Shown: positions 1 through 64,000 of the stretch, piece after piece
Position numbering within the stretch: the first letter of the stretch is position 1
Layout of the letters: each line of letters opens with the position of its first letter
Source: Methanomicrobiales archaeon HGW-Methanomicrobiales-3
GTDB lineage: Archaea > Halobacteriota > Methanomicrobia > Methanomicrobiales > Methanospirillaceae
DNA length: 64,000 nt
Direction of reading: 5' to 3'
NCBI GenBank assembly: GCA_002839605.1
Contig: PGYK01000004.1
Location: 62,001 to 126,000 of the forward strand
Made by a program: the position numbers and the translations under genes
The notes under the pieces: generated by a model
Database searches by the model: none
The model's input: the letters and a program-made list of their open reading frames with translations, nothing else
What the model was told of the DNA's origin: nothing

Positions 1-635
1 ATTTTAGATCGCAAATCTTCAGCATTTGCTTGAACTCGTCTGAGGGCATCGGTTGCAGAACGATGTCGGCTATAATTTGTTTCAAGATTTGCTTTTATCC
101 TTGATTCAAAATCTGATTGTTTTTGCTCCCGTTCTGAACGGAATTTTCCCCACCAAATATCATGCGACCTTTGAATGTCCTGCATTTCATTAAAAATCAT
201 CTGTTTATGTTCAGAGAGCATTTCCGCTTTATTTTCATGCAACATGATACCAGCTTTTTTAAGACACTTCCCATTTTCAATTAAATTTTCAACACGCGGA
301 TAATTAGGGAAACAATCTACCATGCAATAGGTGTATAAATATTCATGGATCTGAGCGTATAGGCCATAGGATTTGCTCATACGTTTTTTATTGGTCTCTT
401 CGATCTCCTCTTTTACACTGGCACAAAGAGAACCTTTTTCATTCCAGAGTTTTTCACGATCTTCACGTGAAAGAGGTTTTAGAGATTTGAATAAAATGTC
501 AATTTCTTTTACTTGTGCCCAAAATGAGGAATAATTACGATTTTTTGAATCAGAATATCCCCGTGCTGAATCACGAAGCATTGATAGATATTGAATTTCC
601 TTTTCAATCTTTGTAGCATTTTCTTTTGCAATCAT
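1..635 (-). CDS. Hypothetical coiled-coil-like protein, C-terminus beyond window
   Basis: The minus frame is open from an ATG at 635 to the window edge (at least 211 codons). A GGAG Shine-Dalgarno motif lies about nine bases upstream. The product begins MIAKENATKIEKEIQYLSML and is rich in Lys, Glu and Gln. The visible 3' part (EREQKQSDFESRIKANLE) could form a coiled coil. No signal peptide, membrane segment or catalytic motif is visible. Base composition is AT-rich, like the cargo genes at 5.5-13.1 kb and unlike the GC-rich genes at 1.8-3.6 kb, so it is probably acquired DNA. I do not recognise the family and assign no function. Confidence 0.7.
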   Translation of the reverse strand, partial: MIAKENATKIEKEIQYLSMLRDSARGYSDSKNRNYSSFWAQVKEIDILFKSLKPLSREDREKLWNEKGSLCASVKEEIEETNKKRMSKSYGLYAQIHEYLYTYCMVDCFPNYPRVENLIENGKCLKKAGIMLHENKAEMLSEHKQMIFNEMQDIQRSHDIWWGKFRSEREQKQSDFESRIKANLETNYSRHRSATDALRRVQANAEDLRSK

Positions 636-743
636 AGAAAATTCTCCAATTTTCAAAGTTTAAATGCAATAGTCGCTCATTTTTTTTTTAATAGTAATAA
701 AATGATTGAAGTTCATCCCGATAAACTTCAATTATCGTTCCAT

Positions 744-1079
744 TCATCGTTGGCGTTTTCTTCCGCTTGCACTGGGATCCATCACCCGAGCAACAAACAA
801 CCCGGCCATAGAGATGAACCGCGGCCAGAAAACATTCCTCACCTGCTGATTCTTCCCGAAGGCCTCGATCACGACATCCACATCAGCATGCAGTCCGCGT
901 TGAATCAGCTTCGGCAGGAACAGGACCGCCGCGCCGATGAACGCAAGCGTGATCTCCATTCCGGGTTTGTATAATCCCCAATAAGTTTTCTGAATTTTTG
1001 ATATTTCGGTCGGAACCAAGTGAAAAAATCCCACTAATATGAAAAACAAAAACTTAATACGAGCTAGTTTAGAATTCAC
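744..1079 (-). pseudogene. Truncated, diverged copy of the membrane-protein gene at 1849-2433
   Basis: Roughly the last 70 residues match the C-terminus of the 194-residue membrane protein downstream. Both contain LAFIGAAVLFLP, PKLIQR, VIEAFGKN and FISMAG. Relative to the full copy it lacks a five-residue block (LFVFL) and its end is replaced by a short basic tail (SGRKRQR). The first 38 or so residues are unrelated to the full gene and AT-rich, so the frame looks fused onto foreign DNA. I read it as a decaying partial duplication; a translated short protein cannot be excluded. It is divergent from the lipoprotein gene starting at 1083. Confidence 0.65.
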
Positions 1080-1082
1080 ACC

Positions 1083-1613
1083 ATGGATAGTAAAAGTGTT
1101 GTGATTATTATAGTTCTGCTAATCTTTGCTGTATGTATTGCAGGATGCTCAAGTACCGCAACCCAATCTAGTACCTCATCACAATCAGCATCCTCAACGG
1201 ATGATGGCGACCGATCCCGTATTCTCAGAGGAATAGAACAAAATAGACTATCCTGCATTAATAATTTACCTCGCAGCTCTTCCACAGATGAGTGTAGTAT
1301 CACTTCATCCAATCAAGAGGCAGCGACGACTTATATCATTTCTCGTATAAAAGATATTGAAGATAAATGTCTTGCAACGCTTCCGAGATCAAAATCAACT
1401 GATGAATGTAAATTTTCAAATAAGGACAAATTGGATTTCGGATACTTGGGATACGACTGTTACTGTACAGCTGCGATGAATAATAGGGGGATAAAAATCG
1501 GAAGTGGGTCAAAGTGTGTAGACTTCGGCATGCATCTTATATGTTCCGATAGAACGATGTTTGTGAGCGATCCTCCAGAGATACATAATACTTGTTTCTT
1601 AACCAAGTATTGA
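1083..1613 (+). CDS. Small secreted lipoprotein with duplicated cysteine motif
   Basis: A 176-residue product starts MDSKSVVIIIVLLIF and ends its hydrophobic segment in the lipobox IAGC (Cys22). This points to export and lipid anchoring on the outer face of the membrane. A Ser/Thr-rich stretch follows. The mature part has an internal duplication: CINNLPRSSSTDEC and CLATLPRSKSTDEC, about 40 residues apart. More cysteines occur in the C-terminal third (GYDCYCTAA, KCVDF, LICSD, NTCF). Paired cysteines in an exported protein suggest disulfides. No catalytic family is recognised. Composition is AT-rich like the neighbouring cargo genes. Confidence 0.7.
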   Translation: MDSKSVVIIIVLLIFAVCIAGCSSTATQSSTSSQSASSTDDGDRSRILRGIEQNRLSCINNLPRSSSTDECSITSSNQEAATTYIISRIKDIEDKCLATLPRSKSTDECKFSNKDKLDFGYLGYDCYCTAAMNNRGIKIGSGSKCVDFGMHLICSDRTMFVSDPPEIHNTCFLTKY

Positions 1614-1848
1614 TTTATCTCGTTATCCAATAGGATTATTTTTTTTAATAATTTTCCTCAATAAAAATTTTTAAAATCAATCACCAAAAACTCAAAACAG
1701 TTACATTGTCGGAATAAATCATGTTGAGAATTGAACTCTCGGTGTAAATGGGTCCTATGGGGATTGTGACAAAATAGTCAACTTCTTTTTTTTGGAAATA
1801 TCTACAATCAATTGCGTGATATTTTAAAAAAAAAATGTGTTTTTTTAT

Positions 1849-2433
1849 TCACACCCCCATCCCCATCACCATCCCAACCACCTGCTGAGCTGTCACCGGG
1901 TCCAGGACCTGTGCAACAACCAGCCCCGCCATCGAGATGAACAGGGTCCAGAACACTTTCTTCACCTGCTCATTCTTCCCGAATGCCTCGATCACGGCAG
2001 CCGCATCCGCCTTCATCGCCCGCTGGATCAGCTTCGGCAGGAACACAAACAGCGGCAGGAACAGGACCGCCGCGCCGATGAATGCCAGGGACAACTCCGT
2101 CCGGCCCGCCATGAAGATTCCGAGCGGGACCGCAAACACCCCGGCCAGGATCGCGGCCATCCCGACCTCACCGAACCAGAAGTAATGCCGCTTCTCGGCA
2201 TAGGTAAACCGTTCGATGTCGGTCAGCTCAGGCAATGCGAAGATGCCGAGCGTGTTCAGCATCCCGTACCAGACCGCGTGCGTCTCCTCCGGGTCCGCAA
2301 CGACACCGAGAAAGAGGATCGCGATTGGCACGATGAGCAGCAGAAGGGGAAGGTGGGCCAGCACCAGGACCAGCCCGAGCAGGATCCCGGTCCCGCAGAT
2401 GGCGCACCGGGTCTGCATCTCGTTCTCAAACAT
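1849..2433 (-). CDS. Multi-pass membrane protein, unknown function
   Basis: The 194-residue product starts MFENEMQTRCAICGTG. A longer in-frame reading upstream to 2712 is only a shadow of the next gene, so I use the ATG at 2433. It overlaps the end of the upstream gene by eight bases, indicating translational coupling. Hydrophobic segments lie near residues 12-48, 90-110, 115-140 and 160-185, with a charged loop EAFGKNEQVKKVFW before the last. CxxC near the N-terminus (CAIC) could bind metal but is a single pair. A degenerate partial copy lies at 744-1079. It forms the end of a three-gene operon and may belong to the integrated element. Function unknown. Confidence 0.75.
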   Translation of the reverse strand: MFENEMQTRCAICGTGILLGLVLVLAHLPLLLLIVPIAILFLGVVADPEETHAVWYGMLNTLGIFALPELTDIERFTYAEKRHYFWFGEVGMAAILAGVFAVPLGIFMAGRTELSLAFIGAAVLFLPLFVFLPKLIQRAMKADAAAVIEAFGKNEQVKKVFWTLFISMAGLVVAQVLDPVTAQQVVGMVMGMGV

Positions 2434-2899
2434 CGCCGTCCTCCGCAATCCGGATCTCGAAGACCGGGCTGATGTATCCACCATTGGCCGGGCTGAAATC
2501 CCGGACCCGGCCCATCTGGGCAAACTTGCGCCGGCCCGTCCGGATCTGGATCGTGTGGATGCCCGGGGCCCGGGGATACACCCGCCGCCCGTCCACGTCC
2601 CGCATCTCCGCATACGGCGGGATGTTAAACCAGTCCGGCCAGAACCGGACCCCTCGCGGGATATCGGTTCCCCGGTACAGGTCCTGCAACCGCATGGGCG
2701 ACATCCGGTCATAGATCACATCGATGATCAGGTTCTCGTCGCCCTGCTCCGCGTGCAGGTACAGCTCATAGAAGATAGGATTGCGCCGCACTTCCTCGCG
2801 GGTCAGCGGGGTGCGGACCGTGAGCGGCTCAAGGCCGCCGAACTTCCCGCGATACAGCCCGGTCACGGTAGCGACTGGCTGCACGTTCTCAGAATCCAT
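2426..2899 (-). CDS. Hypothetical 157-residue soluble protein
   Basis: The start at 2899 (MDSENVQPVATVTG) has a strong Shine-Dalgarno (AAGGAGG) seven bases upstream; the upstream in-frame extension is a shadow of the 54-residue gene. The product has no signal or membrane segments. It is rich in Arg, Pro and aromatic residues (FWPDWFNIPPYAEM, RVYPRAPGIHTIQIRTGRRK), with a beta-rich appearance in its second half. The start overlaps the stop of the upstream small gene (ATG at 2897-2899, TGA at 2889-2891), and its end overlaps the membrane-protein start, so the three genes are one operon. I do not recognise the family; a structural or accessory role in a mobile element is only a guess. Confidence 0.7.
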   Translation of the reverse strand: MDSENVQPVATVTGLYRGKFGGLEPLTVRTPLTREEVRRNPIFYELYLHAEQGDENLIIDVIYDRMSPMRLQDLYRGTDIPRGVRFWPDWFNIPPYAEMRDVDGRRVYPRAPGIHTIQIRTGRRKFAQMGRVRDFSPANGGYISPVFEIRIAEDGDV

Positions 2900-3053
2900 G
2901 ATATTCCTCCTTGCATTGTTCGTGCTCGTCCCGGAGTTTCTTGAACTCCTCGACGACCTCATCATATTTGCCGATCTTCTGGTAGATGGCAAACAGCATG
3001 GGATAGAGCGGAAGCACGGTGGCAAGCACTATCCCCAGAATTTCCGTTTCCAT
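2889..3053 (-). CDS. Small single-pass membrane protein (54 aa)
   Basis: ATG at 3053 is preceded by GGAGG at a spacing of about six bases. The product (METEILGIVLATVLPLYPML...) has one hydrophobic segment at residues 5-24. A charged, helical tail follows (KIGKYDEVVEEFKKLRDEHE) and ends EEYHGF. The TGA stop overlaps the next gene's start region by eleven bases. Size, good RBS and coupling make it a credible gene despite its length. The topology (short N-terminal anchor, amphipathic cytoplasmic helix) resembles many small accessory membrane proteins. Function unknown. Confidence 0.65.
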   Translation of the reverse strand: METEILGIVLATVLPLYPMLFAIYQKIGKYDEVVEEFKKLRDEHEQCKEEYHGF

Positions 3054-3140
3054 AACGGTCCTCCGCAAATGACGAGAGAACCAAAAAGAGAGGGTGACCG
3101 GGGGGCCACTCTCCCCGCCGGCTCTGTTCGTCAGGCAGTT

Positions 3141-3644
3141 CTAGGCGAGAGCTGCCACGGTGTCCGCCCAGGTCTCAACATTCGTCCGGATTGCGTCATC
3201 CGAGTACGAGGTGATGGTGACCCGGTCGCGGCTGAAGTTCACCATGTAGATCTCGCCGTTGGCGTCATGGCACTTCAGGGTCGCGGAGAAGCCATCCTTC
3301 CCGAGATCGTGGACCACGGTTCCGCCGTGAGCCGTGCTGACCGCAGCAGCGGCAAGCACCGCAGTCACACCGGCATTGAACTTTGCCAGCGTGTCGAACT
3401 TGTGGCTGCCCGTGCCAACGGTCTTGGCCTCAAGGTCCTGGTAGACGAACTTGGCGGTGTATGCCTCCTTGGTCTTCTCGACCGGTTCATGGGTCACACC
3501 GCCGGTCATATACGATACACACTCAAAGGGATTGTCGTCGATGACCGACTGGACGATCGTGTTGAACGTCGCGACATCCGCAATGGGTTCTGCAAGGGTG
3601 CGGACTGCACTCTTGACATTTGCACTCTGTACGAAATCTGCCAT
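3141..3644 (-). CDS. Hypothetical 167-residue protein
   Basis: Starts MADFVQSANVKSAVRTLAEP with a GGGAGTG motif upstream. The product is soluble, Ala/Thr/Val-rich, with mixed helix and strand; the C-terminal half (KDGFSATLKCHDANGEIYMV, RDRVTITSYSDD) looks like a beta sheet. No known motif is visible. The first 20 bases of the gene and about 80 bases of upstream DNA are repeated at 5361-5458, where only the first codons remain. So the 5' end of this gene was duplicated or used as a recombination site. It reads in the same direction as, and 87 bases upstream of, the three-gene operon ending at 1849. Function unknown. Confidence 0.7.
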   Translation of the reverse strand: MADFVQSANVKSAVRTLAEPIADVATFNTIVQSVIDDNPFECVSYMTGGVTHEPVEKTKEAYTAKFVYQDLEAKTVGTGSHKFDTLAKFNAGVTAVLAAAAVSTAHGGTVVHDLGKDGFSATLKCHDANGEIYMVNFSRDRVTITSYSDDAIRTNVETWADTVAALA

Positions 3645-3723
3645 TTCTTCACTCCCGCCCTTGGGCCCTTGGGCTGAATAGTACTCTGTGGGAGGCGGGG
3701 CTTAGGTTTTACTGAAGGGAGGA
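3625..3723. repeat. Direct repeat, left copy (about 98 bp)
   Basis: This segment holds the first 20 bases of the 167-residue gene plus its upstream region. It recurs at 5361-5458 with only a small difference near the start codon (CCATTTCTTCACTCC against CCATACTTCACTCC). The two copies bracket the lipoprotein/DUF3006 cassette. Confidence 0.9.
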
Positions 3724-3756
3724 TTGCAAATGCAAATGCACGATGAACTGAATTTT

Positions 3757-3906
3757 TTATTGCCTGAGTGGTATTCCCTTACCTGGGACGCTCGGAGGAT
3801 GATGCTCATATTGTAACTCATCACATGGCAATTTCATCAGGATCTTGTCCGGGTCCATGAAGATGATCTTCAGGAGTTCATAGACTTGGCGCGGAAAGGA
3901 AGCAAC
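3757..3906 (-). pseudogene. Remnant of an unidentified coding sequence
   Basis: A minus-strand frame of about 50 codons ending in TAA at 3757 reads like the C-terminal tail of a protein (RQVYELLKIIFMDPDKILMK, then LPCDELQYEHHPP). It has no start codon of its own and is cut off by a stop upstream. It lies just inside the left direct repeat. It may be what remains of a gene displaced by the insertion. The source family is not recognised. Confidence 0.35.
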
Positions 3907-3944
3907 TGATCATTTTTATCATCTCACTAAAACTATTAACCAGT

Positions 3945-5093
3945 ATGAAAACTCTTCCAATCTTTGCTTTTTTCGTAATCCTACTCCTTTTATTTTCCGG
4001 GTGTAGTGCCCCATCAAAAGATACAACGCTTACTCCTACAACACCGATACCTTCACAACTTGAAATCCCGGTACCTGTCAGCACAACAATCCCCATTACA
4101 CAGACCGTAACACAACCACCAACACTTGTTTCATCATCAGGAGAAATGATCGTGTCCTTCATTGATGTCGGGCAGGGCGATTCAGAGCTTATCCAATTCC
4201 CCTCTGGAAAAACTATGCTGATTGATGCCGGACCAACAAACGCCGGTTCGACAGTTGCGGATTACCTCAGGAGCCAGGGGATCTCAACAATTGATATGGT
4301 TGTGGCAACTCACCCTCATGAGGACCATATCGGGGGAATGTCAGAGGTCCTGAATGGATTCAGTGTGAAACAGTTCATCGATAGCGGATATCCGCATACT
4401 ACAAGCACCTTTGAGAATATGCTAAACCTCATCGATACGAAAAATATCCCGTTCCGGACGGTTTCAAAAGGGGATACGATTTCCCTGGATCCTGCCGTTT
4501 CTATCAGCGTACTAAACCCCCCTTCGACATTTTCCGATGACCTCAACGAAAACTCAGTAGTTCTTAAAATGACATACGGAAAAGTAACCTACCTTTTTAC
4601 AGGTGATGCAGGGGGGATATCGGATCACGCGGATATTCTAAAAGTGCCGCATCACGGCAGTAATACAGGGTCATCAACTCTCTTACAGATTGCCCCCTCT
4701 GTCAGTGTAATTGAAGTGGGTGCGGATAATTCATACGGTCATCCAACAGCAAAGGTTCTGCAACTATTGGAACAGGCAGGATCACAAGTCTATAGAACCG
4801 ATTTGAATGGACACGTTGTGATAACCTCTGATGGGAATACCTATTCAGTCAGCCAAACCAAAAACGCCCTGGCAACAACATCAAAAACGATATACCCGGT
4901 TACTACAACAGGTTCCAGTGTTGTGAGCGGAAATACTGCTTTCTGCGATTGTTCAAAAAATACCTATAACTGTCCTGATTTCCCCTTATCGGATGGGGCC
5001 GGTGCTCAGCAATGTTATGATTATTGCATATCGCAGGGAAAGGGAGATGTTCACGGTCTTGATCGTGACAAAGACGGCAGCGCATGTGAATGA
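3945..5093 (+). CDS. Secreted ComEC-like metallo-beta-lactamase-fold lipoprotein with excalibur-like C-terminus
   Basis: The signal peptide ends in the lipobox FSGC (Cys20), followed by a Thr/Pro-rich spacer to about residue 65. A metallo-beta-lactamase-fold domain of the ComEC/Rec2 C-terminal type follows. Its signatures are FIDVGQGDSELIQFPSGK, LIDAGP, the metal motif THPHEDHIGG (about residues 122-131), LFTGDAGG and VPHHGSNTGSS. Free-standing proteins of this type are usually exported hydrolases, possibly nucleases or phosphodiesterases. The last 50 residues contain four cysteines and end in DRDKDGSACE, the calcium-binding excalibur-like motif. The substrate is not predictable. The DUF3006 gene follows seven bases later, the common partner of such enzymes. 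Confidence 0.85.
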   Translation: MKTLPIFAFFVILLLLFSGCSAPSKDTTLTPTTPIPSQLEIPVPVSTTIPITQTVTQPPTLVSSSGEMIVSFIDVGQGDSELIQFPSGKTMLIDAGPTNAGSTVADYLRSQGISTIDMVVATHPHEDHIGGMSEVLNGFSVKQFIDSGYPHTTSTFENMLNLIDTKNIPFRTVSKGDTISLDPAVSISVLNPPSTFSDDLNENSVVLKMTYGKVTYLFTGDAGGISDHADILKVPHHGSNTGSSTLLQIAPSVSVIEVGADNSYGHPTAKVLQLLEQAGSQVYRTDLNGHVVITSDGNTYSVSQTKNALATTSKTIYPVTTTGSSVVSGNTAFCDCSKNTYNCPDFPLSDGAGAQQCYDYCISQGKGDVHGLDRDKDGSACE

Positions 5094-5099
5094 CAGGAG

Positions 5100-5342
5100 T
5101 TGATTCAAATTAAGGCAACAATTGATAGAATCGAAGGAACGATAGCGGTTCTGGTCACGCGGGAAGATCCTCCGGTGATATTCAACCTGCCGTTATCCTT
5201 TTTGACAGATATGCGAGAGGGAGATATTGTGGATATTACCATCCGAAAGGACCCGGAGAGCACGAAAGCGGCTAAGGCAAGAGTATCTTCGCTCATAGAA
5301 AAATTAAAACAGAAATCAAAAACGGATGATCTCAATCAATAA
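5100..5342 (+). CDS. DUF3006 family protein
   Basis: The product of about 80 residues carries the family signature IDRIEGTIAVLVTREDPP near its N-terminus and a Lys-rich C-terminus. DUF3006 proteins are small beta-rich proteins, often encoded beside ComEC-like metallo-hydrolases, as here. The start is uncertain. TTG at 5100 directly abuts the AGGAG motif at 5095-5099, which is too close for a normal ribosome site, and no ATG or GTG lies in frame nearby. The gap to the previous stop is six bases, so the two genes are co-transcribed. Role unknown, perhaps a modulator of the neighbouring enzyme. Confidence 0.75.
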   Translation: MIQIKATIDRIEGTIAVLVTREDPPVIFNLPLSFLTDMREGDIVDITIRKDPESTKAAKARVSSLIEKLKQKSKTDDLNQ

Positions 5343-5360
5343 TCATTCACTCTTTTATCC

Positions 5361-5458
5361 CTCTGTACGAAATCTGCCATACTTCACTCCCGCCCTTGGG
5401 CCCTTGGGCTGAATAGTACTCTGTGGGAGGCGGGGCTTAGGTTTTACTGAAGGGAGGC
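5361..5458. repeat. Direct repeat, right copy (about 98 bp)
   Basis: Near-identical to 3625-3723, including the first codons of the 167-residue gene (CTCTGTACGAAATCTGCCAT), but here no downstream gene body follows on the minus strand. It is therefore an orphan gene start. The pair flank an insert of about 1.64 kb. Confidence 0.9.
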
Positions 5459-5520
5459 GTGGGCCTGCCCCTCAGAGATTTATTTCGAGATTTTGGTCAT
5501 TCCTCGAAATTCAGAATAGT

Positions 5521-6552
5521 TTATGTTTCGGAATTTCCCGAGACAGGGACACAAATGAATTGAATGGGTTTTCGCGAAGTCTGATGCGTCAAATCCCCTT
5601 CGATAACAAAATATTTTATTAGAGTCTTTGTCTTATCAAAATCGTAAAGTCGATAAAGATAATATTTTTCTGCATTTTCTTGAGAACAAGTGAATTCGGT
5701 CTCGGAGAGGATGAATGGTTCGGATTTTCCGCTCGTTGTGGTTTTCACTTCAATATATTTTATTTTCCCGTCAGGTGTGACCGATTGAATGTCGTATCCT
5801 AACCCATCTCCCTGGGTTTTTGCAACATGTTCAATTCTCTCGATCATGCTGGGAGCATTCGCTTTTCGGAGAATTGCTTTTTCAATCTCGATCACCGCAA
5901 GTTCGCCCGCGTCTCCGATAACAGTATTCTTTTGATTTTTAGTAATATAATCCGTTTTTCTTCCAACAAATTTCTTCGGCTTCGAATTACTGGCAATTGG
6001 TTCGCAATCTGGTGATTCTGTTTGAAGATAGGATATTGAATTATCCGAGCTCTTCAGGAGGGAAAAATTATCCGGGATTAATTCAAGCTCATGATTAGGA
6101 TCATCATCCGAAGAGGTTTCTGAATATGATTCACTATTGAATTCAACCTCATATTCATTTGCAATATTCTTTTTCAAAAATTTTAGAGTGGGAGTGTCGC
6201 TTGTTTTTTTGCCATTTCGGTTAAAATACTCAACCCATTCGGGAAATTTTGTTTGTATCAGCTTTTGAAAATCGCTTTTCCACAACAATCGGGTTCTTGG
6301 ATTATTCTCATTAAGCATCTCGAAATGAGCAACAAAACTTTTTGTTCTAAAAGACAAGGCGATTTGTCTTTTATCGCCGACACTCAAAGAGTCAATATCA
6401 AAAAATGAGCGAATCTCAATGGGAATTCCTGTTCCGTGATGTAGGAAAGAGGATTTGTCCATTTGTTTAACGGCAATGAGATTGGATAGGATTTTCCAAG
6501 AATAGAATTCGTATTCAAATACCGGGTCGGCTCTCTTTTTCGGCACAACCAA
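5521..6552 (-). CDS. DUF3883-domain protein, divergent from the NurA-HerA operon
   Basis: The C-terminal 130 residues show the DUF3883 pattern: GDAGELAVIEIEKAILRK, GDGLGYDIQSVTPDGKIKYI, EVKTTTSG and an NAEKYYLYRLYDFD segment. The GYDI...IEVKTT core resembles PD-(D/E)xK nuclease folds, and the domain is frequent in restriction and defence loci. The N-terminal part is unassigned. The start is a problem. TTG at 6552 is the first recognised start, but the same frame continues upstream to 6648 with protein-like sequence (RIEVALRFQF, ANKYLTEKQF) and no ATG, GTG or TTG. Either a rare start (ATT at 6627, 11 bases after GGAG) or a 5' frameshift is likely. It faces the operon beginning at 6835. Confidence 0.75.
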   Translation of the reverse strand: MVVPKKRADPVFEYEFYSWKILSNLIAVKQMDKSSFLHHGTGIPIEIRSFFDIDSLSVGDKRQIALSFRTKSFVAHFEMLNENNPRTRLLWKSDFQKLIQTKFPEWVEYFNRNGKKTSDTPTLKFLKKNIANEYEVEFNSESYSETSSDDDPNHELELIPDNFSLLKSSDNSISYLQTESPDCEPIASNSKPKKFVGRKTDYITKNQKNTVIGDAGELAVIEIEKAILRKANAPSMIERIEHVAKTQGDGLGYDIQSVTPDGKIKYIEVKTTTSGKSEPFILSETEFTCSQENAEKYYLYRLYDFDKTKTLIKYFVIEGDLTHQTSRKPIQFICVPVSGNSET

Positions 6553-6834
6553 AAATTGTTTTTCCGTGAGATATTTGTTTGCAGCGGTTTCCCTTCCAGA
6601 GAATTGAAATCGAAGCGCAACTTCAATTCTGACTTCTTCTCCATAGTTTTATCGAATCGTGCTGGAAAGATTGATGCCCGGATAGAATAAACTGAAAATA
6701 ATGTCTCGCCTTGAATTTGCCTTTGCTCTTTTCGGTATGGTACTGGCGAGCTTCTGGCCGTTGAGCTTCTTGACGCAGGTTAGTGGACGTCTGGACTGTG
6801 TAATTTTGTGTGATAGCAGAAGAGTGCGGATAGT

Positions 6835-8022
6835 ATGATTGAGGCAATCGGTAAACCCAAAGATAACAAAGTCATGAATATCTTAGCCGAAGTAACTGGC
6901 GGGAAGAGTTACAAGGCACACAAATATGCTCTTGACCACTCGGAACGGCCTTCGGTAGATTATGGCCCGAGTGAGATTGTTTGGAGACGAAGAGCGGAGA
7001 CTTCCCCACAAAAAAACTACATAGATTTATCAAACAGATGTAAGAAGCTCGCCAGTCAGGATGATCAGATCCTGAGCTATTTCTTGGACGGTTCGCGCAG
7101 GGTTTTTAAAGTTGATGATATGGCTTATTCACAATCGGGTAATCGAAGTGTGATTTATCCCGTAGTAGCCGGGCAGATAGGAGTTGGATGTTGCCGTCGT
7201 GTTGACAAAAAGATGATTCCTGCCCGGTTCAAGCGCGAGTTTGTATTATCCATGCCTGATGTGGCAGACGCAGACGGAAAATCAGGATTTTGGCCAGCGA
7301 CAGTAAAAAAACTTAATGAATGTGACGAATTAAAAAGACTCGGAATGGTGTTCTCATCAATTCTTCCATATAAAACATCTAAAAATGATGATAAAAAATA
7401 CGAGGATCGAGCCACCGCAGCTATCCAAGATAGAATGATTGATCGTGAGAAAGAATTAGTAGCGGAACTCGTCCGCGAGGGCATGTTGGATCAGGACAAC
7501 TATTTAGTTAAGGATGGATCTTTGGAATATCGTCCAACTAAGGAAGATAAATCCGACAAGAAAAAATATCAGACCTTCAAGAACAACTACAACTGGGTTA
7601 TTGGGGCCTCAAAAAATTTTAATCCGGAGGTTTGTATGGATGCTAATGGCCATCCAAATCCCGGATTTATTGCAGAGTTGCCACTTTACCATCGCACACC
7701 TGTTGCTGAATATGAGAACGATATGCTTGGGGACATCAAATTTGCAGTATGGTATATCAGATTACGGGATAAAAACCGGACCCGAACTCCATTCGATGGT
7801 ATTCTTAAAGTGGAAAAAATTCTCGTAACAGAGGAAGAGAATGAACGCGGTATCGAGAGCGATCTCGTGGATACATTGAGCGCTTATCTTATGAATGAAA
7901 GGAATCCTGTTTGCTATGGATCAGATCTCCGTTGGGCGAATCACCTATACCCGATTTATCTGACAGAGTCATTTGTTAAGTCTCGGTATTTGAGTACGGA
8001 AAGTTTTCTACATTTGTTCTAA
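6835..8022 (+). CDS. NurA-like nuclease, first gene of a four-gene system
   Basis: The 395-residue product has the NurA pattern: a first acidic motif LDGSRRVF (Asp85), a second motif VKDGSLEYR (Asp227), VIGASKNF (Lys260), and a C-terminal WANHLYPIYLTES. NurA proteins are 5'-3' exonucleases/endonucleases that work with the hexameric HerA translocase in archaeal DNA-end processing. This copy is longer and more divergent than housekeeping NurA, with a charged insert at about residues 180-250. The next gene is HerA-like and begins 12 bases after the stop, supporting the pairing. Composition is AT-rich, unlike the core genome. The start at 6835 has only a weak GGA motif. Activity is inferred from motifs and context. 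Confidence 0.75.
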   Translation: MIEAIGKPKDNKVMNILAEVTGGKSYKAHKYALDHSERPSVDYGPSEIVWRRRAETSPQKNYIDLSNRCKKLASQDDQILSYFLDGSRRVFKVDDMAYSQSGNRSVIYPVVAGQIGVGCCRRVDKKMIPARFKREFVLSMPDVADADGKSGFWPATVKKLNECDELKRLGMVFSSILPYKTSKNDDKKYEDRATAAIQDRMIDREKELVAELVREGMLDQDNYLVKDGSLEYRPTKEDKSDKKKYQTFKNNYNWVIGASKNFNPEVCMDANGHPNPGFIAELPLYHRTPVAEYENDMLGDIKFAVWYIRLRDKNRTRTPFDGILKVEKILVTEEENERGIESDLVDTLSAYLMNERNPVCYGSDLRWANHLYPIYLTESFVKSRYLSTESFLHLF

Positions 8023-8033
8023 AGGGGGGTAAC

Positions 8034-9731
8034 ATGAGTAACAACAAGAGTAAATTAATTGGACGAATTTTGGCAACGGAAAAAAATCCTACTACTATTG
8101 ACGAATTCAATTTTTGGACGAATTCGGACTTGAAACTCAGTGCTTTTGATATTGTCAAGGTTGAGCACATCGATGGGTCTTATACTTTCGGTGTGATCGA
8201 GAACATTTCTCATATTACGGATGCCCAGAGTTTTTTGACCAACTTCATATCCAGTGATTTCGGCGATGTAAATATTGATGAACCGACGTTGCGAGTCGGC
8301 ATGAACTATGCTAAAGCCAAAGTTTCCTTTAACAATGACAATCTGTACACCCCGGTACATAATAATGCTAAGGTGTATCTTGCCACTGCAGAAGAAATCA
8401 CGCAGGCCTTAGGCCTTGATAGGATACAAAATCCGCTGGTTTGCGGGTCCTTAAAAATGTATGAGGGGACTTCAATGGAGGTAATACTTCCGGTACACTT
8501 GAACTCAAAATTTATCCTAGGGCCGGAAGGTGCGCATCTAAATATTTCTGGCATTTCTGGTCTCGCGGCGAAGACATCATATGCGATGTTTCTCATGAAG
8601 GCAATCCAGGATCGATACCAGAAAGACGATATGAGTGACAGCGTAGCCTTCGTTATCTTCAATGTAAAGGGCAAGGACCTTATGGCGATTGATAGGCCGA
8701 ATGATTTTTCGTCCGACATCCAGGGTGAAAAAGAGAAAACTTTTACGGAGTACGAGGCATTGGGTTTGTCTACTGCGCCCTTTAAAAATGTAAAATATTT
8801 CATTCCCTACACCGATACAAAATCCGCCAAACAGAGCACATATTTGACAAGGGAAGAAATCAAGGACAATATTGACGCCGGTCAGCTGAAGAAGTTCAAA
8901 TACATCTATTCGGATGATAAAGAGAACATCGAAATGATGTTTGCAGACATCGATGACCCAACCCAAACTATGGAATCAATAATTAGCAAAATCATAGACA
9001 AAGAGGATATTGATTTCGGCGGCCTTTCAACGTGGAAAGACTTTATTGACAAAGTCACAGAAAAAGCCCAAAAAGGCTCCGCCGGGGATAAGGGAGATAT
9101 TTCCGTTTTGAGTTGGCGAAAATTTAAACGTGTAATTCGCAAGGCCCTTCAGGATGAGATGTTTGCATACAGGGTTAATGGTCGGGAGGCGGAATGTCGC
9201 TTAGCTGATGAATTGAAGAAAATCAGAAAGAATGAGGTATTTGTAGTCGACATTGCCAAATTACCCGAAGACAAACAAGCATTTGTCTTTGGTGACGCAG
9301 TGCGCACGATTTATAATTTGAAGCTCGGAGAGTATGATGCCGAGTCGAAAGTGGATCCTCCATCCAGAATCATCATTTTCATTGATGAACTTAACAAATA
9401 CGCTTCAAAAGATGTCCCAAAGACTTCACCGATTCTGCGCGAAATATTGGATGTGACCGAACGTGGTCGGTCATTGGGCGTTGTTCTCTTTGCTGCTGAA
9501 CAATTCCGCTCTGCTATCCATGCCCGTGTAACTGGCAACTGTGCCACGCACGCCTATGGAAGAACAAACTCCATCGAAACGTCGGCTAAGGATTATAGCA
9601 GCCTTCCGAACACTTACAAAAACATGTTGACGCGGTTGGAACAGGGAGATTATCTAGTTCAGAATCCTATCTTCCGATCTATCTTAAAAATAAATTTCCC
9701 GAAACCGATCTACAAGCAGTTCAAACAATGA
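8034..9731 (+). CDS. HerA-like AAA+/FtsK-fold ATPase with altered P-loop
   Basis: An N-terminal HAS-barrel-like region (SAFDIVKVEHIDGSYTFGVI, about residues 36-56) is followed by the ATPase domain. The P-loop is GISGLAAKTS (residues 173-182), with Ala where the canonical motif has Gly before Lys-Thr. The Walker B strand is RIIIFIDELNKYA. Further motifs typical of HerA include VIFNVKGKDL and the ERGRSLGVVLFAAEQ block (here TERGRSLG). HerA forms hexameric rings that pump DNA into NurA. A strong GGGG Shine-Dalgarno precedes the ATG at 8034. The GHKL ATPase gene starts 11 bases after the stop. Whether the changed P-loop still hydrolyses ATP cannot be judged from sequence. Confidence 0.8.
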   Translation: MSNNKSKLIGRILATEKNPTTIDEFNFWTNSDLKLSAFDIVKVEHIDGSYTFGVIENISHITDAQSFLTNFISSDFGDVNIDEPTLRVGMNYAKAKVSFNNDNLYTPVHNNAKVYLATAEEITQALGLDRIQNPLVCGSLKMYEGTSMEVILPVHLNSKFILGPEGAHLNISGISGLAAKTSYAMFLMKAIQDRYQKDDMSDSVAFVIFNVKGKDLMAIDRPNDFSSDIQGEKEKTFTEYEALGLSTAPFKNVKYFIPYTDTKSAKQSTYLTREEIKDNIDAGQLKKFKYIYSDDKENIEMMFADIDDPTQTMESIISKIIDKEDIDFGGLSTWKDFIDKVTEKAQKGSAGDKGDISVLSWRKFKRVIRKALQDEMFAYRVNGREAECRLADELKKIRKNEVFVVDIAKLPEDKQAFVFGDAVRTIYNLKLGEYDAESKVDPPSRIIIFIDELNKYASKDVPKTSPILREILDVTERGRSLGVVLFAAEQFRSAIHARVTGNCATHAYGRTNSIETSAKDYSSLPNTYKNMLTRLEQGDYLVQNPIFRSILKINFPKPIYKQFKQ

Positions 9732-9742
9732 TGTGATGCACC

Positions 9743-11278
9743 ATGGACGAATTTATTTTCGGGGCAAATATTTTAGAAAACCTTACGACAGGAATGTATC
9801 AGGACTCTAAAGTAATCTATCGTGAGTACATCCAAAACTCTTGTGATCAAATTGATAAGGCTGTAAGAGATGGAATCCTAAAACAAAATGAAGGCTTTAT
9901 CAAAATATGGTTAGACCACGAAAAACGCAACATCACCATCGAAGATAACGCCACAGGCATTCCCGAAGCGGAGTTTAAACGCACTCTTGGAAATATTGCC
10001 GACTCCGACAAGAAGATCGGCGAAGACAAAGGTTTCCGGGGCATTGGAAGATTGTGTGGTTTGGCTTATTGCAAAGAGCTTATTATCACGTCATCCTTTA
10101 ATGAGGAGGGAATAGTTTCAATTTTAAAGTGCGATGCGAAGAAAATGCGTAGACTCATTGATGAGCACGCGCGTGGCATGAAACATACAGCAAACGATGT
10201 ACTTCAGGCAATATACCAATTTGAGCAGAAAAAAGAAAAAAATTCTGCCTCACATTTCTTTAAAGTAGAACTTATCGATATTAATCCCGAAAATACTGAC
10301 CTTCTCGACTTTCAGCAGGTTAAAGATTATCTCTCTTTTGTTGCTCCTGCTCCCTATCAGAGCAGCTTCCATTATCGTTCAAAAATTTATAATCACGCGA
10401 AAGAATTAGGCACCAAAATAGATGAGTATAATATCACTCTCGACGGCGAACAAATTTTTAAAAAATATACAACCATATTGAAGGATCCTAACGGTGAAAC
10501 ATACGACGATATCTCTGATGTAGAGCTCAAGGATTTTAAGAATGAAAACGGTGAGCTATTAGCATGGATGTGGGTCGGCGTTTGCTCTTTTAAAAAATCC
10601 ATTCCGCCGAAAAACAATCCGATGCGTGGCCTGCGGCTGCGAAAAGAGAATATCCAAATAGATGGAGAGGATTCACTCCAAAACCTCTTTAAAGAACCTC
10701 GCGGAAACGGCTATTTTATTGGTGAAGTTTTTGCAATAGATAAAGAGTTAATCCCTAATTCGCAGCGCGATTATTTCAATGAAAACAAAGCACGGAACGA
10801 TTTGGAGCGTGAGCTTAAAAAATATTTTAACGAAGATCTTCAAAAAATTTATAACGTCGGATCTGAGGTTAATAGCGCTTATAATAAAATTGAAACATTT
10901 GAGAGAAAAAATGCTGAGTTCAAAACAAAAGAAATTAATAAATCTTTTTTAGATGATACTCACCGAAAACGCGAGTTAAAAAATGTTCAAGAATCAAAAG
11001 AAAAAGCTGATGCTGCCCAGGAAACCATCAAAAAAGCTAAAGAGAAAGCCGGCATTTTAGCTCAAAAAGTAATTTCTAAAATAGAGGCTGAACGACCTCT
11101 GTCAGTTGCCAAACCGGTATTCCATCCTTTAAACGCAAAATCTCACGAAAATAGAAAATTTTCTAAATATAGTCAAAATGAACGTAAGATTATTTCAAAA
11201 ATATTCAGTATTATTTCAACAGTAGCTGATCCGGAAACGGCCGAACTAATCATCAAAAAAATCGAGGATAAACTCTAA
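9743..11278 (+). CDS. Hsp90/MORC-like GHKL ATPase
   Basis: The N-terminal Bergerat-fold ATPase shows all the expected boxes: YREYIQNSCDQID (Glu28, Asn32), EDNATGIP (Asp68, Gly72) and GEDKGFRGIGRLCGL (residues 93-106). A central region (about 230-370) contains NSQRDYFNEN near residue 350, as in Hsp90/MutL-type middle domains. The C-terminal third is Lys/Glu-rich and probably coiled coil (KEKADAAQETIKKAKEKAG). GHKL ATPases of this kind act as ATP-gated clamps, and bacterial MORC-like forms are known from restriction-type loci. The stop codon overlaps the start of the radical SAM gene by one base. Partner and substrate are unknown. Confidence 0.8.
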   Translation: MDEFIFGANILENLTTGMYQDSKVIYREYIQNSCDQIDKAVRDGILKQNEGFIKIWLDHEKRNITIEDNATGIPEAEFKRTLGNIADSDKKIGEDKGFRGIGRLCGLAYCKELIITSSFNEEGIVSILKCDAKKMRRLIDEHARGMKHTANDVLQAIYQFEQKKEKNSASHFFKVELIDINPENTDLLDFQQVKDYLSFVAPAPYQSSFHYRSKIYNHAKELGTKIDEYNITLDGEQIFKKYTTILKDPNGETYDDISDVELKDFKNENGELLAWMWVGVCSFKKSIPPKNNPMRGLRLRKENIQIDGEDSLQNLFKEPRGNGYFIGEVFAIDKELIPNSQRDYFNENKARNDLERELKKYFNEDLQKIYNVGSEVNSAYNKIETFERKNAEFKTKEINKSFLDDTHRKRELKNVQESKEKADAAQETIKKAKEKAGILAQKVISKIEAERPLSVAKPVFHPLNAKSHENRKFSKYSQNERKIISKIFSIISTVADPETAELIIKKIEDKL

Positions 11279-13092
11279 TGGGCCGAAAAATTCTCTTAAT
11301 AGAGCCGAATTATCGAAATAAATATCCTCCGATGGGCCTTATGAAGCTGGCGACATATTATCGCAAGCGAGGGGATGATGTACGCTTCTTTAAAGGTGAT
11401 CTAAAGTTTTTCGCAGCTCAATTATTATGTGAAGAATTTCTTTCTGAGGTGAATGAACCCAGATTGGGAAAACACGTACCTAAACTCATTGAGCATATAA
11501 AGACAGGAAAGTATGCTCCACTAGATGCGCTTCCGGACTTCAGGAAAAGCGCACAAGAGACACTTCTAAAAGAATATCGCCTTCGATATCTGGAGGGTGA
11601 TTTCCCTCAATTCGATATTATTCACATCACTACTCTTTTTACCTTTTATTGGCGCGAAACAATCGATACCATTAACTTTGCAAAAAAGTTCCGTTCAAAC
11701 TCTGGCAGAATAATTGTTGGTGGAATAGCTTCAACCATTCTTCATGAGCGAGTTTTTCAAGAAACCGGAATTGATCCTATCTGTGGGCTATTAGACAAAC
11801 CTGGGATGCTGGATGCCGATAGTGCTGACATTATCGACGAAATGCCTTTAGATTACTCCATTTTAGAAGAAATTGATTATCAATATCCGGCAAATAACGC
11901 CTATTTTGCTTATACGACGCGAGGCTGCCCCAGGAAATGCTCCTTTTGCGCCGTTCCTCGTTTAGAGCCAGAATATATTGATTATATAAATTTGGCAGAG
12001 CAAATCAAGCAAGCTACTTCGCGATTTGGTCCGCAAAGGGATTTGCTTCTAATGGACAATAATATTTTAGCTTCCAAACACTTCGATAAAATTATTAATG
12101 AGATTAAAAAATGTGGGTTTGAGCGTGGTGCTATGCATACTCCCGTAGACGATTATGACATAGCAATGAAAAACATACGCTCTGACTATAATGTGAGAGC
12201 GTATACAAGAAAAATCATCAGACTTTACGATAACATTTCTGACAAACTTCCTGAATCTGAACAAGCAGATTTTTATATAAAACGTGAAGAACAGAATCTT
12301 CTTTATGCCGAAGTGGCGAGTCCTGAAGCAATAATAAGGTTCGATAACATAGCTCGGCCACTCTATGAGAAATATATCCAACGGACCAAGCGCCCGTCAA
12401 TGCGTATTATTGATTTTAATCAGGGCGTGGATGCTCGTTTCGTGACTGACAAGAAAATGAAAAAATTGGCGGAGGTCAACATTCGTCCGCTGCGTATCGC
12501 ATTTGACCATATTTCAATGAAAGACAAATATGAGTCTGCAATCCGAATGGCTGCCAAGAATGGTATAACCCACTTATCCAACTATTTACTCTATAATTTC
12601 AATGACAAGCCAGAAGAGCTGTACTATCGGATGAAACTCAACGTCGATTTGTGTGACGAACTTGATGTGAAAATTTTTTCTTTCCCAATGAAATATCACC
12701 CGATTGACGATCCAGATTTCTTTTATAATCGGGAATATACTGGAGAGCATTGGAATCGAAAATTTATTCGAGCGATTCAAGCGGTTCTTAACGCTACAAA
12801 AGGAAAAATAGGTCGCGGAAAATCATTCTTCGAGGAGGCTTTTGGAAAAGATGTTGACGGATATTATAAGATTTTATGGATGCCGGAAGCGTTTATCATT
12901 CATCGTTTTAAATACAAAGAAAATCTGACTGCGGATTGGTGGAATCAATATAACAAACTTGATGAAATACAGCGAAATCAATTGCATGAGATAGTGGCTA
13001 AAAATCAATTTGAGGAAAAAAACATTACGGGAGACCTTGCCATTGACAGTGTGCTAAAATATTATTATGTCAAACGCGATAGACCGTCATAG
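11278..13092 (+). CDS. Radical SAM protein with B12-binding-like N-terminus
   Basis: The first 160 residues resemble a cobalamin-binding-type Rossmann domain (KILLIEPNYRNKYPPMGLMK; FDIIHITTLF; GRIIVGGIAS), but the classical cobalamin DxHxxG motif is not evident. The radical SAM core has TTRGCPRKCSFCAVPRLE, giving Cys217, Cys221 and Cys224 as ligands of the [4Fe-4S] cluster. Later segments (FNQGVDARFVTD; AFDHISMKDKY; SNYLLYNFNDKPEELYYRM) continue the barrel. The 604-residue length exceeds a minimal radical SAM enzyme. Overlap with the GHKL gene makes it part of the operon. Its reaction is unknown; it could make or modify a small molecule, nucleic acid or protein used by the system. Confidence 0.85.
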   Translation: MGRKILLIEPNYRNKYPPMGLMKLATYYRKRGDDVRFFKGDLKFFAAQLLCEEFLSEVNEPRLGKHVPKLIEHIKTGKYAPLDALPDFRKSAQETLLKEYRLRYLEGDFPQFDIIHITTLFTFYWRETIDTINFAKKFRSNSGRIIVGGIASTILHERVFQETGIDPICGLLDKPGMLDADSADIIDEMPLDYSILEEIDYQYPANNAYFAYTTRGCPRKCSFCAVPRLEPEYIDYINLAEQIKQATSRFGPQRDLLLMDNNILASKHFDKIINEIKKCGFERGAMHTPVDDYDIAMKNIRSDYNVRAYTRKIIRLYDNISDKLPESEQADFYIKREEQNLLYAEVASPEAIIRFDNIARPLYEKYIQRTKRPSMRIIDFNQGVDARFVTDKKMKKLAEVNIRPLRIAFDHISMKDKYESAIRMAAKNGITHLSNYLLYNFNDKPEELYYRMKLNVDLCDELDVKIFSFPMKYHPIDDPDFFYNREYTGEHWNRKFIRAIQAVLNATKGKIGRGKSFFEEAFGKDVDGYYKILWMPEAFIIHRFKYKENLTADWWNQYNKLDEIQRNQLHEIVAKNQFEEKNITGDLAIDSVLKYYYVKRDRPS

Positions 13093-13202
13093 TGTTGCCT
13101 TGGAACGTATCAATAGCGATAATTCCCAAGCGCATTGAGAGAAGCAAGGTCAGAAGTCCCGAAGATATGCCGAAAAACGAAAGAGCAGGGCCGGCGGGAC
13201 CG

Positions 13203-16200
13203 TCACACAATCCCACTCTCCTCCGCCTCCTTCCTCAGTCCTCTTCCGTAACAATGCTCGCAGAGCTTCACACCCGCATCGCGGTCGTGCCAAACAGCCT
13301 TCGCAACCCCGCAGACCGAGCACTTCCCCACATCCGCCGTCACGCGGCTGCACCGGGAAACATCCACGGCCCCGGGCAGCGGGACCGACGCGGTCTGCTC
13401 ATCTTTCACCGCTTCGTTGTAACATGACCGGCAGATCCGCCGTGCCTGCTGCTTATCCTTTGGCCGGGCTCGCCGCTCTGCAGTGAGTTTCTCCACATAC
13501 CAGGAGCCCTTCTTCCCGCAGGACCCGCAGGGGGTCTTCGGCTCCGGTACCTCGAGTTTTTTGTAGTCCTTTGCCCGGACAGGCCGGGGCGGCCCCTTGT
13601 TTTCAGCACAAGGTTCTGTTTTCAGCACGTTTTCAGCATCTTTCGTACGGCTGCTGAAAGAGCCCGGGGCCCGATCTGCATCTCTTTTGCCTGATTGGGC
13701 GGTTCCGGGCGGAGATCGTTTTTCGTTTTCAGCAGATCGCAAATTATGCAGACACTGAGTGGAATTCGTTTCAGGTTCCGGGCCACCTCCATAATTCCGG
13801 TTTTGCTGAAAACATCCTTTTCTTAGTACAGAATTATTTGTACAATCACCTTCTTTGCTGGAACCGGGAACGCTGGAAGTTCCGTTTTCATTTTCAGCAG
13901 TTGCTGAAAAACTGCTGAAACCTGCTGAAACTGCTGAAAGATGAGATGAATCATCGTCATCGTTCTTCGGGTTGTGGTCGAGCCAGCACGCCCCCCCGTT
14001 CATCCACTGCCGGTAGAGCTCCCGGTCCCATTCGAACGCCTCGGTCCTGCGCCGGACCGAATACCCGCTCTCCTCAGTCAGCGTCACGGTCCGATCCGTG
14101 AACGAAATTGCCGGGCACTTTTCCAGCAGCCCGGTATAATTCTTCCCCCGGCTGTCGTAGCCTTTGATCATCCGGTAGATGCTCAGGTAGGATCCTCCGG
14201 TCAGCCGCTGCAGGTCCTGGATAGTGAATTCCCTCAGGTCCGCCTTCTCGATGATGGCGAGCAGGTCGGACTCTTTCTTGGTCATCTTCGATTCCTGCCC
14301 GCCCGCAGTCCCGTTCAGGAGCGTGAAGACCTCGGTCGCTGCGGTGAAATCCGCCTCGTCTGCATACACGCAGAGCGTCCCATCACTGCCGGTCTTCTGC
14401 CGGCGCTGCCGGAAGAAGAGGGCCGCATGGCTCTTGATCAGGTCGTAAAGCATGTCGGGGTTGCGCCGGTTGCTGATCCTCTGGAACCGTATTCGCCGCG
14501 AATAGGGAATGATAACCCAGATCATCTGCTCGTGCAGGACCTCCCAGATCTCCCGGCAGAGTACCAGCTCGGAGGATTCATCGGTGAAGGTGTCGGGGTC
14601 CTGCTCCTCTTTCTCCTGCTTCGCTGCCAGCACCCGGGCGTCCTGCTCGGTCGATTCGTCAATCCAGCAGGTCAGCATCCGGTTCATCACCTGATCGTCA
14701 CCGGTCCCTTCCTTCTTCGCGATCCACCAGACGCACCGCTCGGGAATCGTGCAGACCCGGGATGTGAGGTCTTTTGTGACCGTCGTGTGCGTAATCGGCT
14801 CGTGGAAGTTCGAGGTCGCGGACTTCAGGATTTCCTGAATGCCGTCCGATAGCTCGGTGTCGTCGCTCATCAGGACCGTGCGCGGCTGGAGGTCCTTCAT
14901 GTAATAGAGCGCCTTGTTGCTCACCGTGCCTTTCACCTTGTACCGGTCCGGCACCTGGCGCATCATCTTGCGGAAGGCGTGGGTCTTGCCCTTGCCGGAA
15001 TCGCCGGTCACCGAGACGTGCAACCCATCAGAGTTCTTCACGGCCTGCGATGCCATCGAGAGGATCATGCACCGGGCAAGGATCTCGTCGCCGACATGCT
15101 CCTCGGCGAATGCCGCGAGCATCAGGGCTGCAGGATTGCCGTGTTCCAGCACATCGAGCGCAGCGGCCCGGATATCGGGGTTTGCCGGGACCGGGGCCGG
15201 GCCCTCAGTCCCTTCGTTCTCAGCTTTGGCCTTTGCCCGGTCCTTTCGCCAGGTCTTCTGTTTCTGCTCCCAGTCCTTCCGCTTCGTGGCCCGGTCCGGT
15301 TCGTACCGCTCGCGGAGTTCCTGCCACCGCTGAGTACCGCCGCCGCAGGAGGTGTGCTTGCACCCGGCAAAGACTGCACCGTTGCCGAACTGGATCGCAA
15401 AGGCCCCGTCCTTGTGGGCCGATGAGAACGGGCATTGGTGGAGGATGAAGAGTGTCCCGCCGCTGTACGGTTTCTCTGACCGGATGTTAACACTGTTAAC
15501 AATCAGCCAGCGGCGCAGGTCAAAGCCCTTGTCCTTCGCCGTTGCCGGCTGTGCCTGGGCGTGCTGCTCGGTCGGGAGCCGGGCCACGAGGTCCCTGAGC
15601 TGATCGATCGTTGCGACGCTCAGCTCATCCGGGGCTGATAGCATCCGGCTCCGCCGGTGCGGGCGCTCGGGCGTGTTGTCGCCCTTCCGCGAGACCGTGC
15701 CGTAGAGTTTCCAGATGCGGGCCGCGTTGAAGTTCGCCGTGTCCACGGTCACCCGCTCATCCGAGAAGAGCGTGTCGAGCGTGGCAAGACAGCTCTTCAC
15801 CAGCGCCGTTGCCGCTTCATCGTTCGGCAGATCGATGCGGTAGAGCAGATGGGCCCCGTTGCCGGAGTCCGCCCGGACTGGGTCTGGAAATCCGAGCCCG
15901 ATGAGCCACCGGGCAATCTCCTCAGCTTTTGCCAGGGCCAGCCCGTGCTCCTCATCCGTGCTCGACACCCCGCTCGGTCGCAGCGGGTCGATGTCGACCG
16001 GCAGCCAGCGGCGGCGCAGGATATCCGCGTCGCTCGTCGTGCTGTCTTTCTTGCCAAGCCGCATCTTGATCCGGTTCGCCCGGCGCGAGAGCAGGGCCGG
16101 GTTCACCTCGTTCAGCGTGACGTAGATGCCATGTACTGAGTTGTCGGCATCGAGCGGCTCCACTGCCCGCACAAGCGCAGCGGAATCATTGAAGTAGCCG

Positions 16201-16292
16201 CTGTGGGTGAATTGGTCGGTGAGCGCCCGGACCTCGATGACCTGCCCGGGCCCGGCTATTCGGGCAATTGTATCACGGAGCAGTCCATCCAC
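13203..16292 (-). CDS. Primase-helicase replication protein of an integrated element
   Basis: The N-terminal part has an archaeo-eukaryotic primase-like acidic motif VDIDPLRP (Asp100, Asp102) and SGNGAHLLYRID near residue 143. Cysteine/histidine residues at about 290-340 (HQCPFSSAHKD, CKHTSCGG) may bind zinc. A P-loop ATPase domain carries GDSGKGKTHA (about residue 428), LMSDDTEL and a conserved arginine-rich region. It is probably a superfamily 3-type helicase. After residue 790 comes a long low-complexity linker, then CxxC zinc motifs (CGSCGKKG, CRSCYNE, CSVCGV, CEHCYG). This architecture fits plasmid or virus replication proteins. The linker DNA holds the repeats listed at 13601-13939. It ends a minus-strand operon that starts near 18123. 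Confidence 0.8.
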   Translation of the reverse strand: MDGLLRDTIARIAGPGQVIEVRALTDQFTHSGYFNDSAALVRAVEPLDADNSVHGIYVTLNEVNPALLSRRANRIKMRLGKKDSTTSDADILRRRWLPVDIDPLRPSGVSSTDEEHGLALAKAEEIARWLIGLGFPDPVRADSGNGAHLLYRIDLPNDEAATALVKSCLATLDTLFSDERVTVDTANFNAARIWKLYGTVSRKGDNTPERPHRRSRMLSAPDELSVATIDQLRDLVARLPTEQHAQAQPATAKDKGFDLRRWLIVNSVNIRSEKPYSGGTLFILHQCPFSSAHKDGAFAIQFGNGAVFAGCKHTSCGGGTQRWQELRERYEPDRATKRKDWEQKQKTWRKDRAKAKAENEGTEGPAPVPANPDIRAAALDVLEHGNPAALMLAAFAEEHVGDEILARCMILSMASQAVKNSDGLHVSVTGDSGKGKTHAFRKMMRQVPDRYKVKGTVSNKALYYMKDLQPRTVLMSDDTELSDGIQEILKSATSNFHEPITHTTVTKDLTSRVCTIPERCVWWIAKKEGTGDDQVMNRMLTCWIDESTEQDARVLAAKQEKEEQDPDTFTDESSELVLCREIWEVLHEQMIWVIIPYSRRIRFQRISNRRNPDMLYDLIKSHAALFFRQRRQKTGSDGTLCVYADEADFTAATEVFTLLNGTAGGQESKMTKKESDLLAIIEKADLREFTIQDLQRLTGGSYLSIYRMIKGYDSRGKNYTGLLEKCPAISFTDRTVTLTEESGYSVRRRTEAFEWDRELYRQWMNGGACWLDHNPKNDDDDSSHLSAVSAGFSSFSATAENENGTSSVPGSSKEGDCTNNSVLRKGCFQQNRNYGGGPEPETNSTQCLHNLRSAENEKRSPPGTAQSGKRDADRAPGSFSSRTKDAENVLKTEPCAENKGPPRPVRAKDYKKLEVPEPKTPCGSCGKKGSWYVEKLTAERRARPKDKQQARRICRSCYNEAVKDEQTASVPLPGAVDVSRCSRVTADVGKCSVCGVAKAVWHDRDAGVKLCEHCYGRGLRKEAEESGIV
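13601..13939. repeat. Iteron-like array of TTTCAGCA / TGCTGAAA
   Basis: Eleven copies of the octamer are seen. TTTCAGCA starts at 13601, 13620, 13631, 13727 and 13892. TGCTGAAA starts at 13652, 13804, 13902, 13913, 13923 and 13932. Five copies between 13892 and 13939 are spaced 10, 11, 10 and 9 bases apart, close to one DNA turn. The array lies inside the low-complexity linker of the replication gene, where protein constraint is weak. I infer a binding array for the element's Rep protein and a possible origin. Confidence 0.6.
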
Positions 16293-16343
16293 GGGTCACC
16301 ACCCTCGCCCTGATCGCCGTCCGGAGTCAGAAAGAAGTACCGG

Positions 16344-16583
16344 TTAACCATGCCCGTCGCCTTCTTCGCGGGCAGGATCCTCCTCTTGCATTCTTTTTGC
16401 GTACTCATCGGATGTTTCGATTTTCACCGTGTACCGGTGCTTGAACTTCTTGGTGACCAGGATCTGGAAGACCGAATGACCCTTCTTCTTGATCTGGTCC
16501 GCGATCGCTTTCGGGATCAGGTAGAGCGGGATGTCCTCAATCTTCTCTATCGTTGCTTCCACATTCTTCTCTTCACCGGGCAT
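16344..16583 (-). CDS. Small hypothetical protein (79 aa) in the rep operon
   Basis: I chose the ATG at 16583 (MPGEEKNVEATIEKIEDIPL) because the longer reading upstream is a shadow of the next gene. The product is small and highly charged. Its central segment (ADQIKKKGHSVFQILVTKKF) is strongly basic and the tail is acidic (MQEEDPAREEGDGHG). The start overlaps the upstream gene's end by 11 bases, and the primase-helicase start lies 51 bases beyond its stop. A regulatory or DNA-binding accessory role is possible but nothing specific is recognised. Confidence 0.6.
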   Translation of the reverse strand: MPGEEKNVEATIEKIEDIPLYLIPKAIADQIKKKGHSVFQILVTKKFKHRYTVKIETSDEYAKRMQEEDPAREEGDGHG

Positions 16584-16944
16584 AGGCCGCCACCTCGCGG
16601 ATCTCGTTTTCCAGCACCTCGAAACAGTGAATTGACCCGTTCGGCGACACGACCCATTCTTCGCACCGGAGAAAGATGTCACCGGGCGACATGGAAAGGA
16701 GCGATCGCAACTGGCAGATATCGAACCTGCAGAACGACTCAACATACTGCGGGCTCACGGCTCCCTGGGCAATCCGGAGCTTCGCGCAGAGGGCCTCGTA
16801 GTCGCCTTTCAGCCCGACAAGATGGAGCGGGATGATCTGCGAAAGGAAACTGTCCGTGACAGGCTGGACCGGTTCGTAGCCCCGGGAGACGAGAAGTTTC
16901 GTGCACCGGTTCTTCGCCGCGTGGAACGACTGCTGCGAGATCAT
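16573..16944 (-). CDS. Tandem paralogue C of an unknown family (123 aa)
   Basis: Starts MISQQSFHAAKNRCTKLLVS. It shares a pattern with the next two genes upstream: an N-terminal helix leading to a Gly-Tyr (SRGYEPVQPV), a middle region, then an aromatic strand (CEEWVVSPNGSIHCFEVLEN) and a final EIREV. The three genes are the same length and coupled by overlaps. The alternation of strands and the acidic residues recall small nuclease-like or docking folds, but no catalytic set is certain. The start ATGA overlaps the stop of the upstream gene at 16941-16944. Confidence 0.7.
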   Translation of the reverse strand: MISQQSFHAAKNRCTKLLVSRGYEPVQPVTDSFLSQIIPLHLVGLKGDYEALCAKLRIAQGAVSPQYVESFCRFDICQLRSLLSMSPGDIFLRCEEWVVSPNGSIHCFEVLENEIREVAAYAR

Positions 16945-17357
16945 GCCGCACCCCCGGTCAGCCCGGTGTTTTCATCCGGCGCCAGGATCTCGCGGATCCC
17001 GTCCCGCCCTATCTCGAACTGCTGGAACTGGTTCGAGGGAATCGAGACCCAGACCTCGAACCGCGAGACTTTCATACCTGCCGGTGCTTGGGCGAAGAAC
17101 TTCTTCATCCGCCCCACCTCGTCCCGGCAGAAGAACGCCGCTTCCTCTAAGGACTGGATCGGATGCAGCGAGACCTTCAGTTTCACCATCACATTGTCGA
17201 TGGTCCCGTCATCCATCTCCTTGCGGGCGGCCAGGTTGTACGGGATGTACCGGGAGGTCCGGACAAGGTCCGTTACGATCACTGGATCGTAGCCCAGTTT
17301 CAGGAGGATGTTGCCGGCCTGTTGTTCCAGCGTCTGCATCCTGTGGAAAGCGGTCAT
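16941..17357 (-). CDS. Tandem paralogue B of an unknown family (138 aa)
   Basis: I use the ATG at 17357 (MTAFHRMQTLEQQAGNILLK), which overlaps the upstream stop by four bases (ATGA); the longer reading is a shadow. The pattern matches its neighbours: NILLKLGYDPVIVTD near the start, and RFEVWVSIPSNQFQQFEI followed by GIREI near the end. The middle contains an acidic/basic region (DEVGRMKKFFAQ). The product is soluble, with no known motif. Coupled translation with both neighbours suggests that the three proteins are needed together, perhaps as a hetero-oligomer. Confidence 0.7.
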   Translation of the reverse strand: MTAFHRMQTLEQQAGNILLKLGYDPVIVTDLVRTSRYIPYNLAARKEMDDGTIDNVMVKLKVSLHPIQSLEEAAFFCRDEVGRMKKFFAQAPAGMKVSRFEVWVSIPSNQFQQFEIGRDGIREILAPDENTGLTGGAA

Positions 17358-17758
17358 GCGACACCCCCGACCCGTGATACCACCGGCCCGAACAGCGAGA
17401 GTTTCGGGATCTCCCGGACGCTGTCCCTCAGGACCTCGAAGCACCGGAACCCGTGCGTCAGGGAGTAGATCCAGATCTCGTAATGGTATTCTGCCCTGTC
17501 AAGGTGGCGGGCAAGGTGCTTGCGGAACTGCGCAAGGTCCAGCCCGCATTTCTGCATAACCATATCGACCGTTGAAGGGACTTTTGAGAATTTCCGGATG
17601 CGGATGAACCGCTTCTCTCCCGATTCCCGTTCCGCGACCAGATGGGCCGGGGGCAATCTCTTGTCAAAGCCGGGCGGGACCACCCACACCCGGTACCCGT
17701 GCACCTGGAGGATCTCGCGGGCCCCCTCCTCGACCAGCGTACCGCGACGGCTGGTCAT
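17354..17758 (-). CDS. Tandem paralogue A of an unknown family (134 aa)
   Basis: Starts MTSRRGTLVEEGAREILQVH. The family pattern is REILQVHGYRVWVVPP at the N-terminus and YEIWIYSLTHGFRCFEVLRD then VREI at the C-terminus. The segment HLVAERESGEKRFIRIRK resembles the E-x-K strand of PD-(D/E)xK-type folds, so a nuclease-like ancestry is possible but not shown. The start overlaps the upstream gene's stop by four bases (17755-17758). This is the first of three similar genes and may be the closest to the ancestral form. Confidence 0.7.
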   Translation of the reverse strand: MTSRRGTLVEEGAREILQVHGYRVWVVPPGFDKRLPPAHLVAERESGEKRFIRIRKFSKVPSTVDMVMQKCGLDLAQFRKHLARHLDRAEYHYEIWIYSLTHGFRCFEVLRDSVREIPKLSLFGPVVSRVGGVA

Positions 17759-18123
17759 GAGGCCGCACCTCCCTTGTGCGGCACAAGTAGTTCGGGTTCC
17801 GGCACATCGCCCGGGACCTCGAAGAGGATGCAGGACACATCCTCGCCGAGCGCGACCGCGATGAACCGGTCGCGGGGGAGCATGTACCGTACACTGCCGA
17901 CCGAGATAATGACGGCCCGGCCCGAGGGATTGAGGGATACCAGGCCGGATGCGACCGGGTTACCGGACGGGTCCGGGTTTTTCCGGAAGAGCGATACCGT
18001 CTCACCCACAAAGAGGAGCATCCCCATCTCCTCAGGGCAGATGAAATACGACTTGTCCCAGATCCGGACATGGACATAGCCATCGCTTCCGGTCAGCACG
18101 ATACCGGCGGAGAAATGGCTCAT
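17755..18123 (-). CDS. Hypothetical protein (122 aa), first clear gene of the rep operon
   Basis: ATG at 18123 is preceded by a good GGAGG motif, consistent with an operon-leading gene. The product is beta-rich with repeated valine/isoleucine strands (GYVHVRIWDKSYFI; GLVSLNPSGRAVIISVGSVR). It contains CPEEMGMLLFVGETVSLF and ends EPELLVPHKGGAAS. The pattern suggests a small beta barrel, perhaps OB-like, but no family is recognised. Its stop overlaps the next start by four bases. It leads the chain of overlapping genes ending in the primase-helicase. Confidence 0.7.
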   Translation of the reverse strand: MSHFSAGIVLTGSDGYVHVRIWDKSYFICPEEMGMLLFVGETVSLFRKNPDPSGNPVASGLVSLNPSGRAVIISVGSVRYMLPRDRFIAVALGEDVSCILFEVPGDVPEPELLVPHKGGAAS

Positions 18124-18238
18124 AGCAATCCTCCCGCCAGCCTGCCTCCTTCAGTGAGGAATTTAAGGATGGAAACTGAAGTACCTGTGGCAGTCTCACG
18201 GCGTGACTGGGTAAGTTTTGTTCGTGAGCTGCCACTGA

Positions 18239-18394
18239 TTACCGCGTGCATGATACTTCCTCTTTTGTAACGATCTTCCAGCGCCCGTGTTCAACCATCT
18301 TCTTCCCGATGCCATAGAAGCCGGACCGCTTCTCGTAGGCTTCCACGGCTTCCTGCGTCACCCGCAGGGGTTCGCGATTCATTGCGTTCTGCAT
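18239..18394 (-). CDS. Small hypothetical protein (51 aa)
   Basis: ATG at 18394 (MQNAMNREPLRVTQEAVEAY) has GGTGA six bases upstream. An earlier in-frame ATG at 18430 has its GAGGA directly adjoining and is less likely. The product is basic and helical, ending in a short segment (GRWKIVTKEEVSCTR). It may be a small DNA-binding regulator of the element, but no helix-turn-helix is clear. It is 115 bases upstream of the operon's first long gene, in the same direction. Confidence 0.5.
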   Translation of the reverse strand: MQNAMNREPLRVTQEAVEAYEKRSGFYGIGKKMVEHGRWKIVTKEEVSCTR

Positions 18395-18572
18395 GTTTTC
18401 ACCGACTTTGTTTCGTTTGTTCAGCCACATTCCTCAATTGTTGAAACGTTCTTTTCCCTCGTGTCACGCAAAGCAACGGCTATCATCCGGCCTGATGCCC
18501 TTCTCTTCGATTCGGCAGGTGGCCTATCGGATCAAAACCATTTGCGGATCACGGGTAACGATTACCTGAAAT

Positions 18573-18815
18573 CTACTGACTATCACCAAAAAAAGTAAAG
18601 AGCGAGAATACCGGGGAGTGCTTGCCTGTCAGCCGGCAGCACTGGCCCGTGTTCTTCTTACATCCTTTTCCGGACGCCAAGCTGTTCATCCTGACCCGGC
18701 TCTTTTGCAATGCAACCGGTTCGGGCCGGCGGATCAGGGCCGTGATCTTCGTCGTAATCGAAGCCACTGCGGCCTTTATCCGGCTGCCCGCCTTTTTGAG
18801 GAAGTCCAACAGCAT
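18573..18815 (-). CDS. Possible small basic protein (80 aa)
   Basis: An open frame starting MLLDFLKKAGSRIKAAVASI is basic in its first half and ends in a hydrophobic tail (HSPVFSLFTFFGDSQ). A TTTATAAA element lies only about 14 bases upstream of this ATG, too close for a normal archaeal transcription start, and no ribosome site is visible. The frame may be chance. The surrounding 18431-19356 contains no other convincing gene except the remnant at 19101-19342. Confidence 0.25.
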   Translation of the reverse strand: MLLDFLKKAGSRIKAAVASITTKITALIRRPEPVALQKSRVRMNSLASGKGCKKNTGQCCRLTGKHSPVFSLFTFFGDSQ

Positions 18816-19100
18816 TGTAATTGTTTTATAAATTCGCAGTTGTTTAAAGTGTTTTCTGAACCAGCGGGTTAGATGGGTGCTTTTTGTCGTACACGTGTAA
18901 CACAATTGGCTGATTTTGCTGCACCAGAATGCAAAGCGCGGCTGGAATTTTTGAGAAATGGAAAAGCAATACTATGAAATTTTCAGTCAAGTAACAGAGG
19001 GGGCGGGGGGTGCGGCAATTATGCCGCAATGACAAATACCATGGAAAAGCCAAAGGAATTCTCGTGCAATCCGGAAAAAAATCATACGGTGTTCCGTTTG

Positions 19101-19342
19101 TTATTGGGAACCTTCTCCTTCCTGTATAGGAAAATGAAGGAACGCAGCAAGCAGCAGGTACCGAATAATCATTCCTTCCTTTTTTACCCCTACTGGATTC
19201 CATGCAACCCGCTGACTGATGTCCTGGCGGGCGGTGCGTTTGGCACACCCGGCCAGCTGAGCCAGTTCAGAGGACGTAACAGATTTGAGTACAACAAGAA
19301 ACGATTCAATATCCTTATTTTGTTGAAATTCAGTTTAAGCAT
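19101..19342 (-). pseudogene. Frameshifted helix-turn-helix gene remnant
   Basis: A minus-strand frame open from 19334 to a TAA at 19101 encodes a convincing helix-turn-helix: VTSSELAQLAGCAKRTARQD, then ISQRVAWNPVGVKKEG. It has no start codon in its own frame. An ATG at 19342 lies in another frame (MLKLNFNKIR) and would join it after a one-base shift near 19318. It looks like a small DNA-binding regulator that has lost its start. It is divergent from the TPR gene beginning at 19357, which it might once have controlled. Confidence 0.4.
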
Positions 19343-19356
19343 AGGACGCGGTAAAT

Positions 19357-21177
19357 ATGGCGAAGCGCTATGATGCGGGCACTTGGCTCGATAAAGGGTA
19401 TGAACACATGTCAAACAGCAAATACAAGGACGCATTATCAGCTTTCGAGAAGGCAATCAAGGTAGATCCAAAATTTGCAAATGCCTGGAACGGAACAGGA
19501 TGGGCACTTTATGAATTGGAACGTTATGAGGAGGCTCTTGTAGCTTACGATGAGTCTATCAAATTAGATCCAAAATTTGCAAATGCCTGGAACGGTAAAG
19601 GGTGGGCACTTTATCAATTGAAACGGTACGAAGAAGCAATTACTGCTTTCGACGAGGCTATCAAATTAGATCCAAAAAACACACAATACTGGTGCGAAAA
19701 GGGAGAGGCACTTTTTCATTTGGAACGTTATGATGAGGCTCTTGTAGCTCTCGACGAGGCTATCAAATTAGATCCAAAATTTGCAAACGCCTGGTGCGGT
19801 AAAGGATGGGCACTTGATCGATTAAAATGTTACAAGGAAGCTATTACTGCTTACGACGAGGCTATCAAACTAGATCTAAAAAACAAAGATGCTTGGCAGG
19901 GTAAAGGGCGGACACTCTCTCATCTGGAACATTATGAGGAGGCTATAGCAGCGTTTGATGAGGCAATTAACCTAGATCCAAAAAATGTCTACGTATGTGG
20001 CGATAAAGGGTGGGCACTTAGTCAATTGGAACGTTACGATGATGCGATTCTTGTTTTCGACAAGGCCATACAATTAGATCCGAAAAATAAGATCTGGTGG
20101 GACCATAAAGTGAGGGTACTGTCTCATCTGAAACGGTATGAGGATGCTATTGCAGTTTATGACATGGCTATCCATTTGGATCCAAAATGCATTGGTTACA
20201 TGCTGAAAAAAGCAGACATTCTTTTTGAACTGAAGCGTTACGAGGAAGTTATTACTGCTTTCGAAGAAGTTCTCAAGTTAGATCTAAAAAACAAAGATGC
20301 TTGGCAGGGTAAAGGGAGGGCACTCACTTATCTGGAACATTATGAGGAGGCTATTGCTGCTTTTGATGAGGCAATTAAACTAGATCCAGAATATGAGTAC
20401 GCCTGGAGCAGTAAAGGTCGTGCATTCTCCAGTCTCGAACGTTACGATGATGCCATTGTTGCTTTTGATAAGGTAATTAAACTAGATCCAAAAAATGAAT
20501 ACGCCTGGTGCGAAAAAGGAGATGCACTTTCGTCCTTGAAGCATTACAAGGAGGCTATTGCTGCTTTTGATGAGGCAATTAAACTAGATCCAGAATGTGA
20601 GTACGCCTGGATCAGTAAAGGGCGTGCATTCTCCAGTCTCGAACGTTACGATGATGCCATTGTTGCTTTTGATAAGGTAATTAAACTAGATCCAAAAAAT
20701 GAATACGCCTGGTGCGATAAAGGAGATGCACTTTTTGAAGCCGAAAAATATAAAGAAGCAATAGACTGCTGCGAACAAGGACTCAAGGTTAATCCCAATG
20801 ATAAGTCAATAAAAGAAACATTGAAAGAAATTTGGGATAGAATACCAAAACCAGATCTCGAAATCACATTCGATGAGACAGAACTAGTTTTGAACGAATG
20901 GGATAAAGTTTCTATTAATATTGAAAATACTGGGAATGCAAAAGCAGAAAATATTCAATTGTCATTTTCCAAGGATTTTGAAACGAGAGGTCTGAAACAA
21001 TTTGATCTGGATCGTTGGGCAGACAAGTCATTTGATTTTGCCATTAAACCAACAGCCAAAGGGAAAAACCTCCTTGAGATAACTACAACATACACCAGTG
21101 AAGGCAATCCCGAATATACAAAAACAGATGAATTTTGGATTGATGTTGTGAAACAGAAAAAGAGTGAGGACTATTGA
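19357..21177 (+). CDS. Large TPR-repeat protein with C-terminal CARDB-like domain
   Basis: The 606-residue product is almost entirely 34-residue tetratricopeptide repeats to about residue 490, with the consensus Y-E-E-A-I-x-A-F-D-E-A-I-K-L-D-P. It shows about 14 units in superhelical array. Residues 500-600 form a beta-rich domain (LNEWDKVSINIENTGNAKAE; NLLEITTTYTSEG), like CARDB or other Ig-like adhesion folds. No signal peptide is seen, so it is probably intracellular. TPR arrays bind peptides and scaffold complexes. Two-repeat blocks at about 20393-20520 and 20597-20724 are nearly identical in DNA, so the array has expanded recently. The following gene encodes a membrane protein, suggesting a functional pair. 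Confidence 0.85.
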   Translation: MAKRYDAGTWLDKGYEHMSNSKYKDALSAFEKAIKVDPKFANAWNGTGWALYELERYEEALVAYDESIKLDPKFANAWNGKGWALYQLKRYEEAITAFDEAIKLDPKNTQYWCEKGEALFHLERYDEALVALDEAIKLDPKFANAWCGKGWALDRLKCYKEAITAYDEAIKLDLKNKDAWQGKGRTLSHLEHYEEAIAAFDEAINLDPKNVYVCGDKGWALSQLERYDDAILVFDKAIQLDPKNKIWWDHKVRVLSHLKRYEDAIAVYDMAIHLDPKCIGYMLKKADILFELKRYEEVITAFEEVLKLDLKNKDAWQGKGRALTYLEHYEEAIAAFDEAIKLDPEYEYAWSSKGRAFSSLERYDDAIVAFDKVIKLDPKNEYAWCEKGDALSSLKHYKEAIAAFDEAIKLDPECEYAWISKGRAFSSLERYDDAIVAFDKVIKLDPKNEYAWCDKGDALFEAEKYKEAIDCCEQGLKVNPNDKSIKETLKEIWDRIPKPDLEITFDETELVLNEWDKVSINIENTGNAKAENIQLSFSKDFETRGLKQFDLDRWADKSFDFAIKPTAKGKNLLEITTTYTSEGNPEYTKTDEFWIDVVKQKKSEDY

Positions 21178-21208
21178 TAATCCCCTTAAAGGTAGGTAAT
21201 GCCGGAAA

Positions 21209-21972
21209 ATGGTCGACTATTGGTATTCTGAACTTATTAAATGGGTAAACCAGAAACAATCGGCTAGAATTTATTTTTTAATAATCACATTGTGCGCTTT
21301 TATCGGAGCTTTAATAAGACTTTCATATGAATTTTATTTGGATTTAACAATAAATTACTGTCCAACAATAACCGTTTCAACAATATATGAAAATTACCTT
21401 TTACAGGACATTCCCAGAATTAGTAACAGTTTTTTTAACATCCTCTTTGGGAATCTGCAGTCAGCGTTAATTATTTTCTTTTTCCCATTTTGCCTTCTTC
21501 TCCTTACTTTAATTGTTGCAAAAACTACTCCCGTATTAAACCAGATATCGATGTTCATCCGAGGGGAAGAGGAAAAATTTCAGTTGGATGTTTTTTTCCG
21601 TTATTTAGGATAGTTATCGGGTTTGTCACAATTTTCTGGGGATTCAACACATTCCCATTTTTTTGCCTTTTCAAATTGCTACCAATTCAAATCTTTCTCT
21701 CAATGTTTTTACACGCCATTATTGAGATTCCAGCTTTCTTGATTACAGCTTGTTTGGCATTAATTTCTGTCGATGATATGAGAATACATTTTCACGAAAC
21801 GTCAGACTTTTCATTAAAGGAGATAATCAACGTGACTATTGAAATACTGGAAAAAATGTGGTTGTATATCCTTTGTATCGTATTTTTAATTCTCATCGCC
21901 GCGATCGTTGAAACGTGGATATCGCCGCAATTTCTTGTATTTTCGTTTGAGAATTACCTTCAGCACAATTAA
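21209..21972 (+). pseudogene. SpoIIM-like (DUF95) membrane protein gene with a frameshift
   Basis: Two overlapping frames make one protein. The first, from 21209, gives MVDYWYSELIKWVNQKQSAR with membrane segments and stops at 21613. The second continues from the T-run near 21590 with IVIGFVTIFWGFNTFPFF and ends at 21972. Adding one T to the seven-T run at about 21591-21597 restores a single frame. The segment FLHAIIEIPAFLITACLALI matches the SpoIIM family, multi-pass proteins found in many archaea. Four or five hydrophobic segments are visible. It follows the TPR gene by 31 bases. The break may be a true mutation, a homopolymer sequencing error or, less likely, programmed slippage. Confidence 0.65.
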
Positions 21973-22014
21973 CCAACAAAAATCAAATTTTGTGTTGTGG
22001 GTGTTCCAAAAAAA

Positions 22015-23247
22015 TTACAGTTCCCCTTTCCTTTTCATCTCCGCGATCCGTTCATCGATAAGCTGCCGCAGGATATCCGGGTTATCCCGAAGGACGCTCT
22101 GCTGAATCCCCTCATCCGTATCGATCACAACATCGGAAAGCCGCTGGCCGCACGAGAAACAGTAGTTCGAGATGGGCGGGTTGATCTTCCGGCAGTGCGG
22201 GCACTGGACCGGCTCCAGCCGTGTCGTAGCGTTGTCATTGTCCGTGACACTGATGCCGTAGGATTCGAGCATCGCAGAGTCGATGTCCTGACCGGTGAGA
22301 TGGGCATAGGTTCGGAACATATCGGTGCTGATGTTGCCCCACATCATGAGTTTGATCACGCTCTCCGGGACCTTCTCCTTGATGAGGTGCGTTATCCGGC
22401 TGTGGCGGAAGACATGCGGCGTGATGTGTTTGCGGATTCCGGCATCCTTCGCAATGCACTTGAGCCGCTTGTTGATGGTCGCATGGATGAGGGGCTTGCC
22501 GCGTTCGTTCACGAAGACCAGCCGTTCCCCGTTCGGGTCCGGTTTGTAGCAGGCCCGCCACTGTGCCAGGTATTCCCGGGCCATGATGAGCCGGACGTAC
22601 CGGGGCATGTTGGTCTTGAAGTTCACGTTCGCGATGATGCCGTATTTATCGAACGTTAGATCGCCCCAGGTCATTGTCCCGATCTCGCCAATCCGGAACC
22701 CGCCTTCGTAGAGCATCATGATGAGTGCCCGGTCCATGGTCCGGGTGCACGCCTTCACCATCGCGGTAATTTCGTCCGGTGTCAGCAGGTCGGCGGCCAC
22801 CTTCGTCATGGTGTCCTTGGGCGGCGTCCGGAGTTTGTGGATCTTGCTTTCGGTGAGCGGGGAATATTTGTTCTCGATCATCCAGAGGTAGAACTGCTTG
22901 AGGATGGCGATGAAATCGCTGATGGTGTTCTGTTTGAATGGCTTCTCCCGGCTGCTCTTTGCATTTCTCAGCTCAGGGATTGCAGCGTAAAGATCGCCAA
23001 TGGTATTGTCGGCAAACGGCCCGATGAACCGGCGCCAGGAGATCAGCGTGAAGGTGAGCTTATTCGCCCGCCCTGCGCTGATGTTCTTGCAGGACCGGAG
23101 TTCTGCAATGAATTCCCGGATCTGGGCGGCATCGACCGTCGTGATAGTAAAGTCCTGAAGGGCGGCCTTGATTGCGTTTTCTGCCAGATCTGTCCTGACA
23201 GGATGAAAAGAGCTGCTCGTAAGCAACTGAGCGACTGGGTAAGTCAT
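22015..23247 (-). CDS. Tyrosine recombinase / integrase with C-terminal zinc ribbon
   Basis: The 410-residue product has an N-terminal SAM-like DNA-binding region and the catalytic domain of phage-type integrases. Catalytic residues visible are Arg in EGGFRIGEIGTMTWGD, the HxxR box HVFRHSRITHLI, and the nucleophile region YAHLTGQDID. The C-terminus adds a four-cysteine zinc ribbon (CPHCRKINPP...YCFSCGQRL). The start lies 64 bases from the 3' end of the tRNA-Leu gene, the usual arrangement for an element integrated in a tRNA. I infer it mobilises the island to its left. A matching left attachment site was not seen in the window. Confidence 0.9.
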   Translation of the reverse strand: MTYPVAQLLTSSSFHPVRTDLAENAIKAALQDFTITTVDAAQIREFIAELRSCKNISAGRANKLTFTLISWRRFIGPFADNTIGDLYAAIPELRNAKSSREKPFKQNTISDFIAILKQFYLWMIENKYSPLTESKIHKLRTPPKDTMTKVAADLLTPDEITAMVKACTRTMDRALIMMLYEGGFRIGEIGTMTWGDLTFDKYGIIANVNFKTNMPRYVRLIMAREYLAQWRACYKPDPNGERLVFVNERGKPLIHATINKRLKCIAKDAGIRKHITPHVFRHSRITHLIKEKVPESVIKLMMWGNISTDMFRTYAHLTGQDIDSAMLESYGISVTDNDNATTRLEPVQCPHCRKINPPISNYCFSCGQRLSDVVIDTDEGIQQSVLRDNPDILRQLIDERIAEMKRKGEL

Positions 23248-23310
23248 AGAAAAGTGTCTGATTGAAGCGGTTTAAAAAGAAGACTGAACGATTCTAACTT
23301 CGCATCCAGA

Positions 23311-23395
23311 TGCGAGGGATGGGATTCGAACCCAAGAACTCCTGCGAGACCAGGCCCTGAACCTGGCGCCGTTGACCTGGCTTGGCTACCCTCGC
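23311..23395 (-). tRNA. tRNA-Leu (anticodon CAG)
   Basis: Read on the minus strand the gene starts GCGAGGGTAGCCAAGC and ends in the T-arm GGGTTCGAATCCC and acceptor strand CCCTCGC with discriminator A. The anticodon stem CCAGG/CCTGG encloses the loop TTCAGGG, giving CAG. A long variable arm is typical of leucine tRNA. The 3' CCA is not encoded. The gene is the probable integration target of the adjacent recombinase. Confidence 0.92.
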
Positions 23396-23445
23396 GCCTG
23401 TAATTATTGCCTGCCCGATTTAATAAAGGTGAGGGAGAAGCAGGA

Positions 23446-25305
23446 TTACTCCTTCTTCGCCCCGTTGTCGCTCGCGAGCTTCTTCATCTCGTTCTCGCGG
23501 AGCTCTTTCCTGCGGATCTTGCCGGAGATGGTCTTTGGCAGGCTCTCCACGTACTCGATGGCCCGGGGATACTTGTACGGGGCCGTGACATTCTTCACAT
23601 GCACCTGGATCTCTTTTGTCAGGGTATCGGACGGCTTGAACCCGGGCTTTAAGATGATGAACGCCTTGACGATCAGGCCCCGGATATCGTCCGGCGACCC
23701 GACAACCGCGGCTTCCTGCACCGCCGGGTGCTCGATCAAGGCGCTCTCGACCTCGAACGGCCCGATACGGTATCCCGAAGCCTTGATCACGTCATCGTCG
23801 CGGCCGATAAACCAGAGGTACCCGTCCTCGTCCTTGTAGGCCTTGTCACCGGTATAATAAAAGCCGTTGATGAAGGACTTCTTGTTCTCCTCCTCGTTGT
23901 TCAGGTAATCCCGGAAGAGACCGACCGGGCGCGGGTCCAGCTTGATGGCAATCCTGCCTTCCTCGTGGAGGCCAACCGGTTTCCCGTTGTCATCGTGAAG
24001 TTCGATGATCCAGCCGGGCGCCGGCCGTCCCATGGACCCGAACTTGGGAGTCATGCCGGCAAACGTGCCGATGCAGAGCACCGTCTCGGTCTGCCCGTAG
24101 CCTTCAAGGATGGTGAGGCCGGTCGCGTCCTTCCAGGCCTTGATGACCTCGGGGTTCAAAGGCTCGCCCGCGCTGGTGCAGTGGCGGAGCTCGGAGAAGT
24201 CGAACTTGTCGAGATCCGCAAGGATCAGCATCCGGTAGATCGTGGGCGGGCAGCAGAACGTCGTGATCCCGTACTTCTCGATGAGCGGCAGGATCTCGGT
24301 GGCATTGAACCGGCTCCGGATATCGTACACAAAGATTGCAGCACCCTCGATCCACTGGCCGTACAACTTGCCCCAGGCGCTCTTCGCCCAGCCGGTGTCG
24401 GAGAGTGTGAAGTGAAGATCATTGACCCGGATGTCATGCCAGAACCGGGCGGTGACGATATGGCCGAGCGGGTAACTGTGGTCGTGCACCACCATCTTGG
24501 GCTCGCCCGTGGTGCCGGAGGTGAAGAAGATGACGAGCGGATCGGTGCTCTTCGTCTTCTTGGTGCCGGGCATATTCACGATCTTGGTCGAGACAGGAGC
24601 CGGGTAATCGAGTTCCACCGGGTAACTGATCCAGCCGGGGCGTTTCGCATCGATGAGGACCTTGCAGGAGAGCGAGGGGCACTCCTTCTGGACCTCCTCG
24701 ATCTTCTCGGCCTGCTCCTCCATCGTGATGACCATCTTGATCTCCGCAATGTTGATGCGGTACTTCAGGTCCTTGGGGGTGAGCATCGTGGGGGCCGGGC
24801 AGTAGACTGCACCGCGCTTGATGAGCGCGAGGGTGAACGTCCACCACTCGGGAACCCGGGGCAGCATTATTAAGACTTTGTCGCCTTTGTTCACGCCATA
24901 CTTGATCATGATGTTCACGATCTGGTTCGAGAGGCGCATGAGGTCAAAGAAGGTGAATTTCTTCTCAACGCCTTCCTGGTTCACCCAGATCATGGCAAGT
25001 TTGTTCCGGTCCTTGTTGGCCCAGGCATCGATGACATCGAACCCGAAGTTAAAGTATTCCGGAACCGAAATCGAGAAATTCCGGAACGCCTCGTCATAAT
25101 CCCCGAGGTTGTGGTGATCGGGGCTTACCATATCTGATGCACAGGGAAGCGTTGTCGGCCCGGTGGATCCGGATCCCGCGGAACCGGCAATCCGGGAGGA
25201 GCAGGCTTCGCTGATCCATTCGGATCGCGACATCCTGCGTTTCTGGCACTCCCGATCAACGCTATCGGTGAGCTGATTATCCATTGTTACGGAGTATCGC
25301 ACCAT
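23446..25305 (-). CDS. AMP-forming acyl-CoA synthetase with N-terminal ribbon-helix-helix-like extension
   Basis: The catalytic body has the acyl-CoA synthetase motifs: FFTSGTTGEPKMVVHD, EGYGQTET, YYTGDKAYKDEDGYLWFIGR, DDVIKASGYRIGPFEVES and the C-terminal catalytic Lys in LPKTISGKIRR. It activates a carboxylic acid, probably medium-chain, with ATP and CoA. It resembles the next gene along its whole length. Before the conserved body the frame continues into MVRYSVTMDNQLTDSVDREC and KRRMSRSEWISEACSSRI, which reads as a CopG/Arc-type ribbon-helix-helix. A Gly/Ser-rich linker follows. The ATG at 25131 (MVSPDHHN) would give the usual synthetase length but has no ribosome site, so I keep the longer start at 25305. 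Confidence 0.8.
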   Translation of the reverse strand: MVRYSVTMDNQLTDSVDRECQKRRMSRSEWISEACSSRIAGSAGSGSTGPTTLPCASDMVSPDHHNLGDYDEAFRNFSISVPEYFNFGFDVIDAWANKDRNKLAMIWVNQEGVEKKFTFFDLMRLSNQIVNIMIKYGVNKGDKVLIMLPRVPEWWTFTLALIKRGAVYCPAPTMLTPKDLKYRINIAEIKMVITMEEQAEKIEEVQKECPSLSCKVLIDAKRPGWISYPVELDYPAPVSTKIVNMPGTKKTKSTDPLVIFFTSGTTGEPKMVVHDHSYPLGHIVTARFWHDIRVNDLHFTLSDTGWAKSAWGKLYGQWIEGAAIFVYDIRSRFNATEILPLIEKYGITTFCCPPTIYRMLILADLDKFDFSELRHCTSAGEPLNPEVIKAWKDATGLTILEGYGQTETVLCIGTFAGMTPKFGSMGRPAPGWIIELHDDNGKPVGLHEEGRIAIKLDPRPVGLFRDYLNNEEENKKSFINGFYYTGDKAYKDEDGYLWFIGRDDDVIKASGYRIGPFEVESALIEHPAVQEAAVVGSPDDIRGLIVKAFIILKPGFKPSDTLTKEIQVHVKNVTAPYKYPRAIEYVESLPKTISGKIRRKELRENEMKKLASDNGAKKE

Positions 25306-25388
25306 ACAGATCCATTTCGTGGTGCGCTTATTACACTTTTCGATTGGTTGCTGCACCAAAATTCCCCTGCTGCGGGAAAAACAGGGGA

Positions 25389-27056
25389 TCAGGATCGGTC
25401 CAGGTAACTCTTCAGCTCGCGGGACCGCAGTTCATTGCGCTTGATCTTGCCGGAGATGGTCTTTGGCAGTTCTGCAATGAACTCGATCTCCCGCGGGTAC
25501 TTGTACGGGGCCGTGGTGCGCTTGACATAATTCTTGATGTCCTTCACCAGCGCTTCGGAGGGTTCATACCCCGTGTTGAGCACGACAAACGCTTTCACGA
25601 TCACGCCCCGGATCCGGTCCGGGGATCCGACAACCGCGGCTTCCATAACCGCCGGGTGCTCGAGCAAGGCACTCTCGACCTCGAACGGCCCGATACGGTA
25701 TCCTGAACTCTTGATAACATCGTCACCGCGGCCCACGAACCAGAAGTACCCGTCGTCATCCACCGAGACCTTGTCCCCGGTATAATACCAGCCGTTGACA
25801 AACGATTTGGTGTTCTCTTCGGGATTGTCGATGTACTCGACAAAGAGACCGGCCGGCCGGGGATTGCAGCTGACCGCGAGCCGGCCTTCCTCATGGAGGC
25901 TGACCGGTCTCCCGTCATCGTCATGGACCTCGATCTTCCAGCCGGGCGAGGGTTTGCCCATCGAGCCGGGACGCGCCTCCATATTCGGAAACGAGGCAAC
26001 GCAACAGGCAGTCTCGGTCTGGCCGTACCCTTCGCAGATGGTAAGACCCGTGCCCTCCTTCCAGACCCGGATCACCTCCGGGTTTAAGGGTTCGCCCGCG
26101 CTGGTGCAGTGGCGGAGGCTCTGGAGATCGAACTTCTTTAAATCGGCAAGGATCAGCATCCGGTAGATCGTGGGAGGGCAGCAGAACGTGGTGACCTGGT
26201 ACTTTTCAAGGAGGGGCAAGACTTCCGTTGCCTGGAATTTGCCGGTCATGTGGTACACAAAGATGCAGGCACCTTCGATCCACTGGCCGAAGATCTTCCC
26301 CCATGCACACTTGGCCCAGCCGGTGTCCGACATCGTGAAATGAAGATCATTGTGCCGGAGATCCTGCCAGAGCCGGGCGGTGACGATATGACCCAGCGGG
26401 TATCCCTGGTTGTGCAGCACCATTTTGGGCTCTCCCGTTGTACCGGAGGTGAAGTAGATGAGCATCGGGTCGGTGCTCCGGGTCCTATGCTGTTCGGGGA
26501 TGCTCACGGAACGGTGGGAGACCGGTGCCGGGTACAGGAGTTCGTACGGGAAACAGGCCCATCCTTTGAGTTCCCCGTCTGCGAGCATCCGGGAGGTCAG
26601 GGTCGGGCATTCATTGCAGATCTCTTCGACCTTGGGGGCATTCTCAAGATCGGTGATGACCATGCGGAACTTCCCCTTGTTGATCCGGTACCTGATGTCC
26701 CGCGGGGTGAGCATGGTCGGGCAGGGGGCAAAGACTGCACCCAGTTTGATGAGCGCGATTGCAAAGATCCACCACTCGGGGATCCGCGGCAGCATGACAA
26801 GGACGCGGTCGCCTTTGTTGATCCCGTACTTCAGGAGGATATTTGCTGCCTGGTTGGAGAGGTTTGAGAAGTCAAGGAAACTGTATTTCTTCTCAAGTCC
26901 CTGCTGGTTAACCCAGATCATGGCAAGCTTGTTGCGGTCTTTTTTTGCCCAGTCATCAATGACGTCGAACCCGAAGTTAAAGTATTCCGGAACCGTGATG
27001 GAAAAATTACGGCTCATCTCATCGTATGTATCTTTGGAAGATCTGCTGCCGGTCAT
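25389..27056 (-). CDS. AMP-forming acyl-CoA synthetase, paralogue 2
   Basis: The 555-residue enzyme shows the same motifs as its neighbour: YFTSGTTGEPKMVLHN, EGYGQTETACC, WYYTGDKVSVDDDGYFWFVG, SSGYRIGPFEVESALL and LPKTISGKIKRNELR. It catalyses ATP-dependent acyl-CoA formation by way of an acyl-adenylate in the cytoplasm. Similarity to the 23446-25305 product runs from FNFGFDVID to the end, so the two arose by tandem duplication. It lies 83 bases upstream of the other in the same direction. It starts directly with MTGSRSSKDTYDEM and has no ribbon-helix-helix part. The preferred substrate cannot be told. Confidence 0.9.
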   Translation of the reverse strand: MTGSRSSKDTYDEMSRNFSITVPEYFNFGFDVIDDWAKKDRNKLAMIWVNQQGLEKKYSFLDFSNLSNQAANILLKYGINKGDRVLVMLPRIPEWWIFAIALIKLGAVFAPCPTMLTPRDIRYRINKGKFRMVITDLENAPKVEEICNECPTLTSRMLADGELKGWACFPYELLYPAPVSHRSVSIPEQHRTRSTDPMLIYFTSGTTGEPKMVLHNQGYPLGHIVTARLWQDLRHNDLHFTMSDTGWAKCAWGKIFGQWIEGACIFVYHMTGKFQATEVLPLLEKYQVTTFCCPPTIYRMLILADLKKFDLQSLRHCTSAGEPLNPEVIRVWKEGTGLTICEGYGQTETACCVASFPNMEARPGSMGKPSPGWKIEVHDDDGRPVSLHEEGRLAVSCNPRPAGLFVEYIDNPEENTKSFVNGWYYTGDKVSVDDDGYFWFVGRGDDVIKSSGYRIGPFEVESALLEHPAVMEAAVVGSPDRIRGVIVKAFVVLNTGYEPSEALVKDIKNYVKRTTAPYKYPREIEFIAELPKTISGKIKRNELRSRELKSYLDRS

Positions 27057-27234
27057 GAAAAATTCTCAAAAAACATGTTAAATTCGTTCTTTTTTAATCC
27101 TGCTGATAACAACCTGGTACGGGACGCAGCAAGGAAAAAAAGTGCGTGACCAGAACGACGGCAGGATCCGTACGGATGGGAACATAAAGGTTCTCCATTA
27201 GTATTATGATTGAAGGCACAGCATAGTATAGTGG

Positions 27235-27789
27235 ATGGCTGATAAAAAGTACGCTTCATTGAAGATTGAGAACATCGTTGCATCCGGCGTGATAGCCGAT
27301 TCAATTGACCTTGCAGAAGTATCAAGCAAGATCAAGAGCTGCGAACTCAATACCAAGAGGTTCCCGGGCGCGGTATACCGCATCGAGAACCCCAAGATTG
27401 CCTCACTGATTTTTTCCTCAGGTAAAGTAGTGCTGACCGGGATCCGGGACAAGAAAGCCCTCACTGACGGCCTTGGCATCATCATCAAGTCGCTCAAGGA
27501 AGCCGGTGTGGACACGTTCAAAGAGCCCAAGGTGGCAATCACGAACATTGTCTGCTCCTATGATATCGGGAAATACATCAACCTGAACAAGGTGGTCATC
27601 ACCCTCAATCTTGAGAATATCGAATATGAACCCGAGCAGTTCCCGGGTCTTGTGTACCGCATCAAGGATCCCAAGATCGTGGCACTCCTCTTCTCAAGCG
27701 GCAAGATCATCTTAACCGGCGGCAAGAACCTGGAAGATATCAAGCGCGGTCTTGACTTCCTCGAGCAGAAGCTCGAGAGCATAATGTAA
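27235..27789 (+). CDS. tbp: TATA-box-binding protein
   Basis: The 184-residue protein is the archaeal general transcription factor TBP, which binds TATA boxes and recruits TFB and RNA polymerase. The two-fold internal repeat is plain: FPGAVYRIENPKIASLIFSS then GKVVLTG in the first half, and FPGLVYRIKDPKIVALLFSS then GKIILTG in the second. Length matches the family. The start at 27235 gives MADKKYASLKIENIVASGVI, the typical N-terminus. It stands alone between two minus-strand groups. A hairpin followed by six T residues lies 104 bases downstream. Confidence 0.95.
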   Translation: MADKKYASLKIENIVASGVIADSIDLAEVSSKIKSCELNTKRFPGAVYRIENPKIASLIFSSGKVVLTGIRDKKALTDGLGIIIKSLKEAGVDTFKEPKVAITNIVCSYDIGKYINLNKVVITLNLENIEYEPEQFPGLVYRIKDPKIVALLFSSGKIILTGGKNLEDIKRGLDFLEQKLESIM

Positions 27790-27892
27790 TTTTACAAATT
27801 CCAATCCTGTTTTTTTATTGTTTTTCTGGACGGGCACGGTGCTTTTTTTTAGGATTTCTCTTGCGGGTTCCTGATGTTTCGTACCTGGTAGT

Positions 27893-27913
27893 CCCGGGTA
27901 AACCGGGTTTTTT
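27893..27913 (+). terminator. Possible hairpin-plus-T terminator downstream of tbp
   Basis: CCCGG and CCGGG form a five-pair stem around GTAAA and are followed by six T residues. T-runs at 27809-27816, 27821-27825 and 27843-27850 also lie between the tbp stop and this site; T-rich tracts alone can terminate archaeal transcription. The short stem keeps confidence low. Confidence 0.35.
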
Positions 27914-27975
27914 CGCCCGATCTGATGATGAATCTCATGCAGAAGCGGGGTATCTCCCTATGAGTACCAATCGTT

Positions 27976-27997
27976 ATGGGGACTGGAGAGTCCCCAT
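27976..27997. repeat. Perfect inverted repeat
   Basis: ATGGGGACT and AGTCCCCAT form a nine-pair palindrome around GGAG. It lies between the convergent tbp and helicase genes, 38 bases beyond the helicase stop. It may be a terminator stem for the helicase operon or a protein site; no T-run adjoins it on the minus strand. Confidence 0.4.
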
Positions 27998-28035
27998 CAT
28001 TTGTCTTTAATAATGGAAGAAAAAACACCAGCCAC

Positions 28036-30732
28036 TCACGCCCAGTACCGGTGCGTCTGGATAAAATTCCGCTCGGCTTTGAGGATCTCGCGGTAGAACG
28101 CATCTCCATCGGTCAGCGTGGCAAGGATGCGGGACGCGTTCTCCGGCCCAACACCCCGGGCGGAGAGGGCGATGACCGCCTTCTTCCCGCTCGACAGAAC
28201 GATATTGGCATTGCGCATCAGGCGCTGTTCAATGGCCCGCTCTTCGGTGTTCTTCTTTGGCTTTGCAAGAACCGCATACTGCTCCTCCTCGTACGGCTTG
28301 AGGGCCGCAACCAGCCGCGCCCCGCATTTCGGGCACTGGGGATTATCAGCCACCCGGGAGACGACCGTCCGGCTCTTCCATTTCTTACAGTTCATGCAGG
28401 CAAGGATCACATCGTCCCCGTCAAGCCGCTTTTTTAACGTGGCAAGGACCGCCGCATCCGCAGTAGGTGGCGGAATCTGGTCGCGGGACGAGAGGAGACC
28501 CCCGGCGCCGATGAGGGAATGGGGGCCGAGCGAAACTGCAATCTTTCCCTCGCGGATGAGACCAACCAGTGCCGCCGCAGTGTCGATGTCCATGTACTCC
28601 GAGAGGAGCTCCCGGTATGCTTCCTTCTGCACGACCGTTTCATCGAAGAAGTCGAGGAGCCGGTGGATGCTGATCTTCTCGTAGTCGGCATCCGGGTCGA
28701 TGGCCCCGAACTTCTTTGCAATCTGCACGAGTTTCCACTTAAAAAGCGCCGTTCGCTTGAGAGCGAGCCGGAGGATCCCGGGCATGGTCGCCGGGTCAAG
28801 CGAGAGAAGAACATCGCGCACATCCGCCGCCCGGATGGCAGACGGGAGCCGGAGGAGCATCCGGTACGCGTCCAGTTCAAGCCCGACCACGGTCCCGTAC
28901 CGGGCGGAGATGAGGATGGAGATGACCCGGCCGAGCGCCTCGTTGGCCTTGTGGCCGGCGCAGACATTCAAAACAACGCCGTCTTCGGTATTCTCGAGCG
29001 TGATGAGTTCATCGGTGGGGACGAGAGAACGGTTTTTGTCCATCTCGGTTAAGAACTTTTCAGCAAAGACGATTCCTTCCTTCCCGTCAGTATAGTCTCC
29101 AACCGCGCGCGTCCTCCGCATGGAGCCGGCTTCCCGGGCCACCGAGTATGGGACCGGGATCTGCTCCCCTTCCCATGACGGGAGTTCGCCAATCGCCTTC
29201 TTTGCCGGTTCGACCGTCAGCTTCCCGTCAGCAATCTCTAAAACGCGCCAGAGCTGGCCCTTCGTTATGAAGACCGCGCCGGTGTGCACCCAGCCGACAA
29301 CAAACGATTCATCGAGCGTCCCGACCGTTCGCCGGGTCACCATATCGAAGATCGGGACCTTGCGCTCATCGTGAATCATCGAGAGGTTGGAGGAAAGGTA
29401 CCGCCGCGCCCGGGCGGTGGTGATGATCCGGCTCCCGTCAATCCGGATGAGGCGGTGCTCCTCCATCTGCTTACAGACTTCGTCGATGAGTGGGCCGGCA
29501 CCTGAAAAAAGAGAGGTCCGCTCGAATATCTCCCGGATTCGTGCAGTCTCGATCTCCCCGTATTCCACCGCGATCGCCGCAACCTGGTTGGCAAGGACAT
29601 CCGCCGCGTTCCGGTGCGGGACAACGCGCTCGATAGCATTCTCCTTTGCCCGTCTGGCGATGACCAGCGATTCGAGCAGGTCGTCAAATCCCGTGGCAAA
29701 GATGGTGCCCCGCGATATCGTGTTCAGCTGGTGGCCGGCCCTGCCCACCCGCTGCACCAGCCGGGCCACCTCGCGGGGGGAGCCGAACTGGATGACGTGA
29801 TCGACCCTGCCGATATCGATGCCCAGTTCCATGGACGACGTGCAGATCAGGGTCCGTATCTCGCCTCGCTTGAACCGCTCCTCGGCATCGATCCGCACCT
29901 CTTTTGAGAGCGAGCCGTGGTGCACCTCCACATCCCCCCGGTTAAAGAGGGCATGGCCGAGCGCTTCAGCGGTCACCCGGGTGTTGACAAAGACGAGCGT
30001 GGAACCGTCACGCTTCAGGGATCGTGCAAGGACTTCGGACTGGTGTTTGAAATCGTCACCCACGTATTTTACCGAGATATCGAGATGCTTTGCCACCGGC
30101 ACCTGCACGATTTCGCAGGGGCGCGAACCGCAGAAGAAGGTAGCGATATCTTCCGGGTTCCCGACCGTTGCCGAGAGGCCGATCCGCTGAAAATTTCCGG
30201 CATAGGCATGGAGGCGTTCAAGGGCTACTGCCAGCTGGGCACCCCGCTTGCTGCCGGCAAGCTCGTGGATCTCGTCCACGATCACGTACTTCACGCTGGC
30301 CAGATGCTTGCGCAGGACCTTTCCCATGAAGAGGGCCTGGAGGGTTTCCGGAGTGGTGATGAGAAGATCGGGCGGGGAGAGCGCCTGCTTTCGCCGCTCG
30401 TTCATGGGCGTATCGCCATGACGGACGCCGACCTCAAGGCCGAGCTCGCTGCACCACCATTGCATGCGGGCGAGGATATCGCGGTTCAGCGACCGCAGGG
30501 GGGTGATGTAGATGGCCTTGAACCCGCCCCCGTGCGGGAGCCGCATGAGACCATCGAAGACCGGGAACATCGCGCTCTCGGTCTTGCCGGTGCCGGTCGG
30601 GGCGATGAGGATGATATTTTTCCCGTCATGGATGAGCGGGATTGCCTGTTTCTGGGCATCGGAAAGGGAGGAGAAGCCCCGTTTTTTTACGCATGCCTGG
30701 ACCCGGGGGTCGAGAACCTCAATCGCTTTCAT
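28036..30732 (-). CDS. lhr: Lhr-family DEAD/DEAH-box helicase
   Basis: The 898-residue product starts at the ATG at 30732 (MKAIEVLDPRVQACVKKRGF); the longer frame runs into the upstream gene. Helicase motifs in order are APTGTGKTESAMFP (Walker A), VDEIHEL (Walker B), LSATVGN (motif III) and the C-terminal RVGRAGHQ (motif VI). Lhr helicases are 3'-5' DNA or RNA-DNA translocases involved in repair in archaea. The distal domain ends in a four-cysteine zinc site (CMNCKKW, CPKCGARL). The start overlaps the phosphoesterase gene by 14 bases, placing it last in a three-gene repair/replication operon. Confidence 0.9.
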   Translation of the reverse strand: MKAIEVLDPRVQACVKKRGFSSLSDAQKQAIPLIHDGKNIILIAPTGTGKTESAMFPVFDGLMRLPHGGGFKAIYITPLRSLNRDILARMQWWCSELGLEVGVRHGDTPMNERRKQALSPPDLLITTPETLQALFMGKVLRKHLASVKYVIVDEIHELAGSKRGAQLAVALERLHAYAGNFQRIGLSATVGNPEDIATFFCGSRPCEIVQVPVAKHLDISVKYVGDDFKHQSEVLARSLKRDGSTLVFVNTRVTAEALGHALFNRGDVEVHHGSLSKEVRIDAEERFKRGEIRTLICTSSMELGIDIGRVDHVIQFGSPREVARLVQRVGRAGHQLNTISRGTIFATGFDDLLESLVIARRAKENAIERVVPHRNAADVLANQVAAIAVEYGEIETARIREIFERTSLFSGAGPLIDEVCKQMEEHRLIRIDGSRIITTARARRYLSSNLSMIHDERKVPIFDMVTRRTVGTLDESFVVGWVHTGAVFITKGQLWRVLEIADGKLTVEPAKKAIGELPSWEGEQIPVPYSVAREAGSMRRTRAVGDYTDGKEGIVFAEKFLTEMDKNRSLVPTDELITLENTEDGVVLNVCAGHKANEALGRVISILISARYGTVVGLELDAYRMLLRLPSAIRAADVRDVLLSLDPATMPGILRLALKRTALFKWKLVQIAKKFGAIDPDADYEKISIHRLLDFFDETVVQKEAYRELLSEYMDIDTAAALVGLIREGKIAVSLGPHSLIGAGGLLSSRDQIPPPTADAAVLATLKKRLDGDDVILACMNCKKWKSRTVVSRVADNPQCPKCGARLVAALKPYEEEQYAVLAKPKKNTEERAIEQRLMRNANIVLSSGKKAVIALSARGVGPENASRILATLTDGDAFYREILKAERNFIQTHRYWA

Positions 30733-31474
30733 CGTTTTCGATCCCCCGCAGCGGGCCGATATAGGTCCCATCGGCAAGGATGATCTCACACGAATCCTTC
30801 TTCATGCACCGCGAGACAGGAGAGAAAGGATCGTTGACAATCCGGGAGATATCATACCCGGCGATCTCGTTGAACGCCGGGACAAAAAGGGCACGGGCCG
30901 GCGTCTCTCCCTGGCCCGGAACTGCCAGTCCAAGCCGGGCACTGTCCACTTCAGCCCGTATATACGCCGGGGCCTGCAATGCGCACCCGACCTCGTCACG
31001 GAGCGAGATCTGCGGGTGGTGGTGCCCGATGACGAGCAGGTGACCGGCAAGTTCCGGCGCAGGGTACATATGCCCGTGCAGGTACCCGACGCTGTCGATG
31101 ACTGCCCCTTCTTTTGGCCGGATCTCATCCTCCTTCAGGAAGCGTTCGATCCCGATATCGTGGTTGCCCGGGAATACGACGATCGGGATCCGGTCGCGGA
31201 AGGCAGCAAGAATTTCCGGCAGCTCGTGATACTCCTGCCAGGTAAGCGAGGGGATGCTGTGCTTGATGTCGCCAAGGAGCACGAGCCGGTCAGGATCCGC
31301 CTCATCGATGGTCTTGAGCACCCGGTCAACCCGTGCCTCGCTCCGGCTCCGGAAATGAAGCCCATGCGCTGCAAGATCGGCTTCGATACCGAAATGAAGA
31401 TCGGCGATGACGAGGATCCGTTCCTCGTTCTCAATTGCGACCGCAGGGCCAGAGGAGAGAAATTCAAGGTTCAT
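30719..31474 (-). CDS. RPA-associated metallophosphoesterase (COG1407 type)
   Basis: The calcineurin-like phosphoesterase motifs are clear: VIADLHFGIE, LLGDIKHS, VFPGNHDIGI, and GHHHPQIS. These bind two metal ions. The 251-residue protein matches the COG1407 family, which in archaea is often encoded next to single-strand-binding-protein genes and is presumed to act in DNA metabolism. ATG at 31474 (MNLEFLSSGPAV) overlaps the upstream stop by four bases; the longer frame is a shadow. It overlaps the helicase gene at its end. The actual substrate is not established here. Confidence 0.85.
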   Translation of the reverse strand: MNLEFLSSGPAVAIENEERILVIADLHFGIEADLAAHGLHFRSRSEARVDRVLKTIDEADPDRLVLLGDIKHSIPSLTWQEYHELPEILAAFRDRIPIVVFPGNHDIGIERFLKEDEIRPKEGAVIDSVGYLHGHMYPAPELAGHLLVIGHHHPQISLRDEVGCALQAPAYIRAEVDSARLGLAVPGQGETPARALFVPAFNEIAGYDISRIVNDPFSPVSRCMKKDSCEIILADGTYIGPLRGIENDESD

Positions 31475-32274
31475 AGCAGGCGGACAAACCCTTTCTGGGG
31501 CTGGTAACATTCGTCCTCGACAATGAGCGCCTCGACCGCAGCGAGGACCGCGTCCTGGAAGACGCCCTGTGCGGCGAGAGTATCGATGATCGCTTCAACC
31601 GCCATGCCCCGCGGGCCGGGATTCGCTTTCAGAAGTTCGATGATAAGCTCACGGGCATCCGGCGCATCAGGGGATGCCGGTTCTGCGGGCTTCACCTGCC
31701 CGACCGCTTCCTCAACCATAGCGGCGATCTCACCAAGGAGGGCAGGGGTTATCGCATAGTGGCGGAATGCTGCGGCGAGCCGTTCATCGCTGTACTCCCC
31801 AAGAAGCGAGAGCCGGGCGGTTTCCAGCCGGTGAAGGGTAGCCTGTGCGGTTCTCAGGATCCACTGGTCCCGCACCGTGCGATCAACAGGCCTGATATGA
31901 TCGGGACGGACTGTGCGAATCATTTCGCTGCCCCGGCAATAGAGCTGCGGGCGTCCTGTCAGCGAGACAAATGAGGGGAGCGGGATCTTTACAATCGCGC
32001 CTGCCACCGGAGACGACCTCCCCCCGCAGGCGAGATCGAAACCGCCGGTCGGGTCGGCGAGCCGGGCGTACACCATATCCCCGTCTTCATGCACTTCCGT
32101 GAGTGCCCCGGCAAGGAAGACCATCCGGCAGCAGGCACCGGAGGGGGTGACCACCCACGCGGCATTCCGGTCGTCACCGTCAGGTACTGAAAGTGTTGCC
32201 TGGTTGAATTCCCCGGCAAAGAGCCGGACTGCCCCCTCCATTGTGCTAATATCTTTGATTGCGGGGCACTTCAA
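31471..32274 (-). CDS. RPA-associated OB-fold protein (COG3390-like)
   Basis: The 267-residue product starts MKCPAIKDISTMEGAVRLFA. The N-terminal part is an OB-fold-like region (ACCRMVFLAGALTEVHEDGD, MVYARLADPTGGFDLACGGR). The middle is helical. The C-terminal 70 residues look like a winged helix (ELIIELLKANPGPRGMAVEA, then DECYQPQKGFVRLL). In haloarchaea the COG3390 gene lies with rpa3 and the COG1407 phosphoesterase, so the order here (COG3390, COG1407, Lhr) supports the call. It probably aids single-stranded DNA handling. The family call rests on architecture and neighbours more than on a clear motif. Confidence 0.75.
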   Translation of the reverse strand: MKCPAIKDISTMEGAVRLFAGEFNQATLSVPDGDDRNAAWVVTPSGACCRMVFLAGALTEVHEDGDMVYARLADPTGGFDLACGGRSSPVAGAIVKIPLPSFVSLTGRPQLYCRGSEMIRTVRPDHIRPVDRTVRDQWILRTAQATLHRLETARLSLLGEYSDERLAAAFRHYAITPALLGEIAAMVEEAVGQVKPAEPASPDAPDARELIIELLKANPGPRGMAVEAIIDTLAAQGVFQDAVLAAVEALIVEDECYQPQKGFVRLL

Positions 32275-32303
32275 GATATAGTCAGGGGCATAAAAGGCAA
32301 CTG

Positions 32304-32510
32304 GTGCTCTGTAGAAAAACTGCCAAAAATCATAGATTGATCTGCGATGGGGCCACGGGCGCTCGGGGTCTCATCGACCCTCGCCCCGTGGAGCAGGAGG
32401 TACATGGGCACTTGAGACAAAAATGATAGAACCGGGGGTCAAGGGGGCTTGCCCCCTTGGGGTGCCTCCCTCCTCTTTAGGTAGAGAGGGGGTCACCATC
32501 GTAATTCCAC
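32304..32510 (+). repeat. Dispersed repeat family B, copy 1 (full length)
   Basis: This copy runs from GCTCTGTAGAAAAACTG through CGGGCGCTCGGGGTCTC and the palindrome CAAGGGGGCTTGCCCCCTTG to GTAATTCCAC. It matches 60165-60368 in inverse orientation over its whole length. Partial copies are at 48361-48440 and 63793-63920. It fills the gap between the RPA-associated operon and the TPR protein gene; nothing else is seen in that gap. Confidence 0.85.
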
Positions 32511-32641
32511 TAAAGGGCGCTGAGGGACAGGTTTCACCAGAGCAGCAACTGGATATCGGGGAAGCCCAATTTAGGGCAGCAACCTGCACCAAAACTGCAC
32601 GGACGGGAGTAGAAAAAAATGAACGGGAAAACCGGTCCGGG

Positions 32642-33187
32642 TTACCGTTTTTTCCGGGCAAATGAGAGTATCGCGGCGATTGCTCCTACAGCGGAAAGAA
32701 CCGTCATTGCTGACAGGGGCGATTGGGTTGCAGCGGTTTTCGGGGTTTCTCCAGTAAGGACCGGCGGAACCAGCGTGTTGTCAAGGGCATACGCGTTCTC
32801 ATACGCCTCGCGAGCTTCGGCAATCCTGCCGAGATTGTTGAGGGCATTGCCCTTGTTGTACCAGGCAATGGAATGCACGGTTGTCAGGTTCCCTTCAACG
32901 GCCAGCGCCGCATCCGCAGCAGTGATCGCCTCATCATTGCGGTTCAGCATGACAAGGATTCCCGCCCGGTTCGACTGGATAAGGCCGGTCATTGAGCTGA
33001 CATTCAGGGCCAGGGCCTGGTCGGCTTTGTCAAGAGCCTGCTGGTATTTACCTTCGTTGGCAAGATCGACACTGTCCGAGTACAGTTTTCCCGCCGCGTT
33101 GATCGAATCGGAGGTGTCGGCTGCCACTGCGGATCCCACGACAAGGAGCGCAACAGCCAGGATAATACAGACAAATCGCAGTTTCAT
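32642..33187 (-). CDS. Exported TPR protein with C-terminal membrane anchor
   Basis: A signal peptide (MKLRFVCIILAVALLVVGSAVAA cleaved near residue 23) leads to three TPR-like helical repeats (KYQQALDKADQALALN; NDEAITAADAALAVEG; AWYNKGNALNNLGRIAEARE). The end is QSPLSAMTVLSAVGAIAAIL followed by SFARKKR, a single transmembrane helix with a basic tail. This layout is common in methanogen surface proteins and may be a sorting signal. TTTTATACAA (33221-33230) and GGAG give a normal promoter and ribosome site. Role at the cell surface unknown. Confidence 0.8.
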   Translation of the reverse strand: MKLRFVCIILAVALLVVGSAVAADTSDSINAAGKLYSDSVDLANEGKYQQALDKADQALALNVSSMTGLIQSNRAGILVMLNRNDEAITAADAALAVEGNLTTVHSIAWYNKGNALNNLGRIAEAREAYENAYALDNTLVPPVLTGETPKTAATQSPLSAMTVLSAVGAIAAILSFARKKR

Positions 33188-33220
33188 AGATAGATCTCCG
33201 GTTCCTGTTTGCAGTTACTG

Positions 33221-33230
33221 TTGTATAAAA
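33221..33230 (-). promoter_or_regulatory. TATA box of the exported TPR gene
   Basis: TTTTATACAA on the minus strand lies about 35-43 bases upstream of the ATG at 33187. Initiation about 25 bases downstream would give a short leader of 10-15 bases that includes the GGAG ribosome site. Confidence 0.5.
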
Positions 33231-33249
33231 GAACGGATGAAAAAGGGAG

Positions 33250-34293
33250 TTATCTTTTCTGCAGGGCCACAAAGGCTGCTGCAACCCCAAAACCTGCAAG
33301 GGCAATCCATGCGGGGAGGGGCGTGTAGGTGGTCGGTGCCGGCTCAGGGGTCGGTGCCGTGGTAGCCTGCGAGGTCATGCCCGGTGTTCCGGTCACTTCG
33401 GGCGTAAGGGTAACGGTAAGCGTTCCTTCCGGCGTGATCTGCGGGGATGGTGTAATTACCATGGCCGGCTGCACGAACGTTATCTCCGCAGTACTGCTCA
33501 GGATGCCTTCCGTGTCCGTGATGCCTTCGGATTTGTAGGTGTCCTGCATCCGGTTCAGGTTCTGGCTCACCGTGAAACGGTACGTTCCGACAGGATACAC
33601 CAGATCGCCCTGGATATTGCGGGCCTGGCGATCCCATTTCCCGCCGGACTTCCAGAAGTTCCAGGTATACGGGGACGAGGTGATGTAGGGGGTGGTGTCC
33701 AGCGTCTGGATGACGGTGCCCGGTGCACCGTAACTTCCGGTATAGATATTTGTGACTGCCTTGCCGTTCGGATCGGTCAGCTTCACCGTATAGAAACCAT
33801 CCGCCGGTGTCAGTTCGAGACGATATTTGAGCTGCAGGGCAGTATCCATATTGGTATCGATGCGGTAGGTCACGTTTGCCGTGGCAGGGACCGTTGTCCC
33901 GGTCACGTCCGTGTCAGTGTCGATGTCCCAGACGCTGATCTTCAGTTCGGGTTCATGGACAACAAAGACGGTCTTGTAAGGCGCTCTCTCCTCGCAGTAC
34001 CAGGCACCCTCATAGCCGCGGTAATCGGCAGGGCTGAAGGTATATTTCGAAAGAACGGAGGAAAATTCGTTCAGGGGCCGGAGCGTGATGTTCTTTGCGG
34101 CGGGCATGGCGGGAGCGGAATTATTCGGCATCCACCCGATGATCCGGCAGTTGTCCAAAGCCCGTGTCAGGTCCACATTTGTCTCCCCGATAAAGACCGG
34201 GGCGCCCGCAACGATCTTCGTGGTTGTGGCACCCGACGGCACGACCGTGAGCAGGAGGAGGATGAGAACAAGTAAAATATATTTTCCTTGCAT
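33250..34293 (-). CDS. DUF3821-type surface protein
   Basis: The 347-residue product has a signal peptide (MQGKYILLVLILLLLTVVPS) and an N-terminal domain typical of DUF3821 (VAGAPVFIGETNVDLTRALD, CRIIGWMP, then WYCEERAPYKTVFVVHEPEL). The middle is beta-rich and Ig-like (YRLELTPADGFYTVKLTDPN; DLVYPVGTYRFTVSQNLN). A Thr/Pro-rich stalk precedes a final transmembrane segment (PLPAWIALAGFGVAAAFVAL) and QKR. Such proteins are characteristic of Methanomicrobia cell envelopes, probably S-layer or associated components. It lies upstream of the exported TPR gene in the same direction. Confidence 0.85.
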   Translation of the reverse strand: MQGKYILLVLILLLLTVVPSGATTTKIVAGAPVFIGETNVDLTRALDNCRIIGWMPNNSAPAMPAAKNITLRPLNEFSSVLSKYTFSPADYRGYEGAWYCEERAPYKTVFVVHEPELKISVWDIDTDTDVTGTTVPATANVTYRIDTNMDTALQLKYRLELTPADGFYTVKLTDPNGKAVTNIYTGSYGAPGTVIQTLDTTPYITSSPYTWNFWKSGGKWDRQARNIQGDLVYPVGTYRFTVSQNLNRMQDTYKSEGITDTEGILSSTAEITFVQPAMVITPSPQITPEGTLTVTLTPEVTGTPGMTSQATTAPTPEPAPTTYTPLPAWIALAGFGVAAAFVALQKR

Positions 34294-34437
34294 GACAAGT
34301 AATTTCAGGAACCCTTATGATAAATATTATGACATTCTTTACGTACAGCGCGTGATTTTTAAAAGAAACGAGCGATAACCGGTTTTTAACAGATACCCTG
34401 TCACCCGTTCGCCGCGTCCGTCATCTGAGGAGACATC

Positions 34438-35412
34438 ATGGAGGAGAATAACACCATCTGGATCGAGAAATACCGGCCGGCCCGGCTCGCCGATATCGTT
34501 GGACAGGACGAGATCGTTGAACGACTGGCATCGTATGTGAAGACCAAAAACCTCCCCCACCTTCTCTTTACCGGCAGTGCCGGTGTCGGAAAGACCACCG
34601 CCGCTGTGACGCTGGCAAAAGAATTTTTCCAGGACAACTGGCAGCGGAACTTTCGGGAGATGAACGCCTCTGACGAGCGGGGGATCGATGTCGTGCGCAA
34701 CCAGATCAAGGAGTTTGCCCGGACCATGCCGGACGGCGATGCCACGTTCAAGATCCTCTTCCTTGACGAGGCCGATGCCCTGACCACCGATGCGCAGGCA
34801 GCGCTCAGGAGGACCATGGAGACCTATGCCAAGACCTGCCGGTTCATCCTCTCCTGCAACTACTCCTCGAAGATCATCGACCCAATCCAGAGCCGGTGTG
34901 CCATCTACCGGTTCCGGCCGCTTGGCGGGGATGCGGTCAAAGAAGAGATCGGGCGCATCGCTTCCCGCGAAGGGCTCACCATTTCGGCTGGTGCCATGGA
35001 CGCCATCGTCTACATCGCGCAGGGCGACATGAGAAAAGCCATCAACGCGGTTCAGGGAGCAGCCATCATCAGCCCGACCATTGACGAGAAGAGCATCTAT
35101 GCCATCACGTCTACTGCCCGGCCGGACGAGATCGCCGAGCTCCTGACCCTTTCATTAAAAGGGGATTTTGAACCGGCCGAGTCCCTGCTTGCCCAGCTCC
35201 TCCACGAGCGGGGGATCGCCCCGAACGAACTGATCAACCAGTGCTACCGGGCGCTCGTGAAGATGGACCTGTCACGGGGGCTCAAGGTGCAGTTGATCGA
35301 CCATCTCGGTGAAGCGGACTTCCGGCTCTCTGAGGGGGCCAACAGTGACATCCAGATGGAGGCGCTCATTGCACGCTTCGTTCTCTCCTCAGAAAAACAG
35401 CGGCAGGGTTAG
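34438..35412 (+). CDS. rfcS: Replication factor C small subunit
   Basis: The 324-residue clamp-loader ATPase starts [20 protein letters not shown]. It has the Walker A motif [12 protein letters not shown], the RFC-type Walker B LDEADALT, sensor 1 [11 protein letters not shown] and the arginine-finger SRC motif [10 protein letters not shown]. With the large subunit it loads PCNA at primer ends. No intein is present. A GAGGAG ribosome site lies about ten bases upstream. The MCM gene follows after three bases, so the two replication genes are co-transcribed. A diverged paralogue lies at 45792-46790. Confidence 0.95.
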
Positions 35413-35415
35413 GGC

Positions 35416-37527
35416 ATGGACACAACGCCGGGTCTCATTGAAAATGACAAGACCGCTGACTGGAGCCGGCTCTTAAAGACCCGGTATAAAAAAGATCTCG
35501 GCGAACTCTCACGGGAGTACCCGCACAAGCGATCCCTCTCGATCGATTACCGCGATATCGAGCGGTTCGGTAAAGCGGGTATCGCACTTGCTGACGAACT
35601 CCTTGAAAACCCCGGAAAGGTCATCGAGGATGTGCTGGATGCGATCAAGACCGCCCAGCTGATCCGGACCAAGGATGGCAAGGAACCAAAAGGGATCAAT
35701 ATCCGGTTTACGAACCTGCCCAAGAAGACCCAGATCCGCGCCATCCGGTCTGACGACATCAACACGTTTGTATCAGTCGAAGGGATCCTCCGGAAGACCA
35801 CGGAAGTCCGGCCCCGCATTGTCGAGGCAGTCTTCCGGTGCCCGGCCGGCCACTTCACCCACAAGATCCAGAAGTACGGCAAGTTCATCGACCCTGACGG
35901 GTGTGCCACGGATGGCTGCACGTTCAAGAAACTGGATCTCGTCCCCGCCCGCTCGCGGTTCATCGATTCCCAGAAACTCCGGGTCCAGGAATCCCCCGAG
36001 GGGCTCCGGGGCGGCGAGCAGCCCCAGACCCTTGATATCGATGTGACCGATGACCTCTGCGGGAAGATCTCGCCGGGCGACCGGGTCATCATCAACGGTA
36101 TCCTCCGGTCCATGCAGCGGGTGATCAAGGGGGAGAAGAGCACGGTCTTTGACATCTTCCTCGAGTGCAACTCCATTGAGGTTGCAGAAAAGGAGTTCGA
36201 GGAAGTGGAGATCGATGAGAAGGATGAGGACGAGATCCTGCGCCTGAGCAAAGACCCGATGATCTACCGGATGATCACCCACTCGATCGCCCCCACCATC
36301 TATGGCAGCGAGGACGTGAAGCAGGCAATCGCCCTCCAGCTCTTCGGGGGCATGTCCAAGGACATGCCGGACGGGAGCCGTCTCCGGGGCGATATCCATG
36401 TCCTTCTCATCGGTGACCCGGGTATTGCAAAAAGCCAGCTGCTCCGGTACGTGGTCAAGCTCTCGCCCCGCGCAATCTATACGAGCGGGCAGTCTTCGAC
36501 CGCTGCCGGTCTGACGGCAACCGCAGTGAAAGACGAGTTCGGGGAAGGGCGCTGGACGCTTGAAGCCGGTGCGCTCGTGCTTGCCGACATGGGTGTCGCG
36601 GCAGTCGACGAGATGGACAAGATGGAAAAAGGCGACCGTTCGGCCCTGCACGAGGCTATGGAGCAGCAGTCCATCAGCGTTGCCAAGGCCGGCATCACCG
36701 CAACGCTGAAATCGCGGTGCGCACTCCTCGGTGCGGCAAACCCGAAGTACGGGCGGTTCGATATGTTCGGCGACCTCTCGGACCAGATCAACATGCCCCC
36801 GAGTCTTCTCTCCCGGTTCGACCTCATCTTCATCATGACCGACCAGCCGGAGCAGAAGCGGGACCTTGCTATCGCCGAGCATATCCTTAAAGCCCACATC
36901 ACCGGGGAACTCATCGCCCAGCATAAGAAGACCCCCATTCCCGGCGTTACGGACGAGTACATTGCCCAGCAGCTCAAACCCGTTATGCCGGATATCGACC
37001 CGGCGCTCTTCCGGAAGTACGTGGCCTATGCCAAGCGCAACTGCTTCCCGATGGTCTCTGACGAGGCAAAGGAGGCGCTGGTCTCGTATTACCTCAAGCT
37101 CCGGGGCATAGCCGAGCCTAACAAGCCAGTACCCGTTACAGCACGGCAGCTCGAAGCACTCGTCCGTCTCGCGGAGGCGAGCGCCCGGATCCGGTTGTCG
37201 AGCACCATCGACACGAGCGATGCGGAGCGGGTTATCCATATCGTGGATGCCTGCCTGCGCCAGATCGCCTACGATGCCAAGACCGGCACCTTCGATATCG
37301 ACAAGGTGGTGACCGGTATCTCCAAGGAGAAACGGGATATTGTCCGGGTCATCAAGGATGCCATCCGCGATATCGGCGGCGAAGGACGGCGGGCAGCCAT
37401 CGACCAGGTGATCGATTCCGTGAGCGGGAAGGGCTTCTCCCGCGAGAAGGTCAAAGAGGGTATCGACATGCTCCTCCGGCATGGCGAGGCAATGGAGCCG
37501 AAGTCCGGCATCATCCAGCTGATATGA
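35416..37527 (+). CDS. mcm: MCM replicative helicase
   Basis: The 703-residue product is the archaeal minichromosome maintenance helicase. The N-terminal domain holds a zinc site (FRCPAGHFTHK; DPDGCATDGC). The AAA+ core shows Walker A GDPGIAKSQLLRYV, Walker B ADMGVAAVDEMDKM, sensor 1 LLGAANPKYGRFD and the arginine finger LLSRFDLIFIM. A winged-helix C-terminus (REKVKEGIDMLLRHGEA) ends the protein. Length is normal and no intein is seen. It unwinds DNA ahead of the fork as a hexamer. It follows rfcS and precedes mptD in one plus-strand group. Confidence 0.96.
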   Translation: MDTTPGLIENDKTADWSRLLKTRYKKDLGELSREYPHKRSLSIDYRDIERFGKAGIALADELLENPGKVIEDVLDAIKTAQLIRTKDGKEPKGINIRFTNLPKKTQIRAIRSDDINTFVSVEGILRKTTEVRPRIVEAVFRCPAGHFTHKIQKYGKFIDPDGCATDGCTFKKLDLVPARSRFIDSQKLRVQESPEGLRGGEQPQTLDIDVTDDLCGKISPGDRVIINGILRSMQRVIKGEKSTVFDIFLECNSIEVAEKEFEEVEIDEKDEDEILRLSKDPMIYRMITHSIAPTIYGSEDVKQAIALQLFGGMSKDMPDGSRLRGDIHVLLIGDPGIAKSQLLRYVVKLSPRAIYTSGQSSTAAGLTATAVKDEFGEGRWTLEAGALVLADMGVAAVDEMDKMEKGDRSALHEAMEQQSISVAKAGITATLKSRCALLGAANPKYGRFDMFGDLSDQINMPPSLLSRFDLIFIMTDQPEQKRDLAIAEHILKAHITGELIAQHKKTPIPGVTDEYIAQQLKPVMPDIDPALFRKYVAYAKRNCFPMVSDEAKEALVSYYLKLRGIAEPNKPVPVTARQLEALVRLAEASARIRLSSTIDTSDAERVIHIVDACLRQIAYDAKTGTFDIDKVVTGISKEKRDIVRVIKDAIRDIGGEGRRAAIDQVIDSVSGKGFSREKVKEGIDMLLRHGEAMEPKSGIIQLI

Positions 37528-37536
37528 GGAATTTTT

Positions 37537-37890
37537 ATGGTCAGTGACAGGGAACAGGCAATCTTTGAAGCCGCAATCAAGCTCGGGGCGCTCTACCACC
37601 AGTGGGTGGGAACTCCGATCTCCCGCTCGTCGGCAGCAAGTGTTGAATCCGCAATCGAGAAAGCCGTCATCCTCCAGCCCTTTGTTGAGGAGATTACGGT
37701 CCGGCTGGACCGGAGCCGGATGACCGAGAACATCTACGGCTACAGCGAGCTCTCGGGCCTGATGTACGATGTCGAGATCGTCACCCGCGTAGGATTTGCC
37801 TACTGCCGGGCGCAGCTTGCCCCGCATGACGGGTACCCGCTGATGCGGATCGTGGAGTGCCATGAAATTCCCGCAGGTTCCGATAACTGA
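37537..37890 (+). CDS. mptD: Archaeal dihydroneopterin aldolase MptD
   Basis: The 117-residue protein matches the MptD family, which converts 7,8-dihydroneopterin to 6-hydroxymethyl-dihydropterin in methanopterin synthesis. The marker segment is AAIKLGALYHQWVGTPISRS. Further conserved parts are EKAVILQPFVEEITVRLDR and GFAYCRAQLAP. It lies nine bases after mcm. The next gene starts 28 bases before its end. The link to methanopterin, the methanogen C1 carrier, fits the organism. The call is from remembered family features rather than a search. Confidence 0.8.
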   Translation: MVSDREQAIFEAAIKLGALYHQWVGTPISRSSAASVESAIEKAVILQPFVEEITVRLDRSRMTENIYGYSELSGLMYDVEIVTRVGFAYCRAQLAPHDGYPLMRIVECHEIPAGSDN

Positions 37891-38692
37891 CGACCATATT
37901 CACATTGACCCGGTCAACGGGCGGGGGATTGAAGCGGCAAAGGACTTTTTCCGGGCCGGGGGAACCCATATGTTCCTCGTCTCCAAACCCTCGTGGTCGC
38001 TTGGAGTCCATCCGGTCAGCGGAGTGGATTATGCCCGGGTCTTTGATGAGACGATACGGGTCGCGGAACTGGTAGCAGAGACCGGTGTTGTCGTGTTTCC
38101 CGTGCTCGGCGTTCACCCGGCCGAAATCGGGCGCCTTACCGAACGCATGTCCCTCCGGGAAGCAGCCGATCTCATGAAGGCCGGCCTTGACCGTGCAGCA
38201 CAGTACGTGCGTGAGGGAAAGGCGGTTGCGCTCAAGAGCGGCCGGCCTCACTACCCGGTCGATGATGAGGTCATGGCGCTTTCCAATGAGGTGCTCGCCC
38301 ATGCTCTTTTCCTTGCTGCCGACTGCTCCTGCGCGCTCCAGATCCATGCTGAGAGCGGACCATGCACCGATCTTGTCGGAATGGCCCGAACTGCCGGTGT
38401 GCCGGTGGAGCGCGTGGTCAAGCATTATGCAACACCGGATACCCCGCTGCACCCGTCATTCATTGCAAAATTCGACGGGATTTTAGAGATTGTCCGGAGC
38501 GGCCGGGCATTCACGATGGAGAGCGATTACATGGACGAGAACTCCCGGCCGGGCGCTGTGATCGGGCCAAAGTCCGTGCCCCGGTACACGAGAAAAATGT
38601 GGGAAGAGGGGATCATCACGGAAGACGACTGCTTCCGGATCCATGCGGAGACCGTGCAACGGGTTTATGGCGTTGAGATCCGCCTTCCCTGA
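37862..38692 (+). CDS. TatD-related metal-dependent hydrolase (TIM barrel, COG1099 type)
   Basis: The 276-residue protein begins with the metal motif DDHIHIDP and has FPVLGVHPAEIG, LQIHAESGP, VVKHYATPDT and TMESDYMDEN at barrel strand ends. This is the amidohydrolase/TatD pattern of His and Asp ligands. Archaeal members of COG1099 are conserved but uncharacterised; nuclease or hydrolase activity is presumed. The start overlaps mptD by 29 bases, which suggests coupled expression. The substrate is unknown. Confidence 0.8.
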   Translation: MKFPQVPITDDHIHIDPVNGRGIEAAKDFFRAGGTHMFLVSKPSWSLGVHPVSGVDYARVFDETIRVAELVAETGVVVFPVLGVHPAEIGRLTERMSLREAADLMKAGLDRAAQYVREGKAVALKSGRPHYPVDDEVMALSNEVLAHALFLAADCSCALQIHAESGPCTDLVGMARTAGVPVERVVKHYATPDTPLHPSFIAKFDGILEIVRSGRAFTMESDYMDENSRPGAVIGPKSVPRYTRKMWEEGIITEDDCFRIHAETVQRVYGVEIRLP

Positions 38693-38740
38693 TCTCCGTT
38701 CGGCTTACCTTTTTCCTCTCACCCGCCAATAGAGTACCCG

Positions 38741-39034
38741 ATGTTCATGAAAATCCACCGCTCACCGGAAGTGGGCGAGATCGTTGCGGTCTGCGATCGC
38801 GAACTGATCAACACGACCCTCACCAGTGAGAAGATGAAGGTGATCATCTCCCCATCCTTTTACGGCACCAGCCCGGCAACGGAGGATGAGGTCCGGGACG
38901 CCTTGCAGCAGGCGGGAAGTATCAATCTTATCGGGGAGCGGGCTGTGAGTGTCGCCATCGGGATGGGTCTTGTCACCCGCCCCGGCTGCATCATGATCGG
39001 CACGGTCCCCCACGCACAGGTCTACATGCTATGA
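38741..39034 (+). CDS. DUF424 family protein
   Basis: The 97-residue product shows the DUF424 pattern: MKIHRSPEVGEIVAVCDREL near the start, FYGTSPATEDEV, and INLIGERAVSVAIGMGLV near the end. DUF424 is a small archaeal family, usually placed beside translation genes such as aIF2-beta or NMD3. Here nmd3 starts four bases before its stop. A role in translation or ribosome biogenesis is inferred from this placement only. ATG at 38741 or 38747 could be the start. Confidence 0.85.
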   Translation: MFMKIHRSPEVGEIVAVCDRELINTTLTSEKMKVIISPSFYGTSPATEDEVRDALQQAGSINLIGERAVSVAIGMGLVTRPGCIMIGTVPHAQVYML

Positions 39035-40071
39035 GTATTAAGGATAATTTCTGCCCGAAATGCGGCAAACCAACCGAACAACCCGGGCTCTGTACGGAGT
39101 GCCGGATCGGCAGCGAGCCGTGGTTTACCTGCGATAACCGGGTTACGCACACCGAATGCCCCAGCTGCGGGGCAATGAAGCAGGTGAACACGTGGACGGA
39201 TACCGAACGGACACGGGCGGACATAGGACCTGACCTTGCCCGGACTGCGGTCCATTTCCACGAACAGGCAAAGAAGCCGTCCATTGAAGTCGTGGTCGAA
39301 GACCTGACGGTCAACCGTTCGCGGGCATACTTAACGATACGGGCACTCCTGTACAAAAAACCGGTTGAAGACAAATGCACCGTTGAGATCGTCTGGCACA
39401 AAGAACAGTGCGACCGCTGCAACCGGATCAGCGGGAGTTACTATGAGGGGATCGTGCAGGTCCGGGCCGAAGGCCGGGTTGCAAGCAGTTACGAGACGCA
39501 GGTAGCTGCCTCGATCGCGCAGGAGGCCGAAGACTCCCTCCAGGCCGGCGGCGAACGCCTCTCGTTTATCTCAGACATGACCCCGAACAAAGACGGGATC
39601 GACATTACCATCGGGACCCAGCACATCGGCCAGCTCATCTCGCAGCGCATCGTTGCGCAGCTGGGCGGCAGGTACACCACCCACCCCAAACTCGTCGGGG
39701 AGAAGAACGGCCGGCAGCTCTACCGGATCACCTACTCGGTCCGGCTCCCCCGGTTCCAGAAATACGATATCGTGAAGGCCGGGGGCCGGTACCTCCAGGT
39801 CGACCGCGTGGAATCCCGGTATGTCCGCGCCATGGATCTCAGTGACGGGTCACCAAAGTCTGTTCGTGATGATGACGTGGAACGGATCGTCGGCAATGCC
39901 CGGAGCCCGGAATCCGCGCTCGTGGCCTATGCTGACAAAAAGACCATTGGCGTTCTGGATCCCCTCACCCAGAAGACAATCGAGTTCCGGGCCCTGCCAT
40001 GGATGGAAGTCCGGTCTGGGGATCATGTCGGCGTTCTTCGCGACGGGGACGAACTGATTATTGTCAGGTAG
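39031..40071 (+). CDS. NMD3 family ribosome-export-type protein
   Basis: The 346-residue product begins with the paired zinc sites CPKCGKPTEQPGLCTECR and CPSCGAMK, as in archaeal NMD3 homologues. The middle domain includes KDGIDITIGTQHIGQLISQR and the SH3/OB-like C-terminal part follows (FQKYDIVKAGGRYLQVDRVE). In eukaryotes NMD3 binds the 60S subunit; the archaeal role is probably in large-subunit maturation or quality control. It overlaps the DUF424 gene by four bases and precedes the wyosine enzyme gene by three. Confidence 0.9.
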   Translation: MSIKDNFCPKCGKPTEQPGLCTECRIGSEPWFTCDNRVTHTECPSCGAMKQVNTWTDTERTRADIGPDLARTAVHFHEQAKKPSIEVVVEDLTVNRSRAYLTIRALLYKKPVEDKCTVEIVWHKEQCDRCNRISGSYYEGIVQVRAEGRVASSYETQVAASIAQEAEDSLQAGGERLSFISDMTPNKDGIDITIGTQHIGQLISQRIVAQLGGRYTTHPKLVGEKNGRQLYRITYSVRLPRFQKYDIVKAGGRYLQVDRVESRYVRAMDLSDGSPKSVRDDDVERIVGNARSPESALVAYADKKTIGVLDPLTQKTIEFRALPWMEVRSGDHVGVLRDGDELIIVR

Positions 40072-40074
40072 ACG

Positions 40075-40953
40075 ATGCGTGTCCGGGGTGTTCCAAAGGA
40101 AAAACTCAGCGGGATCTCAGGCGAGGACTGGGTAGACCGGACACGAAGACCGTATGTCGTGGGCGATACCGCGTGGGTACCGGTCATTTTTGGCAAACCG
40201 TTTGACCGGGAACTGTTTGCGCAACCAGCCTACACCGGCCGTGGGTTCTACCTGATTGGGGATATTGCGGTTGTCCATGGCACGCGGCCCACGGACGAGG
40301 ATATCCTCCGGATTGTACGTCTCAAAAATCCCCGGGGCGTCATCTGGCGCGAAGCGCTCGATGACATCACGCGGACACCCCGGACCGAAGTTGTCTGGGG
40401 GGAATGCGGCGAAACCCGTCACCGGGAGAGCGGGTATACGTATATCCTCGACCCGTCAAAGGTGATGTTCTCGCAGGGGAACCGGAGTGAGAAGAGCCGG
40501 ATCGCGCAGCAGATCCGAAAAGGGGGCAGACCGGAACGGGTTGCCGACATGTTCGCCGGTATCGGGTATTTCACCATCCCGATGGCAGGTGCCGGGGCAG
40601 TGGTCCATGTCATGGAGATCAACCCGGTTGCCTGCGGGTACCTCCAGCGCAATGTTGCATTGAACCATCTTTTGAACCGTATCACGGTCTCGCAGGGCGA
40701 CTGCCGCGACCTGCTTGACGGGATCTATGACCGGATCGTGATGGGACACTTCGATGCAATCGATATGCTTCCTTCTGCTCTCCTTCATGTCCGGCCGGGT
40801 AGCATCCTCCATCTCCACGCTATTGAAATTCCAATAGACCGAGTACAGGCAACCGTTGAAGGCGCAGGTTTTTCTTGTGGCATTCAGGTACATAAGGTCA
40901 AGAAGTACCGCCCGCATGCCTGGCATGTGGTGCACGACATCACGATACTATGA
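40075..40953 (+). CDS. taw2: Taw2/Trm5-like tRNA wyosine-pathway enzyme
   Basis: The 292-residue class I SAM-dependent enzyme has DMFAGIGYFTIPMAG (motif I), EINPVACGYLQRNVALN (motif II) and a motif IV region VMGHFDAIDMLPSALLHVRP then LHLHAIE. The last follows Taw2/TYW2 (MG...LP.AL...H.H) better than Trm5. Taw2 transfers the aminocarboxypropyl group of SAM to 4-demethylwyosine at position 37 of tRNA-Phe. Trm5-type methylation is the alternative. It lies in the translation part of the cluster and its stop overlaps the CoaBC start by four bases. Confidence 0.8.
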   Translation: MRVRGVPKEKLSGISGEDWVDRTRRPYVVGDTAWVPVIFGKPFDRELFAQPAYTGRGFYLIGDIAVVHGTRPTDEDILRIVRLKNPRGVIWREALDDITRTPRTEVVWGECGETRHRESGYTYILDPSKVMFSQGNRSEKSRIAQQIRKGGRPERVADMFAGIGYFTIPMAGAGAVVHVMEINPVACGYLQRNVALNHLLNRITVSQGDCRDLLDGIYDRIVMGHFDAIDMLPSALLHVRPGSILHLHAIEIPIDRVQATVEGAGFSCGIQVHKVKKYRPHAWHVVHDITIL

Positions 40954-42125
40954 CACAGAAGACGCTTTCGGGAAAGCAGATCGTTATCGGGGTTACCGGG
41001 AGCATCGCCGCTGTCGAGCTCGTGAAGCTCATTCACGAACTCCGGCGCCGGGGTGCCGAAGTGCATTGTGTCATGAGCACCGCGGCTGCGGGTATCGTAA
41101 CTCCCGATGCGCTCGCGTACGCCAGCGGTCACGAGGTCATCACCCGGATCTCCGGCCTCGTTGAGCATGTCACATTCTGCGGGGACGAAGGCACCGCCGA
41201 TCTCCTTCTCATCGCCCCGTGCACGGCAAATTCCTTAAGCAAGATCGCGTGCGGGATCGATGACACCCCGGTCACCACATTTGCAACAACCGCCATTGGC
41301 AGTACCACCCCGGTCATTCTTGTTCCTGCCATGCACCACAGCATGTACCGGCACCCTGCCCTTCTGGAGAATATCCGGCGCCTGAAAAGCTGGGACATTG
41401 AGGTGATGGAACCCCGTATTGAAGAGGGCAAGGCCAAGATGCCCGTGCAGGAAGAGATCGTTCTCTGGTGCGAACGGGCAGTCCGTGACCGTCCGCTTGC
41501 GGGGAAGCGGGTGCTCATTACGAGCGGTGCCTGTCAGGAAGCAGTGGATGATGTCAGGATCCTCACCACCCGGTCGAGCGGGCAGATGGGCCGGGCGCTG
41601 GCCCTTGAAGCCTTCCGTCTCGGGGCTGACGTGACCGTTGTTCACCGCGATACCTTCCCCTGCGTGACAAACATTACGGTAAATTCCGCTGCGGAGATGC
41701 GCGATTCCGTGATGGGTTTTCTCAAAGAACAGGGAGGAACGGACATCTACATCAGCGCTGCTGCGATCTCGGACTTTGCACCGGCACCATTACCGGGAAA
41801 GATCCCGAGCGGGAACCCTGCAACCATCGCTCTTGAGCCACTCCCAAAACTCATTTCTGAAGTTGTACAACAGTTTCACCCGTTCACCATCGCATTCAAG
41901 ATCGACCGGTCGCCGGAAACGGGCGCCCGGGCCATGCTTACGCAGGGTATCTCTATGGTCCTCATGAACACCCCCAAAACCATGGGGAGCACGCACGGCG
42001 AATATATCCTGCTGGACGCAGCAGGAACAACAACCATCGCGGGCGAAAAAGACGAGATCGCCCGCGTCATTTTTGGGAGCCTTACCAAAAACCCGGTGGC
42101 AGATCAGTTACCGGAACGCGGCTGA
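40950..42125 (+). CDS. coaBC: Bifunctional phosphopantothenoylcysteine decarboxylase/ligase (CoaBC)
   Basis: The 391-residue product has the flavoprotein CoaC part (GVTGSIAAVELVKLIHELRR; CTANSLSKIACGIDDTP; PAMHHSMYRHPALLENI) and the C-terminal CoaB ligase (VLITSGACQEAVDDVRILTT, RSSGQMGRALALEAFRLGAD; AAAISDFAP; AFKIDR). The enzyme joins cysteine to 4'-phosphopantothenate and decarboxylates the product in CoA synthesis. The pantoate kinase and phosphopantoate ligase genes lie 2 kb downstream, so most of the archaeal CoA route is here. It overlaps the preceding gene by four bases. Confidence 0.93.
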   Translation: MTQKTLSGKQIVIGVTGSIAAVELVKLIHELRRRGAEVHCVMSTAAAGIVTPDALAYASGHEVITRISGLVEHVTFCGDEGTADLLLIAPCTANSLSKIACGIDDTPVTTFATTAIGSTTPVILVPAMHHSMYRHPALLENIRRLKSWDIEVMEPRIEEGKAKMPVQEEIVLWCERAVRDRPLAGKRVLITSGACQEAVDDVRILTTRSSGQMGRALALEAFRLGADVTVVHRDTFPCVTNITVNSAAEMRDSVMGFLKEQGGTDIYISAAAISDFAPAPLPGKIPSGNPATIALEPLPKLISEVVQQFHPFTIAFKIDRSPETGARAMLTQGISMVLMNTPKTMGSTHGEYILLDAAGTTTIAGEKDEIARVIFGSLTKNPVADQLPERG

Positions 42126-42234
42126 GCCAATCTGCCCGATTTTTTTAATTTACCGGCAATTGCCCTATCCACGAAAGGGCTGACCCCGGAATAATAGGGG
42201 AACGTTTAAGTGATGTTTGTGTAAATACTGATCT

Positions 42235-42660
42235 ATGCCTTCCATGAAGAGAGCGGATCAAAAACCGGCACCAACCGGTTTCTCGTTCCAGATCCCGATA
42301 TTTTACAAGCTGATGGTCAGTATGCTCTTTGTTGCAACAATCCCCATGATTCTTCTTGGGATTGTCATCATGGGTGACAACAGCATCATCAGCAACATCG
42401 GACTTGCCAACAGCATCTTTATCATCACCCTCATCACCCTCTCGGTGGTTGTCATGTGGAGTTTCTTCCTTGCCAGCAGCATCACGAATCCGATCGTGAA
42501 GCTCTCCAAGATCGCGACGAGCATGAGTACCGGGGAACTCAAGAACCCGGAGATCGAACTGCTCAGTAACGATGAGATCGGGGAACTCCAGACCGCATTC
42601 AACCGCATGATCAATACCTATAAGATCCTGGACACTCTCGCAAAGGAAGATAACGAATAA
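42235..42660 (+). CDS. Membrane protein with HAMP domain only
   Basis: The 141-residue product has a short basic N-terminus and two hydrophobic segments (about 27-47 and 56-80). The second leads into a HAMP domain, SSITNPIVKLSKIATSMSTG followed by LSNDEIGELQTAFNRMINT. No kinase, methyl-accepting or other output domain follows, and no real extracellular sensor is present between the helices. TTTAAG about 28 bases upstream suggests a short-leader transcript. The two roadblock-domain genes follow after 116 bases, so it may be a membrane relay for them. Function unknown. Confidence 0.8.
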   Translation: MPSMKRADQKPAPTGFSFQIPIFYKLMVSMLFVATIPMILLGIVIMGDNSIISNIGLANSIFIITLITLSVVVMWSFFLASSITNPIVKLSKIATSMSTGELKNPEIELLSNDEIGELQTAFNRMINTYKILDTLAKEDNE

Positions 42661-42776
42661 GAAACTCCAGGCGACCGGGGCCTGACAGACCCGGTCGGGT
42701 CCGGCAGCGGGATGGATTTTTTTCCTTCCCGCACCCACCGGGCATCACGGATACACCAGATCCGGAGATTACACGA

Positions 42777-43124
42777 ATGCTCAAAGAAACCCTGAACAGA
42801 TTCCTCATCATCAATGGCGTGCAGGCGGCACTGGTAGTTCAGGAGAACGGCGAGATCATCGAGAGCATGAAATCGGGAATTGCACTTGATAACGATCTCC
42901 AGAATGTTATTGCAACGATCATGCTCGACTCGCAGGTGACCGCGAAACATTTCGGCGATGCCCTGCTCTCCATGGTCTTTGTGGAATACACGGATTACTT
43001 TCTCATTCTCGGGCCTCTCATGGAGGAGTTTTTCTTAGTCATCATCGCCAAGAACACTGCTAATATCGGCCAGATAACCTACGAGATGAAGAAGAACCAG
43101 GACAGTATTGTGGCACAGTTATGA
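42777..43124 (+). CDS. Roadblock/LC7-like protein
   Basis: The 115-residue product has the alternating strands of the roadblock/longin-type fold: FLIINGVQAALVVQENGEII, then TIMLDSQVTAKHFGDA, MVFVEYTDYFLILGPLMEE and FFLVIIAKNTANIGQI. Roadblock proteins dimerise and regulate small GTPases or act as scaffolds, as MglB does for MglA. No GTPase gene is adjacent. The stop overlaps the next gene by four bases, and that gene has a C-terminal domain of the same type. A heterodimer is likely. Confidence 0.75.
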   Translation: MLKETLNRFLIINGVQAALVVQENGEIIESMKSGIALDNDLQNVIATIMLDSQVTAKHFGDALLSMVFVEYTDYFLILGPLMEEFFLVIIAKNTANIGQITYEMKKNQDSIVAQL

Positions 43125-44110
43125 TCGAACAGTTACCTGAAGGGCAGAGTATCGGGTGGATGCAGGCACCACCCCAGTGGATCTTCACCCATACGGTACG
43201 GTTCATCGGCATTGTGCGAGTGGTGATCCAGGATGGCGAGGGGTTCATCCTGATCCAGAAAGGAAAACCCCTGGCCTACTACTTCAAGCACGGAAGGATC
43301 GAGCTCCGGGGCCATGCCGCGCTTGATTATTTCAACTCCCACCCCACGATCGAATTCAACCTCTGCAAATATACTCCTGAGGAATTTGCTGACGCATTAC
43401 GCATATGCAACATCGATGAGCAGGGAACCACCATTCCCCCGCAACCGGAAAGGCCGGTTCCAGAACCCGTAAAACCCGCACCGGTTCCTTCTGAACCGGA
43501 ACCCCCCCGCGTGGTTCCCCCGCCTCCACCGCTTCCGGTCATCGAGAAGAAAACCCCGGCGGCACCTCCGCCACCACCTGCACCCGCCCCGGCTCCCCGG
43601 CCCCCGGTTCCACAACCTGCTCCTCCCGTACCGGAGCCGGCGCCTGAGAAACCCGCACCACGGGTCATCCCCCCGGCTCCGCCCGGCATGCCCCCCCAGC
43701 CGGTCATCCCCCCGGCCCCGCCCGCGAAGGCATCCCATCAACCGGTCATTCCATCAGCTTCGGTCGTACTTGATGAAGAGGCAATCAGGATTATCGGCCA
43801 GATCAAAAAACTCAACGGGGTGGTTGCCATCTCGGTCTTCAACGAAGAACGCAACATCATCCTGATGGGAGATGTGGAGATCGAGCCGCTGCTCAAGATC
43901 GCGCGTAACATGCTGGCAACCACTCGAAAGATCACCCCCCACCTTGAATGGGGATCGTTTGTTCACATGACACTCCAGATCCCGGAGGGCAATGTCATTG
44001 TTGCGCCCTATGACGAGTACCATCTCTGTCTTTTAACCACCCGCACGATTAACATCGGGCACATCAGGCGCATCCTGAGGGATATCCAGATCACCAGCGA
44101 ACAGGATTAA
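43121..44110 (+). CDS. Proline-rich protein with N-terminal DUF4388-like and C-terminal roadblock-like domains
   Basis: Residues 1-95 resemble DUF4388/DUF2226-type sensor-like domains (FILIQKGKPLAYYFKHGRIE; FNLCKYTPEEFADAL). Residues 105-215 are a proline/alanine-rich linker dominated by PP, PAP and PEP. Residues 220-329 form a roadblock-like domain (AIRIIGQIKKLNGVVAISVF; NIILMGDVEIEPLLKIARNM; EWGSFVHMTLQIPEGNVIVA). The protein is soluble. It is coupled to the previous roadblock gene by a four-base overlap. A membrane-linked scaffold with the HAMP protein and the small roadblock protein is my inference. A T-rich tract after the stop may terminate the unit. Confidence 0.75.
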   Translation: MIEQLPEGQSIGWMQAPPQWIFTHTVRFIGIVRVVIQDGEGFILIQKGKPLAYYFKHGRIELRGHAALDYFNSHPTIEFNLCKYTPEEFADALRICNIDEQGTTIPPQPERPVPEPVKPAPVPSEPEPPRVVPPPPPLPVIEKKTPAAPPPPPAPAPAPRPPVPQPAPPVPEPAPEKPAPRVIPPAPPGMPPQPVIPPAPPAKASHQPVIPSASVVLDEEAIRIIGQIKKLNGVVAISVFNEERNIILMGDVEIEPLLKIARNMLATTRKITPHLEWGSFVHMTLQIPEGNVIVAPYDEYHLCLLTTRTINIGHIRRILRDIQITSEQD

Positions 44111-44218
44111 TACTCTTTTTTTCCTCTTCCCACCGGGAGAAGCGGGCTCAAAATGCTTTATGGGAAGAGAGAGTAATTGTATAACCACGCCTCTTAAAAA
44201 AAATTTGAGGATCCTGCC

Positions 44219-45076
44219 ATGAAGGTCACCGCCTGCTGTCCCGGCCATATCTCCGGCTATTTCAAACGGGTATCCGCACACGAGCCCCGAGCGTGCGGCA
44301 GTATCGGGGCCGGCATTGTCATCAACCCGGGGGTTGCGGTGACTGTCATGCCCTCCCGTAGCACTTCGGTAAATATTTTTCAGCGGACGATCGGGGGCAG
44401 GATCCGGCTCATAGCAGACCGCTCTCCTCCGCTTGAATCTGCTCTTGACAAAGTCGGTATCGATGCAAAAATTGTAACGGAATGCAGGCTCCCTGTCGGT
44501 TCGGGTTTCGGCCTCTCGGCAGCTGCACTTCTTGCAAGCCTGACGGCGCTTAACCGGTTGTATGATCTGTGCCTGAGCCCCCATGACATTGCGCGAATTG
44601 CTCATGAGACGGAAGTACAACACCGCACGGGTCTTGGGGATGTCGCAGCCTGCCAGGGTGGCGGGCGCGTGGTGCGGAACGGGGGAGGAATTGACGCACA
44701 GATCCAGCGGAGATACGACATGAGCGATGAAATTTCTGCCATCTCGTTTGGGCCAATCCACACCCCTTCGGTGCTCGGCTCTGCCTGCCAGATGGAACGC
44801 GTTGCCCGGGCATTTCCGCAAAAAGATCCGGCAACGGTTACGGAATTCTTTGCCCATTCCCGCAGGTTCGCGTACACGAGCGGGCTGGTTACCCCCGAAG
44901 TTGAGCGTGTGCTCCATGCCTGTGAGGCAGAAGGAATTGATGCTGCGATGACCATGCTCGGGAACGGCGTCTTTGCGTATGGCGCAAAAGCGCATGCCGT
45001 TCTTCGCCCGTTTGGCACGGTGTTCCGGTGCGGGCTGGCAACCACCGGTGCCCGCATAACCGGGGTGGATGCATGA
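44219..45076 (+). CDS. Pantoate kinase (GHMP family)
   Basis: The 285-residue enzyme has the GHMP ATP-binding motif LPVGSGFGLSAAALLASL and the N-terminal CPGHISGYFK region typical of archaeal pantoate kinase. A second conserved area is HRTGLGDVAACQGGGRVVRN. It phosphorylates pantoate, the first of the two archaeal steps that replace bacterial pantothenate synthetase and kinase. The phosphopantoate ligase gene begins at 45073 and overlaps its stop by four bases, strongly supporting the assignment. Confidence 0.9.
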   Translation: MKVTACCPGHISGYFKRVSAHEPRACGSIGAGIVINPGVAVTVMPSRSTSVNIFQRTIGGRIRLIADRSPPLESALDKVGIDAKIVTECRLPVGSGFGLSAAALLASLTALNRLYDLCLSPHDIARIAHETEVQHRTGLGDVAACQGGGRVVRNGGGIDAQIQRRYDMSDEISAISFGPIHTPSVLGSACQMERVARAFPQKDPATVTEFFAHSRRFAYTSGLVTPEVERVLHACEAEGIDAAMTMLGNGVFAYGAKAHAVLRPFGTVFRCGLATTGARITGVDA

Positions 45077-45828
45077 TCCCCCAGGATCATCCACGGTACC
45101 GTTCGCTTATGACCCGTGAGCGGCTCGCTGCTGCTGCACGGGAGGGCGTGCTTGCCATGGAAGGACTGACGGCACATGGCCGGGGCGAGGCATTCGACTA
45201 CCTCATCGGCGAACGGACCACAGAGAGCGCAGCGCTTGCAGAGCGGACTGCGGCTGCCCTTATCCTCTCGGCCCGTCACCCGGTGATCTCGGTCAACGGG
45301 AACACGGCAGTTCTTGTGGCGGAGGAGATTGCTGCATTGCAGGAAGCAACCGGTGCTCTCGTTGAAGTGAACCTCTTCCACCGCACGGAAGAACGGATCC
45401 GGCTCATCGAGGACCTGCTCACCCGTGCAGGGGTCGATGTCTTCAGTGGCCAGGCAGAGCGACTTCTCCCGCTCTCCCATGACCGGGCATGGTGCCGGCG
45501 GGAGGGGATGTTTTCGGCCGACGTCATCCTGGTACCCCTTGAGGACGGGGACCGGTGCGAAGCACTCACAAAGATGAACAAGACTGTGATCGCCATCGAT
45601 CTCAATCCGCTTTCGCGGACCGCACGCGCGGCGTCACTCACCATTGTTGACGAGATCACCCGGGCAGTCCCCGGTATCACCCGGGCCTCGCAGGAACTGG
45701 ATCCCAACGAATGCGAACGCCTCATTGCACGTCTTGACAATCATTATCTTTTGGCAGAGGCAATACGTGAGATGACAACGAGGCTTGCAGCATGTTCTGG
45801 ATCACGAAGTACCGGCCCGGCTCCTTAA
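45073..45828 (+). CDS. 4-phosphopantoate--beta-alanine ligase
   Basis: The 251-residue product starts MIPQDHPRYRSLMTRERLAA at 45073; an earlier in-frame start at 45028 is within the kinase gene and unlikely. Conserved parts are SARHPVISVNGNTAVL, VEVNLFHRTEERIRLIEDLL, FSADVILVPLEDGDRCEALT and VIAIDLNPLSRTARAA. The enzyme joins phosphopantoate and beta-alanine with ATP to give phosphopantothenate, the substrate of CoaBC encoded upstream. The gene overlaps the pantoate kinase by four bases and the RFC-like gene by 37. Confidence 0.9.
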   Translation: MIPQDHPRYRSLMTRERLAAAAREGVLAMEGLTAHGRGEAFDYLIGERTTESAALAERTAAALILSARHPVISVNGNTAVLVAEEIAALQEATGALVEVNLFHRTEERIRLIEDLLTRAGVDVFSGQAERLLPLSHDRAWCRREGMFSADVILVPLEDGDRCEALTKMNKTVIAIDLNPLSRTARAASLTIVDEITRAVPGITRASQELDPNECERLIARLDNHYLLAEAIREMTTRLAACSGSRSTGPAP

Positions 45829-46790
45829 CCGACATCGTCGGGCAGGATGCGGTTATCCACCACCTTCGCTCTTTTGCGCAGTCCGGAACATGCCCGCACC
45901 TCATCCTCTCCGGCCCCCACGGAACCGGAAAGAGTGTCGCCATCGAGTGTTTTGCACAGGAACTCTATGGTGAGGACTGGGAACTGAATACCACGGTCTT
46001 CCAGACCGCAGACCTCTTCAGCCAGGGCAAGGCACTGCTTGAACAGGACGAACGCTATGCCCATCTCTACCAGAAGAACATGTCGCTCATCAACAACTTC
46101 AAGCATATCATTCGGTGGTACGCCTCGATCAAACCCTTAAACGCCACGTTTAAACTCATGGTCTTTGAAGATGCCCATACCCTGACCCGCGATGCACAGC
46201 AGGGATTGCGCCGGATCATGGAGCGGACGAGCGGTACCTGCCGGTTCATCTTCTCAACCACGAACCCGAGTGCACTCATTCCGGCAATCCGGTCCCGGTG
46301 CCTCCCGCTCTTCTTTGCACCGGTGCCAACCGATGCGGTTCTCGACCGGCTCCGTTCAATCCGTGAGATTGAGAAGACCGGCCTTCACTCCTGCCCGGAT
46401 GACGACCTCGAACTCATCGTACAGGCATCGGCAGGCGATCTCCGGCGCGCCATCCTTCTCCTGCAGGGAGCCATGGAGACGGGCAGGTGCACGGATCTCT
46501 TTGAGATCGCCCAGTCCGAAACCGCAACCATAACCGCAGGTGCCCTTGCACTGATCAGGGACGGGGATACGAAGAGCGCGATCCGGCGGTTCGAGGCATT
46601 GATGATAGATTCCGGGCTCTCGGGCAGCGAAGTGCTTGCAGAGATCCGGTCTGCTGCCAAACGGGAATACAATCATCCGGCCCTTGCGGTTGTTCTTGCC
46701 GAGGCCGAGTTCCGGATGCTTCATGCCAATAACGAGTTCATCCAGATCGGCGCGCTGACCGCCGGAATCAGGGAGGTATATGCATCATGA
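45792..46790 (+). CDS. RFC small-subunit-like protein with degenerate Walker B
   Basis: The 332-residue product is a clamp-loader paralogue starting MFWITKYRPGSLTDIVGQDA. The Walker A motif GPHGTGKSVAIECF is intact, but the DEAD-type Walker B reads LMVFEDAHTL, lacking the usual Asp-Glu order. Sensor 1 (FIFSTTNPSALIPA) and the SRC motif (IRSRCLPLFF) are kept. Some Methanomicrobia and haloarchaea have a second small RFC subunit; this may be that subunit. The overlap of 37 bases with the ligase gene and the ATGA overlap with the methyltransferase suggest tight coupling. Whether it hydrolyses ATP is doubtful. Confidence 0.8.
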   Translation: MFWITKYRPGSLTDIVGQDAVIHHLRSFAQSGTCPHLILSGPHGTGKSVAIECFAQELYGEDWELNTTVFQTADLFSQGKALLEQDERYAHLYQKNMSLINNFKHIIRWYASIKPLNATFKLMVFEDAHTLTRDAQQGLRRIMERTSGTCRFIFSTTNPSALIPAIRSRCLPLFFAPVPTDAVLDRLRSIREIEKTGLHSCPDDDLELIVQASAGDLRRAILLLQGAMETGRCTDLFEIAQSETATITAGALALIRDGDTKSAIRRFEALMIDSGLSGSEVLAEIRSAAKREYNHPALAVVLAEAEFRMLHANNEFIQIGALTAGIREVYAS

Positions 46791-47512
46791 GCCCAACGAA
46801 GACAGAAAAGATACGCAAACATTACGACAGCGTTGCCGACACCTACGATACTCACTATGATCATCACCGGGGGAAAAAATACCACACGCACCTCTCCAAC
46901 CATCTCATGAAGGCGCTCCCAAAAGGGGGAAAACTTCTCGATATCGGGTGCGGGACCGGCCTCTTTGTTGAGAAATATATCCATAACGGGGGGTCCGGGA
47001 CAGGCATTGATATCAGCGGGAAGATGGTTGCCCGGGCACAGCGGCGGTGCGAAAGCTGTGATTTTGTTGTCGGCACCGGAGAGAAACTTCCTTTTGCGGA
47101 CAATTCATTCACGGCAATCTCCAGCGTCCTGGTCTTCAGTTATGTAAAGGATCCCAAATCGATGCTGAGCGAAGTATTCCGGGTTCTTGAGCCGGGTGGA
47201 CAGGTTGCGCTCTGCACGCTTGGCAAGAAACTGATAACAAGGGGCATCCCGTCCCTGTACAAAATCGGCGAGAAGATCAAGATCAAGCACGTTGTGATGA
47301 AGGATTTCGGAGAGCACTATTATGACGAGAACGAGATGCAGGACCTTTTCGAGGGGGCCGGATTCTCCGACATCAACGTGAAATGGTGTTCATTTGCCCA
47401 CATCGACATGATTGACCCAATCTTCGACTTCGCGACGAAGGTCGAGCCGTTTGTTGAAAAACGGGTACCGCAGCTTGCGTACAACATTTTTGTGAGCGCG
47501 AAGAAGGATTGA
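46787..47512 (+). CDS. Class I SAM-dependent methyltransferase
   Basis: The 241-residue product has the methyltransferase motif I LLDIGCGTGLFVEKYI, motif II GIDISGKMV and a motif IV region ISSVLVFSYVKDP, then EVFRVLEPGGQVALCTLG. The N-terminal segment (KIRKHYDSVADTYDTHYDHH) is typical of the UbiE/Coq5-like group. The substrate is unknown; a small molecule is more likely than tRNA. It is the last gene of the plus-strand group and is joined to the RFC-like gene by a four-base overlap. A 1.15-kb intergenic gap follows. Confidence 0.85.
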   Translation: MSPTKTEKIRKHYDSVADTYDTHYDHHRGKKYHTHLSNHLMKALPKGGKLLDIGCGTGLFVEKYIHNGGSGTGIDISGKMVARAQRRCESCDFVVGTGEKLPFADNSFTAISSVLVFSYVKDPKSMLSEVFRVLEPGGQVALCTLGKKLITRGIPSLYKIGEKIKIKHVVMKDFGEHYYDENEMQDLFEGAGFSDINVKWCSFAHIDMIDPIFDFATKVEPFVEKRVPQLAYNIFVSAKKD

Positions 47513-48253
47513 GGCGGACACCGGATCTTTTTTTGGAGACTAAAAAAACGCCACAGGGAATTTTGTGTTTTGCATTTACTGTGAAATGGCATGGCATTCC
47601 GGTGTTTATTTTTTCAACGATTAAATGGTCAATTGAGCATTATTCTCGTATGAGCTGATACGGGTGGCAAACCTTCCATTGACAGGGCCGCTCACTACTC
47701 CCTGTCGTCCCTGCATTGCGGCAGGACTCGCCCCCATGCCAGGGGGGTTCCGGTAAAAGAAAAAAAACTGGTGGAGATCACCCCCGGACCTTCCTCATCA
47801 AACATGAGTGACACCCCCATTCCCGCAACCGTAACCCAAAAGTTTCCCGTGCTCATCCCGCCATGAACCACAAAAACCGCAGCCTGCCCGCAAATGAGTG
47901 GGTAGATCCATGGGAGACAAGGGGGAGTGTGGGGCACCAGCCGCATACCCCCCGGGAACCGGAAGGGGGAGCAGCCCCCGATCCGTCGGTGAGCCCCTTT
48001 TTCCCCTTCTCACCGGGGGAGAAAATCCGGGCCCGCAATGAGCCCGGTTACATGAGTTTTGCCTCACCCCCCATTTTCGCAGAGGCAATGATTCGGAAAA
48101 CTGCGGTAATTCTTCCGGAATATATCCTGGTTTTACGACGGGAATTGATGAGGTAATATGTAGCAACGTTATAGTGGCCAAACGAAGAACAGACCCGTGT
48201 TTCTGCTAAAGGGGTGGACCAAAAGGGGGGTCCTGCTACCCATCCCAGATAAC

Positions 48254-48346
48254 TGGTAATAGAAGCCGCCGCGGGGCGCCCTTCGGGGCGGCGGGGTTCA
48301 TCATTTCCGGGGGTATGGGGGCATCAGCCCCCATGAATATTCTTTT
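48254..48346 (+). repeat. Dispersed repeat family A, copy 1
   Basis: The element begins TGGTAATAGAAGCCGCCGC, has a GC-rich inverted repeat (CCGCCGC...GCGGCGG) and the perfect palindrome ATGGGGGC-ATCA-GCCCCCAT, and ends GAATATTCTTTT. It matches 60029-60125. A partial copy of family B follows 15 bases later. Confidence 0.8.
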
Positions 48347-48360
48347 CGTATTTTTCATTG

Positions 48361-48440
48361 AGAAAACCTGCCAGAAATCATAGATTTATCTGCAATGGGA
48401 CCACGGGCGCTCGGGGTCTCATCGACCCTCCCAATTCCAC
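48361..48440 (+). repeat. Dispersed repeat family B, copy 2 (internal deletion)
   Basis: The left part AGAAAACCTGCCAGAAATCA...CGGGGTCTCATCGACCCTC matches copies 1 and 3. It then jumps to CCAATTCCAC, the right end, so about 120 bases including the G-rich palindrome are missing. Confidence 0.8.
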
Positions 48441-48528
48441 AAAATTACACCACAGGAATGATTTCACCAGAGCATTTTTTTCAAACGCGATCACGATCCC
48501 GATTGAAAAAAATGATCCGGATCGATGG

Positions 48529-48557
48529 CGATCCGGTTTTATTTCACAACCGGATCG
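48529..48557. repeat. Inverted repeat, 10-bp perfect arms
   Basis: CGATCCGGTT and AACCGGATCG enclose nine bases (TTATTTCAC). It lies in a GATC-rich stretch about 100 bases beyond the 3' end of the AIR-synthase-like gene. It could fold as a hairpin or bind a dimeric protein. Confidence 0.6.
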
Positions 48558-48661
48558 TGATTGTTCCGGTAACCAACACCACCGCGAGACGCCCCGAATG
48601 GAGCGGTGGTAGGTATTCATTGGAAGTATGGGGGCGTTGGGTTCTATCTGTTGTAAATAAA

Positions 48662-49993
48662 TTATTTCTTCTCTCTTCTCAGCCGCGCAAGCACCCGCTC
48701 CTTCTTCCTGATCGCTGCTTCGCTTGCCCGGAGCACGCCTTCTTTCATCTCCTCAAAATTCCGCATATCCGTGTCAACAACTTTCTTGACCGGTGTGTAC
48801 GCGGATTCCCGGAACCGGGGGGTGAAATCCATCTCTTTCCCACCGGATACCAGCACCGCTTCAGGTTTTCCTTTCTCGACCCGGCCAATCTCTTCGATTC
48901 CAACACCCGCTGACCGGACCACGCGGGAGATCTCACCGGCTGCATCGGGAGGCGCAACGATGAGGAGCGCATCGAGCGAGACGCCAAGGTAATCGATCTG
49001 GAGTTTCTCAAGCATCTCCCTCACATGGGGCTCAACAAGGCTGCTGATCTTCGCATCATCAATAACGATCCGGCACTGCGCAGTCTCGGCCATCTCGTAG
49101 ATGTCGCCCCGGAGCCCGCCGTTCGTGACATCGGTCATGGCATGGATCGCAGGAAAGACCGGACTCTTCATTAAGGCTTCGCAGGTGGTGAGGAAGTTTA
49201 GGTTGATCGTCTGCTCGACAACTTCCGGAAACCCGGAATAGATCCCTGCCGTTGCGATCGTGCCACCGCCAGCTCCTTCCGTCATGAGAAGAACGTCGCC
49301 TTCGGTTGTTGCCTTCCGTGCAGTCATGTGCTGGGCGATTCCCACGGCACCTACGCAGCCGGTCAGGCGGCTGCCGAGCACCATGTCGCCCCCAATCCGG
49401 AGCGTGGAACCGGTAACGAGCGGTACATCCATAGCCTCGCCAACCGTTGTGATGCCTGCCGTGTAATCGAAGATCTTGGCAACATCGCCATCATCTGCAA
49501 CATGGATATCGGAAAAGAGCATGATCGGCTTTGCACCCATGACATACACATCACGAAGCGTTGCCCGGGTGACATGGAATCCTGCAAGGAACGGGAAGTC
49601 CGAGAGCCGGGAGTGCATCCCGTCCACCGTGCAGATAACATAGTTATCGCCAACCTTAACGGCCCCGGCATCGTCCATCTCGTCCACGCCGACCGAGGCC
49701 GAGGTCTTGCCGATGATCCGGGCAATCTCGCGGTGGGCAAAAAAGTCGCCCTTCCCCCGCGATCCCACGCCGAACTCGCCCATCTTAACCCCGGCCGGAT
49801 CCATCGTGAAGAAGTCCCCGGCAAGATTGCCGGAATTTTTCACCTCATCGATTACCGCCCGGGCAAATGCACCGGCAAACGAGGGGGAGATGGTCTTTTT
49901 TATGGAACGAATCCGGCTGGCAAGATTCCGGCATATGGTTTCTTCATCAGTGCCGTCCGCAATCTCCATGCGGACGAACTCTTCAACATCCAT
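48662..49993 (-). CDS. AIR-synthase-related protein (PurM/HypE/SelD superfamily)
   Basis: The 443-residue product has the ATP-grasp-like PurM fold pattern: GKTSASVGVDEMDDAGAVKV, VDGMHSRLSDFPFL, RATLRDVYVMGAKPIMLFSD, then VTGSTLRIGGDMVLG and MTDVTNGGLRGDIYEM. The superfamily includes phosphoribosylaminoimidazole synthetase, hydrogenase maturation HypE and selenophosphate synthetase. Length is above the usual 330-350, with an extra N-terminal helix bundle (residues 1-60) and a basic C-terminal tail. I cannot name the reaction. A TATA-like TTTTATGCC lies about 29 bases upstream, suggesting a leaderless transcript. Confidence 0.75.
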   Translation of the reverse strand: MDVEEFVRMEIADGTDEETICRNLASRIRSIKKTISPSFAGAFARAVIDEVKNSGNLAGDFFTMDPAGVKMGEFGVGSRGKGDFFAHREIARIIGKTSASVGVDEMDDAGAVKVGDNYVICTVDGMHSRLSDFPFLAGFHVTRATLRDVYVMGAKPIMLFSDIHVADDGDVAKIFDYTAGITTVGEAMDVPLVTGSTLRIGGDMVLGSRLTGCVGAVGIAQHMTARKATTEGDVLLMTEGAGGGTIATAGIYSGFPEVVEQTINLNFLTTCEALMKSPVFPAIHAMTDVTNGGLRGDIYEMAETAQCRIVIDDAKISSLVEPHVREMLEKLQIDYLGVSLDALLIVAPPDAAGEISRVVRSAGVGIEEIGRVEKGKPEAVLVSGGKEMDFTPRFRESAYTPVKKVVDTDMRNFEEMKEGVLRASEAAIRKKERVLARLRREKK

Positions 49994-50041
49994 ACAATCC
50001 GGTTTGCGGATTAGGCATAAAAAAGCCGGGTATCTGGGGCC

Positions 50042-51004
50042 TTACCGGAGCAGGACGCCAAAAACGTCCGAGAAGCACCGGAGCGCATCGTCGAATTTTC
50101 CGATCTTGAGCATGGAGAGACCGCGCCGAACCCCGTGACGGACTTCCTTCACATCGATATAATACGCCTGGTCGAATGCATGAGCGGATTCTTCGAGTTT
50201 CCCGAGCATGAAACAGGAGTTGGAGAGGACAACCCAGGCATCGGCTATTGCCGGGTCACGTTCAAGAGCCTGTTCAAGGCAGCGTATTGCATCCTCGTGC
50301 AGGGAAAGCATGCTGAGCGCAAGTCCCTTACGGTACAGCGCTTTGGGATGATCAGGCTCTATGGTGAGGGCCCGGTCGAGAACGTCGACCGCTTCTCGGT
50401 ACCGCTTCAGGTTGATGAGCGCGATGCCCTTTTTGATCACCGCGGAGAAGTAGAACGGGTAGATCTTCAGGGCCCGGTCGTAACAGAGGATCTCCTGCTC
50501 GTACCATTTCAGCTTGCCATACGCAAACCCCTTGTTCACCCAGGCCGAAAGATAGCGGGGACGGATCTCGATGGCCCGATCACAGCACCGGATCTCGGCT
50601 TCAAACTTCCCCAGCATCCCGAGGGCAACACCCTTGTTGTTCCACGCAGTGGCATTTTCGGGATCAATGGCGAGTGCCTTTTCGCAGCAGGTCACCTTGT
50701 CTTCGAAACGGTCGAGCATGCCGCAGGCAAATCCCTTGTTGTTCCAGGCATCGGTGCAGTTCGGGTCGATCTCGATTGCTTTCTCGCAGCACTCGATCTC
50801 CTCTTCGTAGCGCCCGAGTTTGCCAAGCGCAAAGCCCCGCCCTACCCATGCCAGTGCAAGGTCCGGATCAACAGCAAGGGCAAGCGAGAAGGAAGTGAGT
50901 GCATCCTCGTGCCTGCCTTCCCGTCCGAGTGCAAGGCCTTCGAGGTAAAACTCGCGGCCCTTTTGCCGTGTTGCGGGATTATCTGTATCGCGTTCGGGAG
51001 GCAT
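50042..51004 (-). CDS. Soluble TPR-repeat protein
   Basis: The product of about 320 residues is composed of eight or nine TPR units such as AWVGRGFALGKLGRYEEEIE, AWNNKGFACGMLDRFEDKVT and AWNNKGVALGMLGKFEAEIR. No signal peptide or membrane segment is seen. I chose the ATG at 51004 (MPPERDTDNPATRQKGREFY) over a TTG at 51034. TPR proteins of this kind are abundant in methanogens and act as scaffolds; no partner is indicated by neighbours. The IS256-type insertion lies 248 bases upstream of its start. Confidence 0.85.
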   Translation of the reverse strand: MPPERDTDNPATRQKGREFYLEGLALGREGRHEDALTSFSLALAVDPDLALAWVGRGFALGKLGRYEEEIECCEKAIEIDPNCTDAWNNKGFACGMLDRFEDKVTCCEKALAIDPENATAWNNKGVALGMLGKFEAEIRCCDRAIEIRPRYLSAWVNKGFAYGKLKWYEQEILCYDRALKIYPFYFSAVIKKGIALINLKRYREAVDVLDRALTIEPDHPKALYRKGLALSMLSLHEDAIRCLEQALERDPAIADAWVVLSNSCFMLGKLEESAHAFDQAYYIDVKEVRHGVRRGLSMLKIGKFDDALRCFSDVFGVLLR

Positions 51005-51243
51005 GGCGGGAATAGTCCTTATCACCCGGTACAAGGGGTGCTGAAGATTGGTACTGGAGATTTGTACCGGAGATATTTATGTTAGCGGATTTTTTTGATC
51101 GGCCATCTCCTCCCACCCAAAAGAAGATGTTCGCCGTTTCCACTTTCTGGAATACCGGCCTCATTGTATCTGATTCGCATAAAAACCCTGTAAAAAAAAT
51201 TTCGTCTGGTCATTGGAGAGTTTATCTGCTGAATTTTTTACAG

Positions 51244-51251
51244 TTTTGTTT
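51244..51251. repeat. Target-site duplication, left copy
   Basis: TTTTGTTT directly precedes the left inverted repeat of the insertion sequence and is repeated at 52510-52517. Confidence 0.85.
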
Positions 51252-52509
51252 GGTAATGTCTCTAAGTTGCTGTAAAATCGGCTGCCTCAGTATCCCAAGA
51301 AATCATCTCGCTGTTGAGAGATAAATACCGGCTACCTGTGATCCATTCTTCGTTGATATCGATCAGCAGAGACCCTGCGACCCTCATCAACGACGCATCA
51401 CTGGGAAATGCCCCGATCTTTCTCGTCCGGCGTTTCAATTCCCGGTTCACCCGTTCCAGGAGATTCGTTGTTCGGATCTTCTTCCAGAACTCCGGGGGGA
51501 AAGCCCGGTAATTCATGAGCCCATGCTGGAACCGGTGAATCGTATCGGCCGCCCGGGTGAGTCCACGTTCATCGAGTTGAATCGCGTACTCCGCCAGCCT
51601 GCCGGCATCCGAGAGACATTCCCGGAGGATCTCTGCAATCTCCTTGTGATACTTCCGGGGAACCTTTCTCAGGACCGCCCGGACAAAGTGGACATGGCAC
51701 ATCTGCCACGATGATCCCGGAAACATTCTCCCGGCCGCGGACTGGATGCCCATGTGGCCATCCGAGACGATCAGGTCCACCTTACCGAGACCTCGCTCCT
51801 TCAGGTCGGCAAAGATCCCTTCCCACGTAAGCTCGTGTTCAGCCTCGGCGATCTGGGCTGCAAGAACCTCGCGGTGACCATCTGTTTTGACTCCAACAAT
51901 CACCAGCAAAGCTTTGTTGACATACCGGCACTCGTCCCGGACTTTGAAATACGACGCATCGACAAAAAGAAACGGATAATACGTTTCGACGGGTCTTTCC
52001 ATAAACTCCAGAACTTTCGTATCGAGTTCCCGTCCAACCTTTGAAACATACGATGCCGAGATCTGGTCGACGCCAAGATGCGCGATTATTGACTCAACAT
52101 TTCGTGTTGATACGCCCTGGATGTACGATTCGATGATCGCGTTCACGAGCGCTTTCTCAGTCCGGGCATACTTCTCGAAGACCTTGGTCTCGAAGGGAAT
52201 CTCTCTCAACTGAGGTTTCTTAAGACTAAGTTCTCCGAACCGGGTCTTCAGGGTTCGCTGTCGCTGGCCGTTCCGGTGCGCTCTCCGGGTGCTTGTTCGT
52301 GCGTATCTTGATGCACCGGCCTGCTGGGAGAGCTCCTCTTTCATCACATCGTTGAGAAACCACGTGATGAGTTCTCGCATACCCTGCTCGTTATCGGTAA
52401 GATAATCTTGTACGATGTCTCTTAGTTCCATGCCCTGTTCCTCTTTGTTTTGCAATTCTCTGTGGGATACAGGGCATCTTTACTTTTACAGCACGTTGTG
52501 TACGCTACC
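51252..52509 (-). mobile_element. IS256-family insertion sequence, apparently intact
   Basis: The element of 1258 bp has 26-base imperfect terminal inverted repeats (GGTAATGTCTCTAAGTTGCT... and GGTAGCGTACACAACGTGCT..., 18 of 26 matching). The inner ten bases TGCTGTAAAA are identical. Eight-base target duplications flank it, as expected for IS256-type transposition. One complete transposase gene fills it. The exact duplication indicates fairly recent insertion. Confidence 0.88.
51262..52431 (-). CDS. IS256-family (mutator-type) transposase
   Basis: The 389-residue DDE transposase has the family signatures: THRRAHRNGQRQRTLKTRFG-like N-terminus (here TSTRRAHRNGQRQRTLKTRF), FLFVDASYFKVRDECRYVN (first Asp), DLIVSDGHMGIQSAAGRMFP (second Asp), CHVHFVRAVLRKVP and the C-terminal LERVNRELKRRTRKIGAFPS containing the catalytic Glu. 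The start MELRDIVQDYLTDNEQ at 52431 has GGAACAGGGC upstream; a TTG-type earlier start is possible. The stop lies inside the left inverted repeat. The frame is complete, so the element may be active. Confidence 0.92.
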   Translation of the reverse strand: MELRDIVQDYLTDNEQGMRELITWFLNDVMKEELSQQAGASRYARTSTRRAHRNGQRQRTLKTRFGELSLKKPQLREIPFETKVFEKYARTEKALVNAIIESYIQGVSTRNVESIIAHLGVDQISASYVSKVGRELDTKVLEFMERPVETYYPFLFVDASYFKVRDECRYVNKALLVIVGVKTDGHREVLAAQIAEAEHELTWEGIFADLKERGLGKVDLIVSDGHMGIQSAAGRMFPGSSWQMCHVHFVRAVLRKVPRKYHKEIAEILRECLSDAGRLAEYAIQLDERGLTRAADTIHRFQHGLMNYRAFPPEFWKKIRTTNLLERVNRELKRRTRKIGAFPSDASLMRVAGSLLIDINEEWITGSRYLSLNSEMISWDTEAADFTAT

Positions 52510-52517
52510 TTTTGTTT
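52510..52517. repeat. Target-site duplication, right copy
   Basis: TTTTGTTT follows the right inverted repeat, identical to 51244-51251. Confidence 0.85.
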
Positions 52518-52575
52518 GCCTGGTTTAGAATTTTATTTCGAAACAGTATTAAACGTATTAATAAAAGTACAAATA

Positions 52576-53139
52576 TTGCCGCACGACACTGAATCATCCG
52601 CATCCAATGCAAATGGCACAGTCCTGATGATAGCAGTCACCATCATCCTTGCGGCCATCGTTCTGATGCAACTCATCCAGGTGCCTTCCTTATACCGTAA
52701 CCCGGAAGTCCCCACGGTATTTGAGATAACCCTTCTCCGGCACACCAACCCGTACGGGGTACTCAATTACGACAGTTATATGGTGGTGAAAAATGTCGGT
52801 GATCGTGCGTATGATAACCGGAAACTCTATGCAAAGACGTACCGGAACGGCGAACTCCTTCCCTGTTTCATCCCCACCCTGAACGGCAACGACTATATTC
52901 CGACACATCATTTCGGGATCCAGAATATGGGTGGATTCGGCACGCATGACTTTTCCTGGTATCCTACGGCAACGATCTTCGTGGATTACTCGCAGGGTAC
53001 ATTTCACCCCGGTGATATCGTGCAATTCGAAGTGTACGACCGCGATACCAACCAGATAATCTCCCGGGACACCTGGCCGCACACGACCGACAGTACAAAA
53101 AAGTGGCTGGATTTGTTATTCAGTCATCAAGCCGCTTGA
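52576..53139 (+). CDS. Type IV pilin-like / archaellin-type N-terminus secreted protein
   Basis: The product of about 187 residues begins near LPHDTESSASNANGTVLMIA and continues VTIILAAIVLMQLIQV. A short charged/polar leader followed by a hydrophobic helix is the archaeal type IV pilin (DUF1628-like) layout. The mature domain is beta-rich (TVFEITLLRHTNPYGVLNYD; GDIVQFEVYDRDTNQIISRD). No ATG is available; TTG at 52576 is the likely start, and longer readings enter the insertion sequence. An AT-rich stretch (TTTTATTTCG) near 52530 could be the promoter, now only 20 bases from the insertion. The 3' end overlaps rubredoxin by 20 bases. Confidence 0.65.
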   Translation: MPHDTESSASNANGTVLMIAVTIILAAIVLMQLIQVPSLYRNPEVPTVFEITLLRHTNPYGVLNYDSYMVVKNVGDRAYDNRKLYAKTYRNGELLPCFIPTLNGNDYIPTHHFGIQNMGGFGTHDFSWYPTATIFVDYSQGTFHPGDIVQFEVYDRDTNQIISRDTWPHTTDSTKKWLDLLFSHQAA

Positions 53140-53311
53140 AGACACCTTTCTTGGCCTTGAAAACCTTGCATTCCGGGCAGCGCCAGGTGTCGGGAACATC
53201 AGACCAGGGAGTCCCGGCCGGTATCCCGTTCTTTGGATCGCCTTTGGCGGGATCGTAAATCCAGTGGCATTCAAGGCAGACCCAGCGGGCATTCTTTTCA
53301 TCGGTTGGCAT
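53120..53311 (-). CDS. Rubredoxin
   Basis: The 63-residue protein has the rubredoxin pattern WVCLECHWIYDPAKGDP at the N-terminal CxxC and WRCPECKVFKAKKGVFKRL at the second. The four cysteines bind one iron. It is a small electron carrier, often in oxygen or peroxide detoxification of anaerobes. The gene is convergent with the pilin-like gene and their ends overlap by 20 bases. No partner reductase is next to it. Confidence 0.95.
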   Translation of the reverse strand: MPTDEKNARWVCLECHWIYDPAKGDPKNGIPAGTPWSDVPDTWRCPECKVFKAKKGVFKRLDD

Positions 53312-53419
53312 TTTTTTTCAACTCCTGAATAATCGGATATGGTGTATCATTTTGTTTTTGTTCTTCAGGGTATGAATTCTTTGTTTTGGGCAATCATGGT
53401 GGGACCAGTGCCCATTTTT

Positions 53420-53980
53420 TTAATCCGAACTGACGAAGAGTTGCCGGGCACACAACCTGGCCACCCGCAGGGGTTCGGGAATCTTTCCGTCAAGCGTAAA
53501 ATCATCGCAGAACTGCGCCGCATCAGCGGCACTCATCCCGTAAGACCGGAGGTAAAGGGTCTGGCCCGTGTGGAGAAGAACAGGTTCCCGCTCACCCAGA
53601 TTCCTGTATGCTCTAATACGGGCATCATCACCGGGGAAATGATAGCAGATATCGTCAAGAAGGCCGTCAGACTCCTCGTACGTAACACAAATTACCGGCA
53701 GGCCGGTCTCCGCAGCGATGCGTTCCGGGTCGATAACATTGAACCACGCGATCACGCAGCCGGAAAGCAGGATAACATTGAGATCTTTCCGGTCGAGATT
53801 CTGAACCATGGCAAGGATCGTGTCAGTTGCATCCGTTCCGCCTAACGTGACGGTTCCGGAAACAAACCCGTCAATCCGGAGATCCTTTCTCATAACCACC
53901 CCAACAAGGATCGACCGGGTCCGCCCGCAACAGCTCTCGGCAATACCCAGCGCCCGGAGACCCTTTTTCTGCAGGTGCAT
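53420..53980 (-). CDS. DUF99 family protein
   Basis: The 186-residue product has the DUF99 pattern: KKGLRALGIAESCCGRTRSI, LVGVVMRKDLRIDGFVSGTV, LNVILLSGCVIAWFNVID and GLPVICVTYEE. DUF99 is an archaeal family related in fold to endonuclease V; its function is not established. The gene is divergent from the glycosyltransferase at 54019 with a 38-base gap, so the two share a promoter region. TTTTATAGCG on the minus strand lies about 28 bases upstream of its start. Confidence 0.85.
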   Translation of the reverse strand: MHLQKKGLRALGIAESCCGRTRSILVGVVMRKDLRIDGFVSGTVTLGGTDATDTILAMVQNLDRKDLNVILLSGCVIAWFNVIDPERIAAETGLPVICVTYEESDGLLDDICYHFPGDDARIRAYRNLGEREPVLLHTGQTLYLRSYGMSAADAAQFCDDFTLDGKIPEPLRVARLCARQLFVSSD

Positions 53981-54018
53981 AGAAGCACTTATGACACCCG
54001 CTATAAAATACTATATCG

Positions 54019-54939
54019 ATGAAATTCAACAAAGATGAGGTCTGCATCTTAATCCCCACCCTGAATGAGGCACCCACGATCGGGAACGTGGTAAAAGAGT
54101 TCAAAGCACTCGGGTACACCCATATCCTGGTGATCGATGGGAAGAGCACGGACAACACCGTGAAGTTCGCCCGGGAAGCCGGGGCAAATGTCCGCACGCA
54201 GTCCGGCAAAGGAAAAGGAAACGCAATTATCGAAGCATTTGAAGTGATCGAACAGCCCTATATCCTGATGCTCGATGGTGACGGAACCTATTCTGCAAAA
54301 GATGCCGAGAAGATGCTCACTCCGCTCTTTTTGGGATTCGACCAGGTTATCGGTGACCGGCTGATGAATGCCGAAGAGGGATCGTTCTCACGGCTCAATC
54401 TCTTTGGCAACCACATGCTCAACATCCTCTTCAAGATAGCCCACAGCCGGGACCTGCACGACATTCTCTCGGGATATCGCGCATTCACCAAACTTGCCGT
54501 GAGCCAGATGCACTTAAAGGAAAAGGGCTTCGAGATCGAGACGGAGATCTCGGTTGAGGCAGTCCGGAACGGTCAGCGGATCATGATCGTGCCGATCAAG
54601 TATCTGAGGCGCCCGGGAACCGCAACCAAACTCTCCCCGTTCCATGACGGATTCAAGATTGTCAGCACCATTTACCGGCTCGCCCGCGTTAACAACCCGA
54701 TGTTCTACTTCGGGATGATGGGGGTATTCACCACCATTCTCGGCCTGCTGATTGGGGTATACGTGGTCCTTGAATGGTTCCAGAATATCGAGCACATCCC
54801 GCTCACCATCCTGACCGTACTCCTCATCGTTGTGGGTATCGAGATCTTCATGTTCGGGATGATCAGCGATATGCTGCTGGTCTTCCACCGGGAGATTATC
54901 AGGGAGATCCAGCTCCTCCAGCCCAAGCAGCCAAAGTAA
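54019..54939 (+). CDS. aglJ: AglJ-like GT2 glycosyltransferase with membrane anchor
   Basis: The 306-residue product has a GT2 catalytic domain (CILIPTLNEAPTIGNVVKEF; VIDGKSTDNT; LMLDGDGTYSAKDAEKM with the DxD-like metal site; DILSGYRAFTK) and two C-terminal transmembrane helices near residues 230-290. This is the layout of AglJ, which adds the first sugar to dolichol phosphate in archaeal N-glycosylation. It acts at the inner face of the membrane. The symbol follows family resemblance; other dolichol-phosphate glycosyltransferases are possible. Confidence 0.8.
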   Translation: MKFNKDEVCILIPTLNEAPTIGNVVKEFKALGYTHILVIDGKSTDNTVKFAREAGANVRTQSGKGKGNAIIEAFEVIEQPYILMLDGDGTYSAKDAEKMLTPLFLGFDQVIGDRLMNAEEGSFSRLNLFGNHMLNILFKIAHSRDLHDILSGYRAFTKLAVSQMHLKEKGFEIETEISVEAVRNGQRIMIVPIKYLRRPGTATKLSPFHDGFKIVSTIYRLARVNNPMFYFGMMGVFTTILGLLIGVYVVLEWFQNIEHIPLTILTVLLIVVGIEIFMFGMISDMLLVFHREIIREIQLLQPKQPK

Positions 54940-55107
54940 GAACAGCGGGCGCCCGACATTCACGGTGCCACTGAAAAAATTCCCTTTTTTTGGTTTTTGG
55001 ACCCCCGGATTTCCCGGAATTGGAAAAATTATTGGAAAGACGTTTTCCTGCACAATGATGCAAAACCCCGCGCGGGGAAACCGGAACCGTTCCCTGATCA
55101 GGGCTGA

Positions 55108-55296
55108 TTATTCTTCTTCCATTTCAGACCTGCCCAGATGAAACGAGATCACAAGACCGGACACAAAACCAAGTATGATTGCGATGAATATTCCCACACC
55201 AAGCCCGGCCAGGAAAACGGCGATGAGGACAGATGCGAAAAGACCAACAAGGTTTGCCGTTCCGGTTTTTCGACCAGAGGGCGTGTTCCTGATCAC
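55108..55296 (-). CDS. Small two-helix membrane protein (62 aa)
   Basis: A GTG start at 55296 has GGAGG about ten bases upstream. The product is a basic N-terminus, then LVGLFASVLIAVFLAGLG and IFIAIILGFVSGLVISFH as hydrophobic helices, and an acidic end (SEMEEE). The reading frame is intact and the ribosome site is good. Glycine spacing suggests packed helices. Function unknown. It is 43 bases downstream of the aldolase in the same direction, so the two may share a transcript. Confidence 0.7.
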   Translation of the reverse strand: MIRNTPSGRKTGTANLVGLFASVLIAVFLAGLGVGIFIAIILGFVSGLVISFHLGRSEMEEE

Positions 55297-55338
55297 GATC
55301 TCTTCCCTCCTCCACGCGCCATGGACTGTAACGGGATT

Positions 55339-55896
55339 TTATTCATGCACAGAGCCGGCAAAACCCGCTTTATACATCAGCACCCGGCATGAGTGCTCGG
55401 CAAGCGAGGTGAGCAGGTAAGCCTCGTCAAGGGTCTTTCCTGCGGCAAAGGTCCCGTGCCCCCGGGCTATGACCAGCCTGCCACCAATAAGGCCATCAGA
55501 GACCGTCCGTGCAACCTCGTCAGAACCGGGCGCGCCGTCAACGACCGGGATCACCGGGCAGAACATCAGGCCTTCGCTGTCCTCGGGAACAATCCGTTCC
55601 AGCACCAGCGATGCAGCAATAGCAGCCGGCGGGTGGGCATGGACAATCGCACGGTGGGGGGTCTTTTTGTACACCTCGCGGTGGACCCGGTACTCGCTCG
55701 ATGCATCAGGAGGGACCGGGCCTTCGAGCGGGACAAAGACCGGTTCATGGAGAACATCGAGGTACTCACCCGTCCGCTTGATAAAAAAACCATCCCCCTC
55801 GCGGACACTGAGGTTGCCAAAGTTCCCGCCCACCAGGTGCTCGGCAAAGAGGCGTCTGCCGATACGTTCGAACTCGGTAGCGTGCATACTATGCAC
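55339..55896 (-). CDS. fucA: Class II aldolase / fuculose-phosphate aldolase-like
   Basis: The 185-residue enzyme has the class II aldolase zinc motif VHAHPPAAIAASL, an upstream GGNFGNLSVREGDGFFIKRT phosphate-binding segment and a C-terminal ARGHGTFAAGKTLDEAYLLT. Such enzymes split sugar phosphates; in methanogens related enzymes act on fuculose or ribulose phosphates and possibly in aromatic amino-acid or lactaldehyde supply for F420. The start at 55896 or 55887 fits a TATA box at 55917-55922, 24 bases away, giving a leaderless message. The exact substrate is not certain. Confidence 0.85.
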   Translation of the reverse strand: MHSMHATEFERIGRRLFAEHLVGGNFGNLSVREGDGFFIKRTGEYLDVLHEPVFVPLEGPVPPDASSEYRVHREVYKKTPHRAIVHAHPPAAIAASLVLERIVPEDSEGLMFCPVIPVVDGAPGSDEVARTVSDGLIGGRLVIARGHGTFAAGKTLDEAYLLTSLAEHSCRVLMYKAGFAGSVHE

Positions 55897-55916
55897 ACCG
55901 GTTCATCCTCAACAGG

Positions 55917-55922
55917 CATAAA
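55917..55922 (-). promoter_or_regulatory. TATA box of the aldolase gene
   Basis: TTTATG on the minus strand lies about 24 bases upstream of the ATG at 55896, so transcription would start at or very near the start codon. Confidence 0.45.
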
Positions 55923-56019
55923 GTGCCCGTTTCGTGAAGAGAGCATTGACATCTCACCATGGATCCAAAAAAAAGGAATGGAAGGAAACCGGGGAAATGA
56001 TAAAAAAGAAAAAAAAAGT

Positions 56020-56673
56020 TTACATGAACTGGATGCCGACATCGCGCATCTTGTTGTAGCGCGCGATATTGAGGAGGAGCGGGGTTAATGCTTCCACCAT
56101 ACTGGATGCTGCGAGCGGGCCGGCATCGAATGCCTGGAGTTTTGAGACGGTGTTCACGATATCCATGACCGTCTTCTTCGCATCGGCATCATCGCCACAG
56201 ACCGGTACGGAGTACGTGAGTTCCTCGCCAAGCGCCTTCCACTTGTTTGCGGCAATCGTATTGAACGCCGAACAGATCCGGGTCTCTTTGGGGAGGATGC
56301 GCCGTATCATGAGGGCGGCTGATCCTTCCTCGGGCGGGACGAAGCAGAAGTGGTCGCGCTTCTCCATGGGATTGATGGGGCTTATGACGATTTTGTCCTC
56401 AAAGCATTCAAGACCTTCGAGTGTGGCGACAACGTTCTTGAACGGGATTGCAAAGATCACCACGTCCGCACAGGAAACGGCGTCCTGGTTTGTTGCCCCC
56501 TTGAACGAGCGGCAGGTTGTGCCCCGGTTTTTCAGCGTGCTGATGCTGCACTCGCAGCTGGTCTGTGCCCGTGCTTCATCCCGCGATCCAACGATAACAT
56601 CATATCCCGGGGCAAGGCGCATGGCGATACCTTCGCCAATGTCACCGGTACCACCAACAATTCCGATCTTCAT
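56020..56673 (-). CDS. npdG: F420-dependent NADP reductase
   Basis: The 217-residue enzyme begins with the Rossmann motif MKIGIVGGTGDIGEGIAMRL followed by VIVGSRDE, the NADP-binding signature. FAIPFKNVVATL, ISPINPMEK and AFNTIAANKWKAL are typical of NpdG (Fno), which passes hydride between F420H2 and NADP+ in methanogens. The protein is cytoplasmic. The thioredoxin gene precedes it by one base, so the two are co-transcribed and both concern redox supply. Confidence 0.93.
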   Translation of the reverse strand: MKIGIVGGTGDIGEGIAMRLAPGYDVIVGSRDEARAQTSCECSISTLKNRGTTCRSFKGATNQDAVSCADVVIFAIPFKNVVATLEGLECFEDKIVISPINPMEKRDHFCFVPPEEGSAALMIRRILPKETRICSAFNTIAANKWKALGEELTYSVPVCGDDADAKKTVMDIVNTVSKLQAFDAGPLAASSMVEALTPLLLNIARYNKMRDVGIQFM

Positions 56674-56674
56674 G

Positions 56675-56947
56675 TCAGGCCACCAGAGGTTTTAAGAGTT
56701 TTTCAAGCGTTGCTGCATCGGTAACACCTTCCATCTGCTGGACGACTTTGCCGTCCTTCTCGATGATAAGCGTCGGGACAACACGGATCCCGTATTTCTC
56801 GGCAAGATCCATGTTCTGGTCGACATCCACCTTCCGGATCTCGACAGCATCCCCCATCTTTTTTGCAAGTTCTTCAAGAATGGGGGTCTGCATCCTGCAG
56901 GGTCCGCACCATGTTGCAAAAAAGTCAAACAAAACCGGTTTGCTCAT
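56675..56947 (-). CDS. Thioredoxin
   Basis: The 90-residue protein has the active site FFATWCGPCRMQTPIL and the cis-proline strand IRVVPTLIIEKDGKVVQQ. It is a small cytoplasmic disulfide reductase. It lies directly upstream of npdG, one base apart, suggesting NADPH or F420-linked redox function. The length is short but complete for the archaeal group. Confidence 0.93.
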   Translation of the reverse strand: MSKPVLFDFFATWCGPCRMQTPILEELAKKMGDAVEIRKVDVDQNMDLAEKYGIRVVPTLIIEKDGKVVQQMEGVTDAATLEKLLKPLVA

Positions 56948-56999
56948 TCGTTATACCCGGTACTGTGTCAATGAAAAAAAAGATAAATCTATGGTTTTG

Positions 57000-58460
57000 T
57001 TATTTGGAAAGGATCTCCATGATGATCTTCCCGTACGCGGGACGGGTGATGATCACACCAACCAGCACACCAAGGATGGTGATGATGGCAAATCCCTTGA
57101 GGGACGAGAGGTCCATAAGGGCCAGGGGCGCCATGGCGATGAAGACCGTGGCTGCGGCAACAACAATGATGCCGAGTGCCCGTGAGAGCCGCTTTAAGTA
57201 GAGGTTCGGGGAAGGCACCTTTCCTTCATGCAGGATCTCATCGGTAATGATCACCAGCTGATCAATACCAGTTCCCAACACTGCAATCAGACCCGCAATG
57301 GTTGGCAGATCAAGCTGGAAACGGATAAGGCTGATGAACCCGAGCAGGATGAGGATCTCCGAGGCATTGATCAGGACCATGGGGAGGACTATCCCCGGTT
57401 CGCGGTAACGATAGAAGACAACAAACGCGACCGTGAGGAGCGCAAAGAGCCCGGCAAGGAGTGCCATCATCTTATACCGTTCGCCAAGAGGTGCGGAAAC
57501 CCCGCCGGAACCGGCAATCTTCACATCGACCGGCAGTGCCCCCGCCCGCAGGTGAATCTCGAGATTCTGGGCAGCCTGCGTCCCGGCCTTGCCGGTGCCT
57601 GTCGATGCATAGAGCTGCCGGATCTTCTCGGACTGGAGCTTCCCGGCAAGGTCTTCAGATAATGGAGCGGAATATACCGTATTTCCATCGAGGATCATGA
57701 GGAGATTGTGGTTGACCGGATCCCTTGTGGCTCCGTGCTTGATCGCGGCTTCCTGGAATGCGGTGGCTCCCGCCTCATCGAGCGTGAACGAAACACCCCA
57801 CTGGTTGCTGCCAGGAGGTTCCTGGCTTGGAGTCTGGACGCTTGTGATGGAATCGCCAAAGAGAACATGTTCCGTCTCGTTTCCAAGCGTCTGGACACGG
57901 ATCTCGAACTTGCCCTGCTGGCCGACAATATCCTGTGCCTGGTTCATGTCAACACCGGCAAGTTCGACACGGACATAGCGGGCCACATTGTTCATACCGG
58001 TCAGGGTCTGGACTTTTGCATCCTTGGTACCAAACGAGTTGATCTTATTCTCAAGGATCAGCTTTGCAACTTCAGCAGTTGACTTTGAGACGCCCGGACT
58101 ATAGGTGGTGATCTTCCCGCCTGCTGCGGCAAAGATGGGTTCGAGTTCTTCCTGGGAATAAGATTTCCGTATCTCAATGTGGGTCTCGTCAACCAGAATG
58201 ACTTCCGTGTCGAGACTTGTCGAAAGCTCAGTTAAAAACTCTCCAAGGGGTCGATCGGTTGTGAACCCGACAACTTCTGCCCCGAATTCGAGCTGGATCC
58301 ATGCCCCCTGCTGGAGATCAAGCCCGTACTGGATGTTGGTTGCAAGGTTTCCGTTGCTGTCGAAATGCGGTGCGATGGCAAAGACGGATATCACGACAAG
58401 GATGATAAGGGTCGCAACCTTCCAGTCCGATACCATCGCTTTGAGTTCCTTTCCGTTCAT
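57000..58460 (-). CDS. secD: Protein-export membrane protein SecD
   Basis: The 486-residue product starts MNGKELKAMVSDWKVATLII. A first transmembrane helix is followed by a large external domain (NIQYGLDLQQGAWIQLEFGA; GNTVYSAPLSEDLAGKLQSE) and five C-terminal helices with LIAVLGTGIDQLVIITDEIL and FAIITILGVLVGVIITRP. SecD works with SecF to pull preproteins across the membrane. I use the ATG at 58460, which overlaps secF by four bases; the frame from 58487 is a shadow. Confidence 0.95.
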   Translation of the reverse strand: MNGKELKAMVSDWKVATLIILVVISVFAIAPHFDSNGNLATNIQYGLDLQQGAWIQLEFGAEVVGFTTDRPLGEFLTELSTSLDTEVILVDETHIEIRKSYSQEELEPIFAAAGGKITTYSPGVSKSTAEVAKLILENKINSFGTKDAKVQTLTGMNNVARYVRVELAGVDMNQAQDIVGQQGKFEIRVQTLGNETEHVLFGDSITSVQTPSQEPPGSNQWGVSFTLDEAGATAFQEAAIKHGATRDPVNHNLLMILDGNTVYSAPLSEDLAGKLQSEKIRQLYASTGTGKAGTQAAQNLEIHLRAGALPVDVKIAGSGGVSAPLGERYKMMALLAGLFALLTVAFVVFYRYREPGIVLPMVLINASEILILLGFISLIRFQLDLPTIAGLIAVLGTGIDQLVIITDEILHEGKVPSPNLYLKRLSRALGIIVVAAATVFIAMAPLALMDLSSLKGFAIITILGVLVGVIITRPAYGKIIMEILSK

Positions 58461-59311
58461 TTGCCGCCTCCTTTCTGGACATACCATTTGAGGATCGCGA
58501 CGTTGGTGAGCCAGGTATTCATGACATCAAAGGCAAGACCGATCAGGAGCACCGCGGAGATCTGCATGAGAATCTCAACCGAGCCGATCCAGGATATTAT
58601 CAGCATGGCTGCTATTGCTGCAAATGTCGTGGAGGTCATGCTCATACCGGTATCGAATGCACCTTTGAGCTTGTCGATGAGTTTTCCCTGGCGTTTGAGA
58701 ACGCGGTTTGTTAAGAGAATGTCGCTGTCAACAGAATACCCGATGAGCATGAGCAGCGCAGCCGTGGTTCCCAGCGTGAGGGGGATCCCGATAATGTTCA
58801 TTGCTGCAGCGGTCATGACCATGTCAGCAAACGCCGATATGACAACCGCTGCTGCCGGGACAAAGGTCCTGAAGGCAATAAAGATAACAATTGCCATTCC
58901 GATAAACGAGAAGATGAGCGCGAGAACCGCCTGCTGCTGGAGTGTCTTTCCAAAGGATTCGCCGATCTGGTCTACCTTTGCATCAGGATAGTTCGTGTTG
59001 ATCTGCTGAGCAAGGGCACGGAACTGGGAGTCGTCCATTGCCCCAAACTTTAAAAATTTTCCATTGTTTACTCCCTGGCTGACTTCGGTTAACGGATAGC
59101 CTGCAAAGGCGGCTCTCAGCTGGTCTGCTGTCTCAGTTGTGTCAAGGGTAACCGCAGTTCCCCCCGAGAAATCAATCCCTGGTTTTACGGGCATTCCTGT
59201 TGTCGCCATATTCAGGGAAAGGAGAAGTAAGGAGGCAATAAGAAGCACGAGAGGGATTACCACCAGTTGCGTGGGGGTATATTTCTCGATATTGTAATTG
59301 ATCAATCCCAT
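58457..59311 (-). CDS. secF: Protein-export membrane protein SecF
   Basis: The 284-residue product starts MGLINYNIEKYTPTQLVVIP. It has six transmembrane helices, an external domain after the first (KPGIDFSGGTAVTLDT), and the conserved LLMLIGYSVDSDILLTNRVL. It forms the SecDF complex with the product of the next gene. I chose the ATG at 59311 over a TTG at 59329 because a TATA box lies about 30 bases upstream, giving a nearly leaderless message. The overlap with secD (ATGA) couples their translation. Confidence 0.95.
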   Translation of the reverse strand: MGLINYNIEKYTPTQLVVIPLVLLIASLLLLSLNMATTGMPVKPGIDFSGGTAVTLDTTETADQLRAAFAGYPLTEVSQGVNNGKFLKFGAMDDSQFRALAQQINTNYPDAKVDQIGESFGKTLQQQAVLALIFSFIGMAIVIFIAFRTFVPAAAVVISAFADMVMTAAAMNIIGIPLTLGTTAALLMLIGYSVDSDILLTNRVLKRQGKLIDKLKGAFDTGMSMTSTTFAAIAAMLIISWIGSVEILMQISAVLLIGLAFDVMNTWLTNVAILKWYVQKGGGK

Positions 59312-59336
59312 GTCATATTCATCTGTCAATCTACGA

Positions 59337-59346
59337 TTAAATAGTT
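59337..59346 (-). promoter_or_regulatory. TATA box of secF-secD
   Basis: CTATTTAATC on the minus strand is centred about 30 bases upstream of the secF ATG at 59311. It supports that start over the earlier TTG and predicts little or no leader. Confidence 0.5.
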
Positions 59347-59823
59347 ACCAGACGTTTTTTTTTTAAAGGGAACAAACCACCAGACACGGGGCGAACAGGT
59401 ACGAATTTCGCACGGTTTTTACCCGGGTGAAACCGGCAGGAACGGATCCGGTTTGCACAACCTGAATGAAAACCGGCACAGGATCATTTCCCTTGTTTGA
59501 CCCGCGGGCAGGGTGCCCGGTAAGGGGCGGGTGTCGTAATCCTGACAGCGATGAGTGCTTCTGTCCCCATCGCAGCAAAAGAGAATTCCACTACCGAAGT
59601 GATAAAAAAAGACAATGAATAATCGGATCCTGTTTTTTAACTTTAATCACGATCATGATCCCGATTTAAAATCGGCTCGGAAAAATCAGGAACCGGTTTC
59701 CGGTTTGCAATCGGTCAGTGATTTTGATCGCAAAATCGATCAGCGTTTTTCATTTTCAAACCGATGAGCGATTGAAAACCCGGTCTGAACACGATTTCAC
59801 TGACGGAATGGAAACCCGGATCG

Positions 59824-59844
59824 CGATTTTCGGTTCGAAAATCG
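59824..59844. repeat. Inverted repeat, nine-bp arms
   Basis: CGATTTTCG and CGAAAATCG enclose GTT. It is one of several palindromes in the 59640-59900 cluster. Confidence 0.6.
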
Positions 59845-60028
59845 ATCCGCGATTTCCATTTTCCGATCGAGCAGCGATTTTGAAATCGTGCTCTGTAGAA
59901 ACAGGCATGAACCGATTAGGTTCACACCAGAACGATGAAAAACGCATACTCGGGGCATATCTTTGAGCACACTCTGCCCCGAGGCGTCCCTTGCAGGGCA
60001 CGGCGGGGCAATGACCGGTTTGGAAAAG

Positions 60029-60125
60029 TGGTAATAAAAGCCGCCGCGGGAGCGCCCCCGCGGGGGCGGCGGCAGTAATCGCAACTGGGGGTATGGGGGC
60101 ATCAGCCCCCATCAATATTCTTTTT
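60029..60125 (+). repeat. Dispersed repeat family A, copy 2
   Basis: Begins TGGTAATAAAAGCCGCCGC, has a GC-rich inverted repeat differing from copy 1 in its loop, the palindrome ATGGGGGC-ATCA-GCCCCCAT, and ends CAATATTCTTTTT. The arms are kept while the loop differs, which points to a conserved structure. Confidence 0.8.
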
Positions 60126-60164
60126 CCTGTTTTTCATAGGAAATCATTCCCAAGGTGTCATTTT

Positions 60165-60368
60165 GTGGAATTGTGAGGGTGACCCCCTCACTCCCCCAGA
60201 GGGGGAGGCACCCCAAGGGGGCAAGCCCCCTTGACCCCCGTTTCTATCCTTTAGTTTCTGGCGCCCATTTACGGCCTGCTCCACAAAGGCGAGGGTCGAT
60301 GAGACCCCGAGCGCCCACATCCCCATCACAGATCAATCTATGATTTCTGGCAGGTTTTCTACAGAGCA
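60165..60368 (-). repeat. Dispersed repeat family B, copy 3 (full length, inverse)
   Basis: Read on the minus strand it runs from TGCTCTGTAGAAAACCTGCC to GAGGGGGTCACC then AATTCCAC, matching copy 1 throughout, including the palindrome CAAGGGGGCTTGCCCCCTTG. It lies 40 bases from repeat A. Confidence 0.85.
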
Positions 60369-60574
60369 TGAAATCGTAATCGCACCCATGATCGCGATGA
60401 AAAACTCATAAGGATTGATCGCGATCCGTTTTTTTGCACAAAACCAGGTCCGGCTTTTTTGATAAATCAATCCATTCACTTTCACCAGATCTGGGAATTT
60501 CGCAGAATAATGCTGTTGCTTTGTAAAACGGTCGGATTTTCATTCAGGGTTTGGAAAACGCAGAAAAACACAAA

Positions 60575-60583
60575 TTATATATA
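60575..60583 (+). promoter_or_regulatory. TATA box of the DUF2551 gene
   Basis: TTATATATA is a near-consensus archaeal TATA box. Its centre is 27 bases upstream of the ATG at 60606, predicting a leaderless transcript. An A-rich stretch just upstream could serve as the TFB recognition element. Confidence 0.65.
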
Positions 60584-60605
60584 CAGAGACCTTTGAAACA
60601 TATTT

Positions 60606-60914
60606 ATGAGATCTCCTTCCGAGATCAAGAAGATAATCGAGGGCCGTCTCCGGGTCTATGTTTCAAAGGACAAAACCGGGATTAGGCGCGAAGTTCTCCG
60701 CCACTTTATCAGGACAAAAGCCCTCACGATTGCCGAACTCGTTACCGAACTGCAGAAGCATTTTGCGGTAACATTCCATGCGATTGCATCAATGGTCGGT
60801 ATCATCTCATCACGGATCGGCATCCTTCGCTCATCACGGAATGCAGATGGAACAAACGCCTACGAGATCAAAGAGAAGTACGTAGACGTCGTGGTCAGGA
60901 TTGTCGGGGCGTAA
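60606..60914 (+). CDS. DUF2551 family protein, winged-helix-like
   Basis: The 102-residue protein starts MRSPSEIKKIIEGRLRVYVS. It matches the DUF2551 family of methanogens: KDKTGIRREVLRHFIRTKAL, then TIAELVTELQKHFAVTFHAI and MVGIISSRIGILRSSR. The order of helices suggests a winged helix, so DNA binding is likely. No partner is shown by neighbours. Its strong TATA box at the ideal distance suggests high, leaderless expression. Confidence 0.85.
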   Translation: MRSPSEIKKIIEGRLRVYVSKDKTGIRREVLRHFIRTKALTIAELVTELQKHFAVTFHAIASMVGIISSRIGILRSSRNADGTNAYEIKEKYVDVVVRIVGA

Positions 60915-60973
60915 ATCCTCCAGGCATCTGATCATAACCGTTTTTAGCCCTGCCTGCTTATCGTAATAGCATC

Positions 60974-61258
60974 ATGCATACAAATCCTCATGACAGCGCA
61001 AGCCATGGCGAGGTCATTATTGCCCCTGAGGTCATTGAATACATCAACAAGAGGAACTGCGATTTCCGTATCTGCACATCCTGCGGCGGACCCATCCTAT
61101 TATCAACCCGCGTCAAACCCCCCAAGCGCTCCGATCTCCTCGTAAAAGCCGGAAACCACACAATTTACATCTCCATCCACCAGGCCCGGTTCCTGCACAG
61201 CATCCGGATGGAGATGATCCCGTTTTTTGATGATGATGAACCCGGAATGTCCTACTGA
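60974..61258 (+). CDS. Small conserved-looking protein with CxxC motif (94 aa)
   Basis: Starts MHTNPHDSASHGEVIIAPEV. The central segment CDFRICTSCGGPILLSTRVK holds three cysteines with one CxxC, possibly a metal site. The C-terminal half is beta-rich (HTIYISIHQARFLHSIRMEM) and ends acidic. It lies immediately upstream of archease; its stop and the archease start share one base (TGATG). The gene order suggests a link to RNA ligation or tRNA splicing, but nothing direct shows this. Confidence 0.7.
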   Translation: MHTNPHDSASHGEVIIAPEVIEYINKRNCDFRICTSCGGPILLSTRVKPPKRSDLLVKAGNHTIYISIHQARFLHSIRMEMIPFFDDDEPGMSY

Positions 61259-61665
61259 TGAGTTTTGAAGAGTTATCCCACACGGCCGATGTGAGAATAA
61301 GGGTAAGGGCACCAACGCTTGACATGCTTTTTGCTGACGCGTTCGCTGCCCTGATGGAAACGATCTTTGGAAAAGATCGAAAAGGAGGATGCAGAAAAGA
61401 TCTCCATATCGAGGCGGCGGATACCGAAACCCTGCTCATGGACTTTCTCTCCGAAGTTCTCTTTGTCTGCGAAGTCGAAGGGCTGGTGTTTTCCAGCGCT
61501 TCTGTCACGATTGACGGGAAATCCCTTGCCGCAGTGCTTGACGGGGAGCCGTTTGATCGTGTGCGGCATTCTGAAGGAACTGAAGTAAAAGGGATCTCCT
61601 ACTCCGGGCTTGCCGTAACCCGGGATGAGAACGGTTATATGCTCGATATCTTATTTGATGTATAA
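61258..61665 (+). CDS. Archease
   Basis: The 135-residue protein has the archease pattern: MSFEELSHTADVRIRVRAPT at the N-terminus with the conserved Asp in HTAD, FLSEVLFVCEVEGLVF in the middle, and the C-terminal LDILFDV with the second acidic residue. Archease promotes RtcB by helping guanylylation and turnover. The rtcB gene follows 24 bases later, which supports the pairing. Confidence 0.94.
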   Translation: MSFEELSHTADVRIRVRAPTLDMLFADAFAALMETIFGKDRKGGCRKDLHIEAADTETLLMDFLSEVLFVCEVEGLVFSSASVTIDGKSLAAVLDGEPFDRVRHSEGTEVKGISYSGLAVTRDENGYMLDILFDV

Positions 61666-61689
61666 CAACCCAAAACAGGCTGTGCGGTT

Positions 61690-63126
61690 ATGATTGAGGG
61701 TGTCAAACGGACCGGAACAAATGAGTGGGAAGTACCGGTCGGGTATATTCCCGGCATGCGCGTACCCGGGCGGTTCTTCCTCTCCGAATCCCTGGGCTCC
61801 ATGTTAGAGCCGGGTGCTATCCAGCAACTGGCTAACGTAGCCACCATGCCCGGCATTCTCAAAAATTCTCTGGGGATGCCGGATATCCACTGGGGCTATG
61901 GGTTTCCCATCGGCGGTGTTGCTGCATTCTCCCTTGATGAAGGCGTCATCTCACCCGGCGGCGTGGGATTTGATATCAATTGCGGGGTGAGGCTCCTTAC
62001 AACCCCCCTTGGCCGGAAGGATGTTGCCGGGCAGGGAAGCCTTATCGATGAACTGTTCCGGGCGGTACCCACCGGTGTAGGGGCAAAGAGTTCATCCCTC
62101 AAAGGCTCGGCAAAATCGCTTGAAGGGATGATGATTAAGGGTGCGCGCTGGGCTGTTGAAAACGGGTTTGGCGTCAGCCGGGATCTTGCCCGGTGCGAAG
62201 AGGGTGGCTGCATGAAAGAGGCTGACAGCAGCACGGTCTCAACAAAGGCAAAACAGCGCGGGATCCCGCAGGGCGGCACCCTTGGATCAGGGAACCACTT
62301 CCTTGAAATTCAGATCGTGAGCGAGATTTACGACACCTCCGCAGCAAAGGCGTTTGGTCTCAGTGAGGGACAGGTCTGCTGCATGATCCACTGCGGCTCG
62401 CGGGGCCTAGGCCACCAGGTCTGTACCGATCACCTCAAAGTACTGGAAGCGGCAATGAGGAAGTATCACATCACCCTGCCGGACCGCCAGCTTGCGTGCG
62501 CCCCCCTCACATCTCCTGAAGGAAAAGCATATTTCGGGGCCATGGCAGCATCGGCGAATTATGCATGGGCCAACCGCCAGATGATCACGCATACGGCACG
62601 GGAGATCTTTTCCCGCAGGTTCGGGATCGCATACGAGGAGATGCCGCTCGTGTATGATGTTGCCCATAATGTTGCAAAATTCGAGATACACACGGTTGAC
62701 GGCAAACAAACAGAGGTCTGTGTCCACCGGAAAGGTGCAACCCGGGCATTCGGACCCGGCGCGCCGGATCTTCCGTCAGATCTGGCGGCTATCGGCCAGC
62801 CGGTCATCATTCCCGGGAGCATGGGTACCTCGTCCTACGTCCTGCGCGGGACAGACGTTGCCATGGAGCGGACATTTGGCAGCACCTGCCATGGAGCAGG
62901 ACGGGTGATGAGCCGTTCACAGGCAAAGAAGCGGCTGAGCGGAAAAGAGGTTGCAGCAGATCTTGCCCGGCAGGGCATCATTGTCCGGGCACCGCACGAG
63001 AATGCAATCGCCGATGAAGCACCGGATGTGTACAAGCCCAGTGACGAAGTGGTTGGCGTAGTGCACGATGTGGGCATATCCCGGCTCGTTGCCCGCCTCA
63101 CCCCGATCGGGGTGATCAAAGGATGA
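61690..63126 (+). CDS. rtcB: RNA-splicing ligase RtcB
   Basis: The 478-residue enzyme joins 2',3'-cyclic phosphate and 5'-OH RNA ends with GTP and manganese, as in tRNA splicing. Motifs are [33 protein letters not shown] (metal Cys), [38 protein letters not shown] and the guanylylated His in [18 protein letters not shown] (His401). Length is typical and no intein is seen. It overlaps the next gene by four bases and follows archease. Confidence 0.96.
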
Positions 63127-63698
63127 CCCCCCGCGCCGGTTTTGTCTGGGGGACACCGCAGCATTTCAACCGGTTCATTGAGGAGTCGGGCATCGCCTGC
63201 GAGCTAATCACTCCCCAGATGCTTGCCGCCCCATTCTTCCGGACCACCCTCAACTGCCTGATTATCCCTACTGGTTTTGCCAACCCGGCCTATTCAAACC
63301 TCATTTTTGCCCTCCGGGCATCATCATCACGGATCATCCGGTTTGTGGAGAACGGGGGAAACCTGCTGGTCTTCGGGGCAGCCATGGATAAGCCGGATGC
63401 GTATGACTGGCTCCCGTTTCGGGTCCACTATGCACATGACTGCCATCCCCGCGCGGTCAGGGTTTCTGAGTCCTCATGCTCGCATCAGATTATTGAAGAT
63501 TACGATGCGTCCCGTATCGAGTGCGATGGGACATTCACTTCTTACGATGCCCTCTGCACCGGATTTTGCGGGGAGTCTGCAGTGATCCTTGAAAGAACAG
63601 TCGGGAAGGGGACCATTGTTGTCACCAGTATCCACGAATTTCCGTCACGCTCATTTATTCAGCAGTTTTGCAGGAGCGGCCAGCAGGTCGTATTCTGA
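63123..63698 (+). CDS. Hypothetical glutamine-amidotransferase-like protein
   Basis: The 191-residue product resembles class I amidotransferase-like Rossmann folds: [39 protein letters not shown] and the end [20 protein letters not shown]. The usual nucleophile elbow (G-x-C-x-G) is not seen, so it may be non-catalytic, like ThuA-type proteins. It overlaps rtcB by four bases (ATGA), so it may act with the RNA-repair genes. The family is not named. Confidence 0.6.
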
Positions 63699-63792
63699 AC
63701 CGTTCAGGATTGTTTTTCGTGTTTAGCCCGGATAAAAATCGTTCGGAAGTATGAATTTTTTTTCTCGGGTGAAACTCTTTTCAGAAGCGCTC

Positions 63793-63920
63793 AGTGGAAT
63801 TTGTGAAGGTGACCCCCTCTCTCCCCCTTTTCAATCATTCATTTTCAGGTACCCATTAACGGTCTGCTCCAAAAAGGCGAGGGTCGATGTGACCCCGAGC
63901 GCCCGTGGCTCTATCGCAAT
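63793..63920 (-). repeat. Dispersed repeat family B, copy 4 (partial)
   Basis: The sequence around GGCGAGGGTCGATGTGACCCCGAGCGCCCGTGG and the flanking GGTCTGCTCC and GAGAGAGGGGGTCACC parts match copies 1 and 3 in inverse orientation. The inner palindrome is missing. The gap from 63699 to the window end holds no gene. Confidence 0.75.
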
Positions 63921-64000
63921 CGAATTCGGAGGAGTGGTAAGGATATCTAATGAGCAATTTTTTTCTCAATAAAACCAAAAGGTTTGCCTGTTCGCAAACC

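Follow-up and report, generated by a model that had tools for sequence, protein, structure and literature searches.

What could a nuclease, a DNA-translocase ATPase, a GHKL ATPase and a radical SAM (rSAM) enzyme accomplish together? The question is raised by four adjacent genes within a 64,000-nucleotide stretch of DNA (the window) from Methanomicrobiales archaeon HGW-Methanomicrobiales-3. Known restriction systems mark their own DNA by SAM methyltransferases, phosphorothioation or deazaguanine insertion, and prokaryotic viperins are radical SAM enzymes in defence. The preliminary description of the locus knew of no described system with this set of genes; likewise, we found none in open PMC full text, a scope outside which lie subscription papers and preprints. 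We argue that the cassette very probably has an antiviral or anti-invader role. Our main reading, which we hold at a probability of about 0.5 from comparative genomics, is that the rSAM enzyme marks DNA so that NurA-HerA spares it, the whole being an antiviral restriction system with an rSAM modification half.

Four genes in a probable mobile element

The genes of the cassette and its setting, with their predicted products, are:

6835..8022, + strand: NurA-type nuclease, Deinococcus-type (P0001, 395 aa)
8034..9731, + strand: HerA-type DNA-translocase ATPase (P0002, 565 aa)
9743..11278, + strand: GHKL ATPase with complete Bergerat boxes and a variable C-terminal half (P0003, 511 aa)
11278..13092, + strand: rSAM enzyme with an N-terminal B12-binding-like Rossmann domain (P0004, 604 aa)
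22015..23247, - strand: tyrosine integrase, 410 aa (PF00589, E=9.4e-27), giving a mobile-element context
23311..23395, - strand: tRNA-Leu(CAG), detected by ARAGORN, probable integration site of the element

The four open reading frames at 6835-13092, their common strand and the gaps of 11, 11 and -1 bases between them are as first described, and so is the AT-rich composition of the cassette against a GC-rich host: its GC content is 0.40, versus 0.557 in the window between 24 and 64 kb. The integrase gene abuts the tRNA-Leu gene, which suggests that the four-gene cassette is probably part of an integrated mobile element. A 19-bp copy of the 3' end of the tRNA-Leu gene, located 41.8 kb leftward, was considered as an att site and rejected, as host-like genes intervene.

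Several other features surround the cassette. Adjoining it at 5521-6552 (- strand) is the gene of a protein with a NO VEIN C-terminal domain (PF13020, 1.3e-20; PADLOC PDC-S36, 1e-44), a second candidate defence gene. A protein that looks similar by eye is encoded downstream of the cassette in locus L093; the NO VEIN-like neighbour is not conserved among relatives and was rejected as a member of the cassette. A 98-bp direct repeat (3625-3722 and 5361-5457, 98% identical) represents the duplicated 5' end of the gene at 3141-3644 and brackets a gene for a lipoprotein of metallo-beta-lactamase fold. Between the cassette and the integrase lies an AT-rich gene for a 606-aa TPR-repeat protein (19357-21177).

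Predicted folds and active sites

P0001 matches no Pfam family at E<=1, the NurA model included. The top Foldseek match of its AF2 model (pLDDT 88) is D. radiodurans NurA (7f6d_G, E=1.4e-11), followed by S. solfataricus NurA (2ygk) and TM1739 (1zup); the E-values of these three range from 1.4e-11 to 1.3e-7, and all significant fold matches are NurA structures. The best match in a profile search was 7f6d_H (E=0.16). P0001 belongs to a divergent clade without a Pfam match, so its name rests on the fold, and the model predicts a NurA-type nuclease with the RNase H-like NurA fold. The motifs LDGSRR and VKDGSL, noticed earlier as signs of NurA, are indeed present, with D85/G86 and D227/G228 invariant in 24 homologues; the invariant residues of the homologue alignment are D85, D227, K260, R309 and R366. 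The catalytic residues of D. radiodurans NurA are the aspartate D53, the lysine K201 and the arginine R309 (PMC9960219). D85 (in DGS), K260 (in SKxFN), R309 and R366 of P0001 fit this set and are its candidate counterparts.

The P0002 profile (A2) matches D. radiodurans HerA (7f6d_B) with E=1.3e-52, spanning both halves; the HAS-barrel of P0002 in Pfam reaches E=0.077 only, under the cut-off. The preliminary description had listed a HerA P-loop and a Walker B motif. The Walker B motif (FIDELNKY) is conserved, with D451 and E452 invariant, but the P-loop is not canonical: GISGLAAKTS departs from GxxxxGK[ST] at one residue and is nearly invariant in homologues. The same non-canonical Walker A (GISGxAxKTSY) is common to P0002 and D. 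radiodurans HerA, where K175 and T176 bind nucleotide and Mg (PMC9960219), which suggests that the loop of P0002 is a real ATP site. P0002 can be assigned to the FtsK-HerA ATPases, with a predicted HAS barrel and a RecA core carrying Walker A and B.

P0003 exceeds the cut-off for PF13589 (E=1.2e-11), and its nearest relatives in the PDB are HtpG/Hsp90 (about 1e-11). Its Bergerat boxes are complete, as had been claimed: E28, N32 and D35, D68 and G72, and G97-FRGxGR-103 are all invariant. This places P0003 among predicted GHKL ATPases with N, G1 and G2 boxes; the more specific label 'MORC-type' was not borne out, Pfam and PDB giving general GHKL and HtpG/Hsp90 only. Two different GHKL paralogues occur per locus in L102, L103, L104, L206, L207 and L209, one of them apparently tied to a nuclease or PIN-like protein and the other to the rSAM enzyme.

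In P0004, the CxxxCxxC motif (C217, C221, C224) reported at the outset is invariant in homologues, and the score for PF04055 is just above the cut-off (30.5 versus 29.5 bits). As the profile search against the PDB gave no match, we used a fold search, in which the AF2 model (pLDDT 89) recovers a mixed set: TsrM (4.8e-10) and MgmA (2.4e-9), but also AprD4 (7e-8) and MiaB (7e-7). The model points to a member of the radical SAM superfamily with CxxxCxxC in a partial TIM barrel, and its overall fold appears to be that of B12/rSAM methyl- and methylthiotransferases. A candidate B12-binding domain stays under the cut-off (PF02310, E=0.0037). P0004 matches PHROG 9298 (7.8e-41) and no PADLOC model at E<=1, hence neither viperin (pVip) nor any other rSAM defence protein there; its methylase-like fold further sets it apart from viperins. 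The long defence forms cluster together in the rSAM tree at 100/99, whereas the deeper joins and distant placements involve long branches and are unsure.

Conservation and spread of the cassette

Using P0004 alone as the query, we searched 84,980 species, each represented by a single genome, and obtained 51 relatives, most of which have NurA, HerA and GHKL genes directly upstream in the same order. Together with loci added later, all four genes are full length in 41 loci, nearly always in the order NurA-HerA-GHKL-rSAM and usually with gaps of <20 bp. The taxon labels of these loci comprise Bacillota, Chlorobiota, Synergistota, Planctomycetota, Deferribacterota, Ignavibacteria, Pseudomonadota and the phylum of the window itself; many loci stem from metagenome bins and may be labelled with the wrong taxon. 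The divergence of the four proteins is coupled: comparison of their distance matrices gives r=0.925-0.965 in all six pairs (Mantel p=0.001). The catalytic residues expected of each protein are invariant or nearly so across homologues, and third codon positions are far more diverged than first and second ones, indicating that the proteins are under purifying selection. No conserved fifth gene was found in the 51 loci.

The co-occurrence is thus not confined to the window, and the rSAM gene is not a separate one in relatives: it directly follows the GHKL gene in nearly all of them. Each protein has homologues that stand in the same order in distant phyla, more than expected by chance, and we rejected the possibility of a cassette confined to the host lineage. 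The proposal that the four genes form one machine is well supported by the genomic data (number of loci, order, proximity and correlated divergence).

An HNH endonuclease gene (PF01844, weak) is found inside the cassette at differing points in five loci (L019 9162-10001, L024 8386-9219, L028 5841-6686, L045 2-466 and L039 7662-8366). We rejected it as a regular extra effector: in four of the five loci (L019, L024, L028, L045) the junctions truncate the cassette, with parts of HerA, GHKL or rSAM missing, and only in L039 does it precede intact GHKL and rSAM genes. It apparently invades or replaces the cassette.

The cassette is sporadic, occurring in about 1 to 2% of genomes per phylum. The proteins share up to 83% identity with those of Chlorobiaceae and Bacillota while being absent from most genomes of the same family, which shows horizontal spread. 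Viral contigs carry complete cassettes (L126, L127), and conjugative plasmids bear rSAM relatives. Such carriers, the phage homologues and the integrase and tRNA-Leu beside the cassette would suit genes that serve the mobile element and not the host, excluding competing plasmids or viruses or shielding the DNA of the element from the host. We consider this quite unlikely, and it is compatible with our main reading; numerous copies are found in long, chromosome-like contigs, where their neighbours vary.

A slot apparently shared with DNA methyltransferases

The role of the rSAM enzyme can be approached through a sample blind to the partners of NurA-HerA. HerA alone, used as the query in 838 genomes of three phyla, gave 14 matches. 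The corresponding NurA-HerA operons carry GHKL and rSAM in nine cases, DNA methyltransferases in five, and both in none. The chance of such exclusivity is 1 in 2002 if the loci are independent, but the HerA of the methyltransferase type is a sister clade of the cassette HerA, so that shared descent makes part of the exclusivity and the 14 loci do not amount to 14 independent events.

The five operons of the methyltransferase type (L121-L125) have the same NurA and HerA families as the window, with DNA methyltransferases where the window has GHKL and rSAM. A Type IIG REase-MTase of ~1090 aa lies beside NurA-HerA (1211 bits in PADLOC for L122), in most cases together with an N6/N4 methyltransferase. 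This suggests that this NurA-HerA clade as a whole has a role in restriction. A crude scan of ORFs of at least 150 aa for [DNS]PP[YFW] or a C5 motif, with L030 left out, detected a DNA methyltransferase motif in each of the five methyltransferase-type loci; the 20 rSAM loci scanned, including those with Pbe and DISARM genes, had none. The rSAM cassettes differ in this from types I-III restriction-modification, where a DNA methyltransferase is present. PbeABCD has been described as a partner of phosphorothioation or methylation (PMC6459918, PMC10853773), yet the neighbourhood of 165 of 553 Pbe modules contains no known modification gene (PMC6459918), which makes a missing methylase weak evidence by itself. 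Combined with the swap against methyltransferases, the absence of the motif suggests that the rSAM enzyme, usually with GHKL, occupies the slot of a DNA-modifying enzyme, and we regard such a replacement as the parsimonious reading. No sequence-specificity subunit was recognised.

The sister operons also bear on a reading of the cassette as a mobile DNA repair or recombination unit, in which NurA-HerA would resect ends, GHKL would act like MutL and the rSAM enzyme would repair a base lesion much as spore photoproduct lyase does. Archaeal and Deinococcus NurA-HerA are end-resection enzymes (PMC9960219), and MutL has the same GHKL fold. However, the sister operons resemble restriction-modification, the rSAM enzyme pairs with DISARM and Pbe parts, and spore photoproduct lyase is absent from the fold matches of P0004. 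A gene set present in about 1% of genomes, and on plasmids and viral contigs, also speaks against repair, which we find very unlikely.

rSAM relatives in defence modules and phages

The proposed marking of DNA by the rSAM enzyme can be compared with the company that its relatives keep outside the cassette. A search with the rSAM profile recovered a locus (L097) with PbeA (4e-218), PbeC (2e-188), a 151-aa protein comparable in size to PbeD/DndE, together with rSAM, GHKL and a DndB-like protein. L096 similarly combines PbeA/PbeC-like genes with rSAM, without GHKL. The window cassette differs from these PbeABCD (CxC-DndE)/Dnd modules in having neither PbeA/C nor DndC, DndD or DndE. We rejected the presence of DndC elsewhere in the carriers: none of 17 carrier genomes has a match to TIGR03183 over the cut-off, and the sub-threshold matches are seen in control genomes too. 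In L100 (5331-14850) a distant rSAM homologue leads a DISARM-like set, directly before DrmA (1.9e-108), DrmB, a DrmC-like PLD protein and a DrmE_C protein, with no recognised methylase in the locus; the window has no Drm genes.

Genes similar to those of Menshen (NsnABC) form another association. In L042, NsnB-like (1.5e-61) and NsnC-like genes stand immediately before GHKL-rSAM. L102 combines NurA-HerA-GHKL with an NsnB-like gene, a gene of 295 aa, another GHKL and rSAM. NsnA was not recognised in these loci, and the window is without all three genes; to our knowledge, NsnB/C are not known as a modification system. The order in L103 and L104 is NurA-HerA-GHKL-rSAM-GHKL. On plasmids of alphaproteobacteria the arrangement is DGQHR-rSAM-GHKL, to which a PIN-like protein and a second GHKL are usually added, and DGQHR/DndB-like genes adjoin rSAM in L044 and L206-L209. 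On phage contigs, a ParB-like gene, an rSAM gene (PHROG 9298) and terminase genes follow in this order, consecutively or nearly so (L144 9285-12705, L151 9283-13424, L152, L153 8228-11601), possibly representing a phage DNA-marking locus.

L030 (11827-16788) presents an rSAM gene without NurA or HerA; helicase-methylase fragments, type ISP-like by eye, adjoin it on the opposite strand, and a distant GHKL gene lies divergently upstream.

The recurrence of rSAM with other defence modules lends genomic support to the defence role suspected initially. It also bears on the strongest rival to our main reading, in which the cassette is antiviral but the rSAM enzyme synthesises an antiviral nucleotide or a signal, or has a partner protein or tRNA as its substrate, with NurA-HerA and GHKL forming a triggered nuclease. 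Like a shared signalling part, the rSAM enzyme turns up beside effectors of widely different kinds (NurA-HerA, NsnB/C, PIN-like), and enzymes of the P0004 fold act on proteins (MgmA), metabolites (TsrM, AprD4) and tRNA (MiaB). On the other hand, both the swap with DNA methyltransferases beside NurA-HerA and the adjacency of rSAM to DndB/ParB-like and terminase genes point to DNA, and no PADLOC model of any rSAM defence protein was matched. We judge a signal or a non-DNA substrate to be somewhat unlikely.

Extending DNA marking from the cassette to the whole rSAM family (PHROG 9298 and long relatives), we tentatively propose, at slightly less than even odds, a DNA-modification module not recognised before. 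It would usually come with GHKL and often with DGQHR/ParB-like proteins, and would fit NurA-HerA, Pbe, DISARM, PIN-like and Menshen-type systems in place of methyltransferases or Dnd; phages would use it to mark their own DNA before packaging.

A proposed model of restriction with an rSAM mark

The cassette would be a horizontally moving antiviral restriction system with NurA-HerA as its restriction half: HerA would pump DNA through its ring and NurA would cut it, as has been shown for the D. radiodurans relatives (PMC9960219) and as we infer for P0001 and P0002. In the modification half, the rSAM enzyme would act on host DNA, with GHKL as an ATP-gated clamp or a DNA-scanning partner, and leave a mark that is most likely a SAM- or cobalamin-derived carbon group. 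Marked host DNA would then be spared by NurA-HerA in vivo, and unmarked viral DNA destroyed.

The closest described relative, NurA-HerA of D. radiodurans (7f6d; PMC9960219), shares with the cassette the two folds, the unusual Walker A and the gene pairing, but is described as acting in DNA end resection, and GHKL and rSAM partners are not in that description. PADLOC-DB (2023) has no model of the cassette; among the four proteins only HerA matched, to mad8 of MADS (mad1-8) at 2.7e-11, and no other mad protein was matched.

If our reading is true, an rSAM enzyme in the self-marking slot would add to restriction a radical chemistry able to alkylate unactivated carbons, and NurA-HerA, known for repair, would acquire a restriction role. 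It would account for some of the Pbe and DISARM modules in which no modification gene is known. It would also predict that a DNA mark awaits discovery in ordinary cultured bacteria, among them Novosphingobium aromaticivorans (plasmid pNL1).

Follow-up and report, generated by a model that had tools for sequence, protein, structure and literature searches.

A probable replication origin of phased iterons inside the replication gene of a putative archaeal integrative element

The replication gene of a putative archaeal integrative element contains, in the DNA coding for a protein linker, an array of short repeated sequences that is probably the replication origin of the element, read by the winged helix of the protein that the gene itself encodes. 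The case is made from sequences and predicted structures of the gene and its relatives, and we hold it with good confidence. The best reading is that the array would work like the in-gene origins of the pSK41 RepA_N plasmids and of phage lambda, with an unrelated protein. Few replication origins of archaeal integrative elements are known. The window, by which we mean the whole 64-kb stretch of DNA analysed, contains the array and its copies at the following positions.

13601..13939, no strand assigned: iteron array, 11 exact copies plus one TTCCAGCA-type copy at 13856–13863
13601..13608, plus strand: iteron copy
13620..13627, plus strand: iteron copy
13631..13638, plus strand: iteron copy
13652..13659, minus strand: iteron copy
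13727..13734, plus strand: iteron copy
13804..13811, minus strand: iteron copy
13892..13899, plus strand: iteron copy, facing the copy at 13902..13909 (TTTTCAGCA-GT-TGCTGAAAA)
13902..13909, minus strand: iteron copy
13913..13920, minus strand: iteron copy
13923..13930, minus strand: iteron copy
13932..13939, minus strand: iteron copy

Word counts on both strands place the 11 exact copies of TTTCAGCA/TGCTGAAA between 13601 and 13939, all within the minus-strand gene at 13203–16292. The whole window has 14 copies of TTTCAGCA on both strands, 11 of these in the array, and when the entire window is shuffled the count per 64 kb averages 2.47 and never exceeds 6, from which about 0.01 would be expected in 339 bases; the original prediction that eleven octamers in 340 bases lie beyond chance is therefore borne out, and its spacings of 10, 11, 10 and 9 bases and of 19, 11 and 21 bases are exact on recount. 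The octamer count across the genome that had been suggested as a check gives 54 occurrences of TTTTCAGCA in 2.59 Mb, 7 of them within the array. When codons are shuffled synonymously with the amino acids kept, the best 8-mer cluster has at most 4 members, against the 11 observed. A peptide repeat was considered as the source of the array and ruled out, because the copies are spread over both strands and fall in every one of the three reading frames.

The gene encodes a protein of 1029 amino acids whose parts are as follows.

13203..16292, minus strand: replication gene, 1029 aa (ORF and translation; 72 homologs; AlphaFold2)
aa ~1–240 of the replication protein: AEP-like primase (conserved motifs)
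aa 241–362 of the replication protein: Cys/His module
14304..15206, minus strand: MCM-like AAA+ ATPase, aa 363–663 (fold match; Walker A GDSGKGKTH)
13998..14303, minus strand: winged helix-turn-helix, aa 664–765 (predicted structure; weak PDB matches)
14118..14198, minus strand: recognition helix and following strands, aa 699–725, the segment covarying with the iteron word
13593..13967, minus strand: disordered linker hosting the array, aa 776–900 (pLDDT under 50)
13206..13538, minus strand: C-terminal zinc domain, aa 919–1029 (conserved cysteines)

The AlphaFold2 model, built from a 72-sequence alignment, has a mean pLDDT of 79.8, falling below 50 across the linker (residues 776–900), and the array spans codons 785–898. 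The linker had been described as lying between the ATPase and the zinc domain; the zinc domain does flank it on one side, but on the other a winged helix (aa ~664–765) intervenes after the ATPase. Among the 72 homologs, G430 and S432–K436 of the Walker A motif are invariant, and the zinc-domain cysteines at 922, 925, 954, 957, 991, 994, 1011 and 1014 are invariant or nearly so. Residues 363–733 of the predicted model align to MCM ATPases (VIA-align Z 22.5, 3.2 Å rmsd over 286 residues, 7plo_4), and the best chains extend into the MCM winged helix. Because the fold matches but no MCM sequence family is detected, either in Pfam up to E 1 or as a PDB sequence match up to E 1, we call the ATPase MCM-like rather than MCM. 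Folded alone, the winged helix is predicted to have helices at 672–684, 691–698 and 702–710 followed by wing strands, and it matches winged helices in the PDB weakly (best E 0.009). The AEP motifs hhhDhD, sxH and hD, as defined in the available sections of PMC5862659, are present: D100, D102 and H148 (GAH) are invariant and D184, which we read as motif III, is nearly so. The Pfam scan of the replication protein gives no primase match, and none to the RepA_N domain PF06970 up to E 1.

An indication that the repeats act as DNA comes from twelve relatives of about 80% identity, six of which have TTTCAGCA and six TTACAGCA at aligned sites. The change from TTTCAGCA to TTACAGCA affects nearly every copy and leaves the flanking DNA unchanged: each of the first six genes has T as the third base in 10 or 11 copies, and each of the others has A there in 7 to 10 copies, with at most 3 exceptions per gene in either group. 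The other seven iteron bases are 96.9% identical at all codon positions, compared with 74% for the rest of the linker, and in the same comparison third codon positions in the ATPase region are 74% identical. A 16-bp AT-rich core (13823–13838) is invariant in the 12 relatives, third codon positions included. Selection thus acts on the DNA, and the copies seem all to be recognised by a single reader. The word is also matched by a change in the protein, in that the helix sequences SYLS or SYSC go with TTTCAGCA and SYMG with TTACAGCA.

Which part of the protein changes with the word can be asked within these twelve relatives and across a broader set. In the twelve, the residues outside the linker and its edges that separate TTTCAGCA genes from TTACAGCA genes are 703–704 (LS or SC versus MG), 754, 756 and 759; residues 359 and 393 separate the groups as well, although they vary within groups and fall in gapped columns, and no zinc-domain residue does so. 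Across 55 non-redundant genes, word distance was compared with protein distance in 15-residue windows, controlling for whole-protein distance, and the highest partial correlations are those of windows 701–715 (r 0.49), 706–720 (0.50) and 711–725 (0.45). The permutation maximum over all windows is 0.31, and none of 2000 permutations, which were made without a tree, reaches the helix value. The next window, 959–973 in the zinc domain, has a partial r of 0.29, and the best single column is 702. When genes from the rest of the order are pooled (n = 68), residues 699–725 retain a partial r of 0.35 (0 of 1000 permutations, again without a tree), with 0.13 for 726–765, 0.18 and 0.12 for two zinc segments, and about 0 for the primase and ATPase. 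In 32 disjoint nearest pairs, word distance correlates with helix distance at 0.88 and with whole-protein distance at 0.80, so that much of the raw trend is due to common ancestry and the argument depends on the partial tests. In the 69 homologs whose arrays fall short of significance, prediction of the weak top motif from the nearest helix reaches a mean percentile of 0.70; the same test gives 0.68 for primase plus ATPase and 0.61 for the zinc domain, which is above chance and not specific to the helix.

The winged helix adjoins the linker, and joint recombination of the two could thus mimic covariation; this partial alternative is made less likely by residues 726–765, which are nearer to the linker and covary less (0.13) than 699–725. 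The zinc domain, which the original prediction had named as the reader of the array, was also considered as the main reader and is not the first choice: the winged-helix signal is about twice as strong, no zinc residue separates the word groups, and the residual zinc correlations are partial r 0.12–0.29. Across some 70 relatives, the word appears to change together with the part of the protein that is predicted to read it.

Homologs of the replication gene are widespread, the named relatives belonging to Methanoregula and other Methanomicrobiales. They are present in 85 of 108 genomes of the same family and, at the level of the order, in 159 of 232 genomes and 32 of 40 genera, often with several per genome. 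A repeat search that presupposes no word finds linker arrays in 61 of 105 homologs from the same family, that of Methanoregula and its allies, and in 13 of the 38 that come from elsewhere in the order, with a median array of 342 bp and 11 copies; none of 105 equal-length stretches from the ATPase region reaches the array score. The nulls are 10 to 20 shuffles per gene, which makes single-gene significance coarse and the count of control segments the better yardstick. The family set comprises 105 of 111 loci (L002 was left out, as were L009, L016, L017, L020 and L099 with linkers too short), and its 61 significant arrays become 55 after a coverage filter and removal of near-duplicates. The order-level set was reduced from 42 loci to 38 (L224 and L239 gave no usable match, and L200 and L208 no landmark) and may count one genome twice (L196 and L233). 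Pooling gives 74 significant arrays, of which 68 were kept and 66 of these entered the AT profile. The words are specific to clades, and include TTTCAGCA, TTACAGCA, TTGCAGCA, TTGCTGCA, TCCTTCAGCA, TCCTTCCGCA, CACTTCAACA, TGACAGCA, TGGCAGCA, TTAGCGGAA and others. They are not strict exclusion groups, because co-resident elements sometimes have one word in common (in genomes G071, G037 and G047).

The array is not found in every homolog. Where the linker is at least 130 aa long, 58 of 88 family homologs have a significant array and 30 do not, and among closed genes with a shorter linker an array is present in 2 of 13 and none is significant in the other 11. An in-gene origin is therefore not universal. 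A linker without repeats, which the original prediction had named as evidence against itself, does occur in those 30 of 88, several of which nevertheless have, in degenerate form, the word that their helix would predict; some of the array-negative homologs may have decayed arrays or use another site. Outside the gene, repeat clusters were sought at 28 loci with array-negative linkers and are notable only in L074, where four copies of GGGTGTGAC lie downstream of the gene (4267–4482 in gene sense), representing either a moved origin or an unrelated repeat.

Several individual homologs show further variation. Long linkers, of about 320 and 270 aa, are seen in L232 (genome G184) and L234 (G183), which belong to a different family within the order, and each contains 16 or more TGACAGCA-type copies. 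In L003, the close relative from G071, the matched reading is interrupted by an in-frame TAG, yet the array still has ten exact copies. A second gene in the same genome as the window (L002, on G000:C7) has only the primase part in common (64% identity over aa 12–371), and in it a different C-terminus and no repeat cluster are seen.

Beyond the word itself, the arrays share a layout resembling that of an origin. The feature in the window is:

13822..13847, no strand assigned: AT-rich non-iteron core, candidate unwinding element

The 40-base stretch with the highest AT content in the gene falls within the array in 63 of 68 genes, where 7.9 would be expected, and mostly about one third of the way into it. 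The three outermost copies on one side are opposed to the three on the other in 24 of the 68 genes, against 2.1 expected for random orientation, and in none of the 68 do all six outer copies point one way. The helical phasing that had been proposed from the window holds in the pooled arrays, where neighbours in the same orientation cluster at 9–11, 19–21 and 30 bp, or about one, two and three helical turns, the motif finder forbidding copies more closely spaced than the cluster seen. Taken as a whole, the layout resembles phased initiator sites on either side of an unwinding element, arranged for two opposed loads.

The gene lies in a provisional element with features that suggest integration into a tRNA gene, as follows.

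22015..23247, minus strand: tyrosine recombinase (integrase; PF00589, E 9.4e-27; phrog_1 integrase)
23311..23395, minus strand: tRNA-Leu(CAG), integration target
23309..23326, no strand assigned: candidate attachment site, 18 bp of the tRNA-Leu 3′ end

The recombinase adjoins the tRNA-Leu gene, and the 18-bp tRNA end recurs 41.8 kb leftward, outside the window. In genome G061 the flank of the left repeat directly abuts a tRNA-Leu, beyond which the same acyl-CoA-synthetase-like region is matched, as would be the case for an empty site. The left border is provisional, since the 41.8-kb interval also holds metabolic genes. This provisional element includes a second copy of deoxyhypusine synthase (L112:5030–6079; another is on contig C16) and, just inside the candidate left attachment site, an ArdC-like anti-restriction protein with a polyvalent metallopeptidase domain (L112:2935–3846). 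An AT-rich cargo block at 5521–13092 (about 40% GC, compared with about 60% around the replication gene) encodes a protein with a NO VEIN C-terminal domain, a mad8-like ATPase, a GHKL-type ATPase and a radical SAM protein, and is possibly a defence island. The element proteins scanned, which represent part of its ORFs, include no partition gene.

We envisage that the winged helix behind the MCM-like ATPase reads 8–10-bp iterons in its own gene, and that in-phase copies on two inward-facing arms would bring the ATPase together above the AT-rich core. Strand opening would follow at this core, two helicase rings would load, and the fused primase would start synthesis of the excised element. The linker would be dispensable as protein; it is predicted to be disordered and is free in sequence, and this would allow the gene to carry an origin. 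The earlier proposal of a Rep-bound origin within the gene is well supported by the position, copy number, orientation, conserved AT-rich core, DNA constraint and helix covariation, all of them sequence features, with binding and initiation themselves still putative. A further step, which we offer as a tentative possibility at somewhat under even chances, is that this primase-helicase is a one-protein starter that, through an MCM-type winged helix, recognises iterons in its own gene while the arms place two rings head to head, and that the many helix–word pairs across the Methanomicrobiales constitute a natural recognition code in which all the iterons of an element move with two or three helix residues.

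Other explanations would account for parts of these data. The winged helix might bind the array for autoregulation or copy-number control, by roadblock or handcuffing, rather than at a start site; this rests on the same covariation with the recognition helix, and iterons in other plasmids also serve control. However, the AT-rich core inside the array (63 of 68 genes) and the inward-facing dyad arms are the anatomy of an origin, and a position about 2.4 kb downstream of the start codon is odd for a repressor site, so we regard a purely regulatory array as unlikely. That it is the C-terminal zinc domain which reads the array, be it an origin or a control site, would be in keeping with the residual covariation there (aa 959–973 at 0.29, zinc segments at 0.18 and 0.12) but is less probable again, given a winged-helix signal about twice as large and the lack of a zinc residue that separates TTTCAGCA from TTACAGCA genes.

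Clustered, phased repeats are typical of centromere sites too, and an integrase is present, but we think it very improbable that a partition (centromere-like) or excision/packaging site lies within the gene by chance: the part that covaries with the word belongs to the helicase-primase itself and not to a ParB-like protein or the integrase, and no partition gene is among those element proteins that were scanned. That the array is an accident of chance or composition is hardly credible. The linker has low complexity and a higher AT content than other parts of the gene, but synonymous shuffles reach 4 rather than 11, the copies occupy both strands and three frames, relatives have independent arrays with other words, and third codon positions are frozen.

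Tens of putative origin–initiator pairs, taken together, make origin recognition by an MCM-like helicase directly testable, and origins might be predictable from the sequence of the helix. An origin of this kind would also show that the notion of an initiator linker lodging an origin applies in archaea and in a fused primase-helicase.

Viral contigs give 51 loci; among the matches listed, the best segments are mostly at the primase end, one reaches residue 544, none reaches the winged helix, and no full-length relative is seen. Two phage records match, at the N-terminus only, and four plasmid records match, none covering 80%. In Methanothermobacter pMTBMA4 and the related pMTB1, the ATPase/winged-helix part of Rep matches weakly (24–25% identity), and three exact copies of GGGAAACACC lie inside rep behind the matched part (L253:1712–2048 in pMTBMA4, L254:2029–2365 in pMTB1). 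Their motif scores of 21 and 32 exceed those of the shuffles (7 and 6), but control stretches score as high as 13 and 18 and further repeats lie elsewhere in pMTBMA4, beyond rep, so we do not lean on these copies.

Comparison with known systems identifies counterparts for individual parts of this arrangement. In the pSK41-type RepA_N plasmids of Staphylococcus, the available text describes origin boxes in the centre of rep, within the DNA for a linker dispensable as protein, and a winged helix that reads the boxes, and in pPR9 the DNA-binding domain and origin were exchanged together (PMC5703833). The array described here, a putative origin, lies in linker-coding DNA as well (aa 785–898 of a linker at 776–900 with pLDDT under 50). 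The RepA_N proteins differ in being small bacterial initiators that lack primase and helicase domains like those of the present protein, and their winged helix is N-terminal whereas here it follows the ATPase, in a protein with no RepA_N Pfam match. Phage lambda has four 19-bp repeats bound by dimers of O, an initiator not known to have a helicase or primase of its own. Its origin lies within gene O, with the iterons next to a 40-bp AT-rich region, according to the available part of PMC5043065. The likeness is in iterons placed within the initiator gene beside an AT-rich stretch; unlike O, the putative initiator here carries its own MCM-like ATPase and AEP-like primase. ORF904 of Sulfolobus pRN1 is a primase-helicase, and like the present protein it is an archaeal, element-encoded replication protein. 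It has its own origin, as the present protein probably does. The pRN1 origin is described, in the text available, as a 100-nt stem-loop downstream of the gene (PMC4234260), whereas the array here is inside the gene.

SaPI Rep and SCCmec Cch/Cch2 are likewise element-encoded initiator helicases, with Cch MCM-like, and the C-terminal domain of Rep and Cch2 binds origin iterons, possibly as two hexamers (PMC7581432). Unlike the present case, their origin is just downstream of the gene and the SCCmec primase is a separate protein, and the available sections of PMC7581432 describe no origin-coded linker followed by a zinc domain. The PrimPol-PV1 supergroup and PrimQH combine a primase, a zinc-binding module, a P-loop ATPase (sometimes MCM) and a winged helix which, it was suggested, might recognise the origin (PMC5862659, as available in part). 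The replication protein has the same domain order, a likeness drawn from domains and motifs; it differs in the extra linker and zinc domain, and the sections of PMC5862659 available report no origin or iteron array. A search of the open-licence literature found no account of the array or its protein family. Traits that are known singly elsewhere are joined here in an unrelated archaeal family, to which the covarying pairs of helix and word are added.
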